DNA of 64,000 nt, from NCBI RefSeq assembly GCF_904846235.1, contig NZ_CAJGZN010000015.1, positions 1 to 64,000 of the forward strand. The letters are read 5' to 3'. A program made the position numbers and the translations under genes. Below the pieces are notes generated by a model. The model was given only the letters and a program-made list of their open reading frames with translations, ran no database searches and had not been told where the DNA came from. The stretch comes from Psychrobacter immobilis. GTDB taxonomy: Bacteria; Pseudomonadota; Gammaproteobacteria; Pseudomonadales; Moraxellaceae. Positions 1 to 64,000 of this stretch are shown here, one piece after another; position 1 is the first letter of the stretch; each line of letters begins with the position of its first letter.

Positions 1-127
1 GTTTGCAAGGCTTAAGCATTTTCGTAGTATCGCTACTCGCTATGAGAAGTTAGCGCGTAATTTTAAGTCAATGCTTTATCTGGCGTGTACTATCGTTCAT
101 TGTAAGATGAATTGAAGACACGCCCTA
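1..127 (+). mobile_element. Right end of an IS5-family insertion sequence (partial)
   Basis: The sequence opens inside a transposase reading frame that stops at 113-115 and is followed at once by a terminal repeat, GAATTGAAGACACGCCCTA, at 109-127. The same terminal sequence, with one change, closes the MITE at 5609-5782 and in shortened form the remnant at 60894-60932. A stop codon overlapping the inverted repeat is normal for compact single-gene DDE elements. The left end lies outside the window, so length and target duplication cannot be read. The family call rests on the C-terminal residues and the element layout. Confidence 0.75.
2..115 (+). CDS. IS5-family DDE transposase, C-terminal fragment
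   Basis: Frame 2 is open from the window edge and encodes 37 residues before TGA: FARLKHFRSIATRYEKLARN at the start, then FKSMLYLACTIVHCKMN. This pattern (F-x-K/R-L-K-x-F-R-x-I-A-T-R-Y-E-K, then a short hydrophobic run) is the usual C-terminus of IS5/IS427-type transposases, which carry out cut-and-paste transposition. The catalytic DDE residues lie upstream of the window. Whether the element is intact cannot be told from here. Confidence 0.7.
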   Translation, partial: FARLKHFRSIATRYEKLARNFKSMLYLACTIVHCKMN

Positions 128-350
128 AAATCACCCCAAACGTTGTTGCAAACCTAGCTAAGGTCTCGACATTATCGTCGGCTTGCGCCTCGTTTGGTGC
201 ACCTTTAGCAATCAGCAGCCCTAATATTTGAATGTTCAACAGACCCTAACATCGTTATTGATAGTAAGAAAAAAGTGGCGCCGTGTAAAGCGGTCTTACA
301 TTAAGTATCACAAGACGGCCGACCAGACCTATGCTACATAAGGCAGCCAG

Positions 351-1631
351 TCACTTTGCCCGTACTGTGGTTTTAATCATGCCAAAACTGGCTATTAATA
401 ACGCCAGTATCTGCACAAACAATAACAACCATACGGTAAGAGACCACTGCCCTCGCGCATAAGCTATGCCACCCAGCCATGCCCCTAGCGTACCGCCTGT
501 GTAATAGCCCATATAATATAGACCCGAAGCTAATGAGCGACCCTTTTTCACATTGACCGCGATATAGCTGATGGTCGCCGACTGCGTGATAAATACACCT
601 GACGACATAATGGCCAGTCCTATAATCACCCCCCATAATGGCGTGACCAAAGTTAATAATACTCCGACCATAGATACGACGATAGCCACCCGTACTGTAC
701 GCGCTGAGCCAAATCGGCGTAGCAATGTCGTAGACAGCGGCGTGATGATGACACCAAGCAAATATACTGCAAAAATATTGGCGAGCGCACCAGTACCAAG
801 CTCATAAGGCTTATCTGCCAAATGTAAATTGATAAAAGTGAAGCAGCCTACAAGGGAGAACAGCACGCAAGCGCCAAGCAGACATGCTGTTACCACATAG
901 CGATTGGTGACATGCTCACCCAGCGTCTGTATCGCTGAGCGAAAATTAGGATTGGCCACAAAGTGACGAGACGATGGTAGCATCTTGCCGACCCATATCG
1001 CGCCTAGCAAGGTCATTGCCGTCATCACATAGTAACCATGACGCCAGCCAATCAGCTCATGCAAATGCCCAAGCAAGAACCGACCCATAAAGCCGCCAAG
1101 CACGCATCCTGACACATAAAAGGACATCAGCTCAGTCATCGCCCGGCCCTCAAACTCCTCACCGATATAAGCAATCGTCACCACCGTAATACCTGGTACA
1201 GACAATCCTTGCATGAAGCGCCAAATGCCGACCCATTCAATGCTCGAGCTCTGGGCAATGAGTGCTGTTGGTATCGCTAAAAACAATAAAGCGCCAACGA
1301 TAAACGACTTGCGCCCGACCGCATCTGAGAGCATGCCTAGAAATGGTGACATAATGGCAATGGCTAACACAGTGGCACCAACGATCATGCCAGCCTGCAC
1401 TTCGGTCGCAGCAAAGTCCACCATCATGACCGGTAGCACCGCTTGGATAGAGTACACTTGTAAAAAAGCAAACATACCTATCAGGCCAATTGTGAGCTTC
1501 AATATCCACGACGTTGAATGATTGGAGGTGACTGGTGGCACAGCTGTTATGTCTTGGATCTGATCTTTAGAATTATTCACAGGGGATCTGACTATATTGG
1601 TTATACCATGACTGCAAATAATAACCGTCAC
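351..1631 (-). CDS. MFS transporter, 12-TM drug/metabolite exporter type
   Basis: The 426-residue inner-membrane protein has about 12 hydrophobic segments. It carries the MFS loop 2-3 signature as GMLSDAVGRKS near residues 100-110 and a second GRFLLGHL-type loop. It resembles the YnfM/arabinose-efflux branch of the major facilitator superfamily; the substrate is unknown. The longest frame begins with GTG at 1631 and no convincing ribosome-binding site is visible. Later GTG codons (residues 18 and 31) are also possible, and the first transmembrane helix starts only near residue 43. A perfect 21-bp inverted repeat lies about 20 bases upstream of the GTG. The gene ends toward the IS remnant. Confidence 0.8.
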   Translation of the reverse strand: MTVIICSHGITNIVRSPVNNSKDQIQDITAVPPVTSNHSTSWILKLTIGLIGMFAFLQVYSIQAVLPVMMVDFAATEVQAGMIVGATVLAIAIMSPFLGMLSDAVGRKSFIVGALLFLAIPTALIAQSSSIEWVGIWRFMQGLSVPGITVVTIAYIGEEFEGRAMTELMSFYVSGCVLGGFMGRFLLGHLHELIGWRHGYYVMTAMTLLGAIWVGKMLPSSRHFVANPNFRSAIQTLGEHVTNRYVVTACLLGACVLFSLVGCFTFINLHLADKPYELGTGALANIFAVYLLGVIITPLSTTLLRRFGSARTVRVAIVVSMVGVLLTLVTPLWGVIIGLAIMSSGVFITQSATISYIAVNVKKGRSLASGLYYMGYYTGGTLGAWLGGIAYARGQWSLTVWLLLFVQILALLIASFGMIKTTVRAK

Positions 1632-2070
1632 TGGCGTGGATGATAGAGAGGAATAACGGTGATTTTGCTTATGCTAAATGTATAAGCAAAATCACCGTTA
1701 TTAAACGATAAATGCTCATCATAATGACAGGCAAATTATGGTAGCACATTCACTAATATACTCAGGTTTAAAAGTGTTATTGCCTCTTGATAGATTCTTT
1801 ATTTGGGTTCGAGATTATCGTAGAAAAACTTGACTAGGAATCACATTTCGACTTAAGACGGTGAAGACAGTTTTCGACTCACGAGGTCATGATTAACGTT
1901 ACGTTTATTGCATATACAGGATAGTATGGTTAGATGCTGTTGACGCATTTGTTAATCATTTAACTACTTTAACGATTGATAACAGTGACAGTTAACAATC
2001 ACTACCTACGTCTATTTTTTCTAACCTAGAGACGTGCACGACTACACAATCTTTTAGAATACAATTTACT
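1632..2070. other. Divergent intergenic region, MFS gene / polyester hydrolase gene
   Basis: These 439 bases separate two divergently transcribed genes. Apart from the 21-bp inverted repeat at 1652-1702 I see only AT-rich sequence that should hold the promoters of both genes. No coding frame in it is convincing. Confidence 0.5.
1652..1702. repeat. Perfect 21-bp inverted repeat with 9-nt loop
   Basis: The arms at 1652-1672 and 1682-1702 are exact reverse complements, with the loop GCTAAATGT between. The motif AACGGTGATTTTGCTTAT is inside the left arm. No T-run follows on either strand, so it is not a standard intrinsic terminator. It lies in the leader or promoter of the MFS gene (minus strand) and 370 bases from the divergent hydrolase gene. 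Confidence 0.85.
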
Positions 2071-3015
2071 ATGATGAAAAATATGGTGCTTTTAAAACTT
2101 ATTATTGCGGTGAGTACATTGGTTTTCTCTACGATGGCTGTAGCAGAAATAACTGTGTCCGAAACTAGCGTTAAAAGTCTCAGTCCAGTTGGATCAACAC
2201 TCGACGCTACAAACTCACTAGCGGCAGTAGACTGTATAAAGGATGATACTATCACTGCTACTGAGCTCACAAAAACACGCGATAACGGTCCGTTTTCTAT
2301 CAGTACCAAGCACGTGAGTCGCCAATCAGCCAATGGCTTTGGTGGCGGTACCATACATTATCCAACGGATGCTGGTAGCTGTGGTCTGCTAGGTGGTATC
2401 GCGGTAGTGCCAGGTTACGTGTCTTATGAGTCTTCTATCAAATGGTGGGGACCGCGTCTAGCCTCTTGGGGATTTGTCGTTATCACTATTAATACTAGCT
2501 CCATTTATGATAATCCGGATAGCCGTGCTGAACAATTGAGCGCGGCTCTCGATCACCTTGTCGCTGATGAAACAGTGGGGCATATGATAGATCCAAATCG
2601 TTTGGGCGCGATTGGCTGGTCAATGGGCGGCGGCGGTGCGCTACGATTGGCAACTGAACGCAGTACGGTGCAAGCCATCATTGCACAAACACCCTATCAC
2701 GATACGAGCTATGGCGCGATGGATACGCCTGCTCTATTCATCGCTTGTGAAAATGACCGTATCGCCCCGAATAAAAAATACACCAATACTTTTTATCAAA
2801 AAGCTGACGGTCCAAAAATGAAGGTCGAGATTAACAACGGCAGTCATTTCTGTGCCAGCCATCGTTTTAACGAGAAACTATTAAGCAAACCTGCTATCGC
2901 ATGGATGCAACGTTATATTAACGGCGATACCCGTTTCGATAAATTCTTATGTGGCAATGAAAGCTACAAAGATGATCCTCGTATATCTGCCTATGATTAC
3001 GAAGACTGTTTGTAA
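2071..3015 (+). CDS. Secreted PETase/cutinase-like polyester hydrolase (alpha/beta hydrolase)
   Basis: A 314-residue secreted serine hydrolase. The signal peptide is about residues 1-25 (hydrophobic core LLKLIIAVSTLVF, cleavage after AVA). Nucleophile Ser184 sits in GWSMGGGG; Asp229 in ACENDRIAP and His259 in NNGSHFCAS complete the triad. The segment SSIKWWGPRLASWGFVVITI and the tail AWMQRYINGDTRFDKFLC follow Ideonella PETase and the Antarctic Moraxella lipase/PET hydrolase almost word for word. Cys226 and Cys261 match the extra disulfide of type II PETases, and Cys294/Cys313 the C-terminal disulfide. Cys55 and Cys104 may form a third. Tyr replaces the PETase wobbling Trp (TPYHD) and Phe260 replaces its Ser after the His. 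Esterase activity on polyesters or lipids is well supported; action on PET is inferred. Expressed alone. Confidence 0.9.
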   Translation: MMKNMVLLKLIIAVSTLVFSTMAVAEITVSETSVKSLSPVGSTLDATNSLAAVDCIKDDTITATELTKTRDNGPFSISTKHVSRQSANGFGGGTIHYPTDAGSCGLLGGIAVVPGYVSYESSIKWWGPRLASWGFVVITINTSSIYDNPDSRAEQLSAALDHLVADETVGHMIDPNRLGAIGWSMGGGGALRLATERSTVQAIIAQTPYHDTSYGAMDTPALFIACENDRIAPNKKYTNTFYQKADGPKMKVEINNGSHFCASHRFNEKLLSKPAIAWMQRYINGDTRFDKFLCGNESYKDDPRISAYDYEDCL

Positions 3016-3160
3016 GCTATTTTTAACCTACTTACGGAAGGGAGAACAGCTTTCACTGCTGATGATGACATTTGAATAACAACTCTTTTTTATTTTTACA
3101 CATTTACATTGCTTCTATCTTTTTTCTTACAGACTTTACTCCTTTAAAAATTAATAATCA

Positions 3161-3268
3161 TATAGTCAATCCTCTATAAATTGGATACGGTGTCAGGCTC
3201 GCTTAGTCTACAACTTGTAGTACTTTCACTCGCCTTCCTTGTATCCAAATTATATTAAACCGACTATA
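3161..3268 (+). repeat. Dispersed 108-bp repeat, copy 1 (MITE-like)
   Basis: The copy is bounded by TATAGTC at 3161 and GACTATA ending at 3268. It matches, in reverse complement and with a few changes, the stretch at about 37242-37349. Shared blocks include CTTCCTTGTATCCAAATTAT and TTGTAGTACTTTCACTCG. It sits in the 308-bp spacer between the hydrolase gene and the first MBL-fold gene. No coding potential is seen. Confidence 0.8.
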
Positions 3269-3324
3269 GGGTGCTATAAACAAGTAAAACGATTGAATAA
3301 ATGAACGATTAAGGAGCAATGTTG

Positions 3325-4071
3325 ATGACTGATAAGATGTATGATTTGGGTGCAGGATTTTGGAGTATTCGAGGATCATTTATCAAAAACGGTATCCTTG
3401 ATATCGGTGTCCAGTGTGCACTCATAAGACTATCATCAGGACGGTTTATCTTTTTGGATAGCTATACATTAACTGGCGATGTGCGTCAGCAAGTCATGGC
3501 ATTGACCAATGATGGTCAAAATGTCGAAGCCGTCCTCAATGTTCATCCATTTCATACAGTACACTGTGCTCAAATGGCAGAAGACTTTCCGCAAGCGACG
3601 TTTTATGGCAGTAGCCGACATCCAGAGCAAGTACCTGAAGTCAATTGGGCAGATGACTTGGTCGAAAGCGATGCCATTGCTGCACGCTACCCTGAACTCC
3701 AATTCTCTATACCTCAAGGCATCTATTACATCTCACCTGACGAGACGGTTCATGCCAGCTCCTTATTGGTCTATCATCCTGCTAGCCAGAGCATTTATGT
3801 CGATGATACCTTTGAGATACCCCCTTCCAAGTTAATAAATACCGTGCAGCCTAACCTGGGCTTACACCCTACTACCAAAAAAGCGCTCAAAGATGAGCCA
3901 AACGCAGCTAAGCACTATTGTGATTGGGCAGTAGAGCTAGCACACGAGTGGCGCGATGGTCGTCATTTTTGCGGTGCACATTCAGGCTTAGTGGTATTTA
4001 AGGAAGGTCAGTTTGAGACAGCACTTATCTCAGCGATTGATTTGGCTCGCCCTGAGCTTGAAAAAGCATAA
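3325..4071 (+). CDS. Metallo-beta-lactamase-fold protein, paralogue 1
   Basis: A 248-residue cytosolic protein with the general layout of an MBL-superfamily (DUF4336-like) domain: an N-terminal strand-rich part (GAGFWSIRGSF, FIFLDSYTLTGDVR), then NVHPFHTVHCAQM where the HxHxDH metal motif would be, and a later YHPASQSIYVDDTF strand. The canonical HxHxDH is not present, so zinc hydrolase activity is uncertain. I chose ATG 3325 rather than the ATG at 3319 because AGGAG at 3311 then has normal spacing and the protein aligns end to end with the next gene. No partner reveals its substrate. Confidence 0.75.
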   Translation: MTDKMYDLGAGFWSIRGSFIKNGILDIGVQCALIRLSSGRFIFLDSYTLTGDVRQQVMALTNDGQNVEAVLNVHPFHTVHCAQMAEDFPQATFYGSSRHPEQVPEVNWADDLVESDAIAARYPELQFSIPQGIYYISPDETVHASSLLVYHPASQSIYVDDTFEIPPSKLINTVQPNLGLHPTTKKALKDEPNAAKHYCDWAVELAHEWRDGRHFCGAHSGLVVFKEGQFETALISAIDLARPELEKA

Positions 4072-4191
4072 AAGCGTGAACCTTTAGAACACATACTACT
4101 AAAACAACTCGAAAAACAAAGTTTACGGTGAAAAAGTAGCTTCGTTTTATTTACATATTTTATTTAATTAACTAGACGAGGAAAACTATAA

Positions 4192-4938
4192 ATGTCAGAT
4201 AAAATTCATGATTTAGGGGCAGGGTTTTGGAACATACGCGGAACATTCCGTCTCGGTGGCGTGTTAAATATCGGCACTCAATGCTCGTTGGTCAAGCTGC
4301 CATCAGGGAAATTTATCTTTTTGGACAGTTACGCTCTAACGGGTGATGTTCGAGATGAGATTATGGCACTCACTAACAATGGTCAAGATGTCGAAGCGGT
4401 GCTGAACGTACATCCGTTTCATACAGTCAGCTGTGCTCAAATGGCAAAAGACTTTCCGCAAGCGACGTTTTATGGCAGTAGCCGTCACCATAAAAAAGTG
4501 CCAGGAATCGATTGGGCAGATGACTTAGTCGAAAGTGACGCAGTCGCTGCACGCTATCCTGAGCTCAAGTTCTCAATATCAGAGGGCATTTACTATATCT
4601 CGCCCAATGAGATGATTCATGCAGGCTCTCTATTGGCCTATCACCCTACCAGCCAAAGCTTGCACGTAGATGATACGTTTATGAGTCCACCAACGAAGCT
4701 ATTAGAAACTGTATTGCCTGAATTAATATTGCATCCTACGACCAAAAAAGCTCTGAAAAACGAGCCAAACGCTGGCGCGCAATACTGCGACTGGGCGATC
4801 AACTTGGCAAGTGAGTGGCGCGACGTTCGTAATTTCTGTGCAGCACACTCTTATCTTGTTCAGTTCAAAGAAGGCGAGTTTGAAAAGGCCTTATTAAAAG
4901 CCATTAAGAAAGCTCGTCCCAAACTAGAAACAGCATAG
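4192..4938 (+). CDS. Metallo-beta-lactamase-fold protein, paralogue 2
   Basis: 248 residues, clearly a tandem duplicate of the preceding gene, in register over the whole length (for example ALTNNGQDVEAVLNVHPFHT and ATFYGSSRH shared). As in its neighbour the metal site is NVHPFHTVSCAQM rather than HxHxDH. GAGGAAAA stands before the ATG. The 120-bp gap and a single terminator after this gene suggest the pair may be transcribed together. Function unknown; a role as a degenerate or unusual MBL hydrolase is inference. Confidence 0.75.
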   Translation: MSDKIHDLGAGFWNIRGTFRLGGVLNIGTQCSLVKLPSGKFIFLDSYALTGDVRDEIMALTNNGQDVEAVLNVHPFHTVSCAQMAKDFPQATFYGSSRHHKKVPGIDWADDLVESDAVAARYPELKFSISEGIYYISPNEMIHAGSLLAYHPTSQSLHVDDTFMSPPTKLLETVLPELILHPTTKKALKNEPNAGAQYCDWAINLASEWRDVRNFCAAHSYLVQFKEGEFEKALLKAIKKARPKLETA

Positions 4939-4974
4939 CTTTTATCGCATTTTGACAGACGTCTTTGATAAACA

Positions 4975-5024
4975 TAAAAACGGGTCGCTATTACTGTATT
5001 TACTAATGTAGCGACCCGTTTTTT
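4975..5024. terminator. Bidirectional intrinsic terminator
   Basis: The stem ACGGGTCGCTA...TAGCGACCCGT is flanked by an A-run on the left and a T-run on the right. It serves the convergent MBL-fold gene (plus) and nsrR (minus). Confidence 0.85.
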
Positions 5025-5051
5025 AAGCCAATGACTTTATAAAACATGCGA

Positions 5052-5567
5052 TTATCGAAACAGCAATGTCGCCAGCTCATCTTCATTGTTCAGAATATCT
5101 GCCAATGTATAACGCTCGAGCACATTAATAAATGCGGTGAGCGCTTCAAAGAACACGCTTTTAAGCTGACAGGCTGGACTGATTACACAGCCTAGAGATT
5201 TATTCTTTTCTTCCTCAATGAATGTCACTGGTAAATCCGCCTGATGAGCGCCCTGCTCGCTATCCTTATGAGATGCTGGTACGGCAAAGCACTCTACCAG
5301 ATTAAAATCAGGCTCTATCTGTTTGATCAATACGCCCAAATTGATATCCTTAGGCGCACGTGCCAATCGTATGCCGCCATTTTTGCCACGCACACTCTCT
5401 ATATAACCGAGCTGGCCCAGCTGATGAATAATCTTGGTCAAATGACTTTTGGAAATACCATAACTATCAGCAATATCGCTAATATTAGCCAATAGTGATG
5501 GATCTGGTCTCACGGCTAAATAAATCAATGAGCGTAGCGCGTAGTCACTATAGTTGGTCAATCGCAT
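5052..5567 (-). CDS. nsrR: Rrf2-family nitric oxide-sensing repressor NsrR
   Basis: A 171-residue Rrf2 regulator. The N-terminal winged helix (MRLTNYSDYALRSLIYLA, SKSHLTKIIHQL, VRGKNGGIRLAR) is close to E. coli NsrR, which loses repression when nitric oxide attacks its iron-sulfur cluster. Cys93, Cys127 and Cys133 (PACQLK) match the three cluster cysteines. Cys93 and Cys127 are separated by about 30 more residues than in E. coli, an insertion that includes HKDSEQGAHQADLP. The ATG at 5567 has AGGAG nine bases upstream. The nnrS gene lies upstream on the same strand, with a MITE between them. Confidence 0.88.
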   Translation of the reverse strand: MRLTNYSDYALRSLIYLAVRPDPSLLANISDIADSYGISKSHLTKIIHQLGQLGYIESVRGKNGGIRLARAPKDINLGVLIKQIEPDFNLVECFAVPASHKDSEQGAHQADLPVTFIEEEKNKSLGCVISPACQLKSVFFEALTAFINVLERYTLADILNNEDELATLLFR

Positions 5568-5608
5568 GTACTTGCGCTCCTATTTTTTATAAATTTTATA
5601 TATTAAGC

Positions 5609-5782
5609 TAGGGCGTGTCATCAATTAGATTATGAGCATTAAAATAAGATAAATTGCCGTCAAACGAGAAAAATAGTGCAGATAATATCGAGATATTGAC
5701 CAACTATTTGACGATGTTTGGCAAAATTTAGCTATTTTTAGCCCATTTAAAGGACACTCGTTCGAATTGAGGACACGCCCTA
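5609..5782. mobile_element. MITE with IS5-type termini
   Basis: A 170-bp non-coding element with inverted ends GGGCGTGTCATCAATTAGAT (left) and, read from the right, GGGCGTGTCCTCAATTCGAA, flanked by TA on both sides (or CTAG, since the ends are palindromic with the flank). The right end matches the IS terminus at 109-127, so that IS family probably mobilises it. It lies between nnrS and nsrR and may carry its own promoter or block readthrough. A 65-residue frame across it is not a gene. Confidence 0.85.
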
Positions 5783-5852
5783 GACAAAGTAAGTCGCATT
5801 TTTGGTAATAACGTTTAGACATAGCATTTGTAAACAGTATCGTTAGCCCGCT

Positions 5853-7106
5853 TCAACCAAATAAACCATCAGGCCGAGGACGTGCCAGCATGGGCAGATA
5901 ACTGATGCAAAATAGCACAAAACACACAATCCAAGCACTTTGCGCCATCATAATCCACATTAGGTAATGACTCATATCTACTAGCGGTAGTAGTACGCGG
6001 CTAATAAATACCAATATCATCAAGCCATACATAACGCTTACCGTTTTTGGCGGTTGATGAATACTGCGACCTGTATGTCCCAGAGATACTCTAGTCATCA
6101 TGGCTAACGTCATCATACCAACACCAGCGATCGCCAGTCCATGCATAGCGATGCTGTGCGGATAACCGAGCCAAGGCTGTAATGCGTATAATAAAAAACT
6201 CAAACACAAGCCTAAAAATGCAATATACAACGACCAAAGTAATGGCTTTTGCCAAATACCTTGATGATACCATCCTATCAGACGAACGATATTAATCACT
6301 GCTACACCGAGCGCGGTCACCGTCAGCAAATATTTATTTGGATAAAATACATCACTAATAAAAAAGGCCAAGAAAAACACTAAGCTTGCTATATCTTGTA
6401 CCTTACTATTACGTAACTTAATGGGTTCTGACGTTTCCACACCTATACTCATACTAAGACCACGTTCGATAAAAAATGGCACTACGCGGCGGCCAATAGT
6501 CAGCACCAAACCGATGATCAAGTAGAACCCAAGATAAATACCTATCTTAGTTGTATTCATATCAGCATCAATAATGCCCCAATAGCAGAGTCCGTTGCCA
6601 AAGGTCAGCAGTGCCAGTTTTGCCAAGATACCCATTTGCTTGTACTGCTTAACTTGCCATACTGCTCGACATATCACATATGCCATCGAGGCGACAAATA
6701 CTACATCAAAAATGGCTGCTATATATAGCCACGATATACTATCACCTATGAGCGTTATGCCAAGCCCAAAACCCAACCAGCTCAGACGAGCCAGCAACCA
6801 ACAGACAAAGATACCTAGCAGTTTATAACCATGCGGCATCATCACCCCTGTCCATGTCTTGACCGCGGTTAGCAAAAACCCGGCTACCACTGCTAGGGCA
6901 TAACCATACACCATTTCATGGCCGTGCCAGTATAACGGGTTCAAAACCTGTGCATCGATATCTGTGTGACCAGTGAACACAAACGCCCATAGCAGCATCG
7001 TTACTACGGCAAATAGCGCAGCAGCACTAAAAAATATGCGAAAGCTTAAATTAAGGATAGGATTCGGAGAGCTTGGTGGTTTGCTAGGTAACTTGATAGA
7101 TTGCAT
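5853..7106 (-). CDS. nnrS: NnrS family membrane protein (nitrosative stress)
   Basis: About 417 residues with some 12 transmembrane helices from residue 25 onward. NPLYWHGHEMVYGYALAVVAGFLLTAV and GLSIS/SLGHTGR-type segments are characteristic of NnrS, a haem- and copper-containing inner-membrane protein that protects against nitric oxide in denitrifiers and pathogens. ATG 7106 is preferred over ATG 7112 because AAGAAG then sits six bases upstream. A palindrome resembling NsrR operators lies at 7144-7166. It is followed by nsrR on the same strand, so the pair probably formed an autoregulated unit before or despite the MITE insertion. Confidence 0.88.
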   Translation of the reverse strand: MQSIKLPSKPPSSPNPILNLSFRIFFSAAALFAVVTMLLWAFVFTGHTDIDAQVLNPLYWHGHEMVYGYALAVVAGFLLTAVKTWTGVMMPHGYKLLGIFVCWLLARLSWLGFGLGITLIGDSISWLYIAAIFDVVFVASMAYVICRAVWQVKQYKQMGILAKLALLTFGNGLCYWGIIDADMNTTKIGIYLGFYLIIGLVLTIGRRVVPFFIERGLSMSIGVETSEPIKLRNSKVQDIASLVFFLAFFISDVFYPNKYLLTVTALGVAVINIVRLIGWYHQGIWQKPLLWSLYIAFLGLCLSFLLYALQPWLGYPHSIAMHGLAIAGVGMMTLAMMTRVSLGHTGRSIHQPPKTVSVMYGLMILVFISRVLLPLVDMSHYLMWIMMAQSAWIVCFVLFCISYLPMLARPRPDGLFG

Positions 7107-7143
7107 AGCCATCTTCTTAAAGAATATAGATGGCTTTAATTAT

Positions 7144-7166
7144 AACATTCATTTTAAATGAACTTT
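7144..7166. promoter_or_regulatory. Probable NsrR operator upstream of nnrS
   Basis: The core TTCATTT-T-AAATGAA (7148-7162) is a 7-1-7 palindrome within AACATTCATTTTAAATGAAC. It agrees with the known NsrR consensus, which has the form AAGATGYATTT-N-AAATRCATCTT. It lies about 40 bases upstream of the nnrS start, and the cognate regulator gene is next door. Confidence 0.7.
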
Positions 7167-7315
7167 ATTAATTTTTAGTCTAACTATCAAATATTTTACT
7201 CATCGAAGTGCTACGCTTGCGGAAATCTCTGAAATAAATTTCCCAATTATAAAAATAGAGAAATCAGGCTGGCTGTTCTTTAGCTATTATTTAGACATGA
7301 CTTAGTCAATACCAC

Positions 7316-7753
7316 TTACAACTGTAATACCGCGATGACTAACGATATGACCACTATCGCCGTGACATACTGCCTAACTTTAAAATATGTGTGACTGATA
7401 ATCTGCGCTTGATGCAGGCTATAATCAATAACCAACAGACTTATAAACCCAATCACTAATAGCCAAATAAAACTGCTGGCTGATAAGATTAAAAACCCAA
7501 GCCAAAGGCCAAGCGCAATGACATTGCTATATAATGGAAGCCTAACTGCCCACTTATTGTCTTCAGCTAAATCTAAATGATTACCCCAATGCGCACCTGC
7601 CATAAATGATGCAATCACTAGTCCATAAGCACTCAATACATCGAGTACTGAACCAAGCATAGGCACGGTAACAACGTCTATCATCAGCAAAAATGCACAG
7701 GCGACAAACGGAATAGCACCTGCAAAAGTTAAATAAGGACTGGGCTTTTTCAT
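7316..7753 (-). CDS. DUF3429 membrane protein
   Basis: A 145-residue protein with four or five hydrophobic segments (PYLTFAGAIPFVACAFLLM at the N-terminus; SAYGLVIASFMAGAHWGNHL in the middle). The AYG-x8-GAHWG pattern is that of DUF3429, an uncharacterised inner-membrane family. It lies 69 bases downstream of the cryptochrome gene on the same strand and is probably cotranscribed with it. No biochemical role is known to me. Confidence 0.75.
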   Translation of the reverse strand: MKKPSPYLTFAGAIPFVACAFLLMIDVVTVPMLGSVLDVLSAYGLVIASFMAGAHWGNHLDLAEDNKWAVRLPLYSNVIALGLWLGFLILSASSFIWLLVIGFISLLVIDYSLHQAQIISHTYFKVRQYVTAIVVISLVIAVLQL

Positions 7754-7822
7754 CGTTTAAACCTATCTTATGATTACTCTAATAATAGTTATCACCTGTT
7801 GAGTGGGAGTTTTCAACATACA

Positions 7823-9205
7823 TTAATCGCTCTTTTGAGCGTTGCCTTGCCACTGACGGATAAACTCACCATTTGGATCGTATTGCTGAGTTTGCTTGTC
7901 GAGATTAAACTGCCTGCACCCTCTTGGGTCAGCGCCGACGCCTGCCAGATATTGCCAATTACCCCAATTACTGCCTACATCATAATCAACAAGATGTTGC
8001 TCAAAGTAAGCTGCCCCGTAACGCCAATCAAGGCCTAGCTCATGAATAAAGCAACTAGCAACCAGTTGTCGTCCGCGATTCGACATATAACCTGTCGCAT
8101 TCAATTGGTTCATGCATGCGTTGACGATAGGATACGGTGTCGTACCATTCTTCCATTGTGCTAACAGACTCTCAATCAATTGATTTGAAGGCGCGTGCTG
8201 AGCGATGCCCTTAAACCAAAATAACTTTTGCTGATGGGTGACAGCATACCAGTAGAAATAATCACGCCACAGCAGCTCGAACCATATCCAGTAAGTAGAG
8301 TCATTTGCGATAATATCGCGCTCATAACTGCGCAAACGATTCAATATCGTGTTTACAGACAGTGATCCGTTTGCAAGCCATGCGGAAAACTTCGTAGAAT
8401 GTGTCCAGGCATCTAGCGCGTTTCGGGTTGTTTTATAAGTGCTGGGTGCATCGGAGTCAAAATAAGTATGTAAGTGCTTGAGGCCATTTAACTCACCACC
8501 TCTAAAACTGGATGGCTGCTGTGGTGGCTTATCACGCCCTGCCTGATTAGACAACTGAGATTCAAAAAAGCACTCGTCCCTACTCAACATATTGTCAGGC
8601 AATGGAGCAAGTGTTTCTGGCGTTGGAGAAATGGCTATATCTTTTTCTGCATGCAGCAAATCATAGTCACTTTCTATGTGTTTACGAAACTGTGTAAAAC
8701 TTTTGGGTAAGCTCTCTAGCGGTAACTCGTCAAACAAAATTGCCGTTGTTTGAATGTGCCACTGTATCTCTGGATATTTCGCCTGTAGAAGGTCATATAC
8801 TTTGTTTTGATTATAATCTGCCGTTTGACTGATGCAGATATCTGTCACTTGTTGCTGCGCTATTAGATCATTCAACTGAGTAAAGACGTCCAATGCTTCA
8901 TCGTCTTTCTGTAAATACAGCAACCTATTACCCCGCTGCATCAATGACGCATTTAAATCAGCTAGGCTCTCATGCAAAAACTGCTGGCGGGCTTGGCCCA
9001 TAGCCTCATAGCGATAGGCATCGTAATGGTCTTTATTATCTAATATATCTGTCAACGATGACGCGTAAACCAATAGCAGCTTTCCATTAATGGATATCTT
9101 AGATGCTTTCAATAAAGTGGCATTGTCCGCCACTCTCAAATCATTATGAAATAGTACCAATGTGACATTGTTGTTCTCTAAGTTGTTCGCTGCTTGATTT
9201 GACAT
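7823..9205 (-). CDS. DASH-family cryptochrome/photolyase
   Basis: 460 residues. The N-terminal alpha/beta photolyase domain (VTLVLFHNDLRVADNATLL) would bind the antenna cofactor. The C-terminal FAD-binding helical domain has FRGGELNGLKHLHTYF, STYKTTRNALD, STYWIWFELLWRDYFYWYA, NATGYMSNRGRQLVASCF and DYDVGSNWGNWQYLAGVG, the hallmark DASH segments. DASH cryptochromes repair pyrimidine dimers in single-stranded or looped DNA using blue light. The length is normal for the family. The start at 9205 is supported by AAGGATAGGG upstream. Probably forms an operon with the DUF3429 gene. Confidence 0.92.
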   Translation of the reverse strand: MSNQAANNLENNNVTLVLFHNDLRVADNATLLKASKISINGKLLLVYASSLTDILDNKDHYDAYRYEAMGQARQQFLHESLADLNASLMQRGNRLLYLQKDDEALDVFTQLNDLIAQQQVTDICISQTADYNQNKVYDLLQAKYPEIQWHIQTTAILFDELPLESLPKSFTQFRKHIESDYDLLHAEKDIAISPTPETLAPLPDNMLSRDECFFESQLSNQAGRDKPPQQPSSFRGGELNGLKHLHTYFDSDAPSTYKTTRNALDAWTHSTKFSAWLANGSLSVNTILNRLRSYERDIIANDSTYWIWFELLWRDYFYWYAVTHQQKLFWFKGIAQHAPSNQLIESLLAQWKNGTTPYPIVNACMNQLNATGYMSNRGRQLVASCFIHELGLDWRYGAAYFEQHLVDYDVGSNWGNWQYLAGVGADPRGCRQFNLDKQTQQYDPNGEFIRQWQGNAQKSD

Positions 9206-9411
9206 ACCCTATCCTTCTGGCTGTTTAGCGCTGGTTTATTATTTTTAATTTTTAATCTTAAAATATCATATACGGTACAACACATACTTAGCATTCAATT
9301 TTGATGCTAACCTAATACTTGTAAGGCAATGCGCTCAGCCCCAGAAACCACTTATAAGCATTGACTCTCATGTGTCTGACTGCTTAAATGGCTTACCTCT
9401 AGGAGAACATC

Positions 9412-9660
9412 ATGACTCAAAATAATACTACGACTGAAGAAAATAAATCAGATGAAAAGCGTAAACTTATCAATCGATTTTTGATGAGGTTGACAAAAGA
9501 GCAGCCTCAAATGTATTACGCGACCACCTCTGAGATATCACGAAGTATTCATACGATGATAAAAGAACATACCAACCGCTTGTCAGTAGAAGAGCAAGCA
9601 CTGGTAAGACGGATGACGATGGAAGAAATTGAAGGATTACTTGGCTTTCATGCCAGATAA
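9412..9660 (+). CDS. Small hypothetical protein (82 aa)
   Basis: 82 residues, charged and helix-rich with no signal peptide or membrane segment. It has a strong ribosome-binding site (TAGGAGAACATC before ATG) and its own terminator, so I take it as real. The C-terminal part (LSVEEQALVRRMTMEEIEGL) looks like a helical protein-interaction region. I do not recognise the family. It is divergent from the cryptochrome gene and could share its promoter region. Confidence 0.6.
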   Translation: MTQNNTTTEENKSDEKRKLINRFLMRLTKEQPQMYYATTSEISRSIHTMIKEHTNRLSVEEQALVRRMTMEEIEGLLGFHAR

Positions 9661-9717
9661 CTTATTGACTAGCTTTCAAATATATCGCTCTCAGTAAAAC
9701 ACTGAATGTCTCACAAA

Positions 9718-9750
9718 AAAAGACCGCTATCAAAGCGGTCTTTTTTATTA
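9718..9750. terminator. Bidirectional intrinsic terminator
   Basis: The stem AAGACCGCT...AGCGGTCTT has an A-run and a T-run on its two sides. It lies between the small plus-strand gene and the minus-strand aldehyde dehydrogenase gene. Confidence 0.88.
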
Positions 9751-9776
9751 GCTATCAGCATTCTATTTTAGGACAA

Positions 9777-11255
9777 TTAGAATGGATATTCACGTGGTTC
9801 ATTTTGCATTGAGATCCAATGTGTTCTGGTGAATTCTTCTAGTACCCACTCACCGTTGAAACGGCCGATACCTGAATTTTTCTCACCACCAAAAGCCACG
9901 TTACTTTCATCGTTTACTGGAATATCATTTATATGGGTCATACCTGCTCGGATACCACGAGCGAAACGTAAACCTTTTTGCATGTCTGCGGTAAACACCG
10001 CACTAGATAAGCCATACATAGAATCATTAGCTATCGACAAAGCATCCTCTTCATTTTTGGCTCGAATAATGCCTATCAATGGTCCAAATATTTCATTATA
10101 GGCAATATCCATCTCTCTAGTAACTTCGGTAAAGACATGGGGCGGGACTAATTGACCATTGATTTCACCGCTCAAGAGCATTTTTGCGCCCTCTTTCTGT
10201 GCCTCATCAATCTTATCTCTAAGTGACTGAACTTGTTTCTCATTGATGATTGGGCCAATAGCAGTACCTTGATCGTTAGGATCACCTACCTGTAACGTTT
10301 TAACATGAGACAAGAAACGCTCTACAAACTCATCGTACACTTCATTTTCAACAATAATTCGGTTAATAGCCATACAAATCTGGCCTTGATGCAAGAACTT
10401 ACCGAACACGGCTGCTTTTACTGCCTGATCAATATCTGCATCCTTGAGTACAACAAATGGACTGTTTCCACCTAACTCAAGTGCCACTTGTTTGATATGC
10501 TCACCACCATTAGCTAGCTCACCGATGTGTTTACCCACTGAAGTTGATCCTGTGAATGACACAAAACTTGACGCTTTGTGTTCAACGATTGCATCGCCTA
10601 TCTCGCTACCTGAACCCACAACCACGTTTAACAGACCTTTTGGTAGACCCGCTTCTTCAAATACTTTGGCCAATAGCAAACCACCAGTCACTGGCGTATC
10701 GCTAGCAGGCTTGAGTACCACTGCATTGCCAAGTGCTAAGGCTGGTGCGATAGAACGCTGGGTCAAATGCAGCGGAAAGTTCCATGGGCTAATAACAGCG
10801 ACAACGCCGATTGGCTCACGATAAATGAAGTTTTCTTTACCAGGGGTATTCGATGGACGAATCTCACCATGGACACGGTTAGGAAAAGTCGCTGCTTCAA
10901 GGGTAATCGCGCGCGTCGCACCGAACTCGACCATGACTTTGATACGGGTACTGCCCGACTCTTTGATTAGCCAATCAACGATTTCTTCTTGGCGCTGATC
11001 AAGTATGTTTACGACTTTATACAATACTGCAGAACGCTCTGCTGGCGTCTGCTTGGCCCACGCTTCTTGAGCTTGGGTCGCAGCATCATAGGCTTCGTTC
11101 AACTGATCTTTGGTCGCTTGCTGGATCTCTACAAGCGTATCACCGTTATATGGGTTGGTATTGGTGTTGGTGCTGTTGTCTTTACCGGTTTGCCATTCAC
11201 CAGAGATGAACTGCAAATGGAAATCACTGTATGCACTCGTAGTATTGGTTGACAT
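9777..11255 (-). CDS. NAD(P)-dependent aldehyde dehydrogenase
   Basis: 492 residues of the ALDH superfamily. Catalytic Cys294 lies in GQICMAINR, general base Glu260 in LELGGNSPF, and Asn159 in [15 protein letters not shown] is the cofactor-loop motif. It oxidises aldehydes to acids. The sequence leans to the benzaldehyde/vanillin/salicylaldehyde dehydrogenase group, but the substrate cannot be fixed. The ATG at 11255 is preferred because AAGGA lies about seven bases upstream; a second in-frame ATG two codons earlier has no spacing. It is divergent from a NemR-like repressor gene and shares a palindromic operator with it, so it probably belongs to the carbonyl-stress response. Confidence 0.9.
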
Positions 11256-11787
11256 AATCATCCTTATTTTTGATTTATTGTGTTAAGTATTGGTTTGCGA
11301 TTATTAAAATAAAATTATCAAGTCGGCGATATCTTAATGAGAAAATATCTGGCAAGTAGTAAGTCTAAAATCGTTACCGATCTATAGTCATCACACTATA
11401 AAAGTATTACAGCGTTAACCTTGCTTGAGGTATCAAATATACATCTGCACTCGGTTGCCTTGTACTACTCTTAAATTGCATCGACTAGATCAATTAACAG
11501 TCATCAATTAAAAAAGCTCTAATGAAAGATGTTCTTTAGCAATAAATACTAACGGTAACGGATAACAACAAAACCTACCTTGCTAGACGACTGGTCTAAT
11601 GCTACCATAGCTATCAATAAAACAAGACTACTTTGTCAGTTAATATTGTTGATAAAACGTAACACATATAACTATATCCTATTACAATACGCCATCAACG
11701 TGACGTTCAAGTGAACGCTAACTGTTTTAACTGACTATCTAATGCATACGCTAATACAAGCAACTACTAAGGGAGATAATCCTGTTT
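11256..11787. other. Divergent control region of aldehyde dehydrogenase and nemR
   Basis: This long spacer (532 bases) contains the 15-bp palindrome at 11584-11598 and otherwise AT-rich sequence with no convincing coding frame. It must contain the promoters of both flanking genes. Confidence 0.5.
11584..11598. promoter_or_regulatory. Probable NemR operator 1
   Basis: TAGACGACTGGTCTA, an imperfect palindrome (TAGAC-N5-GTCTA), is repeated identically at 12600-12614 before yqhD. E. coli NemR binds a palindrome with the same TAGAC/GTCTA arms. It lies 186 bases before the nemR start and 329 bases from the aldehyde dehydrogenase start. Confidence 0.7.
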
Positions 11788-12387
11788 ATGTCTAATACAG
11801 ACGCAACGACACCAGATACTAAAGCTCATTTACTTGCCACTGGCTACCAATTAATCGCCAAAAAAGGTTTTACCGCTGTTGGTCTAAAGCAAATTTTAGA
11901 TACAGCAGGTGTGCCAAAGGGTTCTTTTTACCATTATTTTGCTTCTAAAGAAGCCTTTGGTGAAGCCATTATTAATCATTATTTTAGTTTATATAAAACT
12001 CGGTTGGATGTCATCGATGCACAAGATGTCAGTGCGCAGCAAAAGCTATATGATTATTTTCAAAACTGGTATGACACTCAGCAGAACGGCTGTGACCATG
12101 AGAAATGCTTGGTAGTGAAGCTCAGCGCAGAGGTGGCCGATATGTCGGAAACCATGCGCAAGGCACTCGATACTGGCTATCAGCAAACCACCATGTGGCT
12201 TGCTAAGCAGATCAAAGCTGGCTGGCTCGATGAGTCTGTTCCTCGTCACGATAACATCTCGGCTGAGAGTATGGCCAAGCGTTGGTATTTTGCATGGCTT
12301 GGCGCAAGTCTGATCGCAAAGATTAGTCAAACCAATACGCCTTTAGCAGAAATTTGGCAGATGACCACGACCCAAATGGGACGCTAA
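11788..12387 (+). CDS. nemR: TetR-family electrophile-responsive repressor, NemR-like
   Basis: A 199-residue TetR regulator. The helix-turn-helix part (GFTAVGLKQILDTAGVPKGS, FYHYFASKEAFGEAI) and the C-terminal part (CLVVKLSAEVADMSETMRKA, WLGASLIAKIS) align closely with E. coli NemR. In E. coli, NemR is released from DNA by reactive chlorine, quinones and methylglyoxal through Cys106 and Lys175; here Cys107 (EKCLVVKLSAE) and Lys178 occupy these places. A further Cys102 is nearby. GGGAGATAA is the likely ribosome-binding site. The surrounding aldehyde reductase, CurA, DJ-1 and GST genes fit a NemR regulon, and the shared operators support it. Confidence 0.85.
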   Translation: MSNTDATTPDTKAHLLATGYQLIAKKGFTAVGLKQILDTAGVPKGSFYHYFASKEAFGEAIINHYFSLYKTRLDVIDAQDVSAQQKLYDYFQNWYDTQQNGCDHEKCLVVKLSAEVADMSETMRKALDTGYQQTTMWLAKQIKAGWLDESVPRHDNISAESMAKRWYFAWLGASLIAKISQTNTPLAEIWQMTTTQMGR

Positions 12388-12444
12388 TCGTCAACTGTTC
12401 GGATTTCTAGCGACTGCACCTCTAGCACAAACAGCATAAGCATT

Positions 12445-12533
12445 AAGGCATATTGAATATTCATAACGCTCATAGACAGTAGCGGTTAGTACTATGCTTG
12501 ATATTCAGTGTGCTTTATTGCCTTCTCTTTTTT
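12445..12533 (+). terminator. Probable terminator after nemR
   Basis: A long imperfect stem pairs 12445-12460 (AAGGCATATTGAATAT) with 12501-12516 (ATATTCAGTGTGCTTT) using three G-U pairs. It is followed by a T-run at 12528-12533. The gap between stem and T-run makes the call moderate. Confidence 0.5.
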
Positions 12534-12599
12534 AAACAAATTTCTTAAAGACATTTGCAGACGGCTTAGACAGTTATACAAGAGTTTTGTAAATATCAC

Positions 12600-12614
12600 T
12601 AGACGACTGGTCTA
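12600..12614. promoter_or_regulatory. Probable NemR operator 2, upstream of yqhD
   Basis: TAGACGACTGGTCTA is identical to the site at 11584. A TACAAT -10 candidate starts eight bases after it, so the operator would cover the -35 region and spacer, a classic repressor position. The yqhD start is 154 bases downstream. Confidence 0.72.
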
Positions 12615-12767
12615 ATTGGTGTACAATGCGCACAAATATTAAGAATGAATGTCTATGCTAGTAGCATTGCTTATCATTCATTGATTGATATCAGACAATA
12701 TCTCATGTCAAAACCATTTGATTGAACCGTTTTTATTAAAAACTTTTTATTACTAATTAGGAATCTT

Positions 12768-13979
12768 ATGAATAACTTCCAATACTACAACCCAGTCCGT
12801 ATCGTTTTTGGTGAAGGTCAAATCGAGCAACTATCAGATCTAGTCCCTACTGATGCGCGTGTACTCATTACTTATGGTGGTGGTTCAGCACAGCGTACTG
12901 GTACTTTAGACGAAGTAAAAACTGCCTTAGCGGCAAGCGGTAACCGTACTGTATTTGAATTCGGCGGCATCGAAGCCAACCCAGAATTCACTACGCTATT
13001 AAAAGCCGCTGATATGGTTAATGAGCACAACATTGACTTCTTATTAGCAGTTGGCGGTGGTTCTGTGATTGACGGTAGCAAATTCGTCGCACTAGTATCT
13101 TCATTGACTGAAGAAGACGGCACTGTCTCACGTGACCAAGCTTGGGATGCCTTAACTGGTTATTGCAAAAACATCGATTCTGCTGTCGACTTGGGTGCTG
13201 TATTGACCATCCCAGCAACAGGTTCTGAGATGAACTCAGGCGGCGTGATCAACTATAGTGAACGTCAAGCAAAACTACCGTTTGGTAACCCACTTGCCTT
13301 CCCTAAATTCTCAATTTTAGATCCAATCAAAACACTTACCTTGCCTGAGCGTCAGGTTATGAATGGTGTGGCTGATGCATTTGTTCATGTAATGGAACAG
13401 TATCTGACTTATCCAGTAAACGCTAAAGTACAAGATGCCTTTGCTGAAAGCTTGCTTAAAATTCTTATCGATGAAGGTCTAGTCGTTAAGCAAGATCCAG
13501 AAAACCTAGAAACACGTAAGAACATTATGTGGACAGCGACCATGGCATTGAATGGTCTGATCGGTACTGGTGTACCACAAGACTGGACAACTCATATGGT
13601 TGGTCATGAGCTAACATCACTACACGCTATCGATCATGCACGTACGCTAACCATCGTATTGCCATCAGTTATGCGTGAACTAAAAGAAAGCAAAAAAGAA
13701 AAACTGCTTCAGTATGCACGTAACGTATGGAACATCACCGATACTGATCAAGACGACGATGCCATCATCGAAACTGCCATTGTTTACACTGAAAACTTCT
13801 TCCGCGAGCTTGGCTTGCCAGTTAGCCTAGAAGACGTTGACTTGACGGAATCAGCGATTGATCCAATTATCAAGCAACTTGAAGTGCATAACATGGTTAA
13901 GCTTGGTGAACATGGTACCAACGACTTAGAAGTATCACGTCGTATCTTGCAGCGCGCTGTAACTAGCAAAGCGTCTTAA
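12768..13979 (+). CDS. yqhD: NADPH-dependent aldehyde reductase, YqhD-like iron/zinc alcohol dehydrogenase
   Basis: 403 residues of the group III metal-dependent alcohol dehydrogenases. It aligns throughout with E. coli YqhD (ARVLITYGGGS, EFGGIEANPEF, FLLAVGGGSVIDGSKFVA, VPQDWTTHMVGHELTSLHAI). Metal ligands are Asp203, His207, His276 and His290, at the places of E. coli Asp194, His198, His267 and His281. YqhD reduces short aldehydes, including lipid-peroxidation products and glyoxals, with NADPH. The length is about 16 residues more than in E. coli. The start follows a TTAGGAATCTT leader. The operator at 12600 puts it under probable NemR control. Confidence 0.92.
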   Translation: MNNFQYYNPVRIVFGEGQIEQLSDLVPTDARVLITYGGGSAQRTGTLDEVKTALAASGNRTVFEFGGIEANPEFTTLLKAADMVNEHNIDFLLAVGGGSVIDGSKFVALVSSLTEEDGTVSRDQAWDALTGYCKNIDSAVDLGAVLTIPATGSEMNSGGVINYSERQAKLPFGNPLAFPKFSILDPIKTLTLPERQVMNGVADAFVHVMEQYLTYPVNAKVQDAFAESLLKILIDEGLVVKQDPENLETRKNIMWTATMALNGLIGTGVPQDWTTHMVGHELTSLHAIDHARTLTIVLPSVMRELKESKKEKLLQYARNVWNITDTDQDDDAIIETAIVYTENFFRELGLPVSLEDVDLTESAIDPIIKQLEVHNMVKLGEHGTNDLEVSRRILQRAVTSKAS

Positions 13980-14145
13980 TAAGCGCTTTAGCAAGAACTG
14001 TTTAAAGAATTATAAGAAAAATCGCGACAGTAACAATAAGTACATATCGTTATGCTATTCATATAGTAGCTATTCCATGCTGAATAGCTACTACATTTAC
14101 CACCACTATAATAATGACAATTAATAAATACAAAGGAGTCCTACA

Positions 14146-15195
14146 ATGAGCTTCGACAAACAACAGAATCAACAAACAAATCGTCAAATCAAATTGGCTA
14201 GCCGTCCTAATGGTGAGACAACTGCTGACAACTTTGACATGGCAACTAGCGACATTCCTACGCCAAAAGATAACGAGATGCTACTACGCACGGTATATCT
14301 GTCACTAGATCCGTATATGCGTGGGCGTATGAGCGATGCAAAAAGCTATGCAGACCCGTTAGAAGTCGGTGACGTCATCATGGGTGGTACCGTAGCGCAA
14401 GTGGTCGAGTCGAATATCGACAGCTTCGCGGTAGGCGACTTAGTCGTATCAAACTCAGGCTGGCAGGAATACAGTGTCAGTGATGGCGAAGGCGTCCTCA
14501 AACTAGACAAAAATATGTCAAATCCTTCTTATGGTTTAGGCGTGTTAGGTATGCCAGGGTTCACCGGTTACATGGGGCTGACTGATATCGGTAAACCACA
14601 AAAAGGCGAAACCTTAGTTGTGGCAGCAGCCACTGGACCCGTCGGTGCCACTGTCGGTCAAGTGGGTAATCAATATGGTCTGCGCACTGTCGGTGTGGCA
14701 GGCGGCAAAGAGAAATGCGACTTTGCAGTCAATGAGCTTGACTTTGATATCTGTATTGACCACAAAGCTGACGACTTCGCTGAGCAATTAAAAGCAGCAT
14801 GTCCAGATGGTATCGACATCTACTATGAAAACGTTGGCGGTAAAGTATTTGATGCGGTAATGCCATTACTTAACGACCACGCACGTATTCCAGTATGTGG
14901 TCTGGTATCGCAGTACAATGCAACTGATTTACCTGATGGCAAAGATCGCCTAGGTATGCTGATGGGTCTTATCTTAAGCCAACGCCTAACTGTCAGAGGT
15001 TTCATTATCTTTGAAGAGTACGGCGACCACTTCCCAGAGTTCTTAGAAACCATGAACAAATGGGTAGAGTCAGGCGAAGTGAAAACCAAAGAGCACATTA
15101 CTGACGGTCTAGACAATGCCCCAGATGCATTTGTCAGTATGTTAAACGGTGATAACTTTGGTAAAACCGTAATCAAAGTATCTGACGTTAAATAA
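14146..15195 (+). CDS. NADPH-dependent enone reductase, CurA/YncB-like MDR protein
   Basis: 349 residues of the zinc-independent medium-chain reductase family. MLLRTVYLSLDPYMRGRMSD near residue 50 and the nucleotide-binding stretch TLVVAAATGPVGATVGQVGN are typical of leukotriene B4 dehydrogenase-like and CurA proteins, which reduce the double bond of alpha,beta-unsaturated carbonyl compounds. IYYENVGGKVFDAVMPLL and RLTVRGFIIFEEY are further family segments. AAGGAG lies eight bases before the ATG. It lies downstream of yqhD with a 166-bp gap, so it may have its own promoter. Its activity fits electrophile clearance. Confidence 0.87.
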   Translation: MSFDKQQNQQTNRQIKLASRPNGETTADNFDMATSDIPTPKDNEMLLRTVYLSLDPYMRGRMSDAKSYADPLEVGDVIMGGTVAQVVESNIDSFAVGDLVVSNSGWQEYSVSDGEGVLKLDKNMSNPSYGLGVLGMPGFTGYMGLTDIGKPQKGETLVVAAATGPVGATVGQVGNQYGLRTVGVAGGKEKCDFAVNELDFDICIDHKADDFAEQLKAACPDGIDIYYENVGGKVFDAVMPLLNDHARIPVCGLVSQYNATDLPDGKDRLGMLMGLILSQRLTVRGFIIFEEYGDHFPEFLETMNKWVESGEVKTKEHITDGLDNAPDAFVSMLNGDNFGKTVIKVSDVK

Positions 15196-15434
15196 TTATT
15201 GGTTAAGCATTGACTAGTTAAGCAGCTACTGACAGTTAGCAATCGTTGTGAATAACTACTTAACAACATAAATTGTTAATATCACTACTGAAAGTTGCTT
15301 ACAAAGCAGGAATAATGCTAACAGTCATTATTTGCATCTAGGCTAATTAAGTAAAAACAGCTAATAATGCAACGGAAAACTTATGACTGTTGGCTACATA
15401 GTTACTAACACATAAATAATAAACAAGGATAATT

Positions 15435-16112
15435 ATGAACATTTTAATGGTACTAACGTCTCATGACCGTTTAGGCGATACTGGCAAGAAAACTGGTTTT
15501 TGGCTAGAAGAATTTGCTGCTCCTTACTACGCATTTCTTGACGCTGGCGTAAATGTAACCCTAGCCTCTCCAGCTGGTGGTCAACCACCACTAGATCCTA
15601 GTAGTGACACAGAAGACACGCAAACCAAAGACACCACTCGTTTTAAAGACGACAAAGACGCTCAAGAGCATCTGGCTAACACCAAAAAACTTGCTGACAT
15701 GAACGCTGAAGACTTCGATTCAGTATTCTATCCTGGTGGTCATGGCCCATTGTGGGATTTGGCAGTAGATAAAAATTCTATCAATCTGATTGAGACTTTT
15801 GTTAAGCAAGACAAGCCTGTTGCTTTTGTTTGTCATTCTCCTGCAGCACTTAAAAACGTTAAAGTCGATGGCGAGTATTTGGTAAAAGGCAAAACAGTGA
15901 CTGGTTTTACTAACTCTGAAGAAGATGCAGTTGGCCTAACAGACGTAGTACCGTTCTTAGTAGAAGACGCATTGAAAGCCAATGGCGGTAACTACGAAAA
16001 AGCGGCTGATTGGGAATCATTTGTCGTTGAAGATGGTTTACTAGTCACAGGTCAAAACCCTGCATCATCAGAAGAAGCTGCTAAGCGTCTAATGACGAAG
16101 CTGAAAGGTTAG
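15435..16112 (+). CDS. DJ-1/PfpI family protein, Hsp31-type glyoxalase III candidate
   Basis: 225 residues of the class I glutamine amidotransferase-like fold. Nucleophile-elbow Cys133 lies in VAFVCHSPAAL with His134 beside it, and Glu25 or Glu26 in GFWLEEFAAPY is the usual acidic partner. YPGGHGPLWDL is a family signature. Such proteins act as glutathione-independent glyoxalases or deglycases, converting methylglyoxal to lactate, though chaperone activity is also reported for relatives. The position between a CurA-like reductase and a GST supports carbonyl detoxification. AAGGATAATT precedes the ATG. The GST gene starts 30 bases after the stop, so the two are likely cotranscribed. Confidence 0.87.
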   Translation: MNILMVLTSHDRLGDTGKKTGFWLEEFAAPYYAFLDAGVNVTLASPAGGQPPLDPSSDTEDTQTKDTTRFKDDKDAQEHLANTKKLADMNAEDFDSVFYPGGHGPLWDLAVDKNSINLIETFVKQDKPVAFVCHSPAALKNVKVDGEYLVKGKTVTGFTNSEEDAVGLTDVVPFLVEDALKANGGNYEKAADWESFVVEDGLLVTGQNPASSEEAAKRLMTKLKG

Positions 16113-16142
16113 TCAAATCCACTACGCAATAAGGTCGATACT

Positions 16143-16772
16143 ATGATTCGCTTACATCATCTCAATCAATCACGTTCATTACGTACGCTATGGCTTTTAG
16201 AAGAGCTAGGCGTTCCTTATGAAGTAGTCAGTCATCAGCGCGATGCCAAAACTCATTTAGCACCAGATTCTCTAAAAGCTGTACATCCACTCGGTAAGTC
16301 TCCGGTTATCGAAATGGATGGACAAATTTATGCTGAGTCAGGTGCTATCACTGAGCTGTTGATTGAACGGTTTGCGCCAGAGCGTCTGCGCCCTGCTACA
16401 GGAAGCTCAGACTATGGCTACTATCTACAGTGGATTGATTTTGCAGAAAGCTCGCTCATGTTGCCATTAATGCTTGAGTTATTTACTAACAAAGCAGGCA
16501 TCAACGACAATGAGTTTTTAAACGGCTATATCGAGACAGAAAAAACCAGATTGTTTAAGTATCTGGATACCTCGGTTGAAGGTAAGTCATTTATTGTAGG
16601 TGATAAGCTAAGTGGTGCCGACTTTATGCTGTCATTTGATTTGATTATTCTTGCGAAGCGTCAGAAACTTGACGCCTATCCGCATATCAAACAGTATGCT
16701 GAAAAGCTAGCCAGTCTTGATAGCTATCAGCGTGCGATGCAGCTAGAAGCGAAATACGATGAATCAATTTAG
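16143..16772 (+). CDS. Glutathione S-transferase
   Basis: A 209-residue soluble GST. The N-terminal thioredoxin-like domain begins MIRLHHLNQSRSLRTLWLLE, so a Ser replaces the usual catalytic Tyr/Cys region near residue 11. HPLGKSPVIEMDGQIYAESGAI holds the cis-Pro and glutathione-binding E-S pair. The C-terminal helical domain carries GADFMLSFDL. It conjugates glutathione to electrophiles. It is closely linked to the DJ-1 gene and ends the apparent detoxification cluster. Confidence 0.88.
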   Translation: MIRLHHLNQSRSLRTLWLLEELGVPYEVVSHQRDAKTHLAPDSLKAVHPLGKSPVIEMDGQIYAESGAITELLIERFAPERLRPATGSSDYGYYLQWIDFAESSLMLPLMLELFTNKAGINDNEFLNGYIETEKTRLFKYLDTSVEGKSFIVGDKLSGADFMLSFDLIILAKRQKLDAYPHIKQYAEKLASLDSYQRAMQLEAKYDESI

Positions 16773-16842
16773 TATTTGATATTCATTGATACCTTGGTAT
16801 TAGCCAAAATATTATGTATTAACTGACCAATTTTTCGATACA

Positions 16843-16872
16843 CAAAAACAGCTCTGTATAGAGCTGTTTTTT
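16843..16872 (+). terminator. Intrinsic terminator after the GST gene
   Basis: The stem AACAGCTCT-GTAT-AGAGCTGTT is followed by TTTT. It closes the detoxification cluster. Confidence 0.85.
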
Positions 16873-17170
16873 ATGCGTATAGTATTTTTTGCTTGTTGCA
16901 TCGTTTGTTTTAATGTTCGTTAAATTGCATGAGACACTGCTATATCTTTATTCAGCAGCGCCGATGAGTTACGCGGTGATGACAAAAGCACTGTAAAAGT
17001 TATGATAAAATATGCCCTGCATTTCTTAGGTTATCTTTCCAGTTTGACCAGCATTTATATCAGCTACCCCGCTGTTTTTTAAGCTATGAACATTCATCGT
17101 ACTGACCTGATTTTGCGTCTGGAATCTGTTCTATGCCATTCTATTTCCTTATACAGATGATGGTACGTCC
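16873..17170. other. Promoter region of the efflux operon
   Basis: Between the terminator and the EmrB-like gene I see only AT-rich non-coding sequence without a clear palindromic operator or repeat. Confidence 0.4.
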
Positions 17171-18859
17171 ATGAGTAACGAATATCAGTTTAAGCCCCAC
17201 GAACAGCCAATAATGGTGGGCTCTCCAGCCAATCCTGACCATCCTGCACGCCGTAAAATATTTTATTTGTTTATTGGGATTTTTGTGGGTCTCACAGCCA
17301 GCTTCCAAAATGGTCTACTTGTCGCCAACCTGACGCAAATTCAGGGTCAGCTAGGCTTAACGCCAGCTGAAGGTGGTTGGATATCGGTCAGTTATAATAT
17401 GACTAATGCCTGTATCACCGTTCTGCTGTACAAAATTCGTCAGCAATTTGGCATGTCGCTTTTTAGCAAAATCACCCTGTCATTTTTGTTAGCTGCCACC
17501 AGTCTACAGTGGCTGATCAGCAGTCACTTGTTAGACACACCTAATATTAGCATTGAGCCCTATTATTTAGAGATTGTCGCTAGGGGACTTAGTGGTATGG
17601 TGGCAAGTGGTATGACCGTATTGGGCTTGTTTTATTGTCTTCAGGGAATGCCAACCGTCAAACGTACTAGTGGTCTCATATTGGGTTTTGGTTTGGTACA
17701 GTTTGGTATTCCATTATCACGTGTCATCTCGCCCTACCTCGCCATCGACGGTCAGCTTGAAAACTTATTTTTATTTCAATTTGGTCTGGCGCTGATTTGT
17801 TTTGGGCTGATTAATATATTGGAGCTACCACCAGGGAATACAGAAAAAGTATTTGAGAAATTGGATTTTGTAAGCTTTGGTTTTTTCGCCAGTGGTCTGG
17901 CTGCATTGGCTGTCGTTTTGGTACAGGGTCGAATTTTATGGTGGACGACACCTTGGCTCGTCTATCCACTGATGATTGCTATCGTCGGGATTAGCATCGC
18001 GTTATGGATTGAGACGCATCGCAAAAATCCGATGCTACAAGTGCGCTGGATGCGTAGCCGCAATATTATTGCCTTTATGGTGACGGGCGCTGTCATGCGG
18101 ATTTTGCTATCTGAGCAAAATGTCGGAGCGGCAGGATTGCTCGCTAACCTCGGCTACGGTAACGATCAGCTGGTTACTTTTTATGCTGTTATTATAGCCG
18201 CCAGTGCACTGGCTTTGATTATTAGTATTTTTAGTACCAATGCGATGGATTTGCGCCGACCTGTTATTTTTGCAGTGGCATTGATTGCCTTAGGGTCTTG
18301 GATGGATGTTGGTGTGTCTATTAATTCAGCGCCCTATATGTTTTATCTTAGCCAGTTTTTGATTGCCTTTGCTGCAGTCTATTTCATGGGGCCTTTGGTT
18401 TTTGAAGGGTTTTTGCGGGCTATTGGCAGTGGCCCTGCGTATATTATTAGTTTTTCAGTGATTTTTGGCATCTCCCAAACAGTTGGCGGACTGGCAGGTG
18501 CGGCAGCCATTCAGGCATTTACGACCATTCGTACACAAATGCATTATGCAGATATGGTCAGCTCATTGAATTTGGGCGATCCTGCATTTAGCGCTCAGGT
18601 GGCAGGCACTCGTAACATGCTGTCGAATCAGACCACTGACGCGGCCCAAGCAAATATCAGTGCAGTTAGCCAAGTACTGCAAGGCATTCAGCGCCAAGCA
18701 ACGGTCGCAGCATACAGCGACCTGTTTTTTCTGATGGCCTGTCTTGCTACTGCCGTTACGATTATTTTGCTGCTCAATTATCTTTATAACCGCTACCACA
18801 AGCGCAATCCACTGGCCAAAGAGCTCGCCGTCATCGCCAAGATGCGCGAAACAAAATAA
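17171..18859 (+). CDS. DHA2-family MFS multidrug efflux permease, EmrB-like
   Basis: 562 residues with about 14 predicted transmembrane helices beginning near residue 30. The segment AEGGWISVSYNMTNACI fits the DHA2/EmrB subfamily, but the usual loop 2-3 basic motif is poorly kept. A large loop near residues 455-510 precedes the last helix. It pairs with the membrane-fusion protein encoded 88 bases downstream, as in EmrAB/FarAB tripartite pumps that export hydrophobic or weakly acidic toxins. The order (permease first, fusion protein second) is the reverse of E. coli emrAB. No outer-membrane channel gene is in the cluster. Confidence 0.85.
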   Translation: MSNEYQFKPHEQPIMVGSPANPDHPARRKIFYLFIGIFVGLTASFQNGLLVANLTQIQGQLGLTPAEGGWISVSYNMTNACITVLLYKIRQQFGMSLFSKITLSFLLAATSLQWLISSHLLDTPNISIEPYYLEIVARGLSGMVASGMTVLGLFYCLQGMPTVKRTSGLILGFGLVQFGIPLSRVISPYLAIDGQLENLFLFQFGLALICFGLINILELPPGNTEKVFEKLDFVSFGFFASGLAALAVVLVQGRILWWTTPWLVYPLMIAIVGISIALWIETHRKNPMLQVRWMRSRNIIAFMVTGAVMRILLSEQNVGAAGLLANLGYGNDQLVTFYAVIIAASALALIISIFSTNAMDLRRPVIFAVALIALGSWMDVGVSINSAPYMFYLSQFLIAFAAVYFMGPLVFEGFLRAIGSGPAYIISFSVIFGISQTVGGLAGAAAIQAFTTIRTQMHYADMVSSLNLGDPAFSAQVAGTRNMLSNQTTDAAQANISAVSQVLQGIQRQATVAAYSDLFFLMACLATAVTIILLLNYLYNRYHKRNPLAKELAVIAKMRETK

Positions 18860-18947
18860 TTCAACTTATTATCTTAGTGATTTTTTATCATATTTATTTA
18901 TAGTCAGACCAATCAGATATCTGCTTATTAACATTTAGGAGCATGTC

Positions 18948-20264
18948 ATGAGCCAAGAAAAACCAAATGAGCTTAATAAAATACCTCAGACGTCAACTGA
19001 TGCTCCAGCAACAGACACACGTACAGAGTCTGCTACGGCTCCAGTAGAGACCGCTACAAGCGCTACGCAAAAGAAAACGGATACATCCGAGATACAAGCA
19101 GCTACTGATACGCCTGATAGCGTGCGTGAGGATAACTCTGTAGAAGGCTCTATAGAAAATCAAGACGATGATAATGAAACGCCTATGCCGCCAAAAGAGC
19201 CGATATCAAATACGGCTGGCTGGTCTCCCAAGAAAAAATCCTATCTAAATTTGGGATTATTGATTGCGCTGATTGTCATTGGTGTGGCCTTGATTTTATA
19301 TGCTTGGAAGCTACCACCATTTACGCCTACGGTGCAACAAACCAATAACGCCTTTGTCAAAGGTCAAACCACTATTATTAGTCCGCAAGTTTCCGGCTAT
19401 GTCACCGAAGTGGCGGTGCAGGATTTTGCTGATGTAAAAGCGGGCGATCTACTGATAAAAATAGATGATCGAACGTTTCAACAACAACTTGAACAAGCCG
19501 AGGCCAATACTGAAGTGGCGGTCACCAGTCGCTCTACCAATGTTCAAGACACGCAATCTAGCCAAGCACAAATCGAAGCACGCAAAGCAGACTTATATAG
19601 TGCCAAAATCAATGTCGAGAGCGCTCGTGAAGACGTCAATCGCTATCAAGGCTTAGATGCTATCGGTGCGGTATCAAAAGCAGAAGTGGCTCATATCAAG
19701 GCGCAATTGGCCCAAGCACAGGCAGGTGTACAGCAAGCAGAAGCCAATTTACAGGCCGCTCAAGAAAACCGTGAAAAGACTAGCGGTAGTCGCTCATCGC
19801 TAGATGCAAATATCAAAAATGCTGAGGCAGGCGTCAAGCAAGCGCAAATCAATCTAGACAATACTATTATCACTGCGCCTGAATCTGGCCAGCTAAGCCA
19901 AGTCAGTGTCAAAGAAGGCCAATACGTCAGCGCTGGTACGCAGCTTATGTATATCGTGCCAAAAGGCATTTGGATCATTGCAAACTTTAAAGAAACTCAA
20001 ATAGCCAATATGGCAATCGGTGAGCCTGCGACCATTCATGTCGATGCGCTTGGCGGTGCCAAATTTAATGGTCACATCAGTAATATCTCGCCAGCAACGG
20101 GCAGTGAGTTTAGTGCAGGTGCAGCCAACCCTGCGACTGGTAACTACATAAAAATCGCTCAACGTATCCCTGTACGCATTGACTTAGACCAAGATCAGCC
20201 TGAACTGGCACGCTTACGTCCTGGTATGTCAGTCTCAGTGGATGTCGATACCAATATTAAATGA
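18948..20264 (+). CDS. HlyD/EmrA-type membrane fusion protein
   Basis: 438 residues. A long acidic, Thr/Ser-rich cytosolic N-terminus (about residues 1-95) precedes a single transmembrane helix (YLNLGLLIALIVIGVALILY). After it come a biotinyl-lipoyl half (NAFVKGQTTIISPQVSGYVT), an alanine- and glutamine-rich coiled-coil hairpin (about 175-290), the second lipoyl half (NTIITAPESGQLSQVSVKEG) and a beta barrel. The N-terminal extension is longer than in EmrA. TTTAGGAGCATGTC supplies a good ribosome-binding site. It should link the upstream permease to an outer-membrane channel. Confidence 0.88.
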   Translation: MSQEKPNELNKIPQTSTDAPATDTRTESATAPVETATSATQKKTDTSEIQAATDTPDSVREDNSVEGSIENQDDDNETPMPPKEPISNTAGWSPKKKSYLNLGLLIALIVIGVALILYAWKLPPFTPTVQQTNNAFVKGQTTIISPQVSGYVTEVAVQDFADVKAGDLLIKIDDRTFQQQLEQAEANTEVAVTSRSTNVQDTQSSQAQIEARKADLYSAKINVESAREDVNRYQGLDAIGAVSKAEVAHIKAQLAQAQAGVQQAEANLQAAQENREKTSGSRSSLDANIKNAEAGVKQAQINLDNTIITAPESGQLSQVSVKEGQYVSAGTQLMYIVPKGIWIIANFKETQIANMAIGEPATIHVDALGGAKFNGHISNISPATGSEFSAGAANPATGNYIKIAQRIPVRIDLDQDQPELARLRPGMSVSVDVDTNIK

Positions 20265-20321
20265 AAGGTTAAATAAAAAGTTAATTAAAAAATAATGCTA
20301 ATTAAGGTCAATAGCTAACGT

Positions 20322-20371
20322 AAAAAAGCCACCCTAGATACCAAAGAAATTGGATTTAGAGTGGCTTTTTT
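20322..20371. terminator. Bidirectional intrinsic terminator
   Basis: The stem AAAAAGCCACCCTA...TAGAGTGGCTTTTT lies between the fusion-protein gene (plus) and pdxH (minus). Confidence 0.82.
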
Positions 20372-20406
20372 AGTTTTGTATAATCTATAGCTTCAAACTA
20401 TAACAA

Positions 20407-21084
20407 CTATGGCAATAAACGTTTGGTCGTCCAGCTTGTATTGCCTTCATTGACTTTACTATCATCGCCGCTACTCTGCGTATACACAATTCGGTCATGC
20501 ATCCGATTGGCTCGACCTTGCCAAAACTCAATACTTTCAACCGTAATCTCATACCCACCCCAAAACTCTGGCGTTGGTACGGTAGTATTATCAGGATGTG
20601 CTGCTTGAAGCTGTTCAAACGTTTGCTCCATGATTTCACGATTGGCCACTTCACCACTTTGCGGTTGACTGACCCAAGCGCCTACTTGACTATCGTGAGG
20701 ACGCTTTTGGAAGTAAGCAGCCGATTTATCAGCATCTATTTTAGCGATACTACCGCTGATACGGACTTGACGCTCCAGCTCATGCCAAAAGAATAACGCT
20801 TCGGCATTAGGGTTTTCTACAATATCCTGCCCCTTCGCGCTTTCATAATTGGTATAAAAAACAATACCCGTCTCAGTAATCTCGCGTAGTAACACAATAC
20901 GGACGCTAGGCTTATTGTCTGCGCCACATGTTGCCAAACTCATTGCATAAGGCTCTTGCACCTTTTGCACTAACGCTTCATTCATCCAAGCTTTTAAAAG
21001 CTCGAATGGTGACGTTGGTACTGACTGTTGGTCAAGCTCACCTTTCTCGTATGAGAGGCGTTGGTCGGTAAAGTCCATGCTCAT
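20407..21084 (-). CDS. pdxH: Pyridoxamine 5'-phosphate oxidase
   Basis: 225 residues, normal length for PdxH. It oxidises pyridoxamine or pyridoxine 5'-phosphate to pyridoxal 5'-phosphate with FMN in the cytosol. Family segments are AMSLATCGADNKPSVRIVLL, GIVFYTNYESAKGQDI, NAEALFFWHELERQVRISG (FMN and substrate contacts), SQVGAWVSQPQSG, and the terminal FWQGRANRMHDRIVY with the conserved Arg and His. AAGGAG is five bases before the ATG at 21084. Single gene with convergent neighbour upstream. Confidence 0.95.
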   Translation of the reverse strand: MSMDFTDQRLSYEKGELDQQSVPTSPFELLKAWMNEALVQKVQEPYAMSLATCGADNKPSVRIVLLREITETGIVFYTNYESAKGQDIVENPNAEALFFWHELERQVRISGSIAKIDADKSAAYFQKRPHDSQVGAWVSQPQSGEVANREIMEQTFEQLQAAHPDNTTVPTPEFWGGYEITVESIEFWQGRANRMHDRIVYTQSSGDDSKVNEGNTSWTTKRLLP

Positions 21085-21187
21085 GGCAGCTCCTTATTTG
21101 AAAACTATAATGTTGTTGTCTCGAATACCAGTCATTATCTTAAATACCAGTTACTATTTTGAATACCAGTTATTGCCTAGAATGCTA

Positions 21188-22555
21188 TTAGCCTAGTACC
21201 GACTTTATAAGATCAGCTAAGTCATTAGCCATTACATCACATTCTATTTCATCATCTGATTCCACCATCACACGAATCATAGGCTCTGTACCTGACTGAC
21301 GTATCAATAGACGACCTCGACCTTCTAGTGTTGCCTGTGCTTTATCAAAAGCAGCAACCAACTCCTCATGTTTGAATGGATCTTGCATTTGAGACAAACG
21401 TACATTGACTAGCTTTTGCGGTAACACTTCAAAACCTTCAACAAGCTCACTCAACGCACGCTCTTTGGCTTGCATCACTGCCAGTACTTGCAAACCAGCA
21501 ATGATAGCGTCCCCTGTGCGACTTTTATCTAAGCAGAGAATATGACCAGATGGCTCACCGCCCAATATCCAACCATTAGCTTCTAAGTCCTGCATCACAT
21601 AGCGATCACCCACCTTTGCACGGGTAAAGTGGATGTCTGCATCTTTTAGCGCCAGCTCTAACCCCATATTGCTCATGAGTGTGCCGACAACACCTTCAGC
21701 TTTGGTTTTACCTTGGGTAGCAAGCACATATAAAATACCGTCGCCGTCGACTAGCTTACCCGTCTCATCAACCATTACGATACGGTCACCATCACCATCT
21801 AGCGCAATACCAACATCTGCGTCATGCTCAAGCACAGCCTTCTGTAAGCTCTCAGGATGGGTAGAACCACATTCAGCATTGATATTGATGCCGTCTGGCG
21901 TATTATTGATGGCAATCACGTTGGCCCCCAACTCGCGCATCACTCTAGGTGCTACGCTATAGCCTGCGCCATTGGCACAATCCACTACTACCGTCAGATG
22001 ACTGAGGTCATATTGATAAGGGAAGCTGCCTTTGCAAAACTCAATATAGCGACCTTTTGCATCATTAATACGATTGTTCTTACCTAAATTTGCAGGATCA
22101 AGAATAGGCATCATAGCAACGTCACTACTAACGTCGTTCATAATTGCCGTCAGTTTATCATTGATTGCAGTTTGCATCTCATCAGTAAGTTTTTTACCGT
22201 CACCTGAGAAAAATTTGATGCCATTATCGTAGTAAGGGTTGTGCGAGGCTGAAATAACCACACCAGCATCTGCATTAAAACTACGGGTCAAATGCGCAAT
22301 CGCTGGGGTTGGCAATGGACCAAGCATATAAACATCAACACCAGCCGCATTAAAACCCGCTTGCAATGCTCCTTCTATCACATAACCTGACAGACGTGTA
22401 TCTTTACCAATCACCACACTTGGCTTACGCATAGGGTTTTCATTTTTTTCTATGAGTACAAGTCCAGTGACATAGCCTAGTTTTAAAATAAAATCCGGTG
22501 TAATTGGTAATTCACCAAATTTTCCGCGAATTCCATCAGTGCCAAAATAGCTCAT
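21188..22555 (-). CDS. glmM: Phosphoglucosamine mutase
   Basis: 455 residues, near the family norm of 445. GlmM interconverts glucosamine-6-phosphate and glucosamine-1-phosphate for UDP-GlcNAc and so for peptidoglycan. The phosphoserine is Ser104 in [12 protein letters not shown]; the metal loop DGDGDR and the sugar-binding GGEPSGHI loop are intact; [14 protein letters not shown] is the phosphate-binding tail. GAGGAAC precedes the ATG at 22555. guaB lies upstream on the same strand, but a terminator separates them. Confidence 0.95.
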
Positions 22556-22647
22556 TATATGTTCCTCAAGTCAAAAAATAAAAGGCCAAGCATATACGCA
22601 GGCAATACTATTGTTGTAATAATCTGTTTCTGTATTTTACAAAAAAA

Positions 22648-22683
22648 ACAGCCAACAATAACAGAGCATTGTTGGCTGTTTGT
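22648..22683 (-). terminator. Intrinsic terminator after guaB
   Basis: The stem AACAGCCAACAAT...ATTGTTGGCTGTT lies just after the minus-strand guaB stop, and the run of eight A on the plus strand gives the U-tract of the guaB transcript. Confidence 0.8.
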
Positions 22684-22766
22684 ATCTTAAGCTCGCTGAA
22701 GCTTTACGTCTCAGCTAACATCAATACATTTTAAATCTACAAAAGAGAAGTATTTCACGGAACGAT

Positions 22767-24257
<1,491 letters not shown>

Positions 24258-24516
24258 TTATTTTGATGGGTAGGAGCTCAGGGTTAAGCGTATTAATCAT
24301 TGCAGCTGCAAGCACAGTGCCGATTCATCGCCAACCACTCAGTTATCCTATAAAAATAACGCCACATTATAACAAATAAGCGCCTCACTGACACACTATA
24401 TTTGTCAGAGTATTTTACACAAGTGCGTCTTTATCGATGTCAGTCATGTCGCAAACCATGAATACCTCGCTTTTAAAGCTATTCAAGTTCGCAAAGCTCA
24501 TCGCTACTCCCAATTT

Positions 24517-26502
24517 CTAGTCATCTTTTGTTAACGTAAAGCGCTCTGTAGGTAGATACTTGTTCTGCTGTGCGTGCAGGTAACCAAGCATTTGCTCCCG
24601 TATCTCACAGGCCAGCGTCCATGCCTCTATAGGCCCTACCGATGAAACAGCGCCGCGCAGTTGAATGGTATTTTCGGTCACATCAACCACATACATCTCA
24701 GGTTCTGTTTTATTATCCCAAAGCTTATTGTCCTTGACCATCGATATAAACGCCTCTCGGATAGCGTCGATATCTGCGCCATAATCGATATACAAAAATA
24801 CAGGACAAGTTTGATGAACCTCTGTATGCGACCAGTTTTCCACTCGATCAGTGATTAGCTCACGCATTGGCACGATCAAGCGACGCTCATCCCATGTTTT
24901 TAGCACTGCATAAGTGTAACGCAGGTCTTCAACCGTACTAAAATTACCATCCATGATCACACTATCACCAATCCGCACTGGCTGCGTCACTGCCACCTGT
25001 ACACCAGCGATGATATTCCCCAATATCGGCTGTGCTGCAATACCGATAACCACACCTGCAATACCCGCTGAGGTCAATAAAGTTTTGCCAAGGCCTTCCA
25101 TATTGGCAAATTCACTAAGACCTATCCAGAAACTTCCCAAAATCATAACGAAAATAAAGACACGACGAAATATCGATACGTAAGTACGGCGACGACGTTC
25201 TTTATCGAAATGCTCTGCAGCCAGATTCTCAATCTGCATGTCTTGATAGCGATTGGCAAAAAAGTTAATGATACGAATACCCAACCACATAGTACTAAAT
25301 ACCAGTCCAATCCAAATCAATGGACGAGTAGATGAGGCGACTGCATCTAAATAAGGAAAACCACCAGAAACCAAGGTAAAAACCAGTGAAAAACTGATGG
25401 CAAAGGTTAATGGTACTGTCAGCTTGCTAACCAAATCTGCGACACCGTTGGTACTGCCAACATACATGCTGTATTTTTCTTCATCGATATAATGATTGAT
25501 GATTTTTGCAGTACCTTTACTCAGTAGCCAACCCATCCCCATGGTTAATAAAAAGAACAATATGAGCGCTGAGAATTCCCATAGCGCAATTCCAAAAAAC
25601 TTTAGCTTTAACCAAGTGGGCAAATAACGCTCAAACTCGGCTGGATGATACTGCTCATAGAGATTATCAATATTGCCTACTGTCTGCGCCGAAAACACCC
25701 AGACAGGGGCTTCATCCCCTACTCGTACTCGTTGCAAATAAATAGGAACACGGCGCTCGCGATAATCAACATAGCCAAGCTGAATAGAACGTCTGGCAAT
25801 ACCCATGACACTGCTATTATTACCAAGAGGTGGTTCAATTAAGCCATCGGGACGATCTGGCATATCGTCGAATACATAGAGCTCTTTTTCAGACAATAAG
25901 AAATCCAGTCGCTTTGTGAGATCAAGCGCACGGCTACGTTGGCTTTTCTCATCAATCAAATTCATGTTTAGTGCGTAAGCGGCCAAATCATACTGCTGCT
26001 TCATTAACGCTGATTGAAAAAACTCTAAGGCTGCAAGCGGTGTTTCTAAATTAGCTGGCTCAGATAACGGTGGCAACCCTGCATTTAGTTTATCGAGAAT
26101 ATAGTAGCTCTCACTATATTCTCCGGTCAGTGCCGTATCCCCTTGTAGCCTGCCTGCCTGCTCTACTGCGTTACGTTCAGTAGGATCAAAGATTTCTTCA
26201 GTAATACCAGAAATACTAACACTTTCATCTTTAAGCGCATTGACTTGCTGAGCGGCATATTCAGAAAAACTATCAGGCTTACTAGGCGTTTGTTTTTCCG
26301 GCTCGCTCGCACTCTGTGCATTTTCACTATTTGCTGCATAAACGGGTGAATAGATGACATTTATAGCGACAATCAAAAAGCCCAACAATACTTGCAGCAC
26401 ATGGCTTTTAAAACGACTTTTCTCTACATCTACTTGATGATTATCATCTGAGCGCAAAACGGCACAATGATGGTCCATAGGATTGTCTTTAAGTGTATTC
26501 AT
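24517..26502 (-). CDS. MscS-family mechanosensitive ion channel
   Basis: 661 residues, more than twice the length of E. coli MscS. A hydrophobic segment at about residues 35-55 (LQVLLGFLIVAINVIYSPVYA) may be a signal or first helix. A long, mostly soluble region to about 300 follows. Then come several helices and the MscS core: LLTSAGIAGVVIGIAAQPILGN is the pore-lining helix, RIGDSVIMDGNFSTVEDLRY the beta domain, and the C-terminal alpha-beta domain ends the protein. It should open on membrane tension to release solutes. The layout is like the large YnaI/YbiO-type channels. The start is not strongly supported; ATG at residue 9 is an alternative. Confidence 0.85.
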   Translation of the reverse strand: MNTLKDNPMDHHCAVLRSDDNHQVDVEKSRFKSHVLQVLLGFLIVAINVIYSPVYAANSENAQSASEPEKQTPSKPDSFSEYAAQQVNALKDESVSISGITEEIFDPTERNAVEQAGRLQGDTALTGEYSESYYILDKLNAGLPPLSEPANLETPLAALEFFQSALMKQQYDLAAYALNMNLIDEKSQRSRALDLTKRLDFLLSEKELYVFDDMPDRPDGLIEPPLGNNSSVMGIARRSIQLGYVDYRERRVPIYLQRVRVGDEAPVWVFSAQTVGNIDNLYEQYHPAEFERYLPTWLKLKFFGIALWEFSALILFFLLTMGMGWLLSKGTAKIINHYIDEEKYSMYVGSTNGVADLVSKLTVPLTFAISFSLVFTLVSGGFPYLDAVASSTRPLIWIGLVFSTMWLGIRIINFFANRYQDMQIENLAAEHFDKERRRRTYVSIFRRVFIFVMILGSFWIGLSEFANMEGLGKTLLTSAGIAGVVIGIAAQPILGNIIAGVQVAVTQPVRIGDSVIMDGNFSTVEDLRYTYAVLKTWDERRLIVPMRELITDRVENWSHTEVHQTCPVFLYIDYGADIDAIREAFISMVKDNKLWDNKTEPEMYVVDVTENTIQLRGAVSSVGPIEAWTLACEIREQMLGYLHAQQNKYLPTERFTLTKDD

Positions 26503-26577
26503 GTTTTCAAAGCCATCAGTCTACAAAAAGAAAGTATAAAAAATATATCGCTGCTGCTTTAACCTAATTCAGTAAGC

Positions 26578-26603
26578 AAAAAAAAGCCAGCCTAAAGCTG
26601 ACT
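26578..26603 (-). terminator. Intrinsic terminator after cysS
   Basis: On the minus strand the stem AGTCAGC-loop-GCTGGCT is followed by a run of T. It lies between cysS and the mscS-like gene. Confidence 0.72.
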
Positions 26604-26655
26604 GAATTTATTACGAGATTTGTAGCTATTTACCTTATAAGCGGCAAAAATTATT

Positions 26656-28116
26656 TTAAGCGCGGCGCCATGTCGTGCCAGCACGGCTATCTTCGAGCTC
26701 AATACCCGCCTCTTTTAGTTGCTCACGTATCTCATCAGCACGGGCAAAGTTTTTATTGGCTTTAGACTCTGCACGTTCGATAATTAAATTATCAATAACC
26801 GCATCCGTTAGACCATCTTCTGCCTGATCACCAGTCACTGCTTGCAAAAACTGCTGCACTGGCTGCTGTAAAATATTTAATACCTGAGCCAATGCTTTTA
26901 GTTTCTGGGCTAATTGCCATGCGGTATCGACGTCTTCCGCTTTAATGGCTTTATTGATATCGCGAGCCAATCCAAATAAGACGCTGATGGCGGTCGAACT
27001 ATTAAAGTCGTCATTCATTGCCTTGATGAAGTCTTGTCCAACTGCGCTATTATAAACTTCAGCCACTAAGTCTTCATTGATTACGATTGAATGTCCTTTT
27101 TGCTGCTCAGCCAATTTTAATGCATTGTATAGTCTGCTTAGGCTATTATGTGCTTCATCCAATGCGCTATCAGAGAAGTTAACTTGGCTGCGGTAATGGC
27201 TCGATAATAAGAAAAAACGCACCGTTTCAGGTAAATACTTTGCCATCACATCACGAATGGTAAAAAAGTTGCCCAATGATTTAGACATTTTTTCGCCATC
27301 GACATTGATAAAACCAACATGCATCCAGTTGCGTGCATACTCACAACCAGTCGCTGCCTCAGACTGGGCGATTTCGTTTTCGTGATGCGGGAACTGTAAG
27401 TCATGACCACCGCCATGAATATCAAAGGTGCTACCTAAGCACTTAGTCGACATCGCTGAACATTCAATATGCCAGCCTGGACGCCCTTGACCCCATGGCG
27501 ATGCCCACTGCGGCTCGTCAGGTTTTGCCGCTTTCCATAGTACAAAATCAAATGGATTGCGTTTATCATTTTCAACCTCGACTCGCGAACCTGCCTGCAT
27601 ATCGTCCAGATTGCGCTTCGATAATTTACCATAACCGTCAAAGCTATCAACAGCATAATAGACATCACCGTTGTCGCCTGCATACGCGTAGTTGCCAGTG
27701 ACTAACGTCTCAATCATATCCTGCATATCATCGATATGATCGGTCGCACGTGGCTCAGCATTTGGCATCTCACAACCAAGCGCAGTCGCATCTTCATGCA
27801 TTGCTTCAATAAAGCGCTGCGTCAATGTACCAATCTCTTCACCGTTTTCAGCAGCACGGGCAATGATTTTATCATCGATATCAGTGATATTACGTACGTA
27901 ATTCACGTTGTAACCCAAACGTGCCAACCAACGAACGGCCATATCAAAACCGACCATCACTCGCGCATGACCAATATGACAATAGTCATAAACAGTCATG
28001 CCGCACACATACATACCAACCTGCCCTGCTTTGAGTGGTACAAACTGACGCTTGCTGCCAGTCAATGAATCGTAAATAGCAAGTTGGGACATCGCATCTG
28101 CAAGTGGTGTGGTCAT
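26656..28116 (-). CDS. cysS: Cysteinyl-tRNA synthetase
   Basis: 486 residues. A class I synthetase that charges tRNA-Cys. The zinc-binding/active-site segment [20 protein letters not shown] carries the HIGH motif, and [11 protein letters not shown] the KMSKS motif. Zinc ligands are the Cys in MYVCG, the Cys in WHIECSAMS and the His/Glu in [10 protein letters not shown]. The C-terminal helical domain ends [19 protein letters not shown]. The N-terminus is about 15 residues longer than in E. coli before the conserved start, so an internal ATG at residue 9 is possible. Confidence 0.96.
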
Positions 28117-28347
28117 AGTAAAAAAGCCTTGTAACGTAAATAAAATAGAAAATGTGAAATCTCAGCCGCCATGTATGAATAAGCCATACCAACGACTGTA
28201 ACTATAAATCAAGAAAATAAAAATTCAGACCAAAAAACGTCGTGATATAAAACGTAACCCATTATCTTAGCGAAAACAGGCGTAAAATACTACAATGAGC
28301 GTGCAACTAACGCTATTCAATCATAAAAATCGTTTAAGGATGTAAAG

Positions 28348-28944
28348 ATGGGCAATCGCTTAAGCAAAATATACACACGTACTGGAGATGACGGCAGCAC
28401 TGGTATGGCTGATGGCAGCCGCCTTAGCAAAGCGGACGATCTATTTAGCGTCATGGGTGACATCGACGAGCTCAACTCACATATCGGCTTGGTACGTGCG
28501 CAACTAAAGCACAATAAAGGGCAATCTATAGAGAAAGAGTTCTCTGAAGCCTTGGTCATCATTCAGCACCTGTTATTCAATATAGGCGGCGAGCTTGCTA
28601 TGCCAGAGTATGAAGGGGTTAATGCCACTCATATTGAATGGTTAGAGCAGCAAATAGATATGATGAATGCCACATTGCCACCGCTAAAAGACTTTATTTT
28701 GCCGACAGGTTCTATATTGGTGAGTCAATTACACGTGGCGCGTAGTGTATGTCGCCGTGCTGAACGTCAAGCTGTGATATTGCAGCAGCAGCGTCCACAA
28801 GCGATTCGTCTTACTGCCGTCAGCTTTATCAATCGCTTATCTGATTGGTTATTTGTCGCTGCACGCTTTTGTACAGACCCAGAAAAAGTCTCTGAGGTGT
28901 TGTGGGACAGTCAAGCATTGAAAACGTTCACTGACAGTCAATAA
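28348..28944 (+). CDS. PduO-type cob(I)alamin adenosyltransferase
   Basis: 198 residues. It transfers the adenosyl group of ATP to cob(I)alamin to make adenosylcobalamin. The N-terminal ATP-binding loop is KIYTRTGDDGSTGMADGSRL, then GDIDELNSHIGLVRAQL, and the signature SVCRRAERQAV carries the conserved Arg residues; INRLSDWLFVAARF is the last helix. AAGGATG lies before the ATG. It may serve corrinoid salvage; no other cobalamin genes are in the window. Confidence 0.92.
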   Translation: MGNRLSKIYTRTGDDGSTGMADGSRLSKADDLFSVMGDIDELNSHIGLVRAQLKHNKGQSIEKEFSEALVIIQHLLFNIGGELAMPEYEGVNATHIEWLEQQIDMMNATLPPLKDFILPTGSILVSQLHVARSVCRRAERQAVILQQQRPQAIRLTAVSFINRLSDWLFVAARFCTDPEKVSEVLWDSQALKTFTDSQ

Positions 28945-28981
28945 TACAAACTAAGTATTTAACAATAAAGAGCTTAAACCC

Positions 28982-29020
28982 AAAAAAACCCCGCGACATA
29001 ATTGTTGCGGGGTTTTTATT
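28982..29020 (+). terminator. Intrinsic terminator
   Basis: The stem AACCCCGCGACA...TGTTGCGGGGTT (one internal mismatch) is followed by TTTTT. It ends the adenosyltransferase transcript and can also act on the convergent lipoprotein gene. Confidence 0.82.
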
Positions 29021-29077
29021 ATTCAGCGATAGCAATTCGCTCTACTGGATATCGCTATCTCTTATTACAATGACCAA

Positions 29078-30016
29078 TTAATAAGTCGCGCTGTTGTCTT
29101 CAATGATGACCATATCGATGGTTTCATCTTTAGGTACGGCTTTTGGCGTGGCGGGCTTACTAGGCTCGGCAGCATCTGCTTGAGTGTTTGCAGTCGAACT
29201 GTTCTGACTTTCAGCAGGTTTATTGATGGTTGGCGGCGGCGTAGGTTCAGTTGGACGAATTGGCTCAACTGGCGTTACGGTTCTTGGCTGACGGATTGGC
29301 GCTGTTTGAGCCGTATCGTTGTTCTGTGTTGCACGGCGCTCAGCAGCACGTTGGGCGCGTTGCTCATCCATTGCAGTTTTAAAGACAGAACCTGCCATCA
29401 CATCTGCAACAACAGTAATTAAAGCAGGTTGACCTGCAATACGCGTACGCACTTGACCGCCTTGAGTACCGACGATGTAAGTAAACGCGTCATCAACGAG
29501 CATATTGTTATTGATGCGGATATTGTCTTGCGCTAAACGTGATTGTAGACTTGGCTGATTATTGGCCGCTTGTACCTGACTGGCTTGATACAAGTCTTCA
29601 CTTGGTAGCGTCATGCTGACACTTGCTTGACAAGTGGTCATGCCGTTCTCGTTAGCTTGTTGCAAGATAGCAGCGTTTTGGACATCAATGACAACACCAT
29701 TGGTTTTTTCGCTAACCACACCGTTTGCTAAACTGATTTCAGCATCATTTGCATAATTGGCCGCCAATGACTGTGCTTGTTGATTGAGCGTATTTTTCAG
29801 AGCTGACTTAAGGCGATCTTGCACCATAGGATCATCACAGCTGATCGCAGGCGCAACGCTATTTTCAGCATCGACAGTCTCTTGTTCTGTTAGCTCTGCC
29901 TGCTCAGCAGTGTCTTCTTTATCTGAGCGATCACAGCCTGCAAGCGCCAAACCACATACCAATCCAATCCCAGCAACTTTATGCCACTTGCTCAAACTTA
30001 TATTTGCTACGCTCAT
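29078..30016 (-). CDS. Hypothetical lipoprotein
   Basis: 312 residues. The signal peptide ends in the lipobox LALAGC with Cys28 as lipidation site, so the protein is probably anchored to a membrane. Next come an acidic stretch (DKEDTAEQAELTEQETVDAE) and a domain of about 170 residues with two or three cysteines (AISCDDPM, MTTCQASVSM), the second half of which is repeat-poor and helix/strand mixed. The last 80 residues are Pro-, Thr- and Ala-rich (TPPPTINKPAE). I do not recognise the family. No operon partners. Confidence 0.75.
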   Translation of the reverse strand: MSVANISLSKWHKVAGIGLVCGLALAGCDRSDKEDTAEQAELTEQETVDAENSVAPAISCDDPMVQDRLKSALKNTLNQQAQSLAANYANDAEISLANGVVSEKTNGVVIDVQNAAILQQANENGMTTCQASVSMTLPSEDLYQASQVQAANNQPSLQSRLAQDNIRINNNMLVDDAFTYIVGTQGGQVRTRIAGQPALITVVADVMAGSVFKTAMDEQRAQRAAERRATQNNDTAQTAPIRQPRTVTPVEPIRPTEPTPPPTINKPAESQNSSTANTQADAAEPSKPATPKAVPKDETIDMVIIEDNSATY

Positions 30017-30347
30017 ACTAACTCTACTCCCAATTTACAGGTTCGTACCGCCACTGACTGACAGTGTTCAACATTCAAATCGCAACGCTAGCTGCTACAG
30101 ATATGAAAACCACATTATTATACGGTGTTTAAATCAAATGGTCATTAGTGTAGCCCATGGATATACAAATAGTGCCCCTTATTATGGGAAAAACCTGCGT
30201 TTGGTTGCAAAAACATAACAAACATTCGCAGATTTGGACTCTAAAAAGTCATATTCAAAAAAGTACGGATTGCATCGCAGTTTTTGTTAGACGTCGTTGA
30301 TATGACGCTATATGATTGGGCATAAAAATCATCGATAATTGGTGCAT
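30017..30347. other. Divergent spacer, lipoprotein gene / GDPD gene
   Basis: The 331 bases hold the promoters of the two divergent genes. I see no palindrome, repeat or coding frame that stands out. Confidence 0.4.
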
Positions 30348-31076
30348 ATGATAAATTTTAGAGATACGTTATTACTAGGTCATCGAGGCGCACGCGGTGA
30401 AGCGTTAGAAAATACCTTTTCAGGCTTTCAATACTCTCAAAATCTTAAGTCAAGAGGTTTAGCAGGCGTAGAGTTTGATATACAACTAAACGCTGATGGT
30501 CACTTAATTGTATTCCACGATGACGATCTAGAGCGTATGTGCGGTCGGCAATCACGTATTGACCAGTTAAAACTGACAGAGATTCAATGCCAGTTGCAGT
30601 TTGGTCAACCCATTATGACGCTCGCAAGCATAGCACCTGCGCTTAGTGGATTTAACGTTATTGAGCTTGAAATTAAGACGCATAGCCGTACCAACTACGC
30701 GGTGTTGATTGCAGCGCTTCGGCAGGCATTTATTGATACACCTCTTGCCAGCTTACCAGTTGTATTGACGAGCTTCGATGTCGAGTTACACAACCGTTTG
30801 CAACGTCACAAACTATTATCTCATATGCCTCGCGGCTTGCTTATTCGTACGCCAGAAGCGTTGGCAAGCGCGACCAATACCGCATTGCAACTCGGCTGTA
30901 TTCAACTGGGCATTCATTATCCGCTTTTGACCCAAGCCGTCATCAAGCATAGCCACCGTTATGGATTGCCCGTAAGTGCTTGGACGGTTAATGATATTCC
31001 CACCATTGAGCAGCTCATCAAATGGGAGACTGATGTCATCATTACGGATTTTCCAAGTCATTTGCTGTTGCCTTGA
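30348..31076 (+). CDS. Glycerophosphodiester phosphodiesterase
   Basis: 242 residues from ATG 30348; an upstream in-frame TTG at 30339 is less likely. It is a GDPD TIM-barrel enzyme that hydrolyses glycerophosphodiesters to glycerol-3-phosphate and an alcohol. LLGHRGARGEALENT has the catalytic His, GVEFDIQLNADGHLIVFHDDDLERM the Glu/Asp metal ligands and second His, and SAWTVNDIPTIEQLIKWETD VIITDFPS the C-terminal signature. There is no signal peptide, so it should be cytosolic. It is a single-gene unit. Confidence 0.92.
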   Translation: MINFRDTLLLGHRGARGEALENTFSGFQYSQNLKSRGLAGVEFDIQLNADGHLIVFHDDDLERMCGRQSRIDQLKLTEIQCQLQFGQPIMTLASIAPALSGFNVIELEIKTHSRTNYAVLIAALRQAFIDTPLASLPVVLTSFDVELHNRLQRHKLLSHMPRGLLIRTPEALASATNTALQLGCIQLGIHYPLLTQAVIKHSHRYGLPVSAWTVNDIPTIEQLIKWETDVIITDFPSHLLLP

Positions 31077-31322
31077 CCGAGTTATCCGTACTTTTTTGAT
31101 ATTTAATCATTTTTTCGATAAACGCATTCTTTCCTACATATCTACCCTTCTTGTTACACTTCTCCTTCATGTCTGATAAGTCACTCGTATTTTTGATCAA
31201 TACATTCTATAATCCATACAAGTTATTGTTATTTAGCAATATTTTTATAGTGTATAAGTGTTCACTTTACACGCTTTTTAAGGTACTATGGTGGCTTAAA
31301 TTAATACCGTTAGGGATATTAT

Positions 31323-32726
31323 ATGATTGCAAAAAAAGCACTTGGCTTACCGCTTAAAGGCTTACGTTTCGCTATCAAATCTGGTGATACGCTTGTAAAG
31401 ACCGCCAGCACTCAAGTAACGCGTTTTAAAACTCGTTTCGATGAGAAAAAAGCGCAAATGGCGCTTGATGAGCAGCCTGTTGCCAAACGCAATTATGCGA
31501 AAGCTTCTGAGCAAGCGGATCTTTCTGCGCAAGAGCAAAGCATTGATATGCGTGAGTTTGAATTTACCAAAGCACCAATTAACTGGATTCCAGCGGCTAT
31601 TTTAGTAGCGACGCCAATTGCTGCTGCTGTGATTACGCCATGGTATCTATGGACTCATGAAGTTAGCGCTCCTGTTTGGGGTGTGTTTGGTGCCTTTATG
31701 GTATGGACAGGTATCAGTATCACGGCGGGTTACCATCGTCTGCTATCGCACCGTGCTTACAAAGCGCACCCTATTGTCAAAAACTTTTTATTGTTAGGTT
31801 CAACCTTAGCCGTACAAGGCTCAGCGTTTGATTGGGTTTCTGGACATCGTACTCACCATCGTCATGTAGATGATCGTTTGGACGATCCATATTCAGCACA
31901 GCGTGGTTTTTGGTTCAGCCATATTGGTTGGATGCTACGCAACTACCCTAGCGGTAAATTTGATTATAAAAACATTCCTGATTTGACCAAAGACAGAGTC
32001 TTACAGATTCAGCATAAATATTATGGTTTGTGGGTAGTTGCCATGAATGTTGGTGTGGTTGCTGCTATTGGTTGGCTCATTGGTGATGTTTGGGGTACTT
32101 TACTGATCGCTGGTTTGCTGCGCTTGGTATTAACTCATCACTTCACCTTCTTCATCAATTCGCTATGTCATATGTTTGGTACACGTCCTTATACGGATAC
32201 TAATAGTGCTCGTGATAACTTTTTCTTAGCTATCTTTACGTGGGGCGAGGGTTATCATAACTATCATCATTTCTTCCAGTATGATTATCGTAATGGCGTG
32301 AAATGGTGGCAATATGATCCAACAAAATGGTTGATTGCTGGTTTATCAAAAATCGGTTTAACGACGGATTTGCGTACTGTTGATGATACGACTATTAAGC
32401 ATGCCGAAGTGCAAATGCAGTTCAAAGCAGCACAACAGCAGATCGATACAGCCACAAGCACTGGGCTTGATCTTCCTCATGCGATGAAGAGCTTCCAAGA
32501 CCGCATTAAGTTTGAATACGATGCATTTAAACAAACTGTCGAAGAATGGCAATCACTGAAAGCTCAAACTATTGAAATGAAAAAAATAGAATGTGCTGAT
32601 CGCTTACGTGAAGTTGATGATAAGCTAAAGCATGATTATGCGAAAATTGAACAGAAAATCCTTGAGCATAACAGCAATCTAAAAACTGCTTTCCGCTCTA
32701 TTGGCGCGAACGAAAAAGCGGCTTAA
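31323..32726 (+). CDS. Membrane acyl-CoA/acyl-lipid delta-9 desaturase
   Basis: 467 residues. Integral membrane di-iron fatty-acid desaturase, important for membrane fluidity in the cold. The three His boxes are HRLLSHR, GHRTHHRHVD and GYHNYHHFF. Transmembrane helices flank them between about residues 85 and 290. The first 80 residues are basic and soluble. After the conserved core (to about residue 360) there is a roughly 100-residue, charged, coiled-coil-like tail (QMQFKAAQQQIDTATSTGLD, DRLREVDDKLKHDYAKIEQK) absent from short bacterial desaturases. Likely makes monounsaturated acyl chains; exact regiochemistry is by homology. Confidence 0.9.
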   Translation: MIAKKALGLPLKGLRFAIKSGDTLVKTASTQVTRFKTRFDEKKAQMALDEQPVAKRNYAKASEQADLSAQEQSIDMREFEFTKAPINWIPAAILVATPIAAAVITPWYLWTHEVSAPVWGVFGAFMVWTGISITAGYHRLLSHRAYKAHPIVKNFLLLGSTLAVQGSAFDWVSGHRTHHRHVDDRLDDPYSAQRGFWFSHIGWMLRNYPSGKFDYKNIPDLTKDRVLQIQHKYYGLWVVAMNVGVVAAIGWLIGDVWGTLLIAGLLRLVLTHHFTFFINSLCHMFGTRPYTDTNSARDNFFLAIFTWGEGYHNYHHFFQYDYRNGVKWWQYDPTKWLIAGLSKIGLTTDLRTVDDTTIKHAEVQMQFKAAQQQIDTATSTGLDLPHAMKSFQDRIKFEYDAFKQTVEEWQSLKAQTIEMKKIECADRLREVDDKLKHDYAKIEQKILEHNSNLKTAFRSIGANEKAA

Positions 32727-32763
32727 TTAACCTCTGATTTATTTTATAATTTTGAAGCTTCTC

Positions 32764-32800
32764 CATCCCCCTATCCGTCCTAGATAGGGGGATTTTTTTG
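32764..32800 (+). terminator. Intrinsic terminator after the desaturase gene
   Basis: The stem ATCCCCCTATC...GATAGGGGGAT is followed by seven T. Confidence 0.88.
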
Positions 32801-33046
32801 CTTATACTTTATCGATTATGTCATTACAGCTACTTCTAATGATTTTATTATCATAATAAATGGTCAAATACATTGGCTGAACCATTGCTTTCTCTAATCC
32901 AAAAACAATAACCATCTCATCCATCATATTCAGTTAATTAAAGACCGAAAAATTTATTTTTTGTCCAGATATTACAAGAGACGGACAGAGTGCAACGATG
33001 CCATATGAGAGCTATGCTATAGTGACATTCTCACTTTTATATTTTA
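32801..33046. other. Spacer upstream of selO
   Basis: With the terminator this makes a 320-base gap between the desaturase and selO genes. It is AT-rich and non-coding, with no notable repeat. Confidence 0.4.
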
Positions 33047-34528
33047 ATGGAAACGGCCTGTATGCGTTATCAAAACACTTACGTCAACCTAGACACGCGC
33101 CTTTATCATGAGCAGCCACCGACGCCACTAGACAATCCTCGTGTCGGTCACTTCAACACTCAAGTTGCACAGCAGTTAGGTTGGACAAACGACGAGGACC
33201 TGATGACCAATTGGGTTGAGATATTGGGCGGTCTATACTTGCCAGCTGATTTTAAACCACTATCGATGGCATATGCTGGTCACCAGTTTGGACAATGGGC
33301 TGGGCAATTGGGTGACGGACGCGGTTTGCTAATGGCGCAGGTACTCGATGTTGATGGACAGCCACAAGACTTGCATCTCAAGGGTGCTGGCTTGACGCCC
33401 TATTCACGCATGGGTGATGGGCGCGCAGTCTTGCGTAGTACTATTCGCGAATACCTGTGCGGTCATGCATTGACGCAGCTTGGCATACCCTCGTCTAACG
33501 CATTGGGGTTTGTGGTATCTGATACGAGAGTGCGCCGTGAGCGTATCGAAGCAGGTGCAGCGTTGATGCGTGTGGCAGACAGTCATATTCGTCTCGGTCA
33601 TGTCGAATGGATTGCCAGCTTTGCCCCTGATGTACTGGGTGAGTTCACTGACTATATGATTGACACCTACTATCCAGAGTGCCGCGATAGCGAAACGCCT
33701 GTCTTAGCTTTCTTAACCGCAGTGGTTGAGCGTACGGCTCGTATGATTGCTGATTGGCAATTGATTGGTTTTGCTCATGGTGTGATGAACACAGATAACT
33801 TATCTATCACAGGCAGTACTTTGGACTTCGGGCCGTTTGGCTTTATGGAGCGCTTTAATCCTGCATGGATCAATAATCACTCAGACCATACGGGTCGCTA
33901 CGCTTATCAGAATCAGCCTGCTATTGGGCATTGGAACCTAAACGTTTGGCTGCCACACTTTATGCGCCTAGAAGGCGTTACTCGTGAGACTCTATCTGAC
34001 TGCCTAGCGCCTTACGAAGCAACCTTTATGCAGCACTATCAGCAAGGTCTGTGCCGTAAGCTTGGCTTACCGCATCAAAGAGAAAGCCTCAGCTTAGCCT
34101 TTGAATGGTTGACGCTATTAGAAGACAACTTGCTCGACTACACCAATAGCTTCCGCGCACTACTCGGTTTGGTCGCACCAGCAGATCATCCTTATGAGCA
34201 AAAGCTACTGGATACCATGACCACTGAATTAAGCGGTGATGCGCAGCAAGTATGGCAAGACTGGTCAGCACGTTATCTGGCACAGATCGAGCAGCTGCTA
34301 CTTGAGCAGGCAGTTAACGACATGACAACCAACAATCCTGTTTATGTTCTTCGTAATAGCATGGCGCAGCGTGCAATTACTGCCGCAGAGCAAGGTCAGT
34401 TTGAAGAGGTTGATCGAGTGTTTCGTTTATTAGCCAATCCTTACAGCGTGCAAGATATCGCTAATGATTTAGATAGCAGTGCGCCTGCGCCTGATACACC
34501 GCAGATGCCAATTAGCTGCTCATCTTAG
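33047..34528 (+). CDS. selO: SelO-family protein adenylyltransferase (YdiU)
   Basis: 493 residues. A pseudokinase-fold enzyme that transfers AMP to protein Ser, Thr or Tyr and affects redox homeostasis. Family segments: SMAYAGHQFGQWAGQLGDGR, DLHLKGAGLTPYSRMGDGRA (Lys that contacts ATP), AVLRSTIREYLCGHAL, FAHGVMNTDNLSITG (catalytic region) and DFGPFGFM. It ends SCSS, so Cys stands at the position taken by selenocysteine in animal SelO. A second in-frame ATG at 33062 could be the true start; the family normally begins near there. Confidence 0.93.
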   Translation: METACMRYQNTYVNLDTRLYHEQPPTPLDNPRVGHFNTQVAQQLGWTNDEDLMTNWVEILGGLYLPADFKPLSMAYAGHQFGQWAGQLGDGRGLLMAQVLDVDGQPQDLHLKGAGLTPYSRMGDGRAVLRSTIREYLCGHALTQLGIPSSNALGFVVSDTRVRRERIEAGAALMRVADSHIRLGHVEWIASFAPDVLGEFTDYMIDTYYPECRDSETPVLAFLTAVVERTARMIADWQLIGFAHGVMNTDNLSITGSTLDFGPFGFMERFNPAWINNHSDHTGRYAYQNQPAIGHWNLNVWLPHFMRLEGVTRETLSDCLAPYEATFMQHYQQGLCRKLGLPHQRESLSLAFEWLTLLEDNLLDYTNSFRALLGLVAPADHPYEQKLLDTMTTELSGDAQQVWQDWSARYLAQIEQLLLEQAVNDMTTNNPVYVLRNSMAQRAITAAEQGQFEEVDRVFRLLANPYSVQDIANDLDSSAPAPDTPQMPISCSS

Positions 34529-34882
34529 TAGTTGCCCGCTTTAACACTTTTCAATTCTGTAATATTTTGAAATATTATGAAATTAAGGTTGATATCCAAC
34601 TGCATTTTTTGGCATTATCAACGAGATAAATAACGAATATCATTTTATTATATTATTCGCACAATTCACCGTTGTTGACTAGGCAGTGAATTGGCAATAA
34701 TGCTAGAATGAATATTTTAGCTGGTTTGCTTTTTTGACCTGATCTTTGATCGTCGACCATGATTCTGATGGTCGTGAGTCGTTTAACGTCTTTATCCCTT
34801 TCAATTATTATCATTCAATGATCTTTGGAGGGTTAGACGTTGTTTTTTATCACCATTTAATTTATTCCAATTTATTCCAACC
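34529..34882. other. Spacer between selO and maeB
   Basis: A 354-base non-coding stretch. The only structure I see is a small perfect hairpin, CGACCAT-GATTCTG-ATGGTCG, around 34755-34775. It has no following T-run and is of unknown role. Confidence 0.45.
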
Positions 34883-37213
34883 ATGGCAATTATTATGAAT
34901 GACGATACCACTTCGAATACGGATAACCTCAGTACAGAAAAAGAGCAGTTTGAACAAGCTGCCTTACATTACCATGAGTTTCCACGCCCAGGTAAAATTT
35001 CGGTAACCCCTACTAAGCAGCTAGCCAACCAACGTGATTTAGCACTCGCCTACTCTCCAGGTGTTGCTGTACCTTGTCTTGAGATCCAAAGAGATCCAAA
35101 ACTTGCGTCTAAATATACGGCACGTAACAACTTAGTTGGTGTTATCACTAACGGTACTGCTGTATTGGGTCTGGGTAATATCGGTCCATTGGCATCGAAG
35201 CCAGTCATGGAAGGTAAAGGCGTTCTATTTAAGAAGTTCGCAGGTATCGACGTTTTTGATATTGAAATTGCTCAAAATGATCCAGACAAATTCATCGAAG
35301 CGGTTGCCTCGCTTGAGCCTACCTTTGGTGGTATCAACCTAGAAGACATCAAAGCACCAGAATGTTTCAAAATCGAGCGCGTACTACGTGAGCGCATGAA
35401 CATTCCTGTGTTCCATGATGACCAACATGGTACGTCAATCATCGTTGCCGCAGCCATGCTAAATGCTTTGTTGATTACTAGCAAAAAGATTGAAGAGATT
35501 AAAATTGTTTGTTCAGGCGCAGGCGCAGCAGCCATTTCTTGCCTAGATATCATTTGCGCGCTTGGCGTTAATAAGAACAACATCATTGTTTCAGACTCAC
35601 GCGGTATCATCAGTACTAGCCGTGAAAACCTCGATGAAACCAAACAGCGTTATGCTCGTGATATCACGGCTACTTCTATCGAAGAAGTCATGGACGATGT
35701 CGATATGTTCCTAGGCTTATCAATGCCAGGTACATTATCAGAAGATATGGTTCGCCGTATGGCAAAAGACCCTATCGTCTTTGCACTTGCCAACCCTACA
35801 CCTGAAATCATGCCAGAATTGGCCCATGCGGTACGTCCAGACGTCATCATGGCAACGGGTCGTTCAGACTATCCAAACCAAGTAAACAACGCGCTATGCT
35901 TCCCATATATCTTCCGCGGTGCATTGGATGTTGGTGCAACCACTGTTAATGAAGAGATGAAAGTCGCTTGCGTAAAAGCAATCGCTGCGATGGCACACGT
36001 CGAAGCCACTCCAACTACCAGCGCTAGAAACATCGAAAAGATGCAGAGCTTTGGTCGTGACTACTTAATCCCAGGCCCTCTAGAACCAAACCTAATCATT
36101 GAGATCGCATCTGCTGTTGCCAAAGCAGCGATGGATTCAGGCGTTGCCACGCTACCGATCGATGACATGCAAGCCTATCGTCAGCGTCTGTCTGAGTTTG
36201 TTTATAACTCAGCGTTTGTGATGAAGCCAATCTTTGCTCGTGCTAAAGCCGATCCAAAACGTATCGTGTACTGTGAAGGTGAAGACAACAACATCTTGCT
36301 TGCTGTACAAGTGGTCGTTGATGAGAAGTTAGCACAACCTATCTTGGTTGGTCGTCCTTCAGTTATCGAAGCCAACATCAAAAAGCTAGGCCTACGCCTA
36401 AAAGCTGGCGAGAACATTACCATCGTCAACGTTGATGACGATCCTCGCTACAAAGACTACTGGCAGGGCTACTATGAGAAGAACAAACGCCGCGGTGTAA
36501 GCATTGAGCTTGCTCGTCGTGATGTTCGCCGTAAGACGACTTTGATTGGTTCTTTGCTGGTTGAAAATGGTGCGGCGGATGGGATGGTATGTGGTACATT
36601 TGGCCATTACCAATTGCATCTAAAATACGTTGAAAGTGTCATTGGCAAAAAACAAGGTATGAACGACTTCTATGCGATGAATGCGGTACTCATGCAAGAT
36701 CGTAATATCTTTATCGCAGATACTTATGTCCATGAAGACCCAACAGCTGAGCAATTGGCTGAAATGACTGTCTTGGCAACGGATCAGCTACGTCGCTTTG
36801 GTATCACGCCACGCGTCGCGCTAGTGTCTCATTCTAACTTTGGTGCTTCAGATCGTGCCAGCGCTGTCAAAATGCGTAAGGTTCATGAGCTATTGACCAA
36901 TATGAACGTTGACTTCGAATTTGAAGGCGAAATGCAAGGTGATGCCGCACTTAACGAAAATATTCGTCTAAACGATATGCCATCAAGCCCATTAAAAGGC
37001 GCAGCGAACTTGCTTATCTTGCCAACGCTTGATGCATCAAACATCGCTTTCAACCTGCTGAAGACAGCGACTGGCAGTGCTTCTATTGGCCCTATTCTAT
37101 TAGGTACTAATAAGCCGGTACACATTTTGACGCCATCAGCGACAGCACGTGGTATCGTCAACATGACTGCATTGACCGTTACTGAAGCGCAAGACCTAGA
37201 AAACGAAAAATAG
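34883..37213 (+). CDS. maeB: NADP-dependent malic enzyme with phosphotransacetylase-like domain
   Basis: 776 residues. The N-terminal malic enzyme part (about 1-440) decarboxylates malate to pyruvate: [46 protein letters not shown] and [15 protein letters not shown] (nucleotide-binding) are visible. The C-terminal part (about 450-776) resembles phosphate acetyltransferase but in MaeB acts as a regulatory acetyl-CoA sensor. Length matches E. coli MaeB (759) with a short extra N-terminus. ATG at 34895 is an alternative start. It supplies NADPH and pyruvate. Confidence 0.95.
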
Positions 37214-37241
37214 TCATATATCATACCCAGTATGAATGCAC

Positions 37242-37349
37242 TGTATCGGTTCAATATAATTTGGATACAAGGAAGCCGAGTGAAAGTACTACAAATAGTA
37301 GACTGAGCGAGGCTGACACCCTACCAAATTTGTAGAGGATTGATTATAT
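37242..37349 (-). repeat. Dispersed 108-bp repeat, copy 2 (inverted relative to copy 1)
   Basis: The sequence beginning TCGGTTCAATATAATTTGGA and ending AGGATTGATTATAT is the reverse complement of 3161-3268 with scattered substitutions. It lies between maeB and a hairpin/terminator. Its ends are less symmetric than those of copy 1. Confidence 0.8.
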
Positions 37350-37350
37350 T

Positions 37351-37436
37351 AAGAAGGGCTCTGTCATCCATTGACAGAGCCCTTCTGCTATACTAAAACC
37401 AGTCAATGCAACTTATAGAGCATTGGCTGGTTTTTT
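37351..37436 (+). terminator. Two stem-loops forming the maeB terminator region
   Basis: A first stem AAGGGCTCTGTCA-TCCAT-TGACAGAGCCCTT is at 37353-37383. A second, ACCAGTCAATG...CATTGGCTGGT followed by six T, is at 37400-37436. The second has the classic intrinsic form. Confidence 0.78.
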
Positions 37437-37490
37437 GATTCATAAAAATTGAGCTAGTGATATAAAGCTCGATAATAACAAGAGGCTTCT

Positions 37491-38672
37491 ATGCAAATTT
37501 ATCTCGTAGGCGGTGCTGTACGCGATCGACTGCTTAAACGTCCTATCAAGGACAAGGACTTCGTCGTCGTTGGCGCTACTGTGGCAGAGATGGTTGATGC
37601 AGGGTTTCAACAAGTGGGCGCTGACTTTCCTGTGTTTTTGCATCCGACCAGTCACGAAGAATATGCCCTAGCACGCACAGAACGTAAGCAAGGCTCAGGC
37701 TACAAAGGTTTTAGCGTACATGCCAGCCCTGATGTTAGTCTAGAGGATGATTTGCGCCGTCGTGATTTAACCATCAACGCGATGGCAATTGAAGTTACCA
37801 GCTTAACTGACGACACCCCTATTGACGGACAGGTCATCGACTACTATGGCGGACTGCAAGACTTAGAAAGCAAGACATTACGTCATGTATCCAGTGCTTT
37901 TAGCGAAGACCCATTACGTGTACTTCGCACAGTGCGTTTCTATAGCCGTTACTACGATTTGGGGTTCACCATCGCGGATGACACTTTAACGCTGATGCGT
38001 CAATTGGTTGATACAGGAGAGCTGGCTCATTTAAGCGCCGAACGTATTTGGCAAGAATCGAGCCGTGCAACTATGCAGTTATCACCGCAAGTCTATTGGC
38101 AAAAACTGTTTGAAATTGGTGCGCTCATAGAGTATTTCGCGCCATTGCATCATGCTTGGGACAATATCCAAATAAGAGAAACAGCGCAGACAGCATTATA
38201 TTTTGCAGGCCAAATGCGTCTAAACTTGTCACAGCGTTGGGCGCTACTAATGACTAGCCTGTCTTCATCATCATTTAATAGCGAAAACTCTGAGTCTACG
38301 TCTACCGTATCAACCGCTATAAAAAATATTAACGCTATCGGTAATAAAGCCAAAGTCCCAAAAGCACATACTCAATTCGCGACTTTATTCGCTCAGCAAG
38401 CTGAAAAACTAAGCACAATAAACAGTCTAACTGCGGCTGAAAAAATCGATCTAATCCAAGCCTGCGGTGCGCATAAGGAGCCTGACAAGCTCTCTCAGCT
38501 GCTAGTGTGCAGTCATGTATTACAGCTAGCAACACAGCATCGCCAAATGATGCTAGCACTAAACAGCTTTCACGCTGTCGGTATGACCGACATTGCGCCA
38601 GACCTTAAGGGCCCCGCTATTGGTTCAGCCTTACGCCAAAGCAGGATTGAACACTTGCAAGCGCAACAATGA
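37491..38672 (+). CDS. cca: CCA-adding tRNA nucleotidyltransferase
   Basis: 393 residues. It adds or repairs the 3' CCA of t[13 protein letters not shown] and [10 protein letters not shown] hold the nucleotidyltransferase motif with the two catalytic Asp; [17 protein letters not shown] and [16 protein letters not shown] are the neck and nucleotide-selection motifs. The C-terminal part, about 250-393, lacks the HD phosphohydrolase motif found in E. coli Cca and has a Ser/Thr-rich low-complexity insert ([17 protein letters not shown]). So only nucleotidyltransferase activity is expected. A pteridine reductase-like gene follows after 37 bases, suggesting cotranscription. Confidence 0.92.
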
Positions 38673-38709
38673 TATAGACAAGCACCTTAGAGAAAAAAGT
38701 AGTATTGCT

Positions 38710-39522
38710 ATGAACCAAGAAACTAATGCCTACCAAACAGAAAATATAAATAACCAAACGCCAGTGATGCTTGTCACAGGTAGTGCTAGGCGCATTGGGG
38801 CGGCTATTGTTAAAGCGGCTCATAGGCAAGGTTACCGCGTCATTATTCATTGTCACCATAGTGAACAAGAAGCTAATGACTTGGCTGACCATCTGAACGA
38901 CATCCGTGCTAATAGTGCAAAAGTTATCGTTGCTGACTTGACAATAGTTAATGATAAAACAGCTTTAGACAGCTTTGTTAAAAATATCGTAGAGGCATTT
39001 GGACATCTTGATGTACTGGTGCATAATGCCTCACGGTTTTATCCTAGCCCACTCGGTAGTATCAATCATGCACAATGGGATGAGTTGCTTTTGACCAACG
39101 CGAAAGCCCCTTTATTACTGAGCCAAGCCCTATTACCTTATCTAAAGCAACAACAAGGCTGCATTATCAGTTTATTGGACATACACGCGCATGATAGACC
39201 GTTTAACAACTATACTGTTTATAATATGGCAAAGGCTGCGCATCGAATGATGGTACAGTCGCTAGCGTTAGAGATGGCGCCAGAAGTGCGGGTCAATGGG
39301 GTGGCACCTGGGGTCAATATTTTACCTGACCCTACTAGCGACCAAGCTATTGATAACGAACAGCAACAAAGTATTATCAATGCTATCCCCATGCGGCGCA
39401 TAGGCCAACCTGATGAGATTGCTCATAGCGTACTGTATCTTGTGCAGGCAAATTATGTCACAGGAGAGATCATCACCGTGGATGGAGGCCGTAGTCTAAC
39501 CATAGCTGGTGGTCACCTGTAA
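38710..39522 (+). CDS. FolM-like pteridine/dihydromonapterin reductase (SDR family)
   Basis: 270 residues from ATG 38710; the frame is open further upstream into cca, but that is overlap only. A short-chain dehydrogenase: MLVTGSARRIGAAIVKAAHR is the NADPH-binding motif with the double Arg typical of pteridine reductases; LVHNASRFYPS is the NNAG equivalent; the usual Ser is Asp in ISLLDIHAHDRPFNNYTVYN, and YNMAKA gives the catalytic Tyr-Lys pair. This Asp-Tyr-Lys arrangement is that of PTR1 and FolM, which reduce dihydrobiopterin or dihydromonapterin. Probably cytosolic and in one transcript with cca. Confidence 0.82.
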   Translation: MNQETNAYQTENINNQTPVMLVTGSARRIGAAIVKAAHRQGYRVIIHCHHSEQEANDLADHLNDIRANSAKVIVADLTIVNDKTALDSFVKNIVEAFGHLDVLVHNASRFYPSPLGSINHAQWDELLLTNAKAPLLLSQALLPYLKQQQGCIISLLDIHAHDRPFNNYTVYNMAKAAHRMMVQSLALEMAPEVRVNGVAPGVNILPDPTSDQAIDNEQQQSIINAIPMRRIGQPDEIAHSVLYLVQANYVTGEIITVDGGRSLTIAGGHL

Positions 39523-39617
39523 TACAAAAATATGGCTCAATAAAAAATATCTTGATTACTGCCTATCTTTTACTTGAAAAATTAGAAAAATCAGGTATCA
39601 TTGTGCGTCTAACGTTA

Positions 39618-39694
39618 GGGCCCATAGCTCAGTTGGTTAGAGCAGAGGACTCATAATCCTTTGGTCGTAGGTTCAAGTCCTACTGGGCCCACCA
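39618..39694 (+). tRNA. tRNA with CAT anticodon, probably tRNA-Ile2 (lysidine-modified)
   Basis: A 77-nt cloverleaf including the encoded CCA. Acceptor GGGCCCA pairs with TGGGCCC; the D arm is GCTC...GAGC; the anticodon arm GAGGA-CTCATAA-TCCTT has anticodon CAT; the T arm GTAGG-TTCAAGT-CCTAC is complete. CAT can be elongator Met or Ile2. The variable-loop and T-arm run TTTGGTCG...GGTTCAAGTCC resembles E. coli ileX more than metT, so Ile2 is favoured. Confidence 0.92.
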
Positions 39695-39710
39695 TATTTG
39701 AGTTTTAATA

Positions 39711-39743
39711 AAAAAGACCTTCAAGAGATTGGAGGTCTTTTTT
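39711..39743 (+). terminator. Intrinsic terminator after the tRNA
   Basis: The stem AAAAGACCTTC...GGAGGTCTTTT with a T-run ends 49 bases after the tRNA. Confidence 0.82.
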
Positions 39744-39910
39744 ATTGTCTGTTGTTTTTTTAGTAAATAACAACTATGTGTATAAGCATAGATATAGGCA
39801 CTTTATTCAAGCCTCTTCGCTGACAACGGATAATTATTGATAGTTTTGTAGTGCTAATTTTTTTAGACCTCTTGCGAGCCGCTACAGCGTAATGTGCTAG
39901 TTTTAGACCC

Positions 39911-39943
39911 AAAAAGCCTAATTATTAATATAAATAGGCTTTT
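39911..39943. terminator. Hairpin, possible terminator between the tRNA and mntP
   Basis: The stem AAAAGCCTA...TAGGCTTTT has flanking A and T runs. It lies 90 bases beyond the mntP stop on the minus strand and could end that transcript. The rest of the 339-base gap 39695-40033 shows nothing else I can name. Confidence 0.6.
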
Positions 39944-40033
39944 CTTAGGTAAACAGGTTTTCTACATCCAAAAGTCAGTAACAGATCTATACATGTAATG
40001 ACTATCTGTTCGTAGTAGACAGTTTTTATATAA

Positions 40034-40609
40034 TCATTGAAGATGGCTTAATAAAATCCATGCACCGATGGCAATTAGCATCACACCACCAAATATTTCA
40101 GCTCTATGACCGATTAGGGAGCCCAATGCTTTTCCTAACATCACCCCTAGCGTGACCATTACTGTAGTGGCCAAGCCAATAAGACCTGCCGCCAGTAAAA
40201 TATTGACCTTTACAAATGCTAGGCTCACACCGACAGCCATGGCATCGATGCTGGTACCAAATGCAGTCAAAGCAAGTTTGAAAAAAGAATGTCTCGACGG
40301 CGCTTCTGCCGTTTCATCACTTGGTTTCAGTCCCTCATAAAGCATGTGCAGACCGAGAGCTGCAAGAATGACAAACGCGACCCAATGATCCCATGCCTCA
40401 ATAAAAGACGCATCTATAAAGGATGTAGCAGAGTGACCAATTAACCAACCAATAATCGGCGTGATCGCTTCAATGGTGCCAAAAATAACACCCATTCTGA
40501 AGGCTTCGGTAAAACGAGGATTTTTAAGAATTGCTCCTTTACTGATTGCCACAGAAAAGGCATCCGTAGACATAGAAAAAGCAAGTAGTAGAAGTGCGAT
40601 AGGATTCAT
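40034..40609 (-). CDS. mntP: Manganese efflux pump MntP
   Basis: 191 residues with six hydrophobic helices, the normal MntP (YebN) length. [23 protein letters not shown] is the conserved first helix with its Asp; [19 protein letters not shown] is the repeat-related fourth helix with the second Asp. It exports Mn(II) from the cytosol. I place the start at ATG 40609. A longer frame from 40774 runs through a yybP-ykoY riboswitch and cannot be protein. The riboswitch upstream supports both identity and manganese control. Confidence 0.95.
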
Positions 40610-40675
40610 GTGATTTTCTCTGGTCGAGTATAGAGTCCACGACATAGCCACACCCCCGACCTGCAGTGTAGATAT

Positions 40676-40782
40676 ATCGATGGTCTCGCCAACCGAGAGG
40701 TGTTCGCACCATGGCATGTGGCCAAGTATGTTGATACGAACGCTTTCGCAGTACGAAAGCAGGCTACTCCCCAAAGAGAGGT
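40676..40782 (-). promoter_or_regulatory. yybP-ykoY manganese riboswitch (mntP leader)
   Basis: On the minus strand the leader contains TTTGGGGAGTAGCC (40762-40775) and, about 80 bases later, GGCGAGACC (40682-40690). These are the two conserved internal-loop halves of the yybP-ykoY aptamer that bind Mn(II). A GC-rich hairpin (GCTTTCGTACTGCGAAAGC) and a second paired arm lie between. In E. coli the same aptamer controls mntP. The boundaries are approximate, and I did not resolve the expression platform. Confidence 0.88.
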
Positions 40783-40914
40783 TAGATTAGCATTGATACG
40801 CTATAAGTCAATCATAAAATGCCAAAAAATAATTTTTGCACCTGATAAAGCGTAAAGTTGGAAACGCTAGCAAATACTCTTGGAGCAGATGAATTCTTTA
40901 GAGAGTTATGAACA

Positions 40915-40962
40915 TAAAAAAACCCTTCACGCTAACTTTTAATAGCCTGAAGGGTTTTTTAA
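40915..40962 (-). terminator. Intrinsic terminator after the TonB-dependent receptor gene
   Basis: The stem AAAACCCTTCA...TGAAGGGTTTT with A/T runs on both sides lies 14 bases past the minus-strand receptor stop. Confidence 0.82.
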
Positions 40963-40975
40963 TGCGTGGCGCTTT

Positions 40976-43363
40976 TTAGTAATCGACGGTATAGCTTAAG
41001 CCATAAGTGGTGCCTGATGCAGGTAAGCGGTTTAAATCACCAAATGTGGTTTGATGATACACGGTCTGATAGTCTTTGTTTAAGATATTATACACGCCGT
41101 AGCCCATACGTCCGACAGGTAATTTGACTTGCCCAAGCACATCAAAGGTCGCATAGCCTGTCAATGGCTGCGCACTCGCGTCTGGGTCGTTCTGTTGGTC
41201 TTTATAAGCCTTGTCGCTACCGCCGACTGCCAGCGCTTGCAAGCGAATGTTACTGCCTTCGCTAAAGTTATACTGCGCGTATGCCGTGCCTTTGAGTGGC
41301 GTCAGGCGTACTGCATCCAGCTCCAGCCAGTCGCCGTCTTTTTTGTATTGCCCGCGGGTATAAGCAACACTGCCGCCTACTTGCCAGTCTTTGTTTAAAT
41401 CATGCGTGAGCGAGGCTTCAGCGCCGTAAATACGTTCGTCCGTATCGACGACTTCGACGGTATAGTCGTTGGTAAAGCGCACGGTTTTGTCTGAGTCGTT
41501 ATAAAAACCGCTAACCTTTGCGCTGGTATCACCGCGCGTACCTGTCCAGCCCAGCTCGTAGTTATTGATAGAAATGGGCTGAATATTGTCTGAGTTGACC
41601 ACAAATCCAGCGCGCACGTCACGTAAGGCGCGCTGCACGTCAGCCGTGGTAAAGCCTTGCGAGAAGTTAGCAAAGACTTGGTCGTCATCGGTCAACTGAT
41701 AGCTGGTACCAAGGTTAAACAGCACTTTGTCGTGCTTACTGCTACCCGCCTCAACCGCGCCTGCTTCGTAATCAATACCGTAAGCGTCAGCAATATCACT
41801 GATGCCATTGGTCGCAAAATAATCCGCCAATAGCTGTTCATAAATGGGCACAAAACGGTCGGTATCCGATTTGATGTTTTGATAGCGCACGCCAGCGCTG
41901 GTGTGCCATTTGTCGGTCATATCCACATCGGCATTGACGAACGCGCCCCATTTATCGATAGTGGTTTTTGGTCCGCCGTTATAGCTCAGACCATTACTTG
42001 TTGAAGTCAAGCCATTACTTGCAAGGAAGGTAGTCAGGTCTTGGCCATAATAGGTCTGCTCACTCTCTTCACGTTCAAAGTCCGCGCCATAGCTGAACAA
42101 GGTATTTTTACCCATAACATCGGTTTCAGTCTGCATAGCGGCGCGCAATCCCATCACCTCAATGTCCGCTTCTGATTGAGTAACCACAGCCGATGCAGCC
42201 AATAATTTTCCTAAGGTTGTTTCATCCGTCAAGCCATTATTTACCCATACCTCTTGGGCTTGTTTGTTAAAAAGCTTTCCTGACGGATAAAAGCGCGCCT
42301 TTTCGTCACGGTAATAGCCTGTCAGACTTAAGTTAGAACCCAAAAAGTCGCTGTCATTGTAGTTTAGGTTGACCGAGCTTTTGGTATTGTAGGGCTGGTT
42401 TTCGATATTGGCGCCATCGATAGCACGTAGTGACGGTATAGTACCTTTTACTAGCAGTACAGACAGATCATTGCCGTAATCGACGCCATAATCGGTATCT
42501 TGCTCGCTGTCATAATAAGTCGCCGCAAGATTCATGGTTTTGGTATCGCTAATATCAAAGCCAAGGTTGGCGTTGACGCTGATAGTATCGGTGTCTTGGT
42601 TGTCGGTTTGGTTGGCATCAGGGCTGATGCGGTCGCCATGACTGTCAAACTTGCCACCTGTGGTCTCGTAGTCTACATCGACATTACCATACACGCGCTC
42701 GCCGCCGTAGCCGATGCTTTGTCCCACATGATAGCCGAGCGAGTCGGATTTAAACTCGCGGCTGCTGTTGATGCCAAGGCGCGTCTGTCTTGTCAAGCCA
42801 TAGCCTGCCGTCGATTTGGTCACAATATTAATCAGACCGCCGGCTGCCCCCGCGCCATAGATGCTGGTCGCACCTGAGAGCACTTCGACGCGCTCAATTT
42901 GCTCAGGGTCGATGCTGTTTAGCTCGCGTGACAGACTGCGCGAGCCAGATAATGGCACGCCATTTAGCAAATACTGTACAGGACGCCCGTGCATGGTCGT
43001 GCCGTAGTTACTAACCGAGCCGCTGCTCACGCCAAGGCTGGGCACGAGCTGGGCTAAGATGTCCCCAACCGTGCGGTTACCTGTCGCCTGCGCCTGAATG
43101 TCCGCCTCATAAATCACTTGCGTGACAGCAGGCATTTCACTGATTTTCTGTGCCAGCGCTGTGCCTGTTTTGGCATTGGCACTAACTGTAATAGCATCTA
43201 AAGTCACACTAGGTACATCGCTTGATGATGCATTCGGGGTCGCCGCAGCGGTGGCCTGCACACCTGATGCACTTTGCACTGAATTGGTATTAGTTTGGGC
43301 GTATAACTGCTGGCTGATACAAAGGGTAAGAAGAGATAGAGCAACATGATGGTGGCTTTTCAT
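40976..43363 (-). CDS. TonB-dependent ferric siderophore receptor, IutA-like
   Basis: 795 residues. A signal peptide (about 1-22, ending QLYA) is followed by a TonB box (LDAITVSA, about 55-62) and a plug domain (TVGDILAQLVPSLGVSSGSV, SRSLSRELNSIDPEQIERVE, SIYGAGAAGGLINIVTK). A 22-strand barrel follows, ending in an aromatic residue (YTVDY). The plug motifs resemble receptors for hydroxamate/carboxylate siderophores such as aerobactin (IutA); the true ligand is unknown. The receptor imports iron-siderophore across the outer membrane using TonB energy. A Fur-box-like sequence lies about 110 bases upstream, and the periplasmic and inner-membrane uptake genes follow nearby. Confidence 0.88.
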   Translation of the reverse strand: MKSHHHVALSLLTLCISQQLYAQTNTNSVQSASGVQATAAATPNASSSDVPSVTLDAITVSANAKTGTALAQKISEMPAVTQVIYEADIQAQATGNRTVGDILAQLVPSLGVSSGSVSNYGTTMHGRPVQYLLNGVPLSGSRSLSRELNSIDPEQIERVEVLSGATSIYGAGAAGGLINIVTKSTAGYGLTRQTRLGINSSREFKSDSLGYHVGQSIGYGGERVYGNVDVDYETTGGKFDSHGDRISPDANQTDNQDTDTISVNANLGFDISDTKTMNLAATYYDSEQDTDYGVDYGNDLSVLLVKGTIPSLRAIDGANIENQPYNTKSSVNLNYNDSDFLGSNLSLTGYYRDEKARFYPSGKLFNKQAQEVWVNNGLTDETTLGKLLAASAVVTQSEADIEVMGLRAAMQTETDVMGKNTLFSYGADFEREESEQTYYGQDLTTFLASNGLTSTSNGLSYNGGPKTTIDKWGAFVNADVDMTDKWHTSAGVRYQNIKSDTDRFVPIYEQLLADYFATNGISDIADAYGIDYEAGAVEAGSSKHDKVLFNLGTSYQLTDDDQVFANFSQGFTTADVQRALRDVRAGFVVNSDNIQPISINNYELGWTGTRGDTSAKVSGFYNDSDKTVRFTNDYTVEVVDTDERIYGAEASLTHDLNKDWQVGGSVAYTRGQYKKDGDWLELDAVRLTPLKGTAYAQYNFSEGSNIRLQALAVGGSDKAYKDQQNDPDASAQPLTGYATFDVLGQVKLPVGRMGYGVYNILNKDYQTVYHQTTFGDLNRLPASGTTYGLSYTVDY

Positions 43364-43465
43364 AATTACTTCACTTAGGTTATTTCACTTAGTTGGATAG
43401 GTGGACAGTGATACGCGTTATATTTAGCAAATAATACTGTATGTACTAACTTTGTGAATGACATT

Positions 43466-43490
43466 ATAAATGATAATGATTTTTATTTCT
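43466..43490. promoter_or_regulatory. Fur-box-like site upstream of the receptor gene
   Basis: TATAAATGATAATGATTTTT contains a complete half of the Fur consensus (AATCATTATC on the other strand) and a weaker second half. It is in promoter position for the receptor gene. The neighbouring spacer 43364-43713 (350 bases) shows nothing else definable. Confidence 0.65.
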
Positions 43491-43713
43491 ATAAGTATTT
43501 ACAAATAGGTTTTTATAAGTAGCGAGTGACCATGTTGACTGACTTACTGCAATTACCGTCCGTTTCTTTGGTAAATTTGGCGAAATGGTTAGACAGTGAC
43601 ATAAGCGGCTTGTCTCAAAGTTTGTTCAAATAAATAGATAAAAGGGATAAGCCTTCAAGCAGATCGTCATTGACACCGGTAATCTACATGCTGCCCAACT
43701 ATGAAGTTGATCG

Positions 43714-45195
43714 TTATGGCGCGCGGGGTAATTTGCAGGCAGAAGGAAGTGTGAACAATAGCATCAACGCGATTATCACCAGTATTTCTTGGATAGCGCT
43801 TGCTATGCCAACATCACTACCTGCGGCTAGTAGCTGCGCGCTTCGACTATGGATATAAAGGGTTGTCAACGTGATAACGATGGTAGAGATGATACGGCGA
43901 CTGATGTTATTAAGTGCGGCACCTTCAGTGACCGCGTCTTTGGGTAAGCTGCTAAACCCAACAGTCGTGGTTGGTAGGTATGCTAGACCCACTCCGACAC
44001 CTCGCATACTCATAATTAGCATTAATAGCCAAAGCGTGGGCTGATACAAGCACCATGCCAGCATCAAAGTAGACAGCGCACTAAGCGCAATTCCTACGAT
44101 GCCAATCCCTCTAGCACCTTGCTTATCTACCATCTTGCCAGCGTAATGCGTGGTGACACTGGCTACGAGCGTCGCGACCATCAGGACAATACCTGTCCAT
44201 AAGGCACTCTCACCCATTACATCTTGGATTAACACGGGCAATAGCAAGAGACACAGCATCAAACCGACTGTTTGGCTAATGCTAATTATATTACTGTGCA
44301 AATAGGTTTTATTGTTAAACAAGCGTACGTTTAATAATGGATATTTTTGACGCTGCTCAAAGGCCCACCAAACCACCGCGGACAGTAGAAATCCGACAGA
44401 CAATAAACCCAACGTGGCTATCTTTAATAACCCGTCGCTGCTGAACAATCCACTAGTGAAGTCTATCTTCAGCGTGCTCAGCCAAACCATCATTGCAAGC
44501 AGCCAAGTGAGTAAGCTGACAAACCCGATGGTATCGAAAGGGCTTTTTTTATCATGTGAGCGCATGTCCGGTATTAACCACCACACCATCGCCATGACCG
44601 CCATACTAAGTGGTAACGTAATGGCAAACAGTGTCCACCATGCAAACTGCTCAGCCAAGTAAGCACCGACCAAAGGGCCAAACGCCAACGACATCATAAT
44701 AACGATGCCCCATAGCGCCATTACTCTGCCATGCTGCTGCTGCGGATAAATCTGATATAGCATGCCAATAGATAGTGGAATAATCAGACCGCCACTCAGC
44801 CCTTGTATGGCTCTAGCAATGATAACAAAGCTCATACTATAGGCTAGCATGCCAATGACTGAGCCTAGCATAAACCCAAAAATTGCCGCTAAATAAATAT
44901 ATCTAAAAGGAAATTTTTTGTTTAGGTAGCCGCTGAGCATCAGCCCCACACTCATGGCCAATACATAAGCATTTAGCACCCAGCCGCCCATCACAATATC
45001 GACATCAAACACCGACATAAAGACAGGAATCGCTGGATTAAGTGCACTATTACTAAAGCTGACGACCGTACCGCCGAGTAATAGTGTCAGTAATACCTGC
45101 TGTACTTGTTTGTTGCTCAAGCCATCACTACTATTCGAGGCTTCGTTTATAGGCGACTCATTGGTAGATGCCTTATTTATAGGGGCGTTGCTCAT
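43714..45195 (-). CDS. DHA2-family MFS transporter (14 TM)
   Basis: 493 residues with about 14 transmembrane helices after a polar N-terminus of 28 residues rich in Asn and Ser. LNPAIPVFMSVFDVDIVMGG and WVLNAYVLAMSVGLMLSGYL are first-helices motifs of DHA2 exporters (EmrB/QacA type), and IARAIQGLSGGLIIPLSIG fits motif C-like sequence. It is placed inside an iron-siderophore locus, so siderophore or intermediate export is an attractive but unproven role. No fusion-protein partner is adjacent. Confidence 0.82.
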   Translation of the reverse strand: MSNAPINKASTNESPINEASNSSDGLSNKQVQQVLLTLLLGGTVVSFSNSALNPAIPVFMSVFDVDIVMGGWVLNAYVLAMSVGLMLSGYLNKKFPFRYIYLAAIFGFMLGSVIGMLAYSMSFVIIARAIQGLSGGLIIPLSIGMLYQIYPQQQHGRVMALWGIVIMMSLAFGPLVGAYLAEQFAWWTLFAITLPLSMAVMAMVWWLIPDMRSHDKKSPFDTIGFVSLLTWLLAMMVWLSTLKIDFTSGLFSSDGLLKIATLGLLSVGFLLSAVVWWAFEQRQKYPLLNVRLFNNKTYLHSNIISISQTVGLMLCLLLLPVLIQDVMGESALWTGIVLMVATLVASVTTHYAGKMVDKQGARGIGIVGIALSALSTLMLAWCLYQPTLWLLMLIMSMRGVGVGLAYLPTTTVGFSSLPKDAVTEGAALNNISRRIISTIVITLTTLYIHSRSAQLLAAGSDVGIASAIQEILVIIALMLLFTLPSACKLPRAP

Positions 45196-45402
45196 TAAGC
45201 AGCGGCACCATAAAATTGGGTGATGGTCGGCATGACTTGCTCCTAGTTATTATTTTGCTAGCCTGCCGAGCACGTCATCCAATCTCGCTGAAACTTAGCA
45301 TCATTATTCTTATCAAAATACTGATCAAATAAGGTTAGATAAGCCTCTGCTGAATGAAGTCAAAATTGTCGGCTATTCAAATTCAATGCTTGCAGACATG
45401 AG

Positions 45403-47598
45403 CTACCTTTTTGCTGAGGCTGGTACCTTACGAATGAGCCATAAGAAATACCCACCACCGATAATGGCAGCAATCGTACCAGCTGGCAGCTCATAAGGGA
45501 AAATAACATAACGGCCAATCCAATCCGCTATCACCATTACCCCTGCCCCTAAAAGTGCAGCTAGTGGCAATTGTCGTTCAAGCTTCACAGCTCCCAGTGA
45601 AGTAGCCAAATGCGGCACCATCAAACCAATAAAGCTCAATGGGCCAACGGCAAGCGTGCTGGCCGTACTAAGTGCTGCTACTAATGCCAATAACGACAAA
45701 GTCACTGGCGTAACCGCCACACCCAAATTACGCGCCACACCTGTACCTAGCCCAAGAACTCGCAAAGGCTTAATCAGCAATAGACTGAGTACAAATAAGA
45801 TAGCGGCAATGCCAATGAGATACCATACTGTACTAGGCTGAGCGCTATAAGTCGTCCCTGAAAGCCAGCTGAGCATCGCTTCTAGACGCGGATCTCCTGA
45901 GAGCTTGACCATATGCATCACCCCATCCATCATGGCGGCAATGCCTATACCTACCAATAATAAATAACCTGAGCTGACCCTGCGTGCTAGCCAAATAATC
46001 AATAGCAGCACGGCCATCGCCCCTGACAGTCCTGAAACCAGCAACGTCCCTGCTCCTGCAGATAGTCCTAAACTTGGCAGTAATAAAAACCCTAAAATAA
46101 CCCCAAGTGCCGCGCCTGAACTGACCCCCAGCACCTCAGGACTGGCCATGGGGTTCCGCGTTAAAGTTTGCAGTAGCACACCGGCGACCGCCAACATCAA
46201 GCCTGTGGCCGCAGCGCTCAAACTGCGAGGTAATCGGTACTGCTGCGTAAGCGCCCAGTCCGTACTTAACCCCCAACCATTGATATCTTGTACAAATAAA
46301 CAGGCAAACATGATAATAGCGAGCACGCCAACGCCCCATCGCCAAAAGGCAATGGATGTATGCTTACCTGCAAGCATCGGTGTCACTGTCTCTATCCGCT
46401 CGCGACGCTGACGCAAAATCAGCCAAATAATCAGCGGTGCACCCAAGATACCTGTCATGGCACCAGCTGGAATCTGCATATCAAGTAACGGCTCAAGCAG
46501 TAACGCGACATTACTGGTCAACAACAACAGCAGCGCCCCCAACCCAAAAGCAGTAGCCAAACGCTTACCAATAGCAGAAATACCTAGCGCATTGACCAAA
46601 CTTGCCGCACCAAGACCAATAAAACCAATCAAGCCCACTTCACTAACCACTAAAGCGGTCACAACGGCGACCACCAATACAACAAGTGCGCGAATCCCAT
46701 TAATAGGTACACCCAGACGTTTTGCCTGCGTGTCATCTAGACTCATCAGCGTTAATGGTTTTAGTAATGGCAGACATACGACCGCCATCAAAATAGCAGT
46801 GATGACTAGCGCTATACTGGTATGCCAGCTATTTTGTGCCAAAAACCCAGCCGCCCATGACAGCATGCCATTACTACGCTCAGCAAAAAACAGTACTAGA
46901 ACATTGGCTACTGCGGCCAGCAAAATATTGACGACCAAACCGGCCAATATCAAAATCAATGGATTAAATCGACTGGGTGCTGACAAGGCAAATACCAGAC
47001 CCATACTAATGATAGCCCCCACAAAGGCCACGTAAATTCCGCCATAAATAGCCAAGCTTGGCAAAAACAACGTGACAATGAGCATGGCCAACTGTGCACC
47101 CACGCCCACACCTAGCGTCGTATCTGATGCTAAGGGGTTTTTTACCAATTGCTGTAGTAAAATACTGACCACGCCTAATAGCCCGCCAGCCAACAACGCC
47201 ACCACGCTGGTCGCCACTAGATGCAGCTGTATCGCCATACTGGCAATATCCAATTGCGAGCTTGGTATAAGCAAGTCACTGACTGGGCGCGTCCACTGTT
47301 GATCTAACAGCGCCCAACTACTCCATAACGACAAAGCCGCTAGTCCGATGAGCATGGTCCATAGTCGCCAAGACAAATTGGCAAACAAGGAAGTTTGAGA
47401 ATTGGGTTGATTCGGTGGCTGATTCAGTGGTGATGATGACTGTTTCGATGACGTTGATGAGGGTGACGATAGCGATGAATCTGAAACCGTTGCTGCTTGA
47501 GAGGCTAATGTTATCGTGTGAGCACTGTCGTTATGAGAACTGTCGGCGTGGTTATTGATATTATTGTTTTTGTTGTGAGTATCTGCATTGGCGCTCAT
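45403..47598 (-). CDS. fhuB: Iron-siderophore ABC permease, fused FhuB type
   Basis: 731 residues: two FecCD/BtuC-like permease halves in one chain, as in FhuB. Half 1 spans about residues 75-400 (GVVSILLQQLVKNPLASDTT, TQAKRLGVPINGIRALV, GLIGFIGLGAASLVNAL) and half 2 about 420-731 (AVAGVLLQTLTRNPMASPEV, GLGTGVARNLGVAVTPVTLS, GPLSFIGLMVPHLATSLG). A polar, Asn/Ser-rich 65-residue N-terminus is unusual. The ATG overlaps the stop of the preceding binding-protein gene by four bases (ATGA), showing translational coupling. Moves ferric hydroxamate-type siderophores across the inner membrane. Confidence 0.92.
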   Translation of the reverse strand: MSANADTHNKNNNINNHADSSHNDSAHTITLASQAATVSDSSLSSPSSTSSKQSSSPLNQPPNQPNSQTSLFANLSWRLWTMLIGLAALSLWSSWALLDQQWTRPVSDLLIPSSQLDIASMAIQLHLVATSVVALLAGGLLGVVSILLQQLVKNPLASDTTLGVGVGAQLAMLIVTLFLPSLAIYGGIYVAFVGAIISMGLVFALSAPSRFNPLILILAGLVVNILLAAVANVLVLFFAERSNGMLSWAAGFLAQNSWHTSIALVITAILMAVVCLPLLKPLTLMSLDDTQAKRLGVPINGIRALVVLVVAVVTALVVSEVGLIGFIGLGAASLVNALGISAIGKRLATAFGLGALLLLLTSNVALLLEPLLDMQIPAGAMTGILGAPLIIWLILRQRRERIETVTPMLAGKHTSIAFWRWGVGVLAIIMFACLFVQDINGWGLSTDWALTQQYRLPRSLSAAATGLMLAVAGVLLQTLTRNPMASPEVLGVSSGAALGVILGFLLLPSLGLSAGAGTLLVSGLSGAMAVLLLIIWLARRVSSGYLLLVGIGIAAMMDGVMHMVKLSGDPRLEAMLSWLSGTTYSAQPSTVWYLIGIAAILFVLSLLLIKPLRVLGLGTGVARNLGVAVTPVTLSLLALVAALSTASTLAVGPLSFIGLMVPHLATSLGAVKLERQLPLAALLGAGVMVIADWIGRYVIFPYELPAGTIAAIIGGGYFLWLIRKVPASAKR

Positions 47599-48506
47599 AG
47601 TACTTCCCCGCCTTTTAATGAAACGTCTGACAAGTTATTTGCTAGGCTAACCAATGATGACATCCCACCATAAATCCATACTGGTGGTAGCTCGCCCACA
47701 CAGCGGGTATTACCATAACCCAGGCGCTGCCAAATTAAGCTGTCATCAATTTCAGCTCTAGTGATTGGGCCCAGCGGGTCGATAATTAATAGACAAGTCT
47801 CATCATCTAATTGCGCCAAATCTCCCATCCGTATCGGCACAAATCCCCAATTATTGCCTTTGCCCAATACCACAAGCTCTCTATCCATCTGCTCTAGCGC
47901 AGGCTGAAATAGGCTGTTCGCCACATACATACGCATGTTATTGGCATCCGCAAACTGTACCACTGCGAATTTCTTGGCTTTTGGATAACGCTCCTTGAAT
48001 TGCTGACTGGCCAGCTGTATGTCTTTCTGACTTTGTGCAATATAGTCTTCAGCCATCTTTGGGTTATCGATCAGTACGCCAAGCTCCCGCGTCGGCTCGG
48101 TATAGTCAGCCCACGTTGCCGTCTCTCCTTTGGCAGCAAACATCACAGACTCCGCAGGGACATCGCCGTATAAGTTGCGTGCATGCTCATAAAAATAATT
48201 ATCTATGACCATATCGACAGGCAGTTGAGCGATTAGCTCAGCGTTGGGCTGATAGCGGATGCCTAAGTCTGTGATCGACGTTGGCAGTTTAGGGCTTCCC
48301 ACCCATCTGTCCCAAACCCTGACATCACCTGTTGCAATTGGCGCATGTCCCATCGCCGTCAAAGTCGCTGCATTACCCCAGTCAGGAGAGACAATATTCA
48401 TCCTATCGCTATGACTGTTTTCTGCTTCTGAGGTAGTGGATGTCTGACTATTACAGGCCGTCAATACCAAGCACAATGCGAGGGCGAACCATTTTAGTGT
48501 TGTCAT
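47595..48506 (-). CDS. fhuD: Ferric siderophore-binding lipoprotein, FhuD-like
   Basis: 303 residues from ATG 48506; an in-frame ATG 63 bases upstream would only add a polar leader. The signal MTTLKWFALALCLVLTAC is a lipoprotein type with lipobox LTAC. E. coli FhuD is a soluble periplasmic protein, so this one would be membrane-tethered. The mature part is a class III (BtuF/FhuD) binding fold with a long backbone helix: ATLTAMGHAPIATGDVRVWD, RYQPNAELIAQLPVDMVIDN and ELGVLIDNPKMAEDYI. It delivers siderophore to the downstream FhuB; the stop overlaps the fhuB start. Confidence 0.87.
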   Translation of the reverse strand: MTTLKWFALALCLVLTACNSQTSTTSEAENSHSDRMNIVSPDWGNAATLTAMGHAPIATGDVRVWDRWVGSPKLPTSITDLGIRYQPNAELIAQLPVDMVIDNYFYEHARNLYGDVPAESVMFAAKGETATWADYTEPTRELGVLIDNPKMAEDYIAQSQKDIQLASQQFKERYPKAKKFAVVQFADANNMRMYVANSLFQPALEQMDRELVVLGKGNNWGFVPIRMGDLAQLDDETCLLIIDPLGPITRAEIDDSLIWQRLGYGNTRCVGELPPVWIYGGMSSLVSLANNLSDVSLKGGEVL

Positions 48507-48619
48507 TACTGATACTGACGTAACTATTGGATGTTTTGATAATTTATCTGTATAAAAAACGGGAGGCATAGAAGCGTATCTTTGTAGTCGAATTAAAAAG
48601 AAGGAGCAAAAACCAAACG

Positions 48620-49396
48620 TTAAGCGACTGCGACAGGCTGTCCAGTAATAGGATGACTGAGTAGCTGCATATCGACATTAAAGATATCGTGTAGCACGGT
48701 AGGTTGCATGGTACTGGCGATATCGCCGTTGTGACATATTTGGCCATTTTTCAGCGCGATGACTCGATCGGCATATTGAGCGGCCAGATTAATATCATGG
48801 ATAATAATTACCACGCTTAATCCTTGCTCATCCACCAAACGACGAATGAGCTGAATGACCTCGATTTGATAATGCATATCAAGCGCAGCAAGTGGCTCAT
48901 CGAGCAATAAGTAACGGGTATCTTGTGCCAGACACATCGCGAGCCACGCACGAGCGCGCTCACCACCTGATAGTGTGGCAGTAATTCGATCAGCAAACGC
49001 TTCGGTTTGAGTCACTTTTAATGCTTGTGCCACTTTATCTTTATCAATCTGGGTGGGCTTTTGTAGCCATTTTTGATGCGGATACCGTCCCAACATAACC
49101 AGTTCACGCACCGTGAATCCAGCAGCTTCTGGCAATTGCTGCGGCAGATATGCCATTTGCCGCGCTAACTCCTTACTGCCGTAGTCATTGATACTGTGCT
49201 CATCTAATGTGACATTGCCGCTACTACTTGCCATCTCACCTGCTAGCGCTTTGATCAAGGTCGACTTGCCAGACCCGTTATGCCCAACCAAAGCCACCAG
49301 TTGATTGGTATCAATCTCACAAGTCACGTTGTCTAATAGAGTATTTCCTTGACGGCTGATAGTCAGCTGGTTTGCACGTAGCATATAAGCACTCAT
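48620..49396 (-). CDS. fhuC: Iron-siderophore ABC transporter ATPase, FhuC-like
   Basis: 258 residues from ATG 49396; a longer frame starts at 49477 but extends past the normal N-terminus. Walker A is LVALVGHNGSGKSTLIKALA, the Q-loop is in AYLPQQLPEAAGFTVRELV, the signature is TLSGGERARAWLAMCLAQ, Walker B is RYLLLDEPLAALD and the switch His is in VVIIIHDINLAAQYADRVIA. It powers uptake through FhuB. It is the first gene of fhuCDB and divergent from the siderophore-interacting protein, with a Fur-like box between them. Confidence 0.93.
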   Translation of the reverse strand: MSAYMLRANQLTISRQGNTLLDNVTCEIDTNQLVALVGHNGSGKSTLIKALAGEMASSSGNVTLDEHSINDYGSKELARQMAYLPQQLPEAAGFTVRELVMLGRYPHQKWLQKPTQIDKDKVAQALKVTQTEAFADRITATLSGGERARAWLAMCLAQDTRYLLLDEPLAALDMHYQIEVIQLIRRLVDEQGLSVVIIIHDINLAAQYADRVIALKNGQICHNGDIASTMQPTVLHDIFNVDMQLLSHPITGQPVAVA

Positions 49397-49498
49397 TGTT
49401 GATAAAAATAATATGTCATAAAAATGATGGTTTATCGGCCATCGGTTATAGACCGATTTTTGATGATCAAACCACAATAAAAATTGATTTTACTCGTA

Positions 49499-49523
49499 AA
49501 TGATAACAAAAACAATTATCATT
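49499..49523. promoter_or_regulatory. Fur-box-like palindrome between fhuC and the siderophore-interacting protein
   Basis: AATGATAA and TTATCATT, perfect inverted arms with a 9-base spacer, occur between the divergent starts at 49396 and 49578. They match the half-sites of Fur boxes. One site could control both directions under iron limitation. Confidence 0.68.
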
Positions 49524-49577
49524 AACTATAAACTCATTCACTTTAATTTCAACGCTCTGTTGATTGCGAGTATTTAT

Positions 49578-50882
49578 ATGACCAACCTTCTTTTAGCTTC
49601 TACAGAAAACATCGATAACCAAAACAGCCAATACACCCCCCTAAACGACCCTGAAATAGCAAGTGTGGTCGCTCATATTAATGAAGAGCACCTCGATGAA
49701 CTGCTTGGATTCTTGAGTGCATTTACCTCATTATCTACCACCGAATTAGATCTGGTCGATGCGCAGATAACTGATATTTATGCTGAAGGTATTGCTATAC
49801 AGACTTGTCCAAAAGGCGTAGAGAATCAATCAACTGACGCTCAAAATAACTCGCTTCATAACCAGACTTTCTTTATCGCTTTTGCTGCACCTATCTCCCA
49901 GCTTGATGATTTGCAAGCCCAATATATCTTGCTAAAACAAAGAGCCGATAAAAAGCTAGGCAAAAAAACAATCAAACTGACCAAGCAAGTATTTGATGTG
50001 CAAAGTAGTTATAGAGTCAGCAAAAATATGCTGCGCCTTGAATTGAGCATGCCGTCATTAAATAGTGATACGCCATTAAATAATACCGCTCAGTTAAGTA
50101 ATGCTAAGGGCGTCACAAGCTCGACGTCAGTACCTACCAACGAAGCGGGTTACGCGTACTTGTTTGATTTAGAGCACAATGCAATGACCGATGCATTGAT
50201 GACTGACAGCACTGATGGCAATAAAGCTGGTGACCATAAAACTAATGGTAGCGATAAGGAAAACGTACGCCCTGCCCGTCCTCACTGCTATTACACTTTG
50301 AGAAAAGCATGGCAAGCTGATAATGGAATACGAGCATGGGTCGATGTTTTTTTGCATGGAGATACACCAGGTGGCAACTGGGCAGCAGCACTACAAGCAG
50401 GCGAGACCGTCGTCACAAAACGAGAGTTTCCGGAAAAAGTAGAGCACTTACGAGCCGGTCAAGCGGTACTGATTGTCGATGAGACCTCGATGCCAACGGC
50501 AGCACGACTGCTAGAGCTATGGAACAACCCTACGCCACCATTGGTCATTTGTGTAACGCAAGATGCAGGCGATCAAAGCTATTTTGATACTGTAAAAATG
50601 CGCAGTGGCCTTGGTGGCCTTGATTGCGAAACTGAAAGCCGCAAGGATGATCATTTTACCGTACTGCCCATAGTAACCAATCAGGTTAACTCAGGGGCAG
50701 AGTTAGCCACGCTAATTGACAGTGAATTGGGCGATTATTTGACTGACAATCCTTTAGAGATTGATAAAGTTTGGGGAGCACTAGAAGCAAATACTGCCAA
50801 AGCATTGCGCCCATTACTGAAAGACCGACTTGGACTAAGTCGTACCGATGTCGTGGTAAAGGTCTACTGGCGTCACGATTAG
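49578..50882 (+). CDS. Siderophore-interacting protein (ViuB-type ferric reductase) with extra N-terminal domain
   Basis: About 434 residues from ATG 49578. I prefer this start because the upstream ATG at 49500 lies inside the Fur-like palindrome. An N-terminal DUF2470-like module (VVAHINEEHLDELLGFLSAF, residues 30-49) precedes the reductase. The FAD-binding motif is HCYYTLR (236-242), then VDVFLHGDTPGGNWAA (about 255-270), VLIVDETSMPTAARLLEL (substrate/cofactor side) and the C-terminal ALRPLLKDRLGLSR...VKVYWRHD motif. A Ser/Thr/Asn-rich linker (about 160-230) is inserted before the FAD motif. It probably reduces Fe(III) in imported siderophore to release iron. Confidence 0.82.
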   Translation: MTNLLLASTENIDNQNSQYTPLNDPEIASVVAHINEEHLDELLGFLSAFTSLSTTELDLVDAQITDIYAEGIAIQTCPKGVENQSTDAQNNSLHNQTFFIAFAAPISQLDDLQAQYILLKQRADKKLGKKTIKLTKQVFDVQSSYRVSKNMLRLELSMPSLNSDTPLNNTAQLSNAKGVTSSTSVPTNEAGYAYLFDLEHNAMTDALMTDSTDGNKAGDHKTNGSDKENVRPARPHCYYTLRKAWQADNGIRAWVDVFLHGDTPGGNWAAALQAGETVVTKREFPEKVEHLRAGQAVLIVDETSMPTAARLLELWNNPTPPLVICVTQDAGDQSYFDTVKMRSGLGGLDCETESRKDDHFTVLPIVTNQVNSGAELATLIDSELGDYLTDNPLEIDKVWGALEANTAKALRPLLKDRLGLSRTDVVVKVYWRHD

Positions 50883-50937
50883 TTTAGCCTTATAAAATGA
50901 AACTCAAAACCTACCCTTATCAAAACTTATCCTATAT

Positions 50938-50966
50938 ATAGTGGATGCTACTGACGCATCCACTAT
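50938..50966. terminator. Perfect stem-loop after the siderophore-interacting protein gene
   Basis: ATAGTGGATGC-TACTGAC-GCATCCACTAT is a perfect 11-bp stem. It has no strong T-run, so termination is probable rather than certain. Confidence 0.55.
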
Positions 50967-51160
50967 TAATGTTTGCAGCAACGAATGCATGTAGGGTATA
51001 GTTTTCATTTTGAACGTTTAATCAATATAAACTATAGGCAGATAGCCTTATCGCTAGGATTACCAGTGATAGTCGAGTAGCACTAAGAGACCCACCTTTA
51101 ATAGATTGTCTAACACCAGTGCCAGAATGCACTGTTATTTTTCTAAACCAAGGATGATAT

Positions 51161-52078
51161 ATGAAAAAACTCAGGACGCCTGATTCGTATTTTGCTAACT
51201 TGCAAGATTACGATTTTGAACCGAATTATTTGATGGTCGATGATACAGAGGGTGGCGAGCTGCGCGTACACTACCTTGATGAAGGCCCAAGCGATGCCGA
51301 CCCTATCTTGTTATTACATGGCGAACCTTCTTGGGCGTATCTGTATCGTAAAGTCATTCCAATACTAACAGCAGCAGGACACCGCGTTATCGCGCCAGAC
51401 CTTCCTGGTTTTGGACGTTCAGACAAACCTGCATCGCGTACTGATTACACTTATCAGCGCCATGTCGATTGGATGCAATCGGTACTTGATCAATTAGATT
51501 TAAAAAATATCACACTGTTTTGTCAAGATTGGGGCGGTTTAATCGGCCTACGCTTAGTAGCAGCGCATCCTGATAAATTCGATCGCGTCGCAGCAGGCAA
51601 CACGATGCTACCGACTGGAGATCATGATCCTGGCGAAGGTTTTCGCAAGTGGCAGAAGTTCTCTCAGGAGACGCCGCAGTTCAATGTAGCAGGCACCATC
51701 AAAAGCGGCACCACAACGACATTGTCTCAAGCCGTACTGGATGCTTACGATGCACCCTTCCCTGATGAGTCCTATAAAGAAGGTGCTAGACAGTTTCCTA
51801 TCCTAGTGCCCACGACACCAGATGATCCTGCTTCAGAAAACAACCGTGCAGCTTGGGTCGTGCTAAGCAAATGGAGCAAGCCATTTATTACACTGTTTAG
51901 TGATTCCGACCCTGTAACTGGGGGCGGCGATCGCATCATGCAAAAGCTAATTCCTGGTACCAAAGGCCAAAATCATACGACTATCACTAACGGTGGTCAT
52001 TTCCTACAAGAAGACCAAGGTGAAACGCTGGCTGAGCTTCTACTGAAATTCATCAATGACAATCCGAAAGCACAGTAA
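51161..52078 (+). CDS. Haloalkane dehalogenase (alpha/beta hydrolase, HLD-I type)
   Basis: 305 residues. Hydrolyses carbon-halogen bonds of haloalkanes to alcohol and halide. Nucleophile Asp123 in FCQDWGG with halide-binding Trp124, second halide-binding Trp candidate Trp164 (FRKWQKF), catalytic acid Asp250 (FSDSDPVTG) and base His280 (GGHFLQED). HGEPSWAYLYRKVIPIL near residue 53 and APDLPGFGRSDKP near 78 are oxyanion and strand motifs. No signal peptide. AAGGATGATAT precedes the start. It fits the nearby electrophile-handling genes, but the natural substrate is unknown. Confidence 0.9.
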   Translation: MKKLRTPDSYFANLQDYDFEPNYLMVDDTEGGELRVHYLDEGPSDADPILLLHGEPSWAYLYRKVIPILTAAGHRVIAPDLPGFGRSDKPASRTDYTYQRHVDWMQSVLDQLDLKNITLFCQDWGGLIGLRLVAAHPDKFDRVAAGNTMLPTGDHDPGEGFRKWQKFSQETPQFNVAGTIKSGTTTTLSQAVLDAYDAPFPDESYKEGARQFPILVPTTPDDPASENNRAAWVVLSKWSKPFITLFSDSDPVTGGGDRIMQKLIPGTKGQNHTTITNGGHFLQEDQGETLAELLLKFINDNPKAQ

Positions 52079-52086
52079 TAGATAAC

Positions 52087-52127
52087 AAAAACCCTGATTG
52101 CTAATGTACTAGCAATCAGGGTTTTTA
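52087..52127 (+). terminator. Intrinsic terminator after the haloalkane dehalogenase gene
   Basis: The stem AACCCTGATTGCTA...TAGCAATCAGGGTT is followed by TTT. It also faces the convergent tetR gene. Confidence 0.85.
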
Positions 52128-52193
52128 GTAATACTATGATGATTGGTCAACGACAAAATATACGAGCTGTCATAATCAGATTATACAACTTTG

Positions 52194-52778
52194 CTATACG
52201 ATATTTTTAAAAATATCATCGATATATTTTTCTACTGCATCATTGTCGTTAGTGACTTGCGCATAAGTCCTGAGACCTATAATTTGAATTTGGAAATAAC
52301 GCGCCAGCTCAACGGGATCTTTTTCTGCGCTAATCTCACCGCTATCAATGGCTTGTCCAAAGAGCACAGCAAACGATGCCTCTATACCTTCTAAGATATT
52401 CGTTGCATGTGCGAGTAAATCTGGACTATCATTTTGAGTAAGCTCAGCGACTGTCTTGACGATCATGCACATACCGCTAGGCGCAGTAGCACTATTACAG
52501 ACAATCACCGTATGGATAAAATGTTTTAAGCCATCTAGCACTGTGTCTTTTTGCTCAATACAGTCGGCCAATCTCTTGGCACCATCTGCAGCATAGCGAT
52601 TCAGTGACTCTGTAAATAGTTTATCTTTACTACCGAAAGCTGCATAAATACTACCTGGATGCATATTCACCACATCTTGCAAATTGCGCATTGATGTCGC
52701 GTGATAGCCTTTTTCCCAATAGAGGTTTTTTGCTTTTTCGATCACATCCTCACGATTGAACTTTATCGGAGCACTCAT
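52194..52778 (-). CDS. TetR-family transcriptional repressor
   Basis: 194 residues from ATG 52778, with AAGGTG eight bases upstream; a GTG three codons earlier overlaps that site. The N-terminal helix-turn-helix reads KAKNLYWEKGYHATSMRNLQ, then VNMHPGSIYAAFGSKDKLFTE. The C-terminal ligand domain has several Cys (VIVCNSATAPSGMCMIVKT) and no family-specific motif that I can name. An IS200/IS605-type element ends only about 20 bases upstream of the start. It may be the regulator of the palindromes at 55311-55417 and 62992-63075, but the operator is unknown. Confidence 0.82.
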   Translation of the reverse strand: MSAPIKFNREDVIEKAKNLYWEKGYHATSMRNLQDVVNMHPGSIYAAFGSKDKLFTESLNRYAADGAKRLADCIEQKDTVLDGLKHFIHTVIVCNSATAPSGMCMIVKTVAELTQNDSPDLLAHATNILEGIEASFAVLFGQAIDSGEISAEKDPVELARYFQIQIIGLRTYAQVTNDNDAVEKYIDDIFKNIV

Positions 52779-52800
52779 AATTTTCACCTTAATAACTTTG

Positions 52801-52960
52801 CCATGAACTATCCACTACCTTGCTTATAGGTAGAGGTTTCTTAGGTAACGCTCTTACTTAATACGCTATTCTGTATCAGCGGTTAAGCGAATTTACTAAG
52901 CTAACCCTATCGCACCGACAGTTTTTGATTGTTTAACCAATATCAATCCTTGATTTAAGA
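52801..52960 (-). ncRNA. Candidate omega RNA (reRNA) at the tnpB 3' end
   Basis: In this family the guide RNA is encoded by the end of tnpB and the right-end hairpin. The stem at 52812-52836 is followed on the minus strand by the flank that would act as guide, starting near 52800, i.e. the leader of tetR. Position inferred from family knowledge; the RNA was not detected directly. Confidence 0.4.
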
Positions 52961-54050
52961 TATTGATGCTGGCATTGATGTCTCGATCATGGGTCTGTAG
53001 ACACCTTGGGCAGTCCCATAATCTATCGCTGAGTTTAAGGTCATCTTTGCCAAGGACATAATCACAGCCTGAGCATGTTTTAGATGACGGATACCATTGG
53101 TCTATTCTCACAAGCGCTTTGTCATACCATTCTGCTTTATAAGCAAGCATAATTGTAAAGACTGACCATGAACTATCGTTAATAGCTTTGGCAAGCTTTC
53201 TGTTTTTAACCATCCCTTTAATGTTCAAGTCCTCTATAGCAATGACATCGTGGTTTTTGATGATATTGAATGAGAGTTTATGTAGAAAATCAAGACGCTG
53301 GTTGGTTATTTTTTCGTAAATCTTCGCGACTTTAGCTTTTTGCTTTTGATAATTACGACTGTCTGACAGCTTACGCTGCTGAGCTTTAGCAACCTCTCTA
53401 CGTTTGGCTAAAATCTTTTGCTCACGCGCAAGCTTGTCTTTCAGCTTCGATAGAAACCTAGGATTAGCAACTTTAGTACTGTCTGATAAGACAATAAAGT
53501 TGGTCAATCCTAAATCAATGCCTATATTAGAATAAGTCTTTGGTAGCGGCTCCACTACTGTTTCAACCAATAGGCTGACAAAGTACTTACCAGATGGGGT
53601 TGCGCTGATAGTGGCACTTTTAATAAGCCCATTAATGCGGCGATGTATTTTTGCTTTGATATGACCAATTTTAGGGAGTTTGACACTGTTATATGTGAGT
53701 GCAACCGTCCCTTTTTGGTTATTAGTGGTGTAGCTGTCTTTGATACCTTTTTTCTTGAATTTAGGGAAGCCTGTGCCTTGTTCGAAAAACTTTTTATAGG
53801 CGCTGCGAAGGTTCTGCTGCACGTTAGCTAACGCTAAGCTATCTACTTCTTTGAGCCATTCAAACTCTTTTTTATACTGAGCAGGGGTGTTGCTTAGAAT
53901 CGTTTTATTTGCTTTATAATGATTAACCTTATCAGATAACATCTTATTCCAAATAAAGCGGGTGCATCCAAATGATTTAGCAAAGAATACTTGCTGTTCG
54001 TCATTTGGATATAATCTCACTTTATAAGCTTTTAAGATTTGTTTGGGCAT
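52896..54050 (-). CDS. tnpB: TnpB RNA-guided endonuclease (OrfB of IS200/IS605)
   Basis: 384 residues from the internal ATG at 54050; the longest frame starts at 54065. N-terminal KAYKVRLYPNDEQQVFFAKS and FIWNKML are family starts. RuvC-like motifs: NIGIDLGLTNFIVLSD (Asp), VIAIEDLNIKGM (Glu) and THDRDINASINI (Asp). A zinc-binding region has CSGCDYVLG and CPRC. All catalytic residues look intact, so it may be an active nuclease that cuts DNA complementary to its guide RNA. The frame is uninterrupted. Confidence 0.92.
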   Translation of the reverse strand: MPKQILKAYKVRLYPNDEQQVFFAKSFGCTRFIWNKMLSDKVNHYKANKTILSNTPAQYKKEFEWLKEVDSLALANVQQNLRSAYKKFFEQGTGFPKFKKKGIKDSYTTNNQKGTVALTYNSVKLPKIGHIKAKIHRRINGLIKSATISATPSGKYFVSLLVETVVEPLPKTYSNIGIDLGLTNFIVLSDSTKVANPRFLSKLKDKLAREQKILAKRREVAKAQQRKLSDSRNYQKQKAKVAKIYEKITNQRLDFLHKLSFNIIKNHDVIAIEDLNIKGMVKNRKLAKAINDSSWSVFTIMLAYKAEWYDKALVRIDQWYPSSKTCSGCDYVLGKDDLKLSDRLWDCPRCLQTHDRDINASINILNQGLILVKQSKTVGAIGLA

Positions 54051-54236
54051 AAGGTATGATAACATCCTAAGCTATACTAAAAAATAATGATATACTCATC
54101 CCTCTACTTTAAAGGTAGAGGAATTCTGCACATAGTCATTAAAATCTATTTTAAGGCAAAGTTTGTAGAATCAACCTTAGTTACTGTTTTTAAACACTTT
54201 TTATATTATAAAACTTCTTGAGTCTCTTTGCTATGA

Positions 54237-54917
54237 TTAACTGTTTTTATCAAAGTTCTGCGGATAAAGCGCGCGTGCAGCAACATCGTCAAACTCAGTT
54301 TTGAAATCAATACCTTTAGGAATGTCACGGGCTTTTTGTACCGCTGGACGAGCATTAATGCTATCAAACCAGCGCTTTAGATTTGGATAATTATCCAAGC
54401 CGCCTTCGCCTAGCACGACAGTCGCCTTATCAATCCAGCCCCAAGTAGAAATATCAGCGATTGAGTAGCTATCACCAACCATATATTCACGGCCTTCTAG
54501 ATGCATATCTAGCACTTCATAATGACGCTCGGCCTCACGAAGGTAGCGATTAATCGCATATGGGATTTTCTCTGGTGCTTTATGTCTAAAGTGAACAGAC
54601 TGACCAGAAAAAGGGCCCAATCCAGATGCCACAAACATTAGCCATGACAGCATCTCGCTACGATCTTCTGGTTGTCCTGCCAGCTTGCCTGTTTTTTCAG
54701 AAAGATACATCAAGATAGCTGTAGAATCAAATACGCGTTTACCATCATCTTCTAGGGCAGGCGTTTTGCCGTTTGGGTTGATAGCACGGTACTCAGCTGT
54801 ATGCTGCTCACCTTTTAGCGTATCTACTGCTACAAGCTCATAAGGCAGACCAGTTTCTTCAAGAAACAATGCTACTTTCATTGGGTTTGGCGTTTGATGG
54901 AAATAAAATTTAAGCAT
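54237..54917 (-). CDS. Glutathione S-transferase
   Basis: 226 residues. MLKFYFHQTPNPMKVALFLE is the thioredoxin-like N-terminus (Thr/Asn at the catalytic position), NPNGKTPALEDDGKRVFDSTAIL contains the cis-Pro and the GSH-binding Ser, and the C-terminal helical domain has IADISTWGWIDK (typical of the Nu/theta and YghU-like groups). It lies directly behind the tnpB element in the same direction. An AGAC-N4-GTCT palindrome resembling the NemR boxes lies 20-35 bases upstream. Likely in electrophile or peroxide detoxification. Confidence 0.86.
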   Translation of the reverse strand: MLKFYFHQTPNPMKVALFLEETGLPYELVAVDTLKGEQHTAEYRAINPNGKTPALEDDGKRVFDSTAILMYLSEKTGKLAGQPEDRSEMLSWLMFVASGLGPFSGQSVHFRHKAPEKIPYAINRYLREAERHYEVLDMHLEGREYMVGDSYSIADISTWGWIDKATVVLGEGGLDNYPNLKRWFDSINARPAVQKARDIPKGIDFKTEFDDVAARALYPQNFDKNS

Positions 54918-54935
54918 AACTTTATCCTATTATAT

Positions 54936-54950
54936 GAAGACAGTCGTCTA
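54936..54950. promoter_or_regulatory. NemR-like operator candidate upstream of the GST gene
   Basis: On the minus strand it reads TAGACGACTGTCTTC. The first ten bases match the operator at 11584 and 12600, which continues GTCTA after one extra G; the arms AGAC/GTCT are kept with a spacer one base shorter. It sits directly before the GST start. Confidence 0.5.
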
Positions 54951-55054
54951 ATGACTACAAAAGCTGACAACTATAAAAATTGTAATGAGATAACAAAAAC
55001 AAGCATCTGATTTGAAGCACATTTTTATTGTCTGACATACACTATAAACACAAC

Positions 55055-55068
55055 TGAACGGTCGTTCA
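55055..55068. promoter_or_regulatory. TetR-type palindrome TGAACG-GT-CGTTCA
   Basis: A perfect 6-2-6 palindrome, 138 bases upstream of the GST start and between it and the divergent CMD gene. The regulator is unknown; it differs from the TTGARYRRYYRYTCAA boxes next to it. Confidence 0.55.
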
Positions 55069-55310
55069 AGTAATGTTATATATTGATATAATAAGCATCA
55101 TATCAATACTATTTTCTCTACATGCAATGGATGAAGTCGATCAGCTCCATTTCGATAAGTCTTGTTCGTACTACAGAGCCACTAAAGTTAAAAAATATTT
55201 TTATCGTTGTTTTTTCTTACTACTTACACAGTGTTACCTTCTTAAGATATTGATATTAATAGAGTAGTATGAATTAAGCAGAGTAATGTAATTTAGCCAT
55301 TACAATTTAC

Positions 55311-55326
55311 TTGAACGATTACTCAA
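55311..55326. promoter_or_regulatory. 16-bp palindrome, copy 1 (TTGAACGATTACTCAA)
   Basis: It fits the consensus TTGARYRRYYRYTCAA shared by five sites in the window and lies 201 bases before the start of the CMD gene. Confidence 0.65.
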
Positions 55327-55333
55327 ATAATTA

Positions 55334-55349
55334 TTGAGCGACTGCTCAA
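55334..55349. promoter_or_regulatory. 16-bp palindrome, copy 2 (TTGAGCGACTGCTCAA)
   Basis: Extended by one base on each side to ATTGAGCGACTGCTCAAT, a 7-4-7 palindrome. It starts 23 bases after copy 1. Confidence 0.68.
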
Positions 55350-55401
55350 TATCATTTATAGTAGTCTCTATTGGCTCGCTTGCTAAGCAAAGTTGCTAAT
55401 T

Positions 55402-55417
55402 TTGAGTAACTACTCAA
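55402..55417. promoter_or_regulatory. 16-bp palindrome, copy 3 (TTGAGTAACTACTCAA)
   Basis: Same consensus, 110 bases before the CMD start. The spacer 54918-55511 (594 bases) also holds the TGAACG palindrome and the NemR-like box; a small frame at 55073 has no ribosome-binding site and is not called. Confidence 0.68.
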
Positions 55418-55511
55418 GCCAATAATTAAATGTAAATCAGCGACTGCTTTGAAGCGGGCATGAAAACTCTAAAACACACTAAATCTTAAACCTATTATCA
55501 GGAATTATATT

Positions 55512-56066
55512 ATGACCGAATTTACTCTACACGATAAAGACACAGCCCTAGCAGAAAGCAAAGACTTACTTGATTCTTCTATCAAAGCATTTGGTATGGT
55601 ACCTAACCTACACGCTGTGATGGCTGAAGCGCCTGGTTTGCTTGAAGGCTATCAACAGCTACATCAACTGTTTTTAGACAGTAGCTTTGATGATGAAGAG
55701 ACCACTGTTGTATGGCAAACTATCAACGTTGAGCATGCTTGCCATTACTGTGTGCCTGCGCATACTGGTATTGCTAAGAGCATGAAAGTAGATGACGCTA
55801 TCACTGATGCATTACGTGATGAAACGCCACTACCAACTGAAAAATTGGAAGCATTGCGTACCTTCACACTATCTGTAGTCCGTAATCGTGGTAACGTTGA
55901 TGACAGCGCGGTTCAAGCGTTTTTAGATGCAGGTTACACTAAGCGTCAGATTCTTGAAGTTATCCTTGGTGCTGCTCAAAAAGTAATGAGCAACTACACG
56001 AACCACATAGCTAACACACCAGTCGACAAACCATTCCAGAAGTTTGAATGGCATAAAGCTGACTAA
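55512..56066 (+). CDS. Carboxymuconolactone decarboxylase/AhpD-like family protein
   Basis: 184 residues, all-helical CMD fold. VEHACHYCVPAH carries the CxxC redox pair and nearby His of AhpD-type peroxidase partners, and ILEVILGAAQKVMSNYTNHI is the second signature. AhpD-like proteins pass electrons to peroxiredoxins; others are of unknown substrate. A peroxiredoxin-like protein, a DsbA-like protein and a GST follow on the same strand. Three repeated palindromes lie upstream, so this is probably the first gene of a regulated operon. Confidence 0.82.
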   Translation: MTEFTLHDKDTALAESKDLLDSSIKAFGMVPNLHAVMAEAPGLLEGYQQLHQLFLDSSFDDEETTVVWQTINVEHACHYCVPAHTGIAKSMKVDDAITDALRDETPLPTEKLEALRTFTLSVVRNRGNVDDSAVQAFLDAGYTKRQILEVILGAAQKVMSNYTNHIANTPVDKPFQKFEWHKAD

Positions 56067-56176
56067 TACGTTTTTCAGCTAACGCTGACACAGTCTATTT
56101 GATGTTTTCATGCTGTTGTTCGAAACATCTTCGGGCAGCAGTTTTTCATTTTAATTCATCGCTAATGAGATATCCT

Positions 56177-56830
56177 ATGGAACAGGTAAAAAAACCCTTA
56201 CAAATAGACATCGTGTCAGACATTGTATGCCCTTGGTGCGCTATCGGTTATAGTCAATTGGCCGAGGCATTAAAACAAACCAACACGCCGCATGAGATTC
56301 ATTGGCATCCATTTGAACTAAATCCTAATACGCCGCACGAAGGACGAAACTATCGTGAGCATATTATGGAGAAGTACGGTACAACTGCTGAAGACGTTAA
56401 AGAGAGCCGAGCTAGAATGACAGCAGCAGGTGCAGAAGCTGGATTTAATTTTCAGTTTACCGATGATTTCCGTACCTACAATACTTTTAATGCGCATCAG
56501 TTGCTGCATTGGGCTGATCAGCAAGGACGTATGCACGACCTAAAACAAGCATTATTCGTTGCACACTTCGTTGATAATAAAAACGTGGCTGACAGTACCG
56601 TACTGGCAGATGTGGCAGCAGATATCGGACTGGATCGAGCTGAGGTACTTGCGGTCATCGAAGATCAACGCTTTGCCAATGTGATACGTGAAGCCGTACA
56701 GCATTCAAAGCAGCAAGGTGTTCAAAGCGTACCATCGGTTATCTTTAATGGTCGTCATCTGGTGAGCGGCGCACAAGGTGTAGAAAACTACAAAAACATC
56801 TTAAAGCAACTAGCAGACATGCCAGAATAA
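56177..56830 (+). CDS. DsbA/FrnE-family oxidoreductase
   Basis: 217 residues from ATG 56177, with GAGATATC upstream; the frame is open earlier but the conserved protein starts here (QIDIVSDIVCPWCAIGYSQL). CPWC is the redox motif of FrnE-like DsbA-fold proteins, which are cytosolic here (no signal peptide). Later segments NAHQLLHWADQQGRMHDLKQ, FVDNKNVADSTVLADVAADI and QGVQSVPSVIFNGRHLVSGA with the cis-Pro are typical. In Deinococcus FrnE is a disulfide isomerase induced by oxidative stress. It is 110 bases after the CMD gene. Confidence 0.88.
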   Translation: MEQVKKPLQIDIVSDIVCPWCAIGYSQLAEALKQTNTPHEIHWHPFELNPNTPHEGRNYREHIMEKYGTTAEDVKESRARMTAAGAEAGFNFQFTDDFRTYNTFNAHQLLHWADQQGRMHDLKQALFVAHFVDNKNVADSTVLADVAADIGLDRAEVLAVIEDQRFANVIREAVQHSKQQGVQSVPSVIFNGRHLVSGAQGVENYKNILKQLADMPE

Positions 56831-56900
56831 AAACAATAAACTGGATCTGATTTACCAATTACACCCTACTGAGCACAGTATATAAAAAGGTATCATCATT

Positions 56901-57788
56901 ATGTCAAACTCTAATCATTACGAGCCACCCAGCGTCTGGACATGGGATGCAGAAAGCGGTGGTAAGTGGGCAAGTGTCAACCGCCCTATCGCTGGCCCAA
57001 CACATGAAGCGGATCTACCTCGCGGCAAACATCCGTTACAGATCTACTCAATGGGCACCCCTAATGGCCAAAAAGTCACCATTATGGTTGAAGAGTTATT
57101 GGCATTAGGTGTGACAGACGCTGAGTACGACGCGCACCTTATTCAAATTGGTGAAGGCGGACAGTTCTCATCAGGTTTCGTTGAGCTAAATCCAAACTCA
57201 AAAATCCCTGTACTTTTGGATACAGAGACTGGTAGCCGTGTGTTTGAGAGTGGCGCCATTTTATTCTATCTTGCTGAAAAATTCGGAAAACTACTGCCTA
57301 AAGATGCAGCAGCACGCACTGAAGTCATGAATTGGCTCTTCTGGTTACAAGGCTCTGCCCCTTACTTAGGCGGCGGTTTTGGACATTTCTACTTTTATGC
57401 GCCAGAAAAGTTTGAGTACCCTATCAATCGATTCACGATGGAAGTAAAACGTCAATTAGATGTACTAGAACGTGAGCTTGCAGAAAATCGCTATCTAGGT
57501 GGCAATGAGTATACGATTGCAGATATCGCCACTTGGCCTTGGTATGGCAATCTAATACTAGGTGAAGCATACAATGCAGGAGAATTCCTACAAGTTGAGA
57601 GCTATCCAAATGTACGTCGCTGGGCAACTGAGATTTTAGAGCGTCCTGCTGTGCAACGTGGTCGCAAGGTAAACCGCACTTGGGGTGAACCTGCTGAGCA
57701 ATTACACGAACGTCATGATGCGTCAGACTTTGAGTTAAAAACTCAAGATAAACTAGATGCTCAGACAACTGAAGAATCGAAAAAATAG
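56901..57788 (+). CDS. yghU: YghU-like glutathione-dependent disulfide reductase
   Basis: 295 residues, the YghU/Ure2p-like GST group. It has the long N-terminal arm (YEPPSVWTWDAESGGKWASV NRP) and LQIYSMGTPNGQKVTIMVEE with the conserved Thr-Asn; FVELNPNSKIPVLLDTET holds the cis-Pro; NEYTIADIATWPWYGNL is a helical-domain motif. YghU binds two glutathiones and reduces disulfides rather than conjugating electrophiles. It lies 70 bases after the DsbA-like gene and is probably cotranscribed. Confidence 0.92.
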   Translation: MSNSNHYEPPSVWTWDAESGGKWASVNRPIAGPTHEADLPRGKHPLQIYSMGTPNGQKVTIMVEELLALGVTDAEYDAHLIQIGEGGQFSSGFVELNPNSKIPVLLDTETGSRVFESGAILFYLAEKFGKLLPKDAAARTEVMNWLFWLQGSAPYLGGGFGHFYFYAPEKFEYPINRFTMEVKRQLDVLERELAENRYLGGNEYTIADIATWPWYGNLILGEAYNAGEFLQVESYPNVRRWATEILERPAVQRGRKVNRTWGEPAEQLHERHDASDFELKTQDKLDAQTTEESKK

Positions 57789-57975
57789 ACGCTTTGTCTA
57801 TGATTTACTAGCCTACTTAAATAGTCTTATTGGTCTATTTTAAAGGTAATGTTAATTTTTCCTGTTACTACTTGGGACGACTGTAAACATCCAATACTTT
57901 TGCACTTAAGACTGCTACTGTAAGGCTGTTAAATACCAACTAACCATAAAAATACTATTAAAAAGGATAAGAACT

Positions 57976-58518
57976 ATGTCAACAGATTATGCTCAAAAAA
58001 TTCAAGCCGGTACTACGTTTCCTAAAATGGAAGTACAAGTATTAAACAGTGAAATGACTTCGTTAGGCAAACCTGAAAACGGTCATGACTGGAAACTGGT
58101 TGTTGTATACCGTGGTAAACATTGCCCAATTTGCACAAAATACTTAAATACCTTAGAGACAGTAAAACAGTCTTTCTATGACGTCGGTGTCGATATCATC
58201 GCAGTATCTGCAGACAGTAAAGAGCAGTTAGAAGGTCATCTAGATCAAATAGATGTTAGCTTCCCTATGGCTTATGGTCTGACTATCGAACAGATGAATA
58301 CGCTAGGTCTATACATCTCTGATCCACGTTCAGAAAAAGAAACTGATCATCCTTTCGCTGAGCCTGCTGTGTTCGTTATCAATGCTGAAGGAAAAGTGCA
58401 TATCGTTGATATCTCAAATGCACCGTTCTCTAGACCAGATCTTGAAGCCTTGGCAAACGGTTTAGCTTTTGTTAGAAATCCAGAAAACAACTACCCTATC
58501 CGTGGTATGCACGGTTAA
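57976..58518 (+). CDS. Peroxiredoxin-like AhpC/TSA-family protein
   Basis: 180 residues with a thioredoxin fold. VVVYRGKHCPICTKYLNTLE replaces the Prx PVCT with a CPIC motif, so the active site is a CxxC pair near residues 51-54; VDIIAVSADSKEQLEGHLDQ and HPFAEPAVFVINAEG are further AhpC/TSA segments. It may reduce peroxides or act as a thiol reductase. AAGGATAAG precedes the start. It lies 187 bases after yghU and is followed by a strong terminator, so it ends the cluster begun at 55512. Confidence 0.82.
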   Translation: MSTDYAQKIQAGTTFPKMEVQVLNSEMTSLGKPENGHDWKLVVVYRGKHCPICTKYLNTLETVKQSFYDVGVDIIAVSADSKEQLEGHLDQIDVSFPMAYGLTIEQMNTLGLYISDPRSEKETDHPFAEPAVFVINAEGKVHIVDISNAPFSRPDLEALANGLAFVRNPENNYPIRGMHG

Positions 58519-58600
58519 TTGATATAGTAAATATAAAGTGTTGATCCACTCGGTTATTTAGCTGATTACTATCTAATCAGTATCTAACCAGTTAAATTGC

Positions 58601-58640
58601 AAAGGGCGTATCGAGATAATTCTTGATACGCCCTTTTTTT
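58601..58640 (+). terminator. Intrinsic terminator after the peroxiredoxin-like gene
   Basis: The stem AAGGGCGTATC...GATACGCCCTT is followed by TTTTTT. Confidence 0.9.
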
Positions 58641-59060
58641 ATTTATTGATAACCTATCTGCTATCAAACGTAGTCGCTTCATATCTAATTTCATTAATCT
58701 TTGCTCAGTACTAATGTGTGAGTAGCACTGTGAATCTATAAAAAGAGGTTCTAGACGAAACTCATAGACTAGCCAGCATATAAGGGCTATATTTGAACTC
58801 AAAATATCATCTACAAACATGTTACCTTTGAGCAAGCTATATTTCTTTTTTCATCGGTTAGTTTTTATGAATAAAACAGGCTGTCTTTATGGTCTGGTTC
58901 GTATTTCGCTTTGGCAAAATCTTGATATAATTGTACGTTCTAATTCACCAATGCTGTTTATTATTTGTTGTTAACACTCGTACACTGAGATTAATTTCTG
59001 CTAAAATCATGCAGCAACATTATCAATATCTCATCATAGGTATGAGTAAAAGGATTCGAT
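58641..59060. other. Spacer upstream of the acyltransferase gene
   Basis: The gap 58519-59060 is 542 bases. After the terminator it is AT-rich, with a small minus-strand frame (58584-58835) that overlaps the terminator and lacks a ribosome-binding site. I see no gene or operator in it. Confidence 0.45.
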
Positions 59061-60029
59061 ATGCGATTGAAATCAATCGTTCAAAAATTACATGAACGCG
59101 CTCCAAAATTGGGCAAAGCTGCCTCACTGACGACAGCAACCAGCGTTATCACTTTTAATAGTATGTTAGCTGGTTTACCTGTCTGGGTAATGGGTGCTAC
59201 CAAGGCTATCACCGGTGCTGCCATCGCTGACAAAGCCGTTATCGATGTGACGAACTATTGGATCAATAGCAACAATGCATTGATCGATAACGTATTACCG
59301 CGCAAAGACTGGCGCATTAACCTACCTGACGATGTGCATACCAACGGTAAGTATCTACTGGTAAGCAATCATCAGTCATGGGTTGATACCAGTATCGTGC
59401 AATATATCAGCGAAAAACGTTTGCCATTGACGCGTTTTTTTACCAAGTTTGAGCTCATATATATCCCTGTCATTGGTCAAGCTTTCTACTTTCTCGACTT
59501 TCCTATGATGCGTCGACATTCCAAAGAAGCCATAGCCAAAAACCCTGCTCTAAAGGGTAAGGATATCGAAGAAGCGAAACGAGCGTGTGCGTTGCTCAAG
59601 GACAAGCCTTTTACGCTATTGAACTATCTAGAAGGAACTCGCTTCACTCCTAGCAAACATGATAAGCAAGAATCCCCTTATACGCATTTACTTAAGCCAC
59701 GCGCTGGCGGGTTATCACTGGCTATGAGTGCATTAGGGGAAGAGATTGATGGGATTTTGGACATGACGATTGTCTACCCTGACGGTGTGCCCACTTATAG
59801 CGATCTATGGAAAGGCAATATCAAACGTTTAGGCGTCGATGTGCGACATATTGAGATACCCAAAGACCTGTTTACTGCGATCAAGAACGGCGGCTATGAA
59901 ACAGATGAAGCGATAAAAGCACAGATGTTTGAATGGGTAGAGCAAATATGGCATCAAAAGGATCAGCTAATCACAGAGATGTTGGCTGACTTTGAGAACA
60001 AAGATGCTATCAAAACAAGTGATCTTTGA
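59061..60029 (+). CDS. PlsC-type lysophospholipid acyltransferase (YihG-like)
   Basis: 322 residues. Motif I is SNHQSWVDTSIV (HX4D catalytic pair), motif II around FTKFELIYIPVIGQAFYFLD, motif III LLNYLEGTRFTPSK, and motif IV DMTIVYPDGVP. Hydrophobic N-terminal segments (residues 30-60) anchor it in the inner membrane. It transfers acyl chains to lysophosphatidic acid or a related acceptor; E. coli YihG/YihF-like members have this form. AAGGATTCGAT is upstream. A single gene. Confidence 0.87.
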   Translation: MRLKSIVQKLHERAPKLGKAASLTTATSVITFNSMLAGLPVWVMGATKAITGAAIADKAVIDVTNYWINSNNALIDNVLPRKDWRINLPDDVHTNGKYLLVSNHQSWVDTSIVQYISEKRLPLTRFFTKFELIYIPVIGQAFYFLDFPMMRRHSKEAIAKNPALKGKDIEEAKRACALLKDKPFTLLNYLEGTRFTPSKHDKQESPYTHLLKPRAGGLSLAMSALGEEIDGILDMTIVYPDGVPTYSDLWKGNIKRLGVDVRHIEIPKDLFTAIKNGGYETDEAIKAQMFEWVEQIWHQKDQLITEMLADFENKDAIKTSDL

Positions 60030-60183
60030 TACTTTTACCTAAAGATACTCATATATAGATAAGAGTTTCTCATAGTGTAGTAAGTTCTAATACAGATAAT
60101 TTGGCACCTCATGACTGAAAATTGATGTGCCAAAGTTTTTGATGATGTATGTTTCAATAACTAGCTATTAATAACGAAGTCAT

Positions 60184-60867
60184 TCAAACCTCTTCAATGT
60201 CTAACCCAATGACATGTTTGAGATGACCAGTTTTTAAGTATATGGTTGCGCCCTCCACCCCTACTTTTATTTGTACATTTGCATCTATCGGTAGGCGTAT
60301 CCAACTATCCTGCTGATATACATGCTCACCTTCTATTAGCTTGCCTGCTACAACTAATATTTCTGCACCGCCATGAACTGTCTCAGTGAATAATAACTCG
60401 CCTGCATCGATACGCTGTAGACTAACGTGCTCTACCCCATCGGAAAAAAGTGGGCAGACAATACGATTACCTTGTTGTTGCCAATTAGCATCGTCATAAG
60501 TGTCGATAGCCACGTGCTGCGTTTCGTCAGACGACATTTGCCGTAACTTGACGAAAATAACAGCACCTTCATCACTATAAGGCCGATGACCTGAAGACGG
60601 TGGATTACGTAGATACCAACCTGCTGGATAATGAGTGTCATCTGCAGAAAAAGTGCCTGACAATACCAATATCTCTTCGCCGCCTGGATGCAGATGGTGC
60701 GGAAAGTAAGAGTTTGGCGCGTAACGCACAAGACTGGTAGCACGAGCCTTCTCCGCCCCCACACGATCAAGCATGACACGCTCCACACCATTTTGTGGTG
60801 ACTTAATCCATTGATGTGCTTCAGGGGTTAATGAAGCACGTTGTGAAAAATCTGCATTGATAAGCAT
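60184..60867 (-). CDS. ChrR-like bicupin protein
   Basis: 227 residues from ATG 60867, which has TTTGGAGT eight bases upstream. The longer frame starting at 60909 lies in an IS-end remnant. Two cupin domains: the first has YFPHHLHPGGEEILVLSGTF with HxH, then Glu, and later His, as for the metal site of ChrR-type anti-sigma factors; the second has GELLFTETVHGGAEILVVAG with fewer ligands. Without a ZAS domain it is not an anti-sigma factor itself; it may bind zinc or act as a quercetinase-like dioxygenase. No sigma factor is adjacent. Confidence 0.8.
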   Translation of the reverse strand: MLINADFSQRASLTPEAHQWIKSPQNGVERVMLDRVGAEKARATSLVRYAPNSYFPHHLHPGGEEILVLSGTFSADDTHYPAGWYLRNPPSSGHRPYSDEGAVIFVKLRQMSSDETQHVAIDTYDDANWQQQGNRIVCPLFSDGVEHVSLQRIDAGELLFTETVHGGAEILVVAGKLIEGEHVYQQDSWIRLPIDANVQIKVGVEGATIYLKTGHLKHVIGLDIEEV

Positions 60868-60893
60868 AAAGTACTCCAAAGGTATTAAACGAT

Positions 60894-60932
60894 TAGGGCG
60901 TACCCACAATATAAAACCGAGGACACGCCCTA
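60894..60932. mobile_element. Short IS5/MITE end-to-end remnant
   Basis: TA-GGGCGTACCCACAAT (left) and, from the right, GGGCGTGTCCTCGG match the ends of the element at 5609-5782, here only 35 bases apart and flanked by TA on both sides. It is an internally deleted copy or excision product, in the leader of the bicupin gene. Confidence 0.6.
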
Positions 60933-60959
60933 GACGATAAACACAAATATATGACGTTA

Positions 60960-61823
60960 TTACCGCACTAGAATGACCGGCGATAACGTGCTAGCGATAA
61001 TTTCTGTCGTTGTACTACCAAGAAACAGTTGCTGCCATTTCGAATGTCCGTACGCACCTACGACCATAATGTCGACATTGTTCTCTACCTGAAACTTTAA
61101 CAATCCATCTACTGCATCAGAAGCAGATAAGTGATGTGCTTCAACGACAAATCCAGCATCTTCTAACTGTGCAGCGGCGGCGCTCATACTTTGCTTAGCA
61201 ACGTCGTTATGATTGCCCACCATCACGATGTGACCTTTTAGACCTTTTAATAATGAACTTTTTGACACCATTCGTGCCGCTTTGATAGAGGTTTTACTAC
61301 CATCAAAGGCAATCATATAGGAGCTTGGCTCTTCAAATTTCTCTGAGCAAATCAATATGGGAATATCTGACCCACGAGCGACCGTCTCAATCTGACTACC
61401 AATATTGATCCGACTGTTCTTATGATCTTCTCCGCGTCGTCCCATCACAATCGCACGATTTTCTTCTTTGAAGTGCTCAATGCTAGGAAGCAGTTTGCCG
61501 TGGCGTTGATAAACGCGAACATTGACATCAGCGAAACTGCTTTGAATATGGCTTTTTGCATCTTGTACCAACGCATTACTATAGCTGTTGACGACTTTTG
61601 CTCTTTGCTCATCCAACTGAGACAACTCTTCTAATAAAAACTGACGGCTGTTTATGCCTATGGCACCTGATAAATCTCGTCTGGTCGATGCCGGTATGTC
61701 ACTGACATGCAACAACCCAACAGGTACGTTTAATTTACTGGCATACCATGCTGCATAGTCACAAACCGATTCAGTCACTGCCGAGCCGTCAATACAGGCT
61801 AAAATGTGCTGTGATGTTGTCAT
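60960..61823 (-). CDS. Tandem universal stress protein
   Basis: 287 residues with two UspA domains: residues 1-150 (ILACIDGSAVTESVCDYAAW, GRRGEDHKNSRINIGSQIET) and 155-287 (YMIAFDGSKTSIKAARMVSK, VVGAYGHSKWQQLFLGSTTT). The second domain carries the G-2x-G-9x-G(S/T) ATP-binding motif, GAYGHSKWQQLFLGST. Cytosolic stress-survival proteins; the exact role is unknown. The bicupin gene follows on the same strand, but a remnant element and about 90 bases separate them. Confidence 0.9.
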   Translation of the reverse strand: MTTSQHILACIDGSAVTESVCDYAAWYASKLNVPVGLLHVSDIPASTRRDLSGAIGINSRQFLLEELSQLDEQRAKVVNSYSNALVQDAKSHIQSSFADVNVRVYQRHGKLLPSIEHFKEENRAIVMGRRGEDHKNSRINIGSQIETVARGSDIPILICSEKFEEPSSYMIAFDGSKTSIKAARMVSKSSLLKGLKGHIVMVGNHNDVAKQSMSAAAAQLEDAGFVVEAHHLSASDAVDGLLKFQVENNVDIMVVGAYGHSKWQQLFLGSTTTEIIASTLSPVILVR

Positions 61824-62200
61824 AATCTGTCCTTAAATTTAATTATTTAATCCTATACAGCTTGTTAGATCTGACCAAGCTATGCTCTTTGGCTTATGTT
61901 CTCTGACTGGGGTATGTTTCATTTACCTTATAATAGTTATTTTTCAAAAATTATCTTATTAAGTAAATTTATCCCTTCATTTGATAATAACCAATTTACA
62001 CGGCTTCATCCAGCGATGTGTGCGACCCTTTTGCAATAATTGCAATTTGTTACTGACAGCATTGTATATGGCTTACCGCAGACTGAAATTTAGCTATATA
62101 TAAAGTCTTACCATCGTCTGACCACATGCGCTAGGAAAGTTTGCTACAATGTATTTTTTAGCATTTATGATTTCGGTAACGTTATTTAGGTGATTGGATT
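61824..62200. other. Divergent spacer, universal stress protein / DUF2058 gene
   Basis: 377 AT-rich bases that should contain two promoters. No repeat or palindrome stands out and no frame is supported. Confidence 0.4.
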
Positions 62201-62734
62201 ATGGCAAAAAACGCCCTACAGGCTCAATTATTAAAGGCTGGATTGGTTGATAGCAAAAAGGCTAAGAAGATCAGCAAGCAAACGCAACATGCCAAGCGTA
62301 CTGGTGACTCAGAAAGCGTCGAAGCAAAAAAAGCGTTGGCAGAGGCGCAAGCCCAAAAGCTGGAAAAAGATCAAAAGCTTAATCAAGAAAAACAGCGCGT
62401 ATTGGAAGAGAAAGCATTAAAGGCCAATATCGTGCAAATGATTAAGCAGCATCAAATTACTGAGACAGAAGGTGAGGTCAGCTATCAGTTTGTCGATGAG
62501 TCCAAAGTAAAGAAAATCGCTATCACTCAGAAACTGTACGATCAAATCGTAGCCGGTCACGTGGTCATCGCACGCTTGGAAGAAAGCTACGCGCTATTAC
62601 CTCGTCCATTGGCTGATCGTATTGATTCAAAAATGGAAGGCTTTATGGTTGTGTCCAACGATACTGCCGAAGAAGCATTGGCAGAAGACGATCCGTATGC
62701 TGCTTATGTAATTCCAGATGACTTGATGTGGTAA
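62201..62734 (+). CDS. DUF2058 protein (YaiL-like)
   Basis: 177 residues, highly charged. The N-terminal third is Lys-rich with a coiled-coil look (MAKNALQAQLLKAGLVDSKK, KALAEAQAQKLEKDQKLNQE) and the C-terminal two-thirds a compact domain (VSYQFVDESKVKKIAITQKL, YALLPRPLADRI, DDPYAAYVIPDDLMW). This is DUF2058; YaiL is a nucleoprotein-associated member of unknown function. No membrane segments. GATTGGATT precedes the start; the ribosome-binding site is weak. Confidence 0.85.
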   Translation: MAKNALQAQLLKAGLVDSKKAKKISKQTQHAKRTGDSESVEAKKALAEAQAQKLEKDQKLNQEKQRVLEEKALKANIVQMIKQHQITETEGEVSYQFVDESKVKKIAITQKLYDQIVAGHVVIARLEESYALLPRPLADRIDSKMEGFMVVSNDTAEEALAEDDPYAAYVIPDDLMW

Positions 62735-62786
62735 GGCATTATTCTACTGCTGCTGGCTTTACTATAGTGTTCTAAGCATCCCCTCA

Positions 62787-62826
62787 AAAGCCCTTTATAG
62801 AATTTATGTTCTATAAAGGGCTTTTT
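62787..62826 (+). terminator. Intrinsic terminator after the DUF2058 gene
   Basis: The stem AGCCCTTTATAGAA-TTTATG-TTCTATAAAGGGCT is followed by TTTT. Confidence 0.9.
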
Positions 62827-62991
62827 GCGTTTATACAGGTTAGGCAAATCTTTATAGCGCAAAATAAACGTCAAATGTGTCGATAGGCTCAATCAAACGT
62901 ACATAAATCAGGCTTCTTTAACCTAACATTGCTGGTTTAGTTAAAGAAAGTAACCCAGCTACATAATTGCCAGAACATAGATACAATCAAC

Positions 62992-63007
62992 TTGAACAGT
63001 TATTCAA
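62992..63007. promoter_or_regulatory. 16-bp palindrome, copy 4 (TTGAACAGTTATTCAA)
   Basis: It fits TTGARYRRYYRYTCAA and lies 198 bases before the DoxX start, close to the distance of copy 1 from the CMD gene (201). Confidence 0.65.
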
Positions 63008-63059
63008 TAACTACTACAATGCATTTTCAGCACATATGGTGGTAATACTTTGTTTATTT

Positions 63060-63075
63060 TTGAGTAATCACTCAA
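63060..63075. promoter_or_regulatory. 16-bp palindrome, copy 5 (TTGAGTAATCACTCAA)
   Basis: Same consensus, 130 bases before the DoxX start. Copies 4 and 5 stand in the 455-base spacer 62735-63189, which otherwise holds only the terminator at 62787. Confidence 0.65.
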
Positions 63076-63189
63076 TATTATTCATACTTTACCTGTGTTT
63101 ATTACCTGATAGTTCGGTGCCATCGTGCCCATTTTATTTGCTTAATTTGTTCCAATTCACTTTTGCTTTTTCTCAAAAAGAGATAATTC

Positions 63190-63594
63190 ATGCCAAAACA
63201 CTTGCCACTCTCACTATTATTTCTTCGCCTTGGTGTTTTCATCGTGTTCTTCTTTTGGACACTCGACAAATTTGTAAATCCTGAGCATGCCGCCAATGTG
63301 TTTGCTAAATTCTATGCATTGGAAAACTTGGGCATTACTATTGTTTACGTTATTGGTAGCTTACAAATAATTCTTATCTTCTCGTTTGTCATGGGTTTAT
63401 TCAAAAAATGGACCTACGGCATCATTTTATTACTACACGCCGCCTCTACGTTTGCATCCTTTGGTCTTTATTTAACGCCTTTTGATAACTTGTTATTTTT
63501 TGCCGCATGGCCGATGTTGGCAGCCTGTTTGGCGCTATACCTAATGAGAGACTATGACGCCCTAACATTGGGTAAAAATACGTCTCCAGTATAA
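63190..63594 (+). CDS. DoxX-like membrane protein
   Basis: 134 residues, four transmembrane helices. The first helix LLFLRLGVFIVFFFWTLDKF with the following N-P-E-H, and helix 2 GITIVYVIGSLQIILIFSFV, are of the DoxX/DoxD type. Bacterial DoxX-like proteins have been tied to thiol and redox stress in the inner membrane (in mycobacteria with SodA and SseA), while the molecular activity remains unclear. GAGATAATTC precedes the ATG. The same palindromes that stand upstream of the CMD-DsbA-YghU cluster stand here too. Confidence 0.78.
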   Translation: MPKHLPLSLLFLRLGVFIVFFFWTLDKFVNPEHAANVFAKFYALENLGITIVYVIGSLQIILIFSFVMGLFKKWTYGIILLLHAASTFASFGLYLTPFDNLLFFAAWPMLAACLALYLMRDYDALTLGKNTSPV

Positions 63595-63851
63595 CTGTTG
63601 GCAGCAGTGCTTATTGCTTCAGTCGTATAAATGTCAGCCAATAAGACATAATGTATATACTATCAAGACTGCCGACTTCATTTTTTTATCGTAGTTAGGC
63701 GATTCAGATGATTCGATTTGATCGCCACGTAACTCAACTATAGTTACTTAAGTATTGTTACTTAAGTTTAGTTATTCAGATGATGAGTATTCTACTGCTT
63801 GAGTAATAACTACGATTTTAGCCTTTGCTCCCTTATTTGGCCGGATTTTCC

Positions 63852-64000
63852 ATGATTAAAAGAATATTTTTAATACTATTAATATTGATATTAGCGGCAA
63901 GCTTTTTTTATTTTGACCTAAATCAATTATTGACGCTTGATGGCTTAAAAGGGTCGATGGCGCAATTTAATGAATACAAAGCGCAGTCACCGCTATTGAT
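63852..64000 (+). CDS. TVP38/TMEM64 (DedA-like) family protein, N-terminal part
   Basis: ATG 63852 opens a frame of 49 codons that runs off the window. The first helix IFLILLILILAASFFYFDLN is followed by QLLTLDGLKGSMAQFNEYKA, the usual start of TVP38/TMEM64 membrane proteins. Only this N-terminus is visible, so assignment is tentative. Confidence 0.6.
   Translation, partial: MIKRIFLILLILILAASFFYFDLNQLLTLDGLKGSMAQFNEYKAQSPLL

Follow-up and report, generated by a model that had tools for sequence, protein, structure and literature searches.

The closest described relatives of the locus reported here belong to the CurR, NemR and AcuR group of TetR-family repressors. CurR (PA2196) of P. aeruginosa is reported to control curA (PA2197) and to respond to hypochlorite and N-ethylmaleimide (a 2024 study, as cited in PMC12239554 and PMC12838394); literature searches for CurR gave no paper about it among the matches listed. 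A structure of PA2196 with its operator exists (a 2013 paper, as cited in PMC10636190), and two non-interacting dimers are described as binding the DNA cooperatively (PMC6393540); the searched text of PMC9774640 mentions neither curA nor PA2196. AcuR of Rhodobacter sphaeroides has the operator TAATAGAC-n6-GTCTATTA, whose mutants are constitutive (PMC3017554), and AltR of Pantoea ananatis is a NemR homologue in which Cys100 is essential for release (PMC13178969). Residue roles in E. coli NemR, including that of Cys106, are summarized in PMC8748444; by its account the Cys-Lys sulfenamide proposed for NemR is unsupported in Hypocrates, a sensor that moreover does not respond to glyoxal, methylglyoxal or formaldehyde. 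The yqhD gene of E. coli is controlled by YqhC (PMC3739934).

The window, a stretch of 64,000 nucleotides from Psychrobacter immobilis, contains in order an aldehyde dehydrogenase (ALDH) gene transcribed leftwards, a spacer with operator 1, a repressor gene of this group, a gap with operator 2, and yqhD-like, curA, DJ-1-like and glutathione S-transferase (GST)-like genes (Table 1). CurR is the nearest studied relative and curA is linked to the repressor here too, but yqhD comes first and DJ-1 and GST follow curA. The relatives L158 and L297 likewise have N5 operators with curA, in part with DJ-1. With NemR the window system shares a TetR repressor, the Cys/Lys pair, the recognition stretch VPKGSFYHYF, the half-sites TAGAC/GTCTA and the placement of an operator inside the promoter of the repressor gene itself, between -35 and -10; in K-12 nemR this reads TTGCAC-operator-C-TACACT, the 16-bp site plus one base filling the 17-bp spacer. 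However, the NemR own-promoter site TAGACCGACTGGTCTA has N6 spacing (16 bp), the form seen in E. coli and its close relatives, and the sites here N5 spacing (15 bp), and the E. coli targets are nemA and gloA (nemR-nemA-gloA) rather than yqhD-curA-DJ-1-GST. AcuR has the same half-sites and an operator placed over its promoter (PMC3017554), and its cysteine is kept in the AcuR proteins of the genus, but the spacing is n6 and its targets are acuI and dddL; the AcuR of the window genome is another gene, on contig 4, where acuI sits beside it, unlinked to the window repressor. AltR differs in its operator, CAATCTAC-N6-GTAGATTG, and in controlling thiosulfinate-tolerance genes (PMC13178969). Five operator strings had no match in the literature text searched, and a literature search for NemR regulon reconstructions gave no paper naming NemR among the matches listed.

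We consider it probable (about 0.8) that the window repressor controls itself and the yqhD-curA-DJ-1-GST genes through the two operators and is released by electrophiles. The sites, promoter footprints, residue conservation and co-occurrence of operator and repressor on which this reading draws were computed. A preliminary description of this DNA had proposed a NemR-type carbonyl-stress regulon; the two predicted operators, the sensor residues and the yqhD-curA-DJ-1-GST genes agree with that proposal, and the ALDH gene, which it had included, is unsupported as a target. The repressor thus appears as a further member of a known electrophile-sensing group, with a composite regulon, and the locus offers a compact carbonyl-stress regulon, open to testing, in a genus beyond the usual models.

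Table 1. Features of the repressor locus, with positions in the window
Feature	Position	Strand	Remarks
Aldehyde dehydrogenase, divergent neighbour	9777..11261	-	unsupported as target
Predicted repressor promoter	11580..11608	+	-35 TTGCTA (11580-11585), 17 bp, -10 TACCAT (11603-11608)
Operator 1, TAGACGACTGGTCTA	11584..11598	+	ALDH/repressor spacer; predicted autoregulatory site of repressor
TetR-family repressor, 199 aa, CurR/NemR/AcuR group	11788..12387	+	Cys102, Cys107, Lys178
Operator 2, identical to operator 1	12600..12614	+	gap between repressor and yqhD
Predicted yqhD promoter	12600..12627	+	-35 TAGACG, supplied by the left arm of operator 2; spacer 16 bp; -10 TACAAT (12622-12627)
YqhD-like iron-containing alcohol dehydrogenase / aldehyde reductase	12768..13979	+	predicted target
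CurA, NADPH-dependent curcumin/enone reductase	14146..15195	+	predicted target; NF058644
DJ-1/PfpI-family protein	15435..16112	+	predicted target
Glutathione S-transferase-like protein	16143..16772	+	predicted target

The repressor and its sensor residues

The repressor has a TetR_N DNA-binding domain (PF00440, 47.1 bits; cut-off 24). Its best family model is CurR (NF058643) of Pseudomonas, where it scores 202.8 bits against a cut-off of 300 that none of 194 order genomes passed; the second is AcuR (NF051457) at 122.6 bits, below the cut-off of 247. The closest PDB matches are 3rd3 and 4l62, both of which we take to be PA2196, then 3knw, and then E. coli NemR (4yze). The free quick tree places the genus proteins on a branch of their own, apart from enterobacterial NemR; constraining the two together costs only 0.23 log units and is unrejected (p-AU 0.491), so that a clear non-orthology of the window repressor and NemR, considered as a candidate reading, is not upheld. 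The label 'NemR-type' is apt for the mode of working, whereas as a statement of membership it may or may not hold: the operator is one base shorter, the best model is CurR (below its cut-off), and the tree allows either placement (p-AU 0.49 for the joint clade).

In alignment with NemR, Cys107 corresponds to Cys106 and Lys178 to Lys175 (numbering computed on the 4yze chain), and the alignment bears out the earlier statement that the reactive pair is retained: among 189 regulator rows, drawn from genus, order, class and NemR-seeded loci with a few proteins repeated and the window repressor present three times, Cys107 is kept in all 189 and Lys178 in 170, with Arg in 16 and another residue or a gap in 3. 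The nearby Cys102 is kept in 37/37 genus rows and in 12/30 order-level rows (five being themselves genus loci), whereas all 11 genus AcuR rows have it replaced.

The operators, their promoters and their direction

Both copies of TAGACGACTGGTCTA in the window lie on the + strand, 1016 bp apart, and their identity extends to the 18 bp CTAGACGACTGGTCTAAT. The preliminary description had reported identical 15-bp operators in the ALDH/repressor spacer and before yqhD, and the match is exact, with two matches to TAGACGAYYGGTCTA in the window and none in 100 shuffles. Operator 1 overlaps the predicted repressor promoter, between its -35 and -10, within the genus footprint CTTG[C/A]TAGACGACTGGTCTAATG.TA.CATAG (27 distinct sequences); the TTGCTA-17-TACCAT arrangement was read by eye from this footprint and is absent from the output of the consensus promoter scan. 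Operator 2, previously placed at the -35 region of yqhD, does overlap a promoter-like TAGACG-16-TACAAT, one of 8 such matches found in its stretch by the consensus scan, against 6.6 in shuffles; the genus footprint here, CTAGACGAC.GGTCTAATT..TGTACAATGC, is a conserved block pointing at yqhD (28 distinct sequences). Judged from sequence, it is very likely that both sites serve the adjacent repressor as operators.

The repressor would bind both operators, perhaps as two dimers per site by analogy with PA2196. Occupation of operator 1 would block the repressor's own promoter, giving negative autoregulation, and occupation of operator 2 would block the promoter of yqhD-curA-DJ-1-GST, which we infer to be co-transcribed. 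Hypochlorite, reactive carbonyls or enones are the candidate ligands, and would modify Cys107, possibly with the participation of Lys178 and Cys102; the modified repressor would then free the DNA, and enzymes predicted to remove such compounds would be switched on.

The assignment of the four downstream genes to the YqhD, CurA, DJ-1 and GST families is upheld by Pfam and NCBIfam with a reservation for YqhD. CurA scores 569.6 bits on NF058644 (cut-off 440), the DJ-1/PfpI and GST proteins lie above their Pfam cut-offs, and the YqhD-like protein is above the Pfam Fe-ADH cut-off but below the NCBIfam equivalog cut-off (500.4 versus 645 bits); their activities are predictions. The Pfam and NCBIfam profiles found neither nemA nor gloA among the scanned window neighbours of the repressor. 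Within the predicted operon, yqhD and curA are separated by 166 bp and curA and DJ-1 by 239 bp, enough to accommodate internal promoters; weak + strand promoter matches occur at 15288 and 15405, in a stretch whose total of 11 matches is inside the shuffle range.

Two further features flank these genes. An 82-aa open reading frame with no Pfam or NCBIfam match (9412-9660, + strand) lies between phr and the ALDH/repressor locus and is found at the same place in 17/20 genus neighbourhoods with 53-100% identity. After the GST gene (17171-20264, + strand) come a 562-aa transporter-like protein, also lacking a Pfam or NCBIfam match and called 'MFS' on our own reading, and an EmrA-like adaptor, present in 13/20 and 10/20 genus loci respectively, some of these loci being incomplete. 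The window site search found no operator-like site before these two genes.

The N5 sites are imperfect palindromes, reading TAGACG...GGTCTA in one direction and TAGACC...CGTCTA in the other. Relative to the regulator gene, 220 sites are forward and one is reverse, with 5 further sites unscorable by the rule; the counts include rows fetched twice and come from variously related loci, so that they are not independent events. The sole reversed site (L286) lies between a regulator and a divergent DJ-1 gene. Two-dimer binding of the kind described for PA2196 may be part of this directionality, although two dimers might also be arranged symmetrically. Simple predictions on binding follow from the rules of spacing and direction.

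By the same rule operator 1 serves the repressor, which bears on the alternative that this operator is bidirectional and the divergent ALDH gene is a target as well. ALDH and operator do travel together: a search with the N-terminal part of ALDH found the gene in 29/30 genus loci, each of the 29 having the operator as well; among 20 more diverse genus loci ALDH is present in 15, of which 14 have the operator, and 3 further loci have neither, so that 17/20 agree with a link and some shared history is indicated; in one locus the operator is only 88 bp from the ALDH start. However, the 27 distinct spacers contain no conserved promoter block toward ALDH, strong conservation on that side being confined to the operator with its flank and to some positions beside the ALDH start, and across 29 loci the operator-to-ALDH distance varies between 88 and 322 bp. 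The conserved -35 and -10 at operator 1 are directed at the repressor, as is the operator core, in common with 220 of the 221 scored sites. Operator and ALDH also separate in 3/20 loci: L110 lacks ALDH and keeps the operator, with an IS4-family transposase gene upstream on the same strand as the repressor; L119 keeps the operator where the divergent gene is a NAD-glutamate dehydrogenase; and L122 retains ALDH where the operator is absent. A role for ALDH as a target, as previously claimed, is therefore unlikely, and on the sequence evidence the gene is probably outside the regulon.

In a divergent member of the genus (L123), the gene divergent to the repressor (8143-10122) matches the NCBIfam model 'bilirubin reductase, long form' (1006 versus 750 bits); ALDH lies at another place in this locus, and no operator is present upstream of the repressor.

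Sites in the window genome and across the genus

The repressor is present in 58/60 genus genomes, and in a census of TAGACGAYYRGTCTA all 142 sites fell in these 58, with none in the other two, one of which is 83% and the other 95% complete; the reversed control gave 2 hits in the 60 genomes. Sorted by distance only, 108 sites are at the repressor and 19 between acuR and acuI; a further 12 are close to a yhdH-type gene, and 3 are elsewhere. The repressor has two sites in 50 genomes and one in 8, at least two of these 8 being broken contigs, and acuR-acuI gap sites occur in 10/10 genomes having that acuI. The three sites elsewhere are within a gene, between convergent genes, and at a contig end beside phr, the last probably being the repressor locus again, cut by a break in the assembly. 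Repressor, operator 2, yqhD, curA and DJ-1 are found together in all 20 fetched genus loci, and GST in 18. An operator precedes the repressor in 16/20 and is absent there in the 4 most divergent; ALDH is present in 15/20.

The genome scan for TAGAC-N5-GTCTA that the preliminary description had suggested yields 6 sites in 3.22 Mb (reversed control, 0), of which two are the window operators, two belong to acuR-acuI and two resemble chance occurrences. The acuR-acuI sites lie 34 bp apart within the 79-bp gap on contig 4, and both products pass their NCBIfam cut-offs (AcuR 319.4 versus 247; AcuI 575.1 versus 440). Because the motif also occurs there, a genome scan alone is insufficient to define the regulon of one repressor. 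A site on contig 7 before an Oxidored_FMN (old-yellow-enzyme type) gene was rejected, being absent from all 13 other close orthologous loci (L045-L057); if real, it would have widened the parallel with nemA. The site at 57786-57800 was also set aside, as it has a core mismatch and extends over the stop codon of a gene for a glutathione-dependent oxidoreductase.

These sites allow two other readings of the repeated motif. That it reflects chance, an unrelated repeat or the site of another regulator is very improbable: two of the six genome sites do look like chance, and pooling N4-N7 spacings gives 9 matches versus 10 reversed and no enrichment, but conservation in the genus, absence from the same genomes as the repressor and the empty shuffles all speak against it. 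It is a more serious possibility, though still one we would hold tentatively, that the operators are common to two paralogues, with the contig 4 AcuR also binding the window sites or the window repressor the acuI sites, and that acrylate and carbonyl responses are cross-wired. The same 15-bp class stands at both loci of the window genome, one acuI site in genome G029 is letter-identical to the window operators, and the recognition stretches of the paralogues, VPKGSFY[H/N]YF, are one residue apart. On the other side, the flanks differ, with usually C before window-type sites and T or A before acuI sites, and a close AcuR paralogue is present in only 10/60 genus genomes and is thus dispensable for the window system. 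Operators shared by paralogues in one genome offer a clean case for studying the insulation of related repressors, and we retain control of the window operators by the window repressor as the preferred reading.

The zinc-dehydrogenase/yhdH operon was considered as a further target and rejected for the window genome, where no site is present even with up to 2 mismatches (L124). The operon bears the operator in four genus members (L125, L126, L127 and L128), and 16 of the 20 scanned zinc-dehydrogenase/yhdH loci lack an exact site. The 12 genus genomes with a site near a yhdH-type gene, as assigned by distance, mostly have TAGACGACCAGTCTA (sequence inspected in 4), and a three-sequence alignment of the yhdH promoter is too poor to reveal its history. 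The likely membership of the regulon is thus revised, with ALDH probably out and a second operon in for some relatives.

The operator class beyond the genus

TAGAC-N5/6-GTCTA sites were found in 27/30 order-level loci (40 sites; reversed control, 1), 17/30 class-level loci (22 sites; reversed control, 0) and 77/80 NemR-seeded loci (124 sites; reversed control, 1; simple expectation, 0.84). One scrambled control gave 0, 0 and 0 in these three sets and the other 0, 1 and 8. The NemR-seeded loci are the best 80 of 578 from a scan of named genomes and, being best hits, are non-random; the three sets overlap in a few loci, and the order and class sets contain the window locus. In the tree set of 133 regulators, from which rows below 85 bits, four repeats and, by mistake, L201 were left out, 117 have an operator-class site within 450 bp. 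The operator class therefore adjoins most sampled members of the group, usually beside electrophile-detoxification genes.

Relatedness is taken into account by the tree counts only. By parsimony, the N5/N6 spacing of the own-promoter site needs 2 changes across 111 rows, the minimum in 200 shuffles being 22. Among 118 rows with a neighbour call, the changes number 8 for a NemA-like neighbour, 9 for CurA, 11 for DJ-1, 4 for YqhD, 4 for GloA, 3 for zinc dehydrogenase and 1 for AcuI; shuffles were run for spacing only, and neighbour absences are soft, as they rest on tblastn calls with a minimum identity of 40% in loci that differ in length. That the targets here differ from those of E. coli NemR, as had been pointed out, is thus true yet ordinary, since neighbours change many times across the group. 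Outside the genus, YqhD is found after the same operator in L190 and in Methylophaga (L296), and in Mariprofundus (L259) a repressor preceded by an operator is followed by yqhD-curA.

N6 spacing at the own promoter is seen in 34 sites, those of E. coli K-12, L218-L247, L186, L203 and L270. In 11 loci the same regulator has an N6 site upstream and an N5 site downstream, and the E. coli K-12 nemR locus has the N6 site only, before nemR.

A general scheme may be proposed for these repressors in the Proteobacteria, although we would put it forward as a conjecture with the odds somewhat against it. One directional 15-bp code, fixed in orientation, would be read by paralogues in one cell, and regulons would grow, shrink and cross-talk by gain and loss of sites while the repressors stay near-constant. 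N6 spacing would be derived, mostly on one branch, where one NemR may face both forms. The direction would reflect an asymmetric complex, for instance within a two-dimer mode of the PA2196 type, or direct interplay with RNA polymerase.

Two arrangements recur among the sampled loci. In L220, L221, L222, L230, L235-L238, L242 and L247 nemR is preceded by an N6 site and followed by an N5 site ahead of nemA, and in L256, L279 and L287 DJ-1-like genes follow two N5 operators (131, 73 and 41 bp apart respectively) upstream of the regulator gene.
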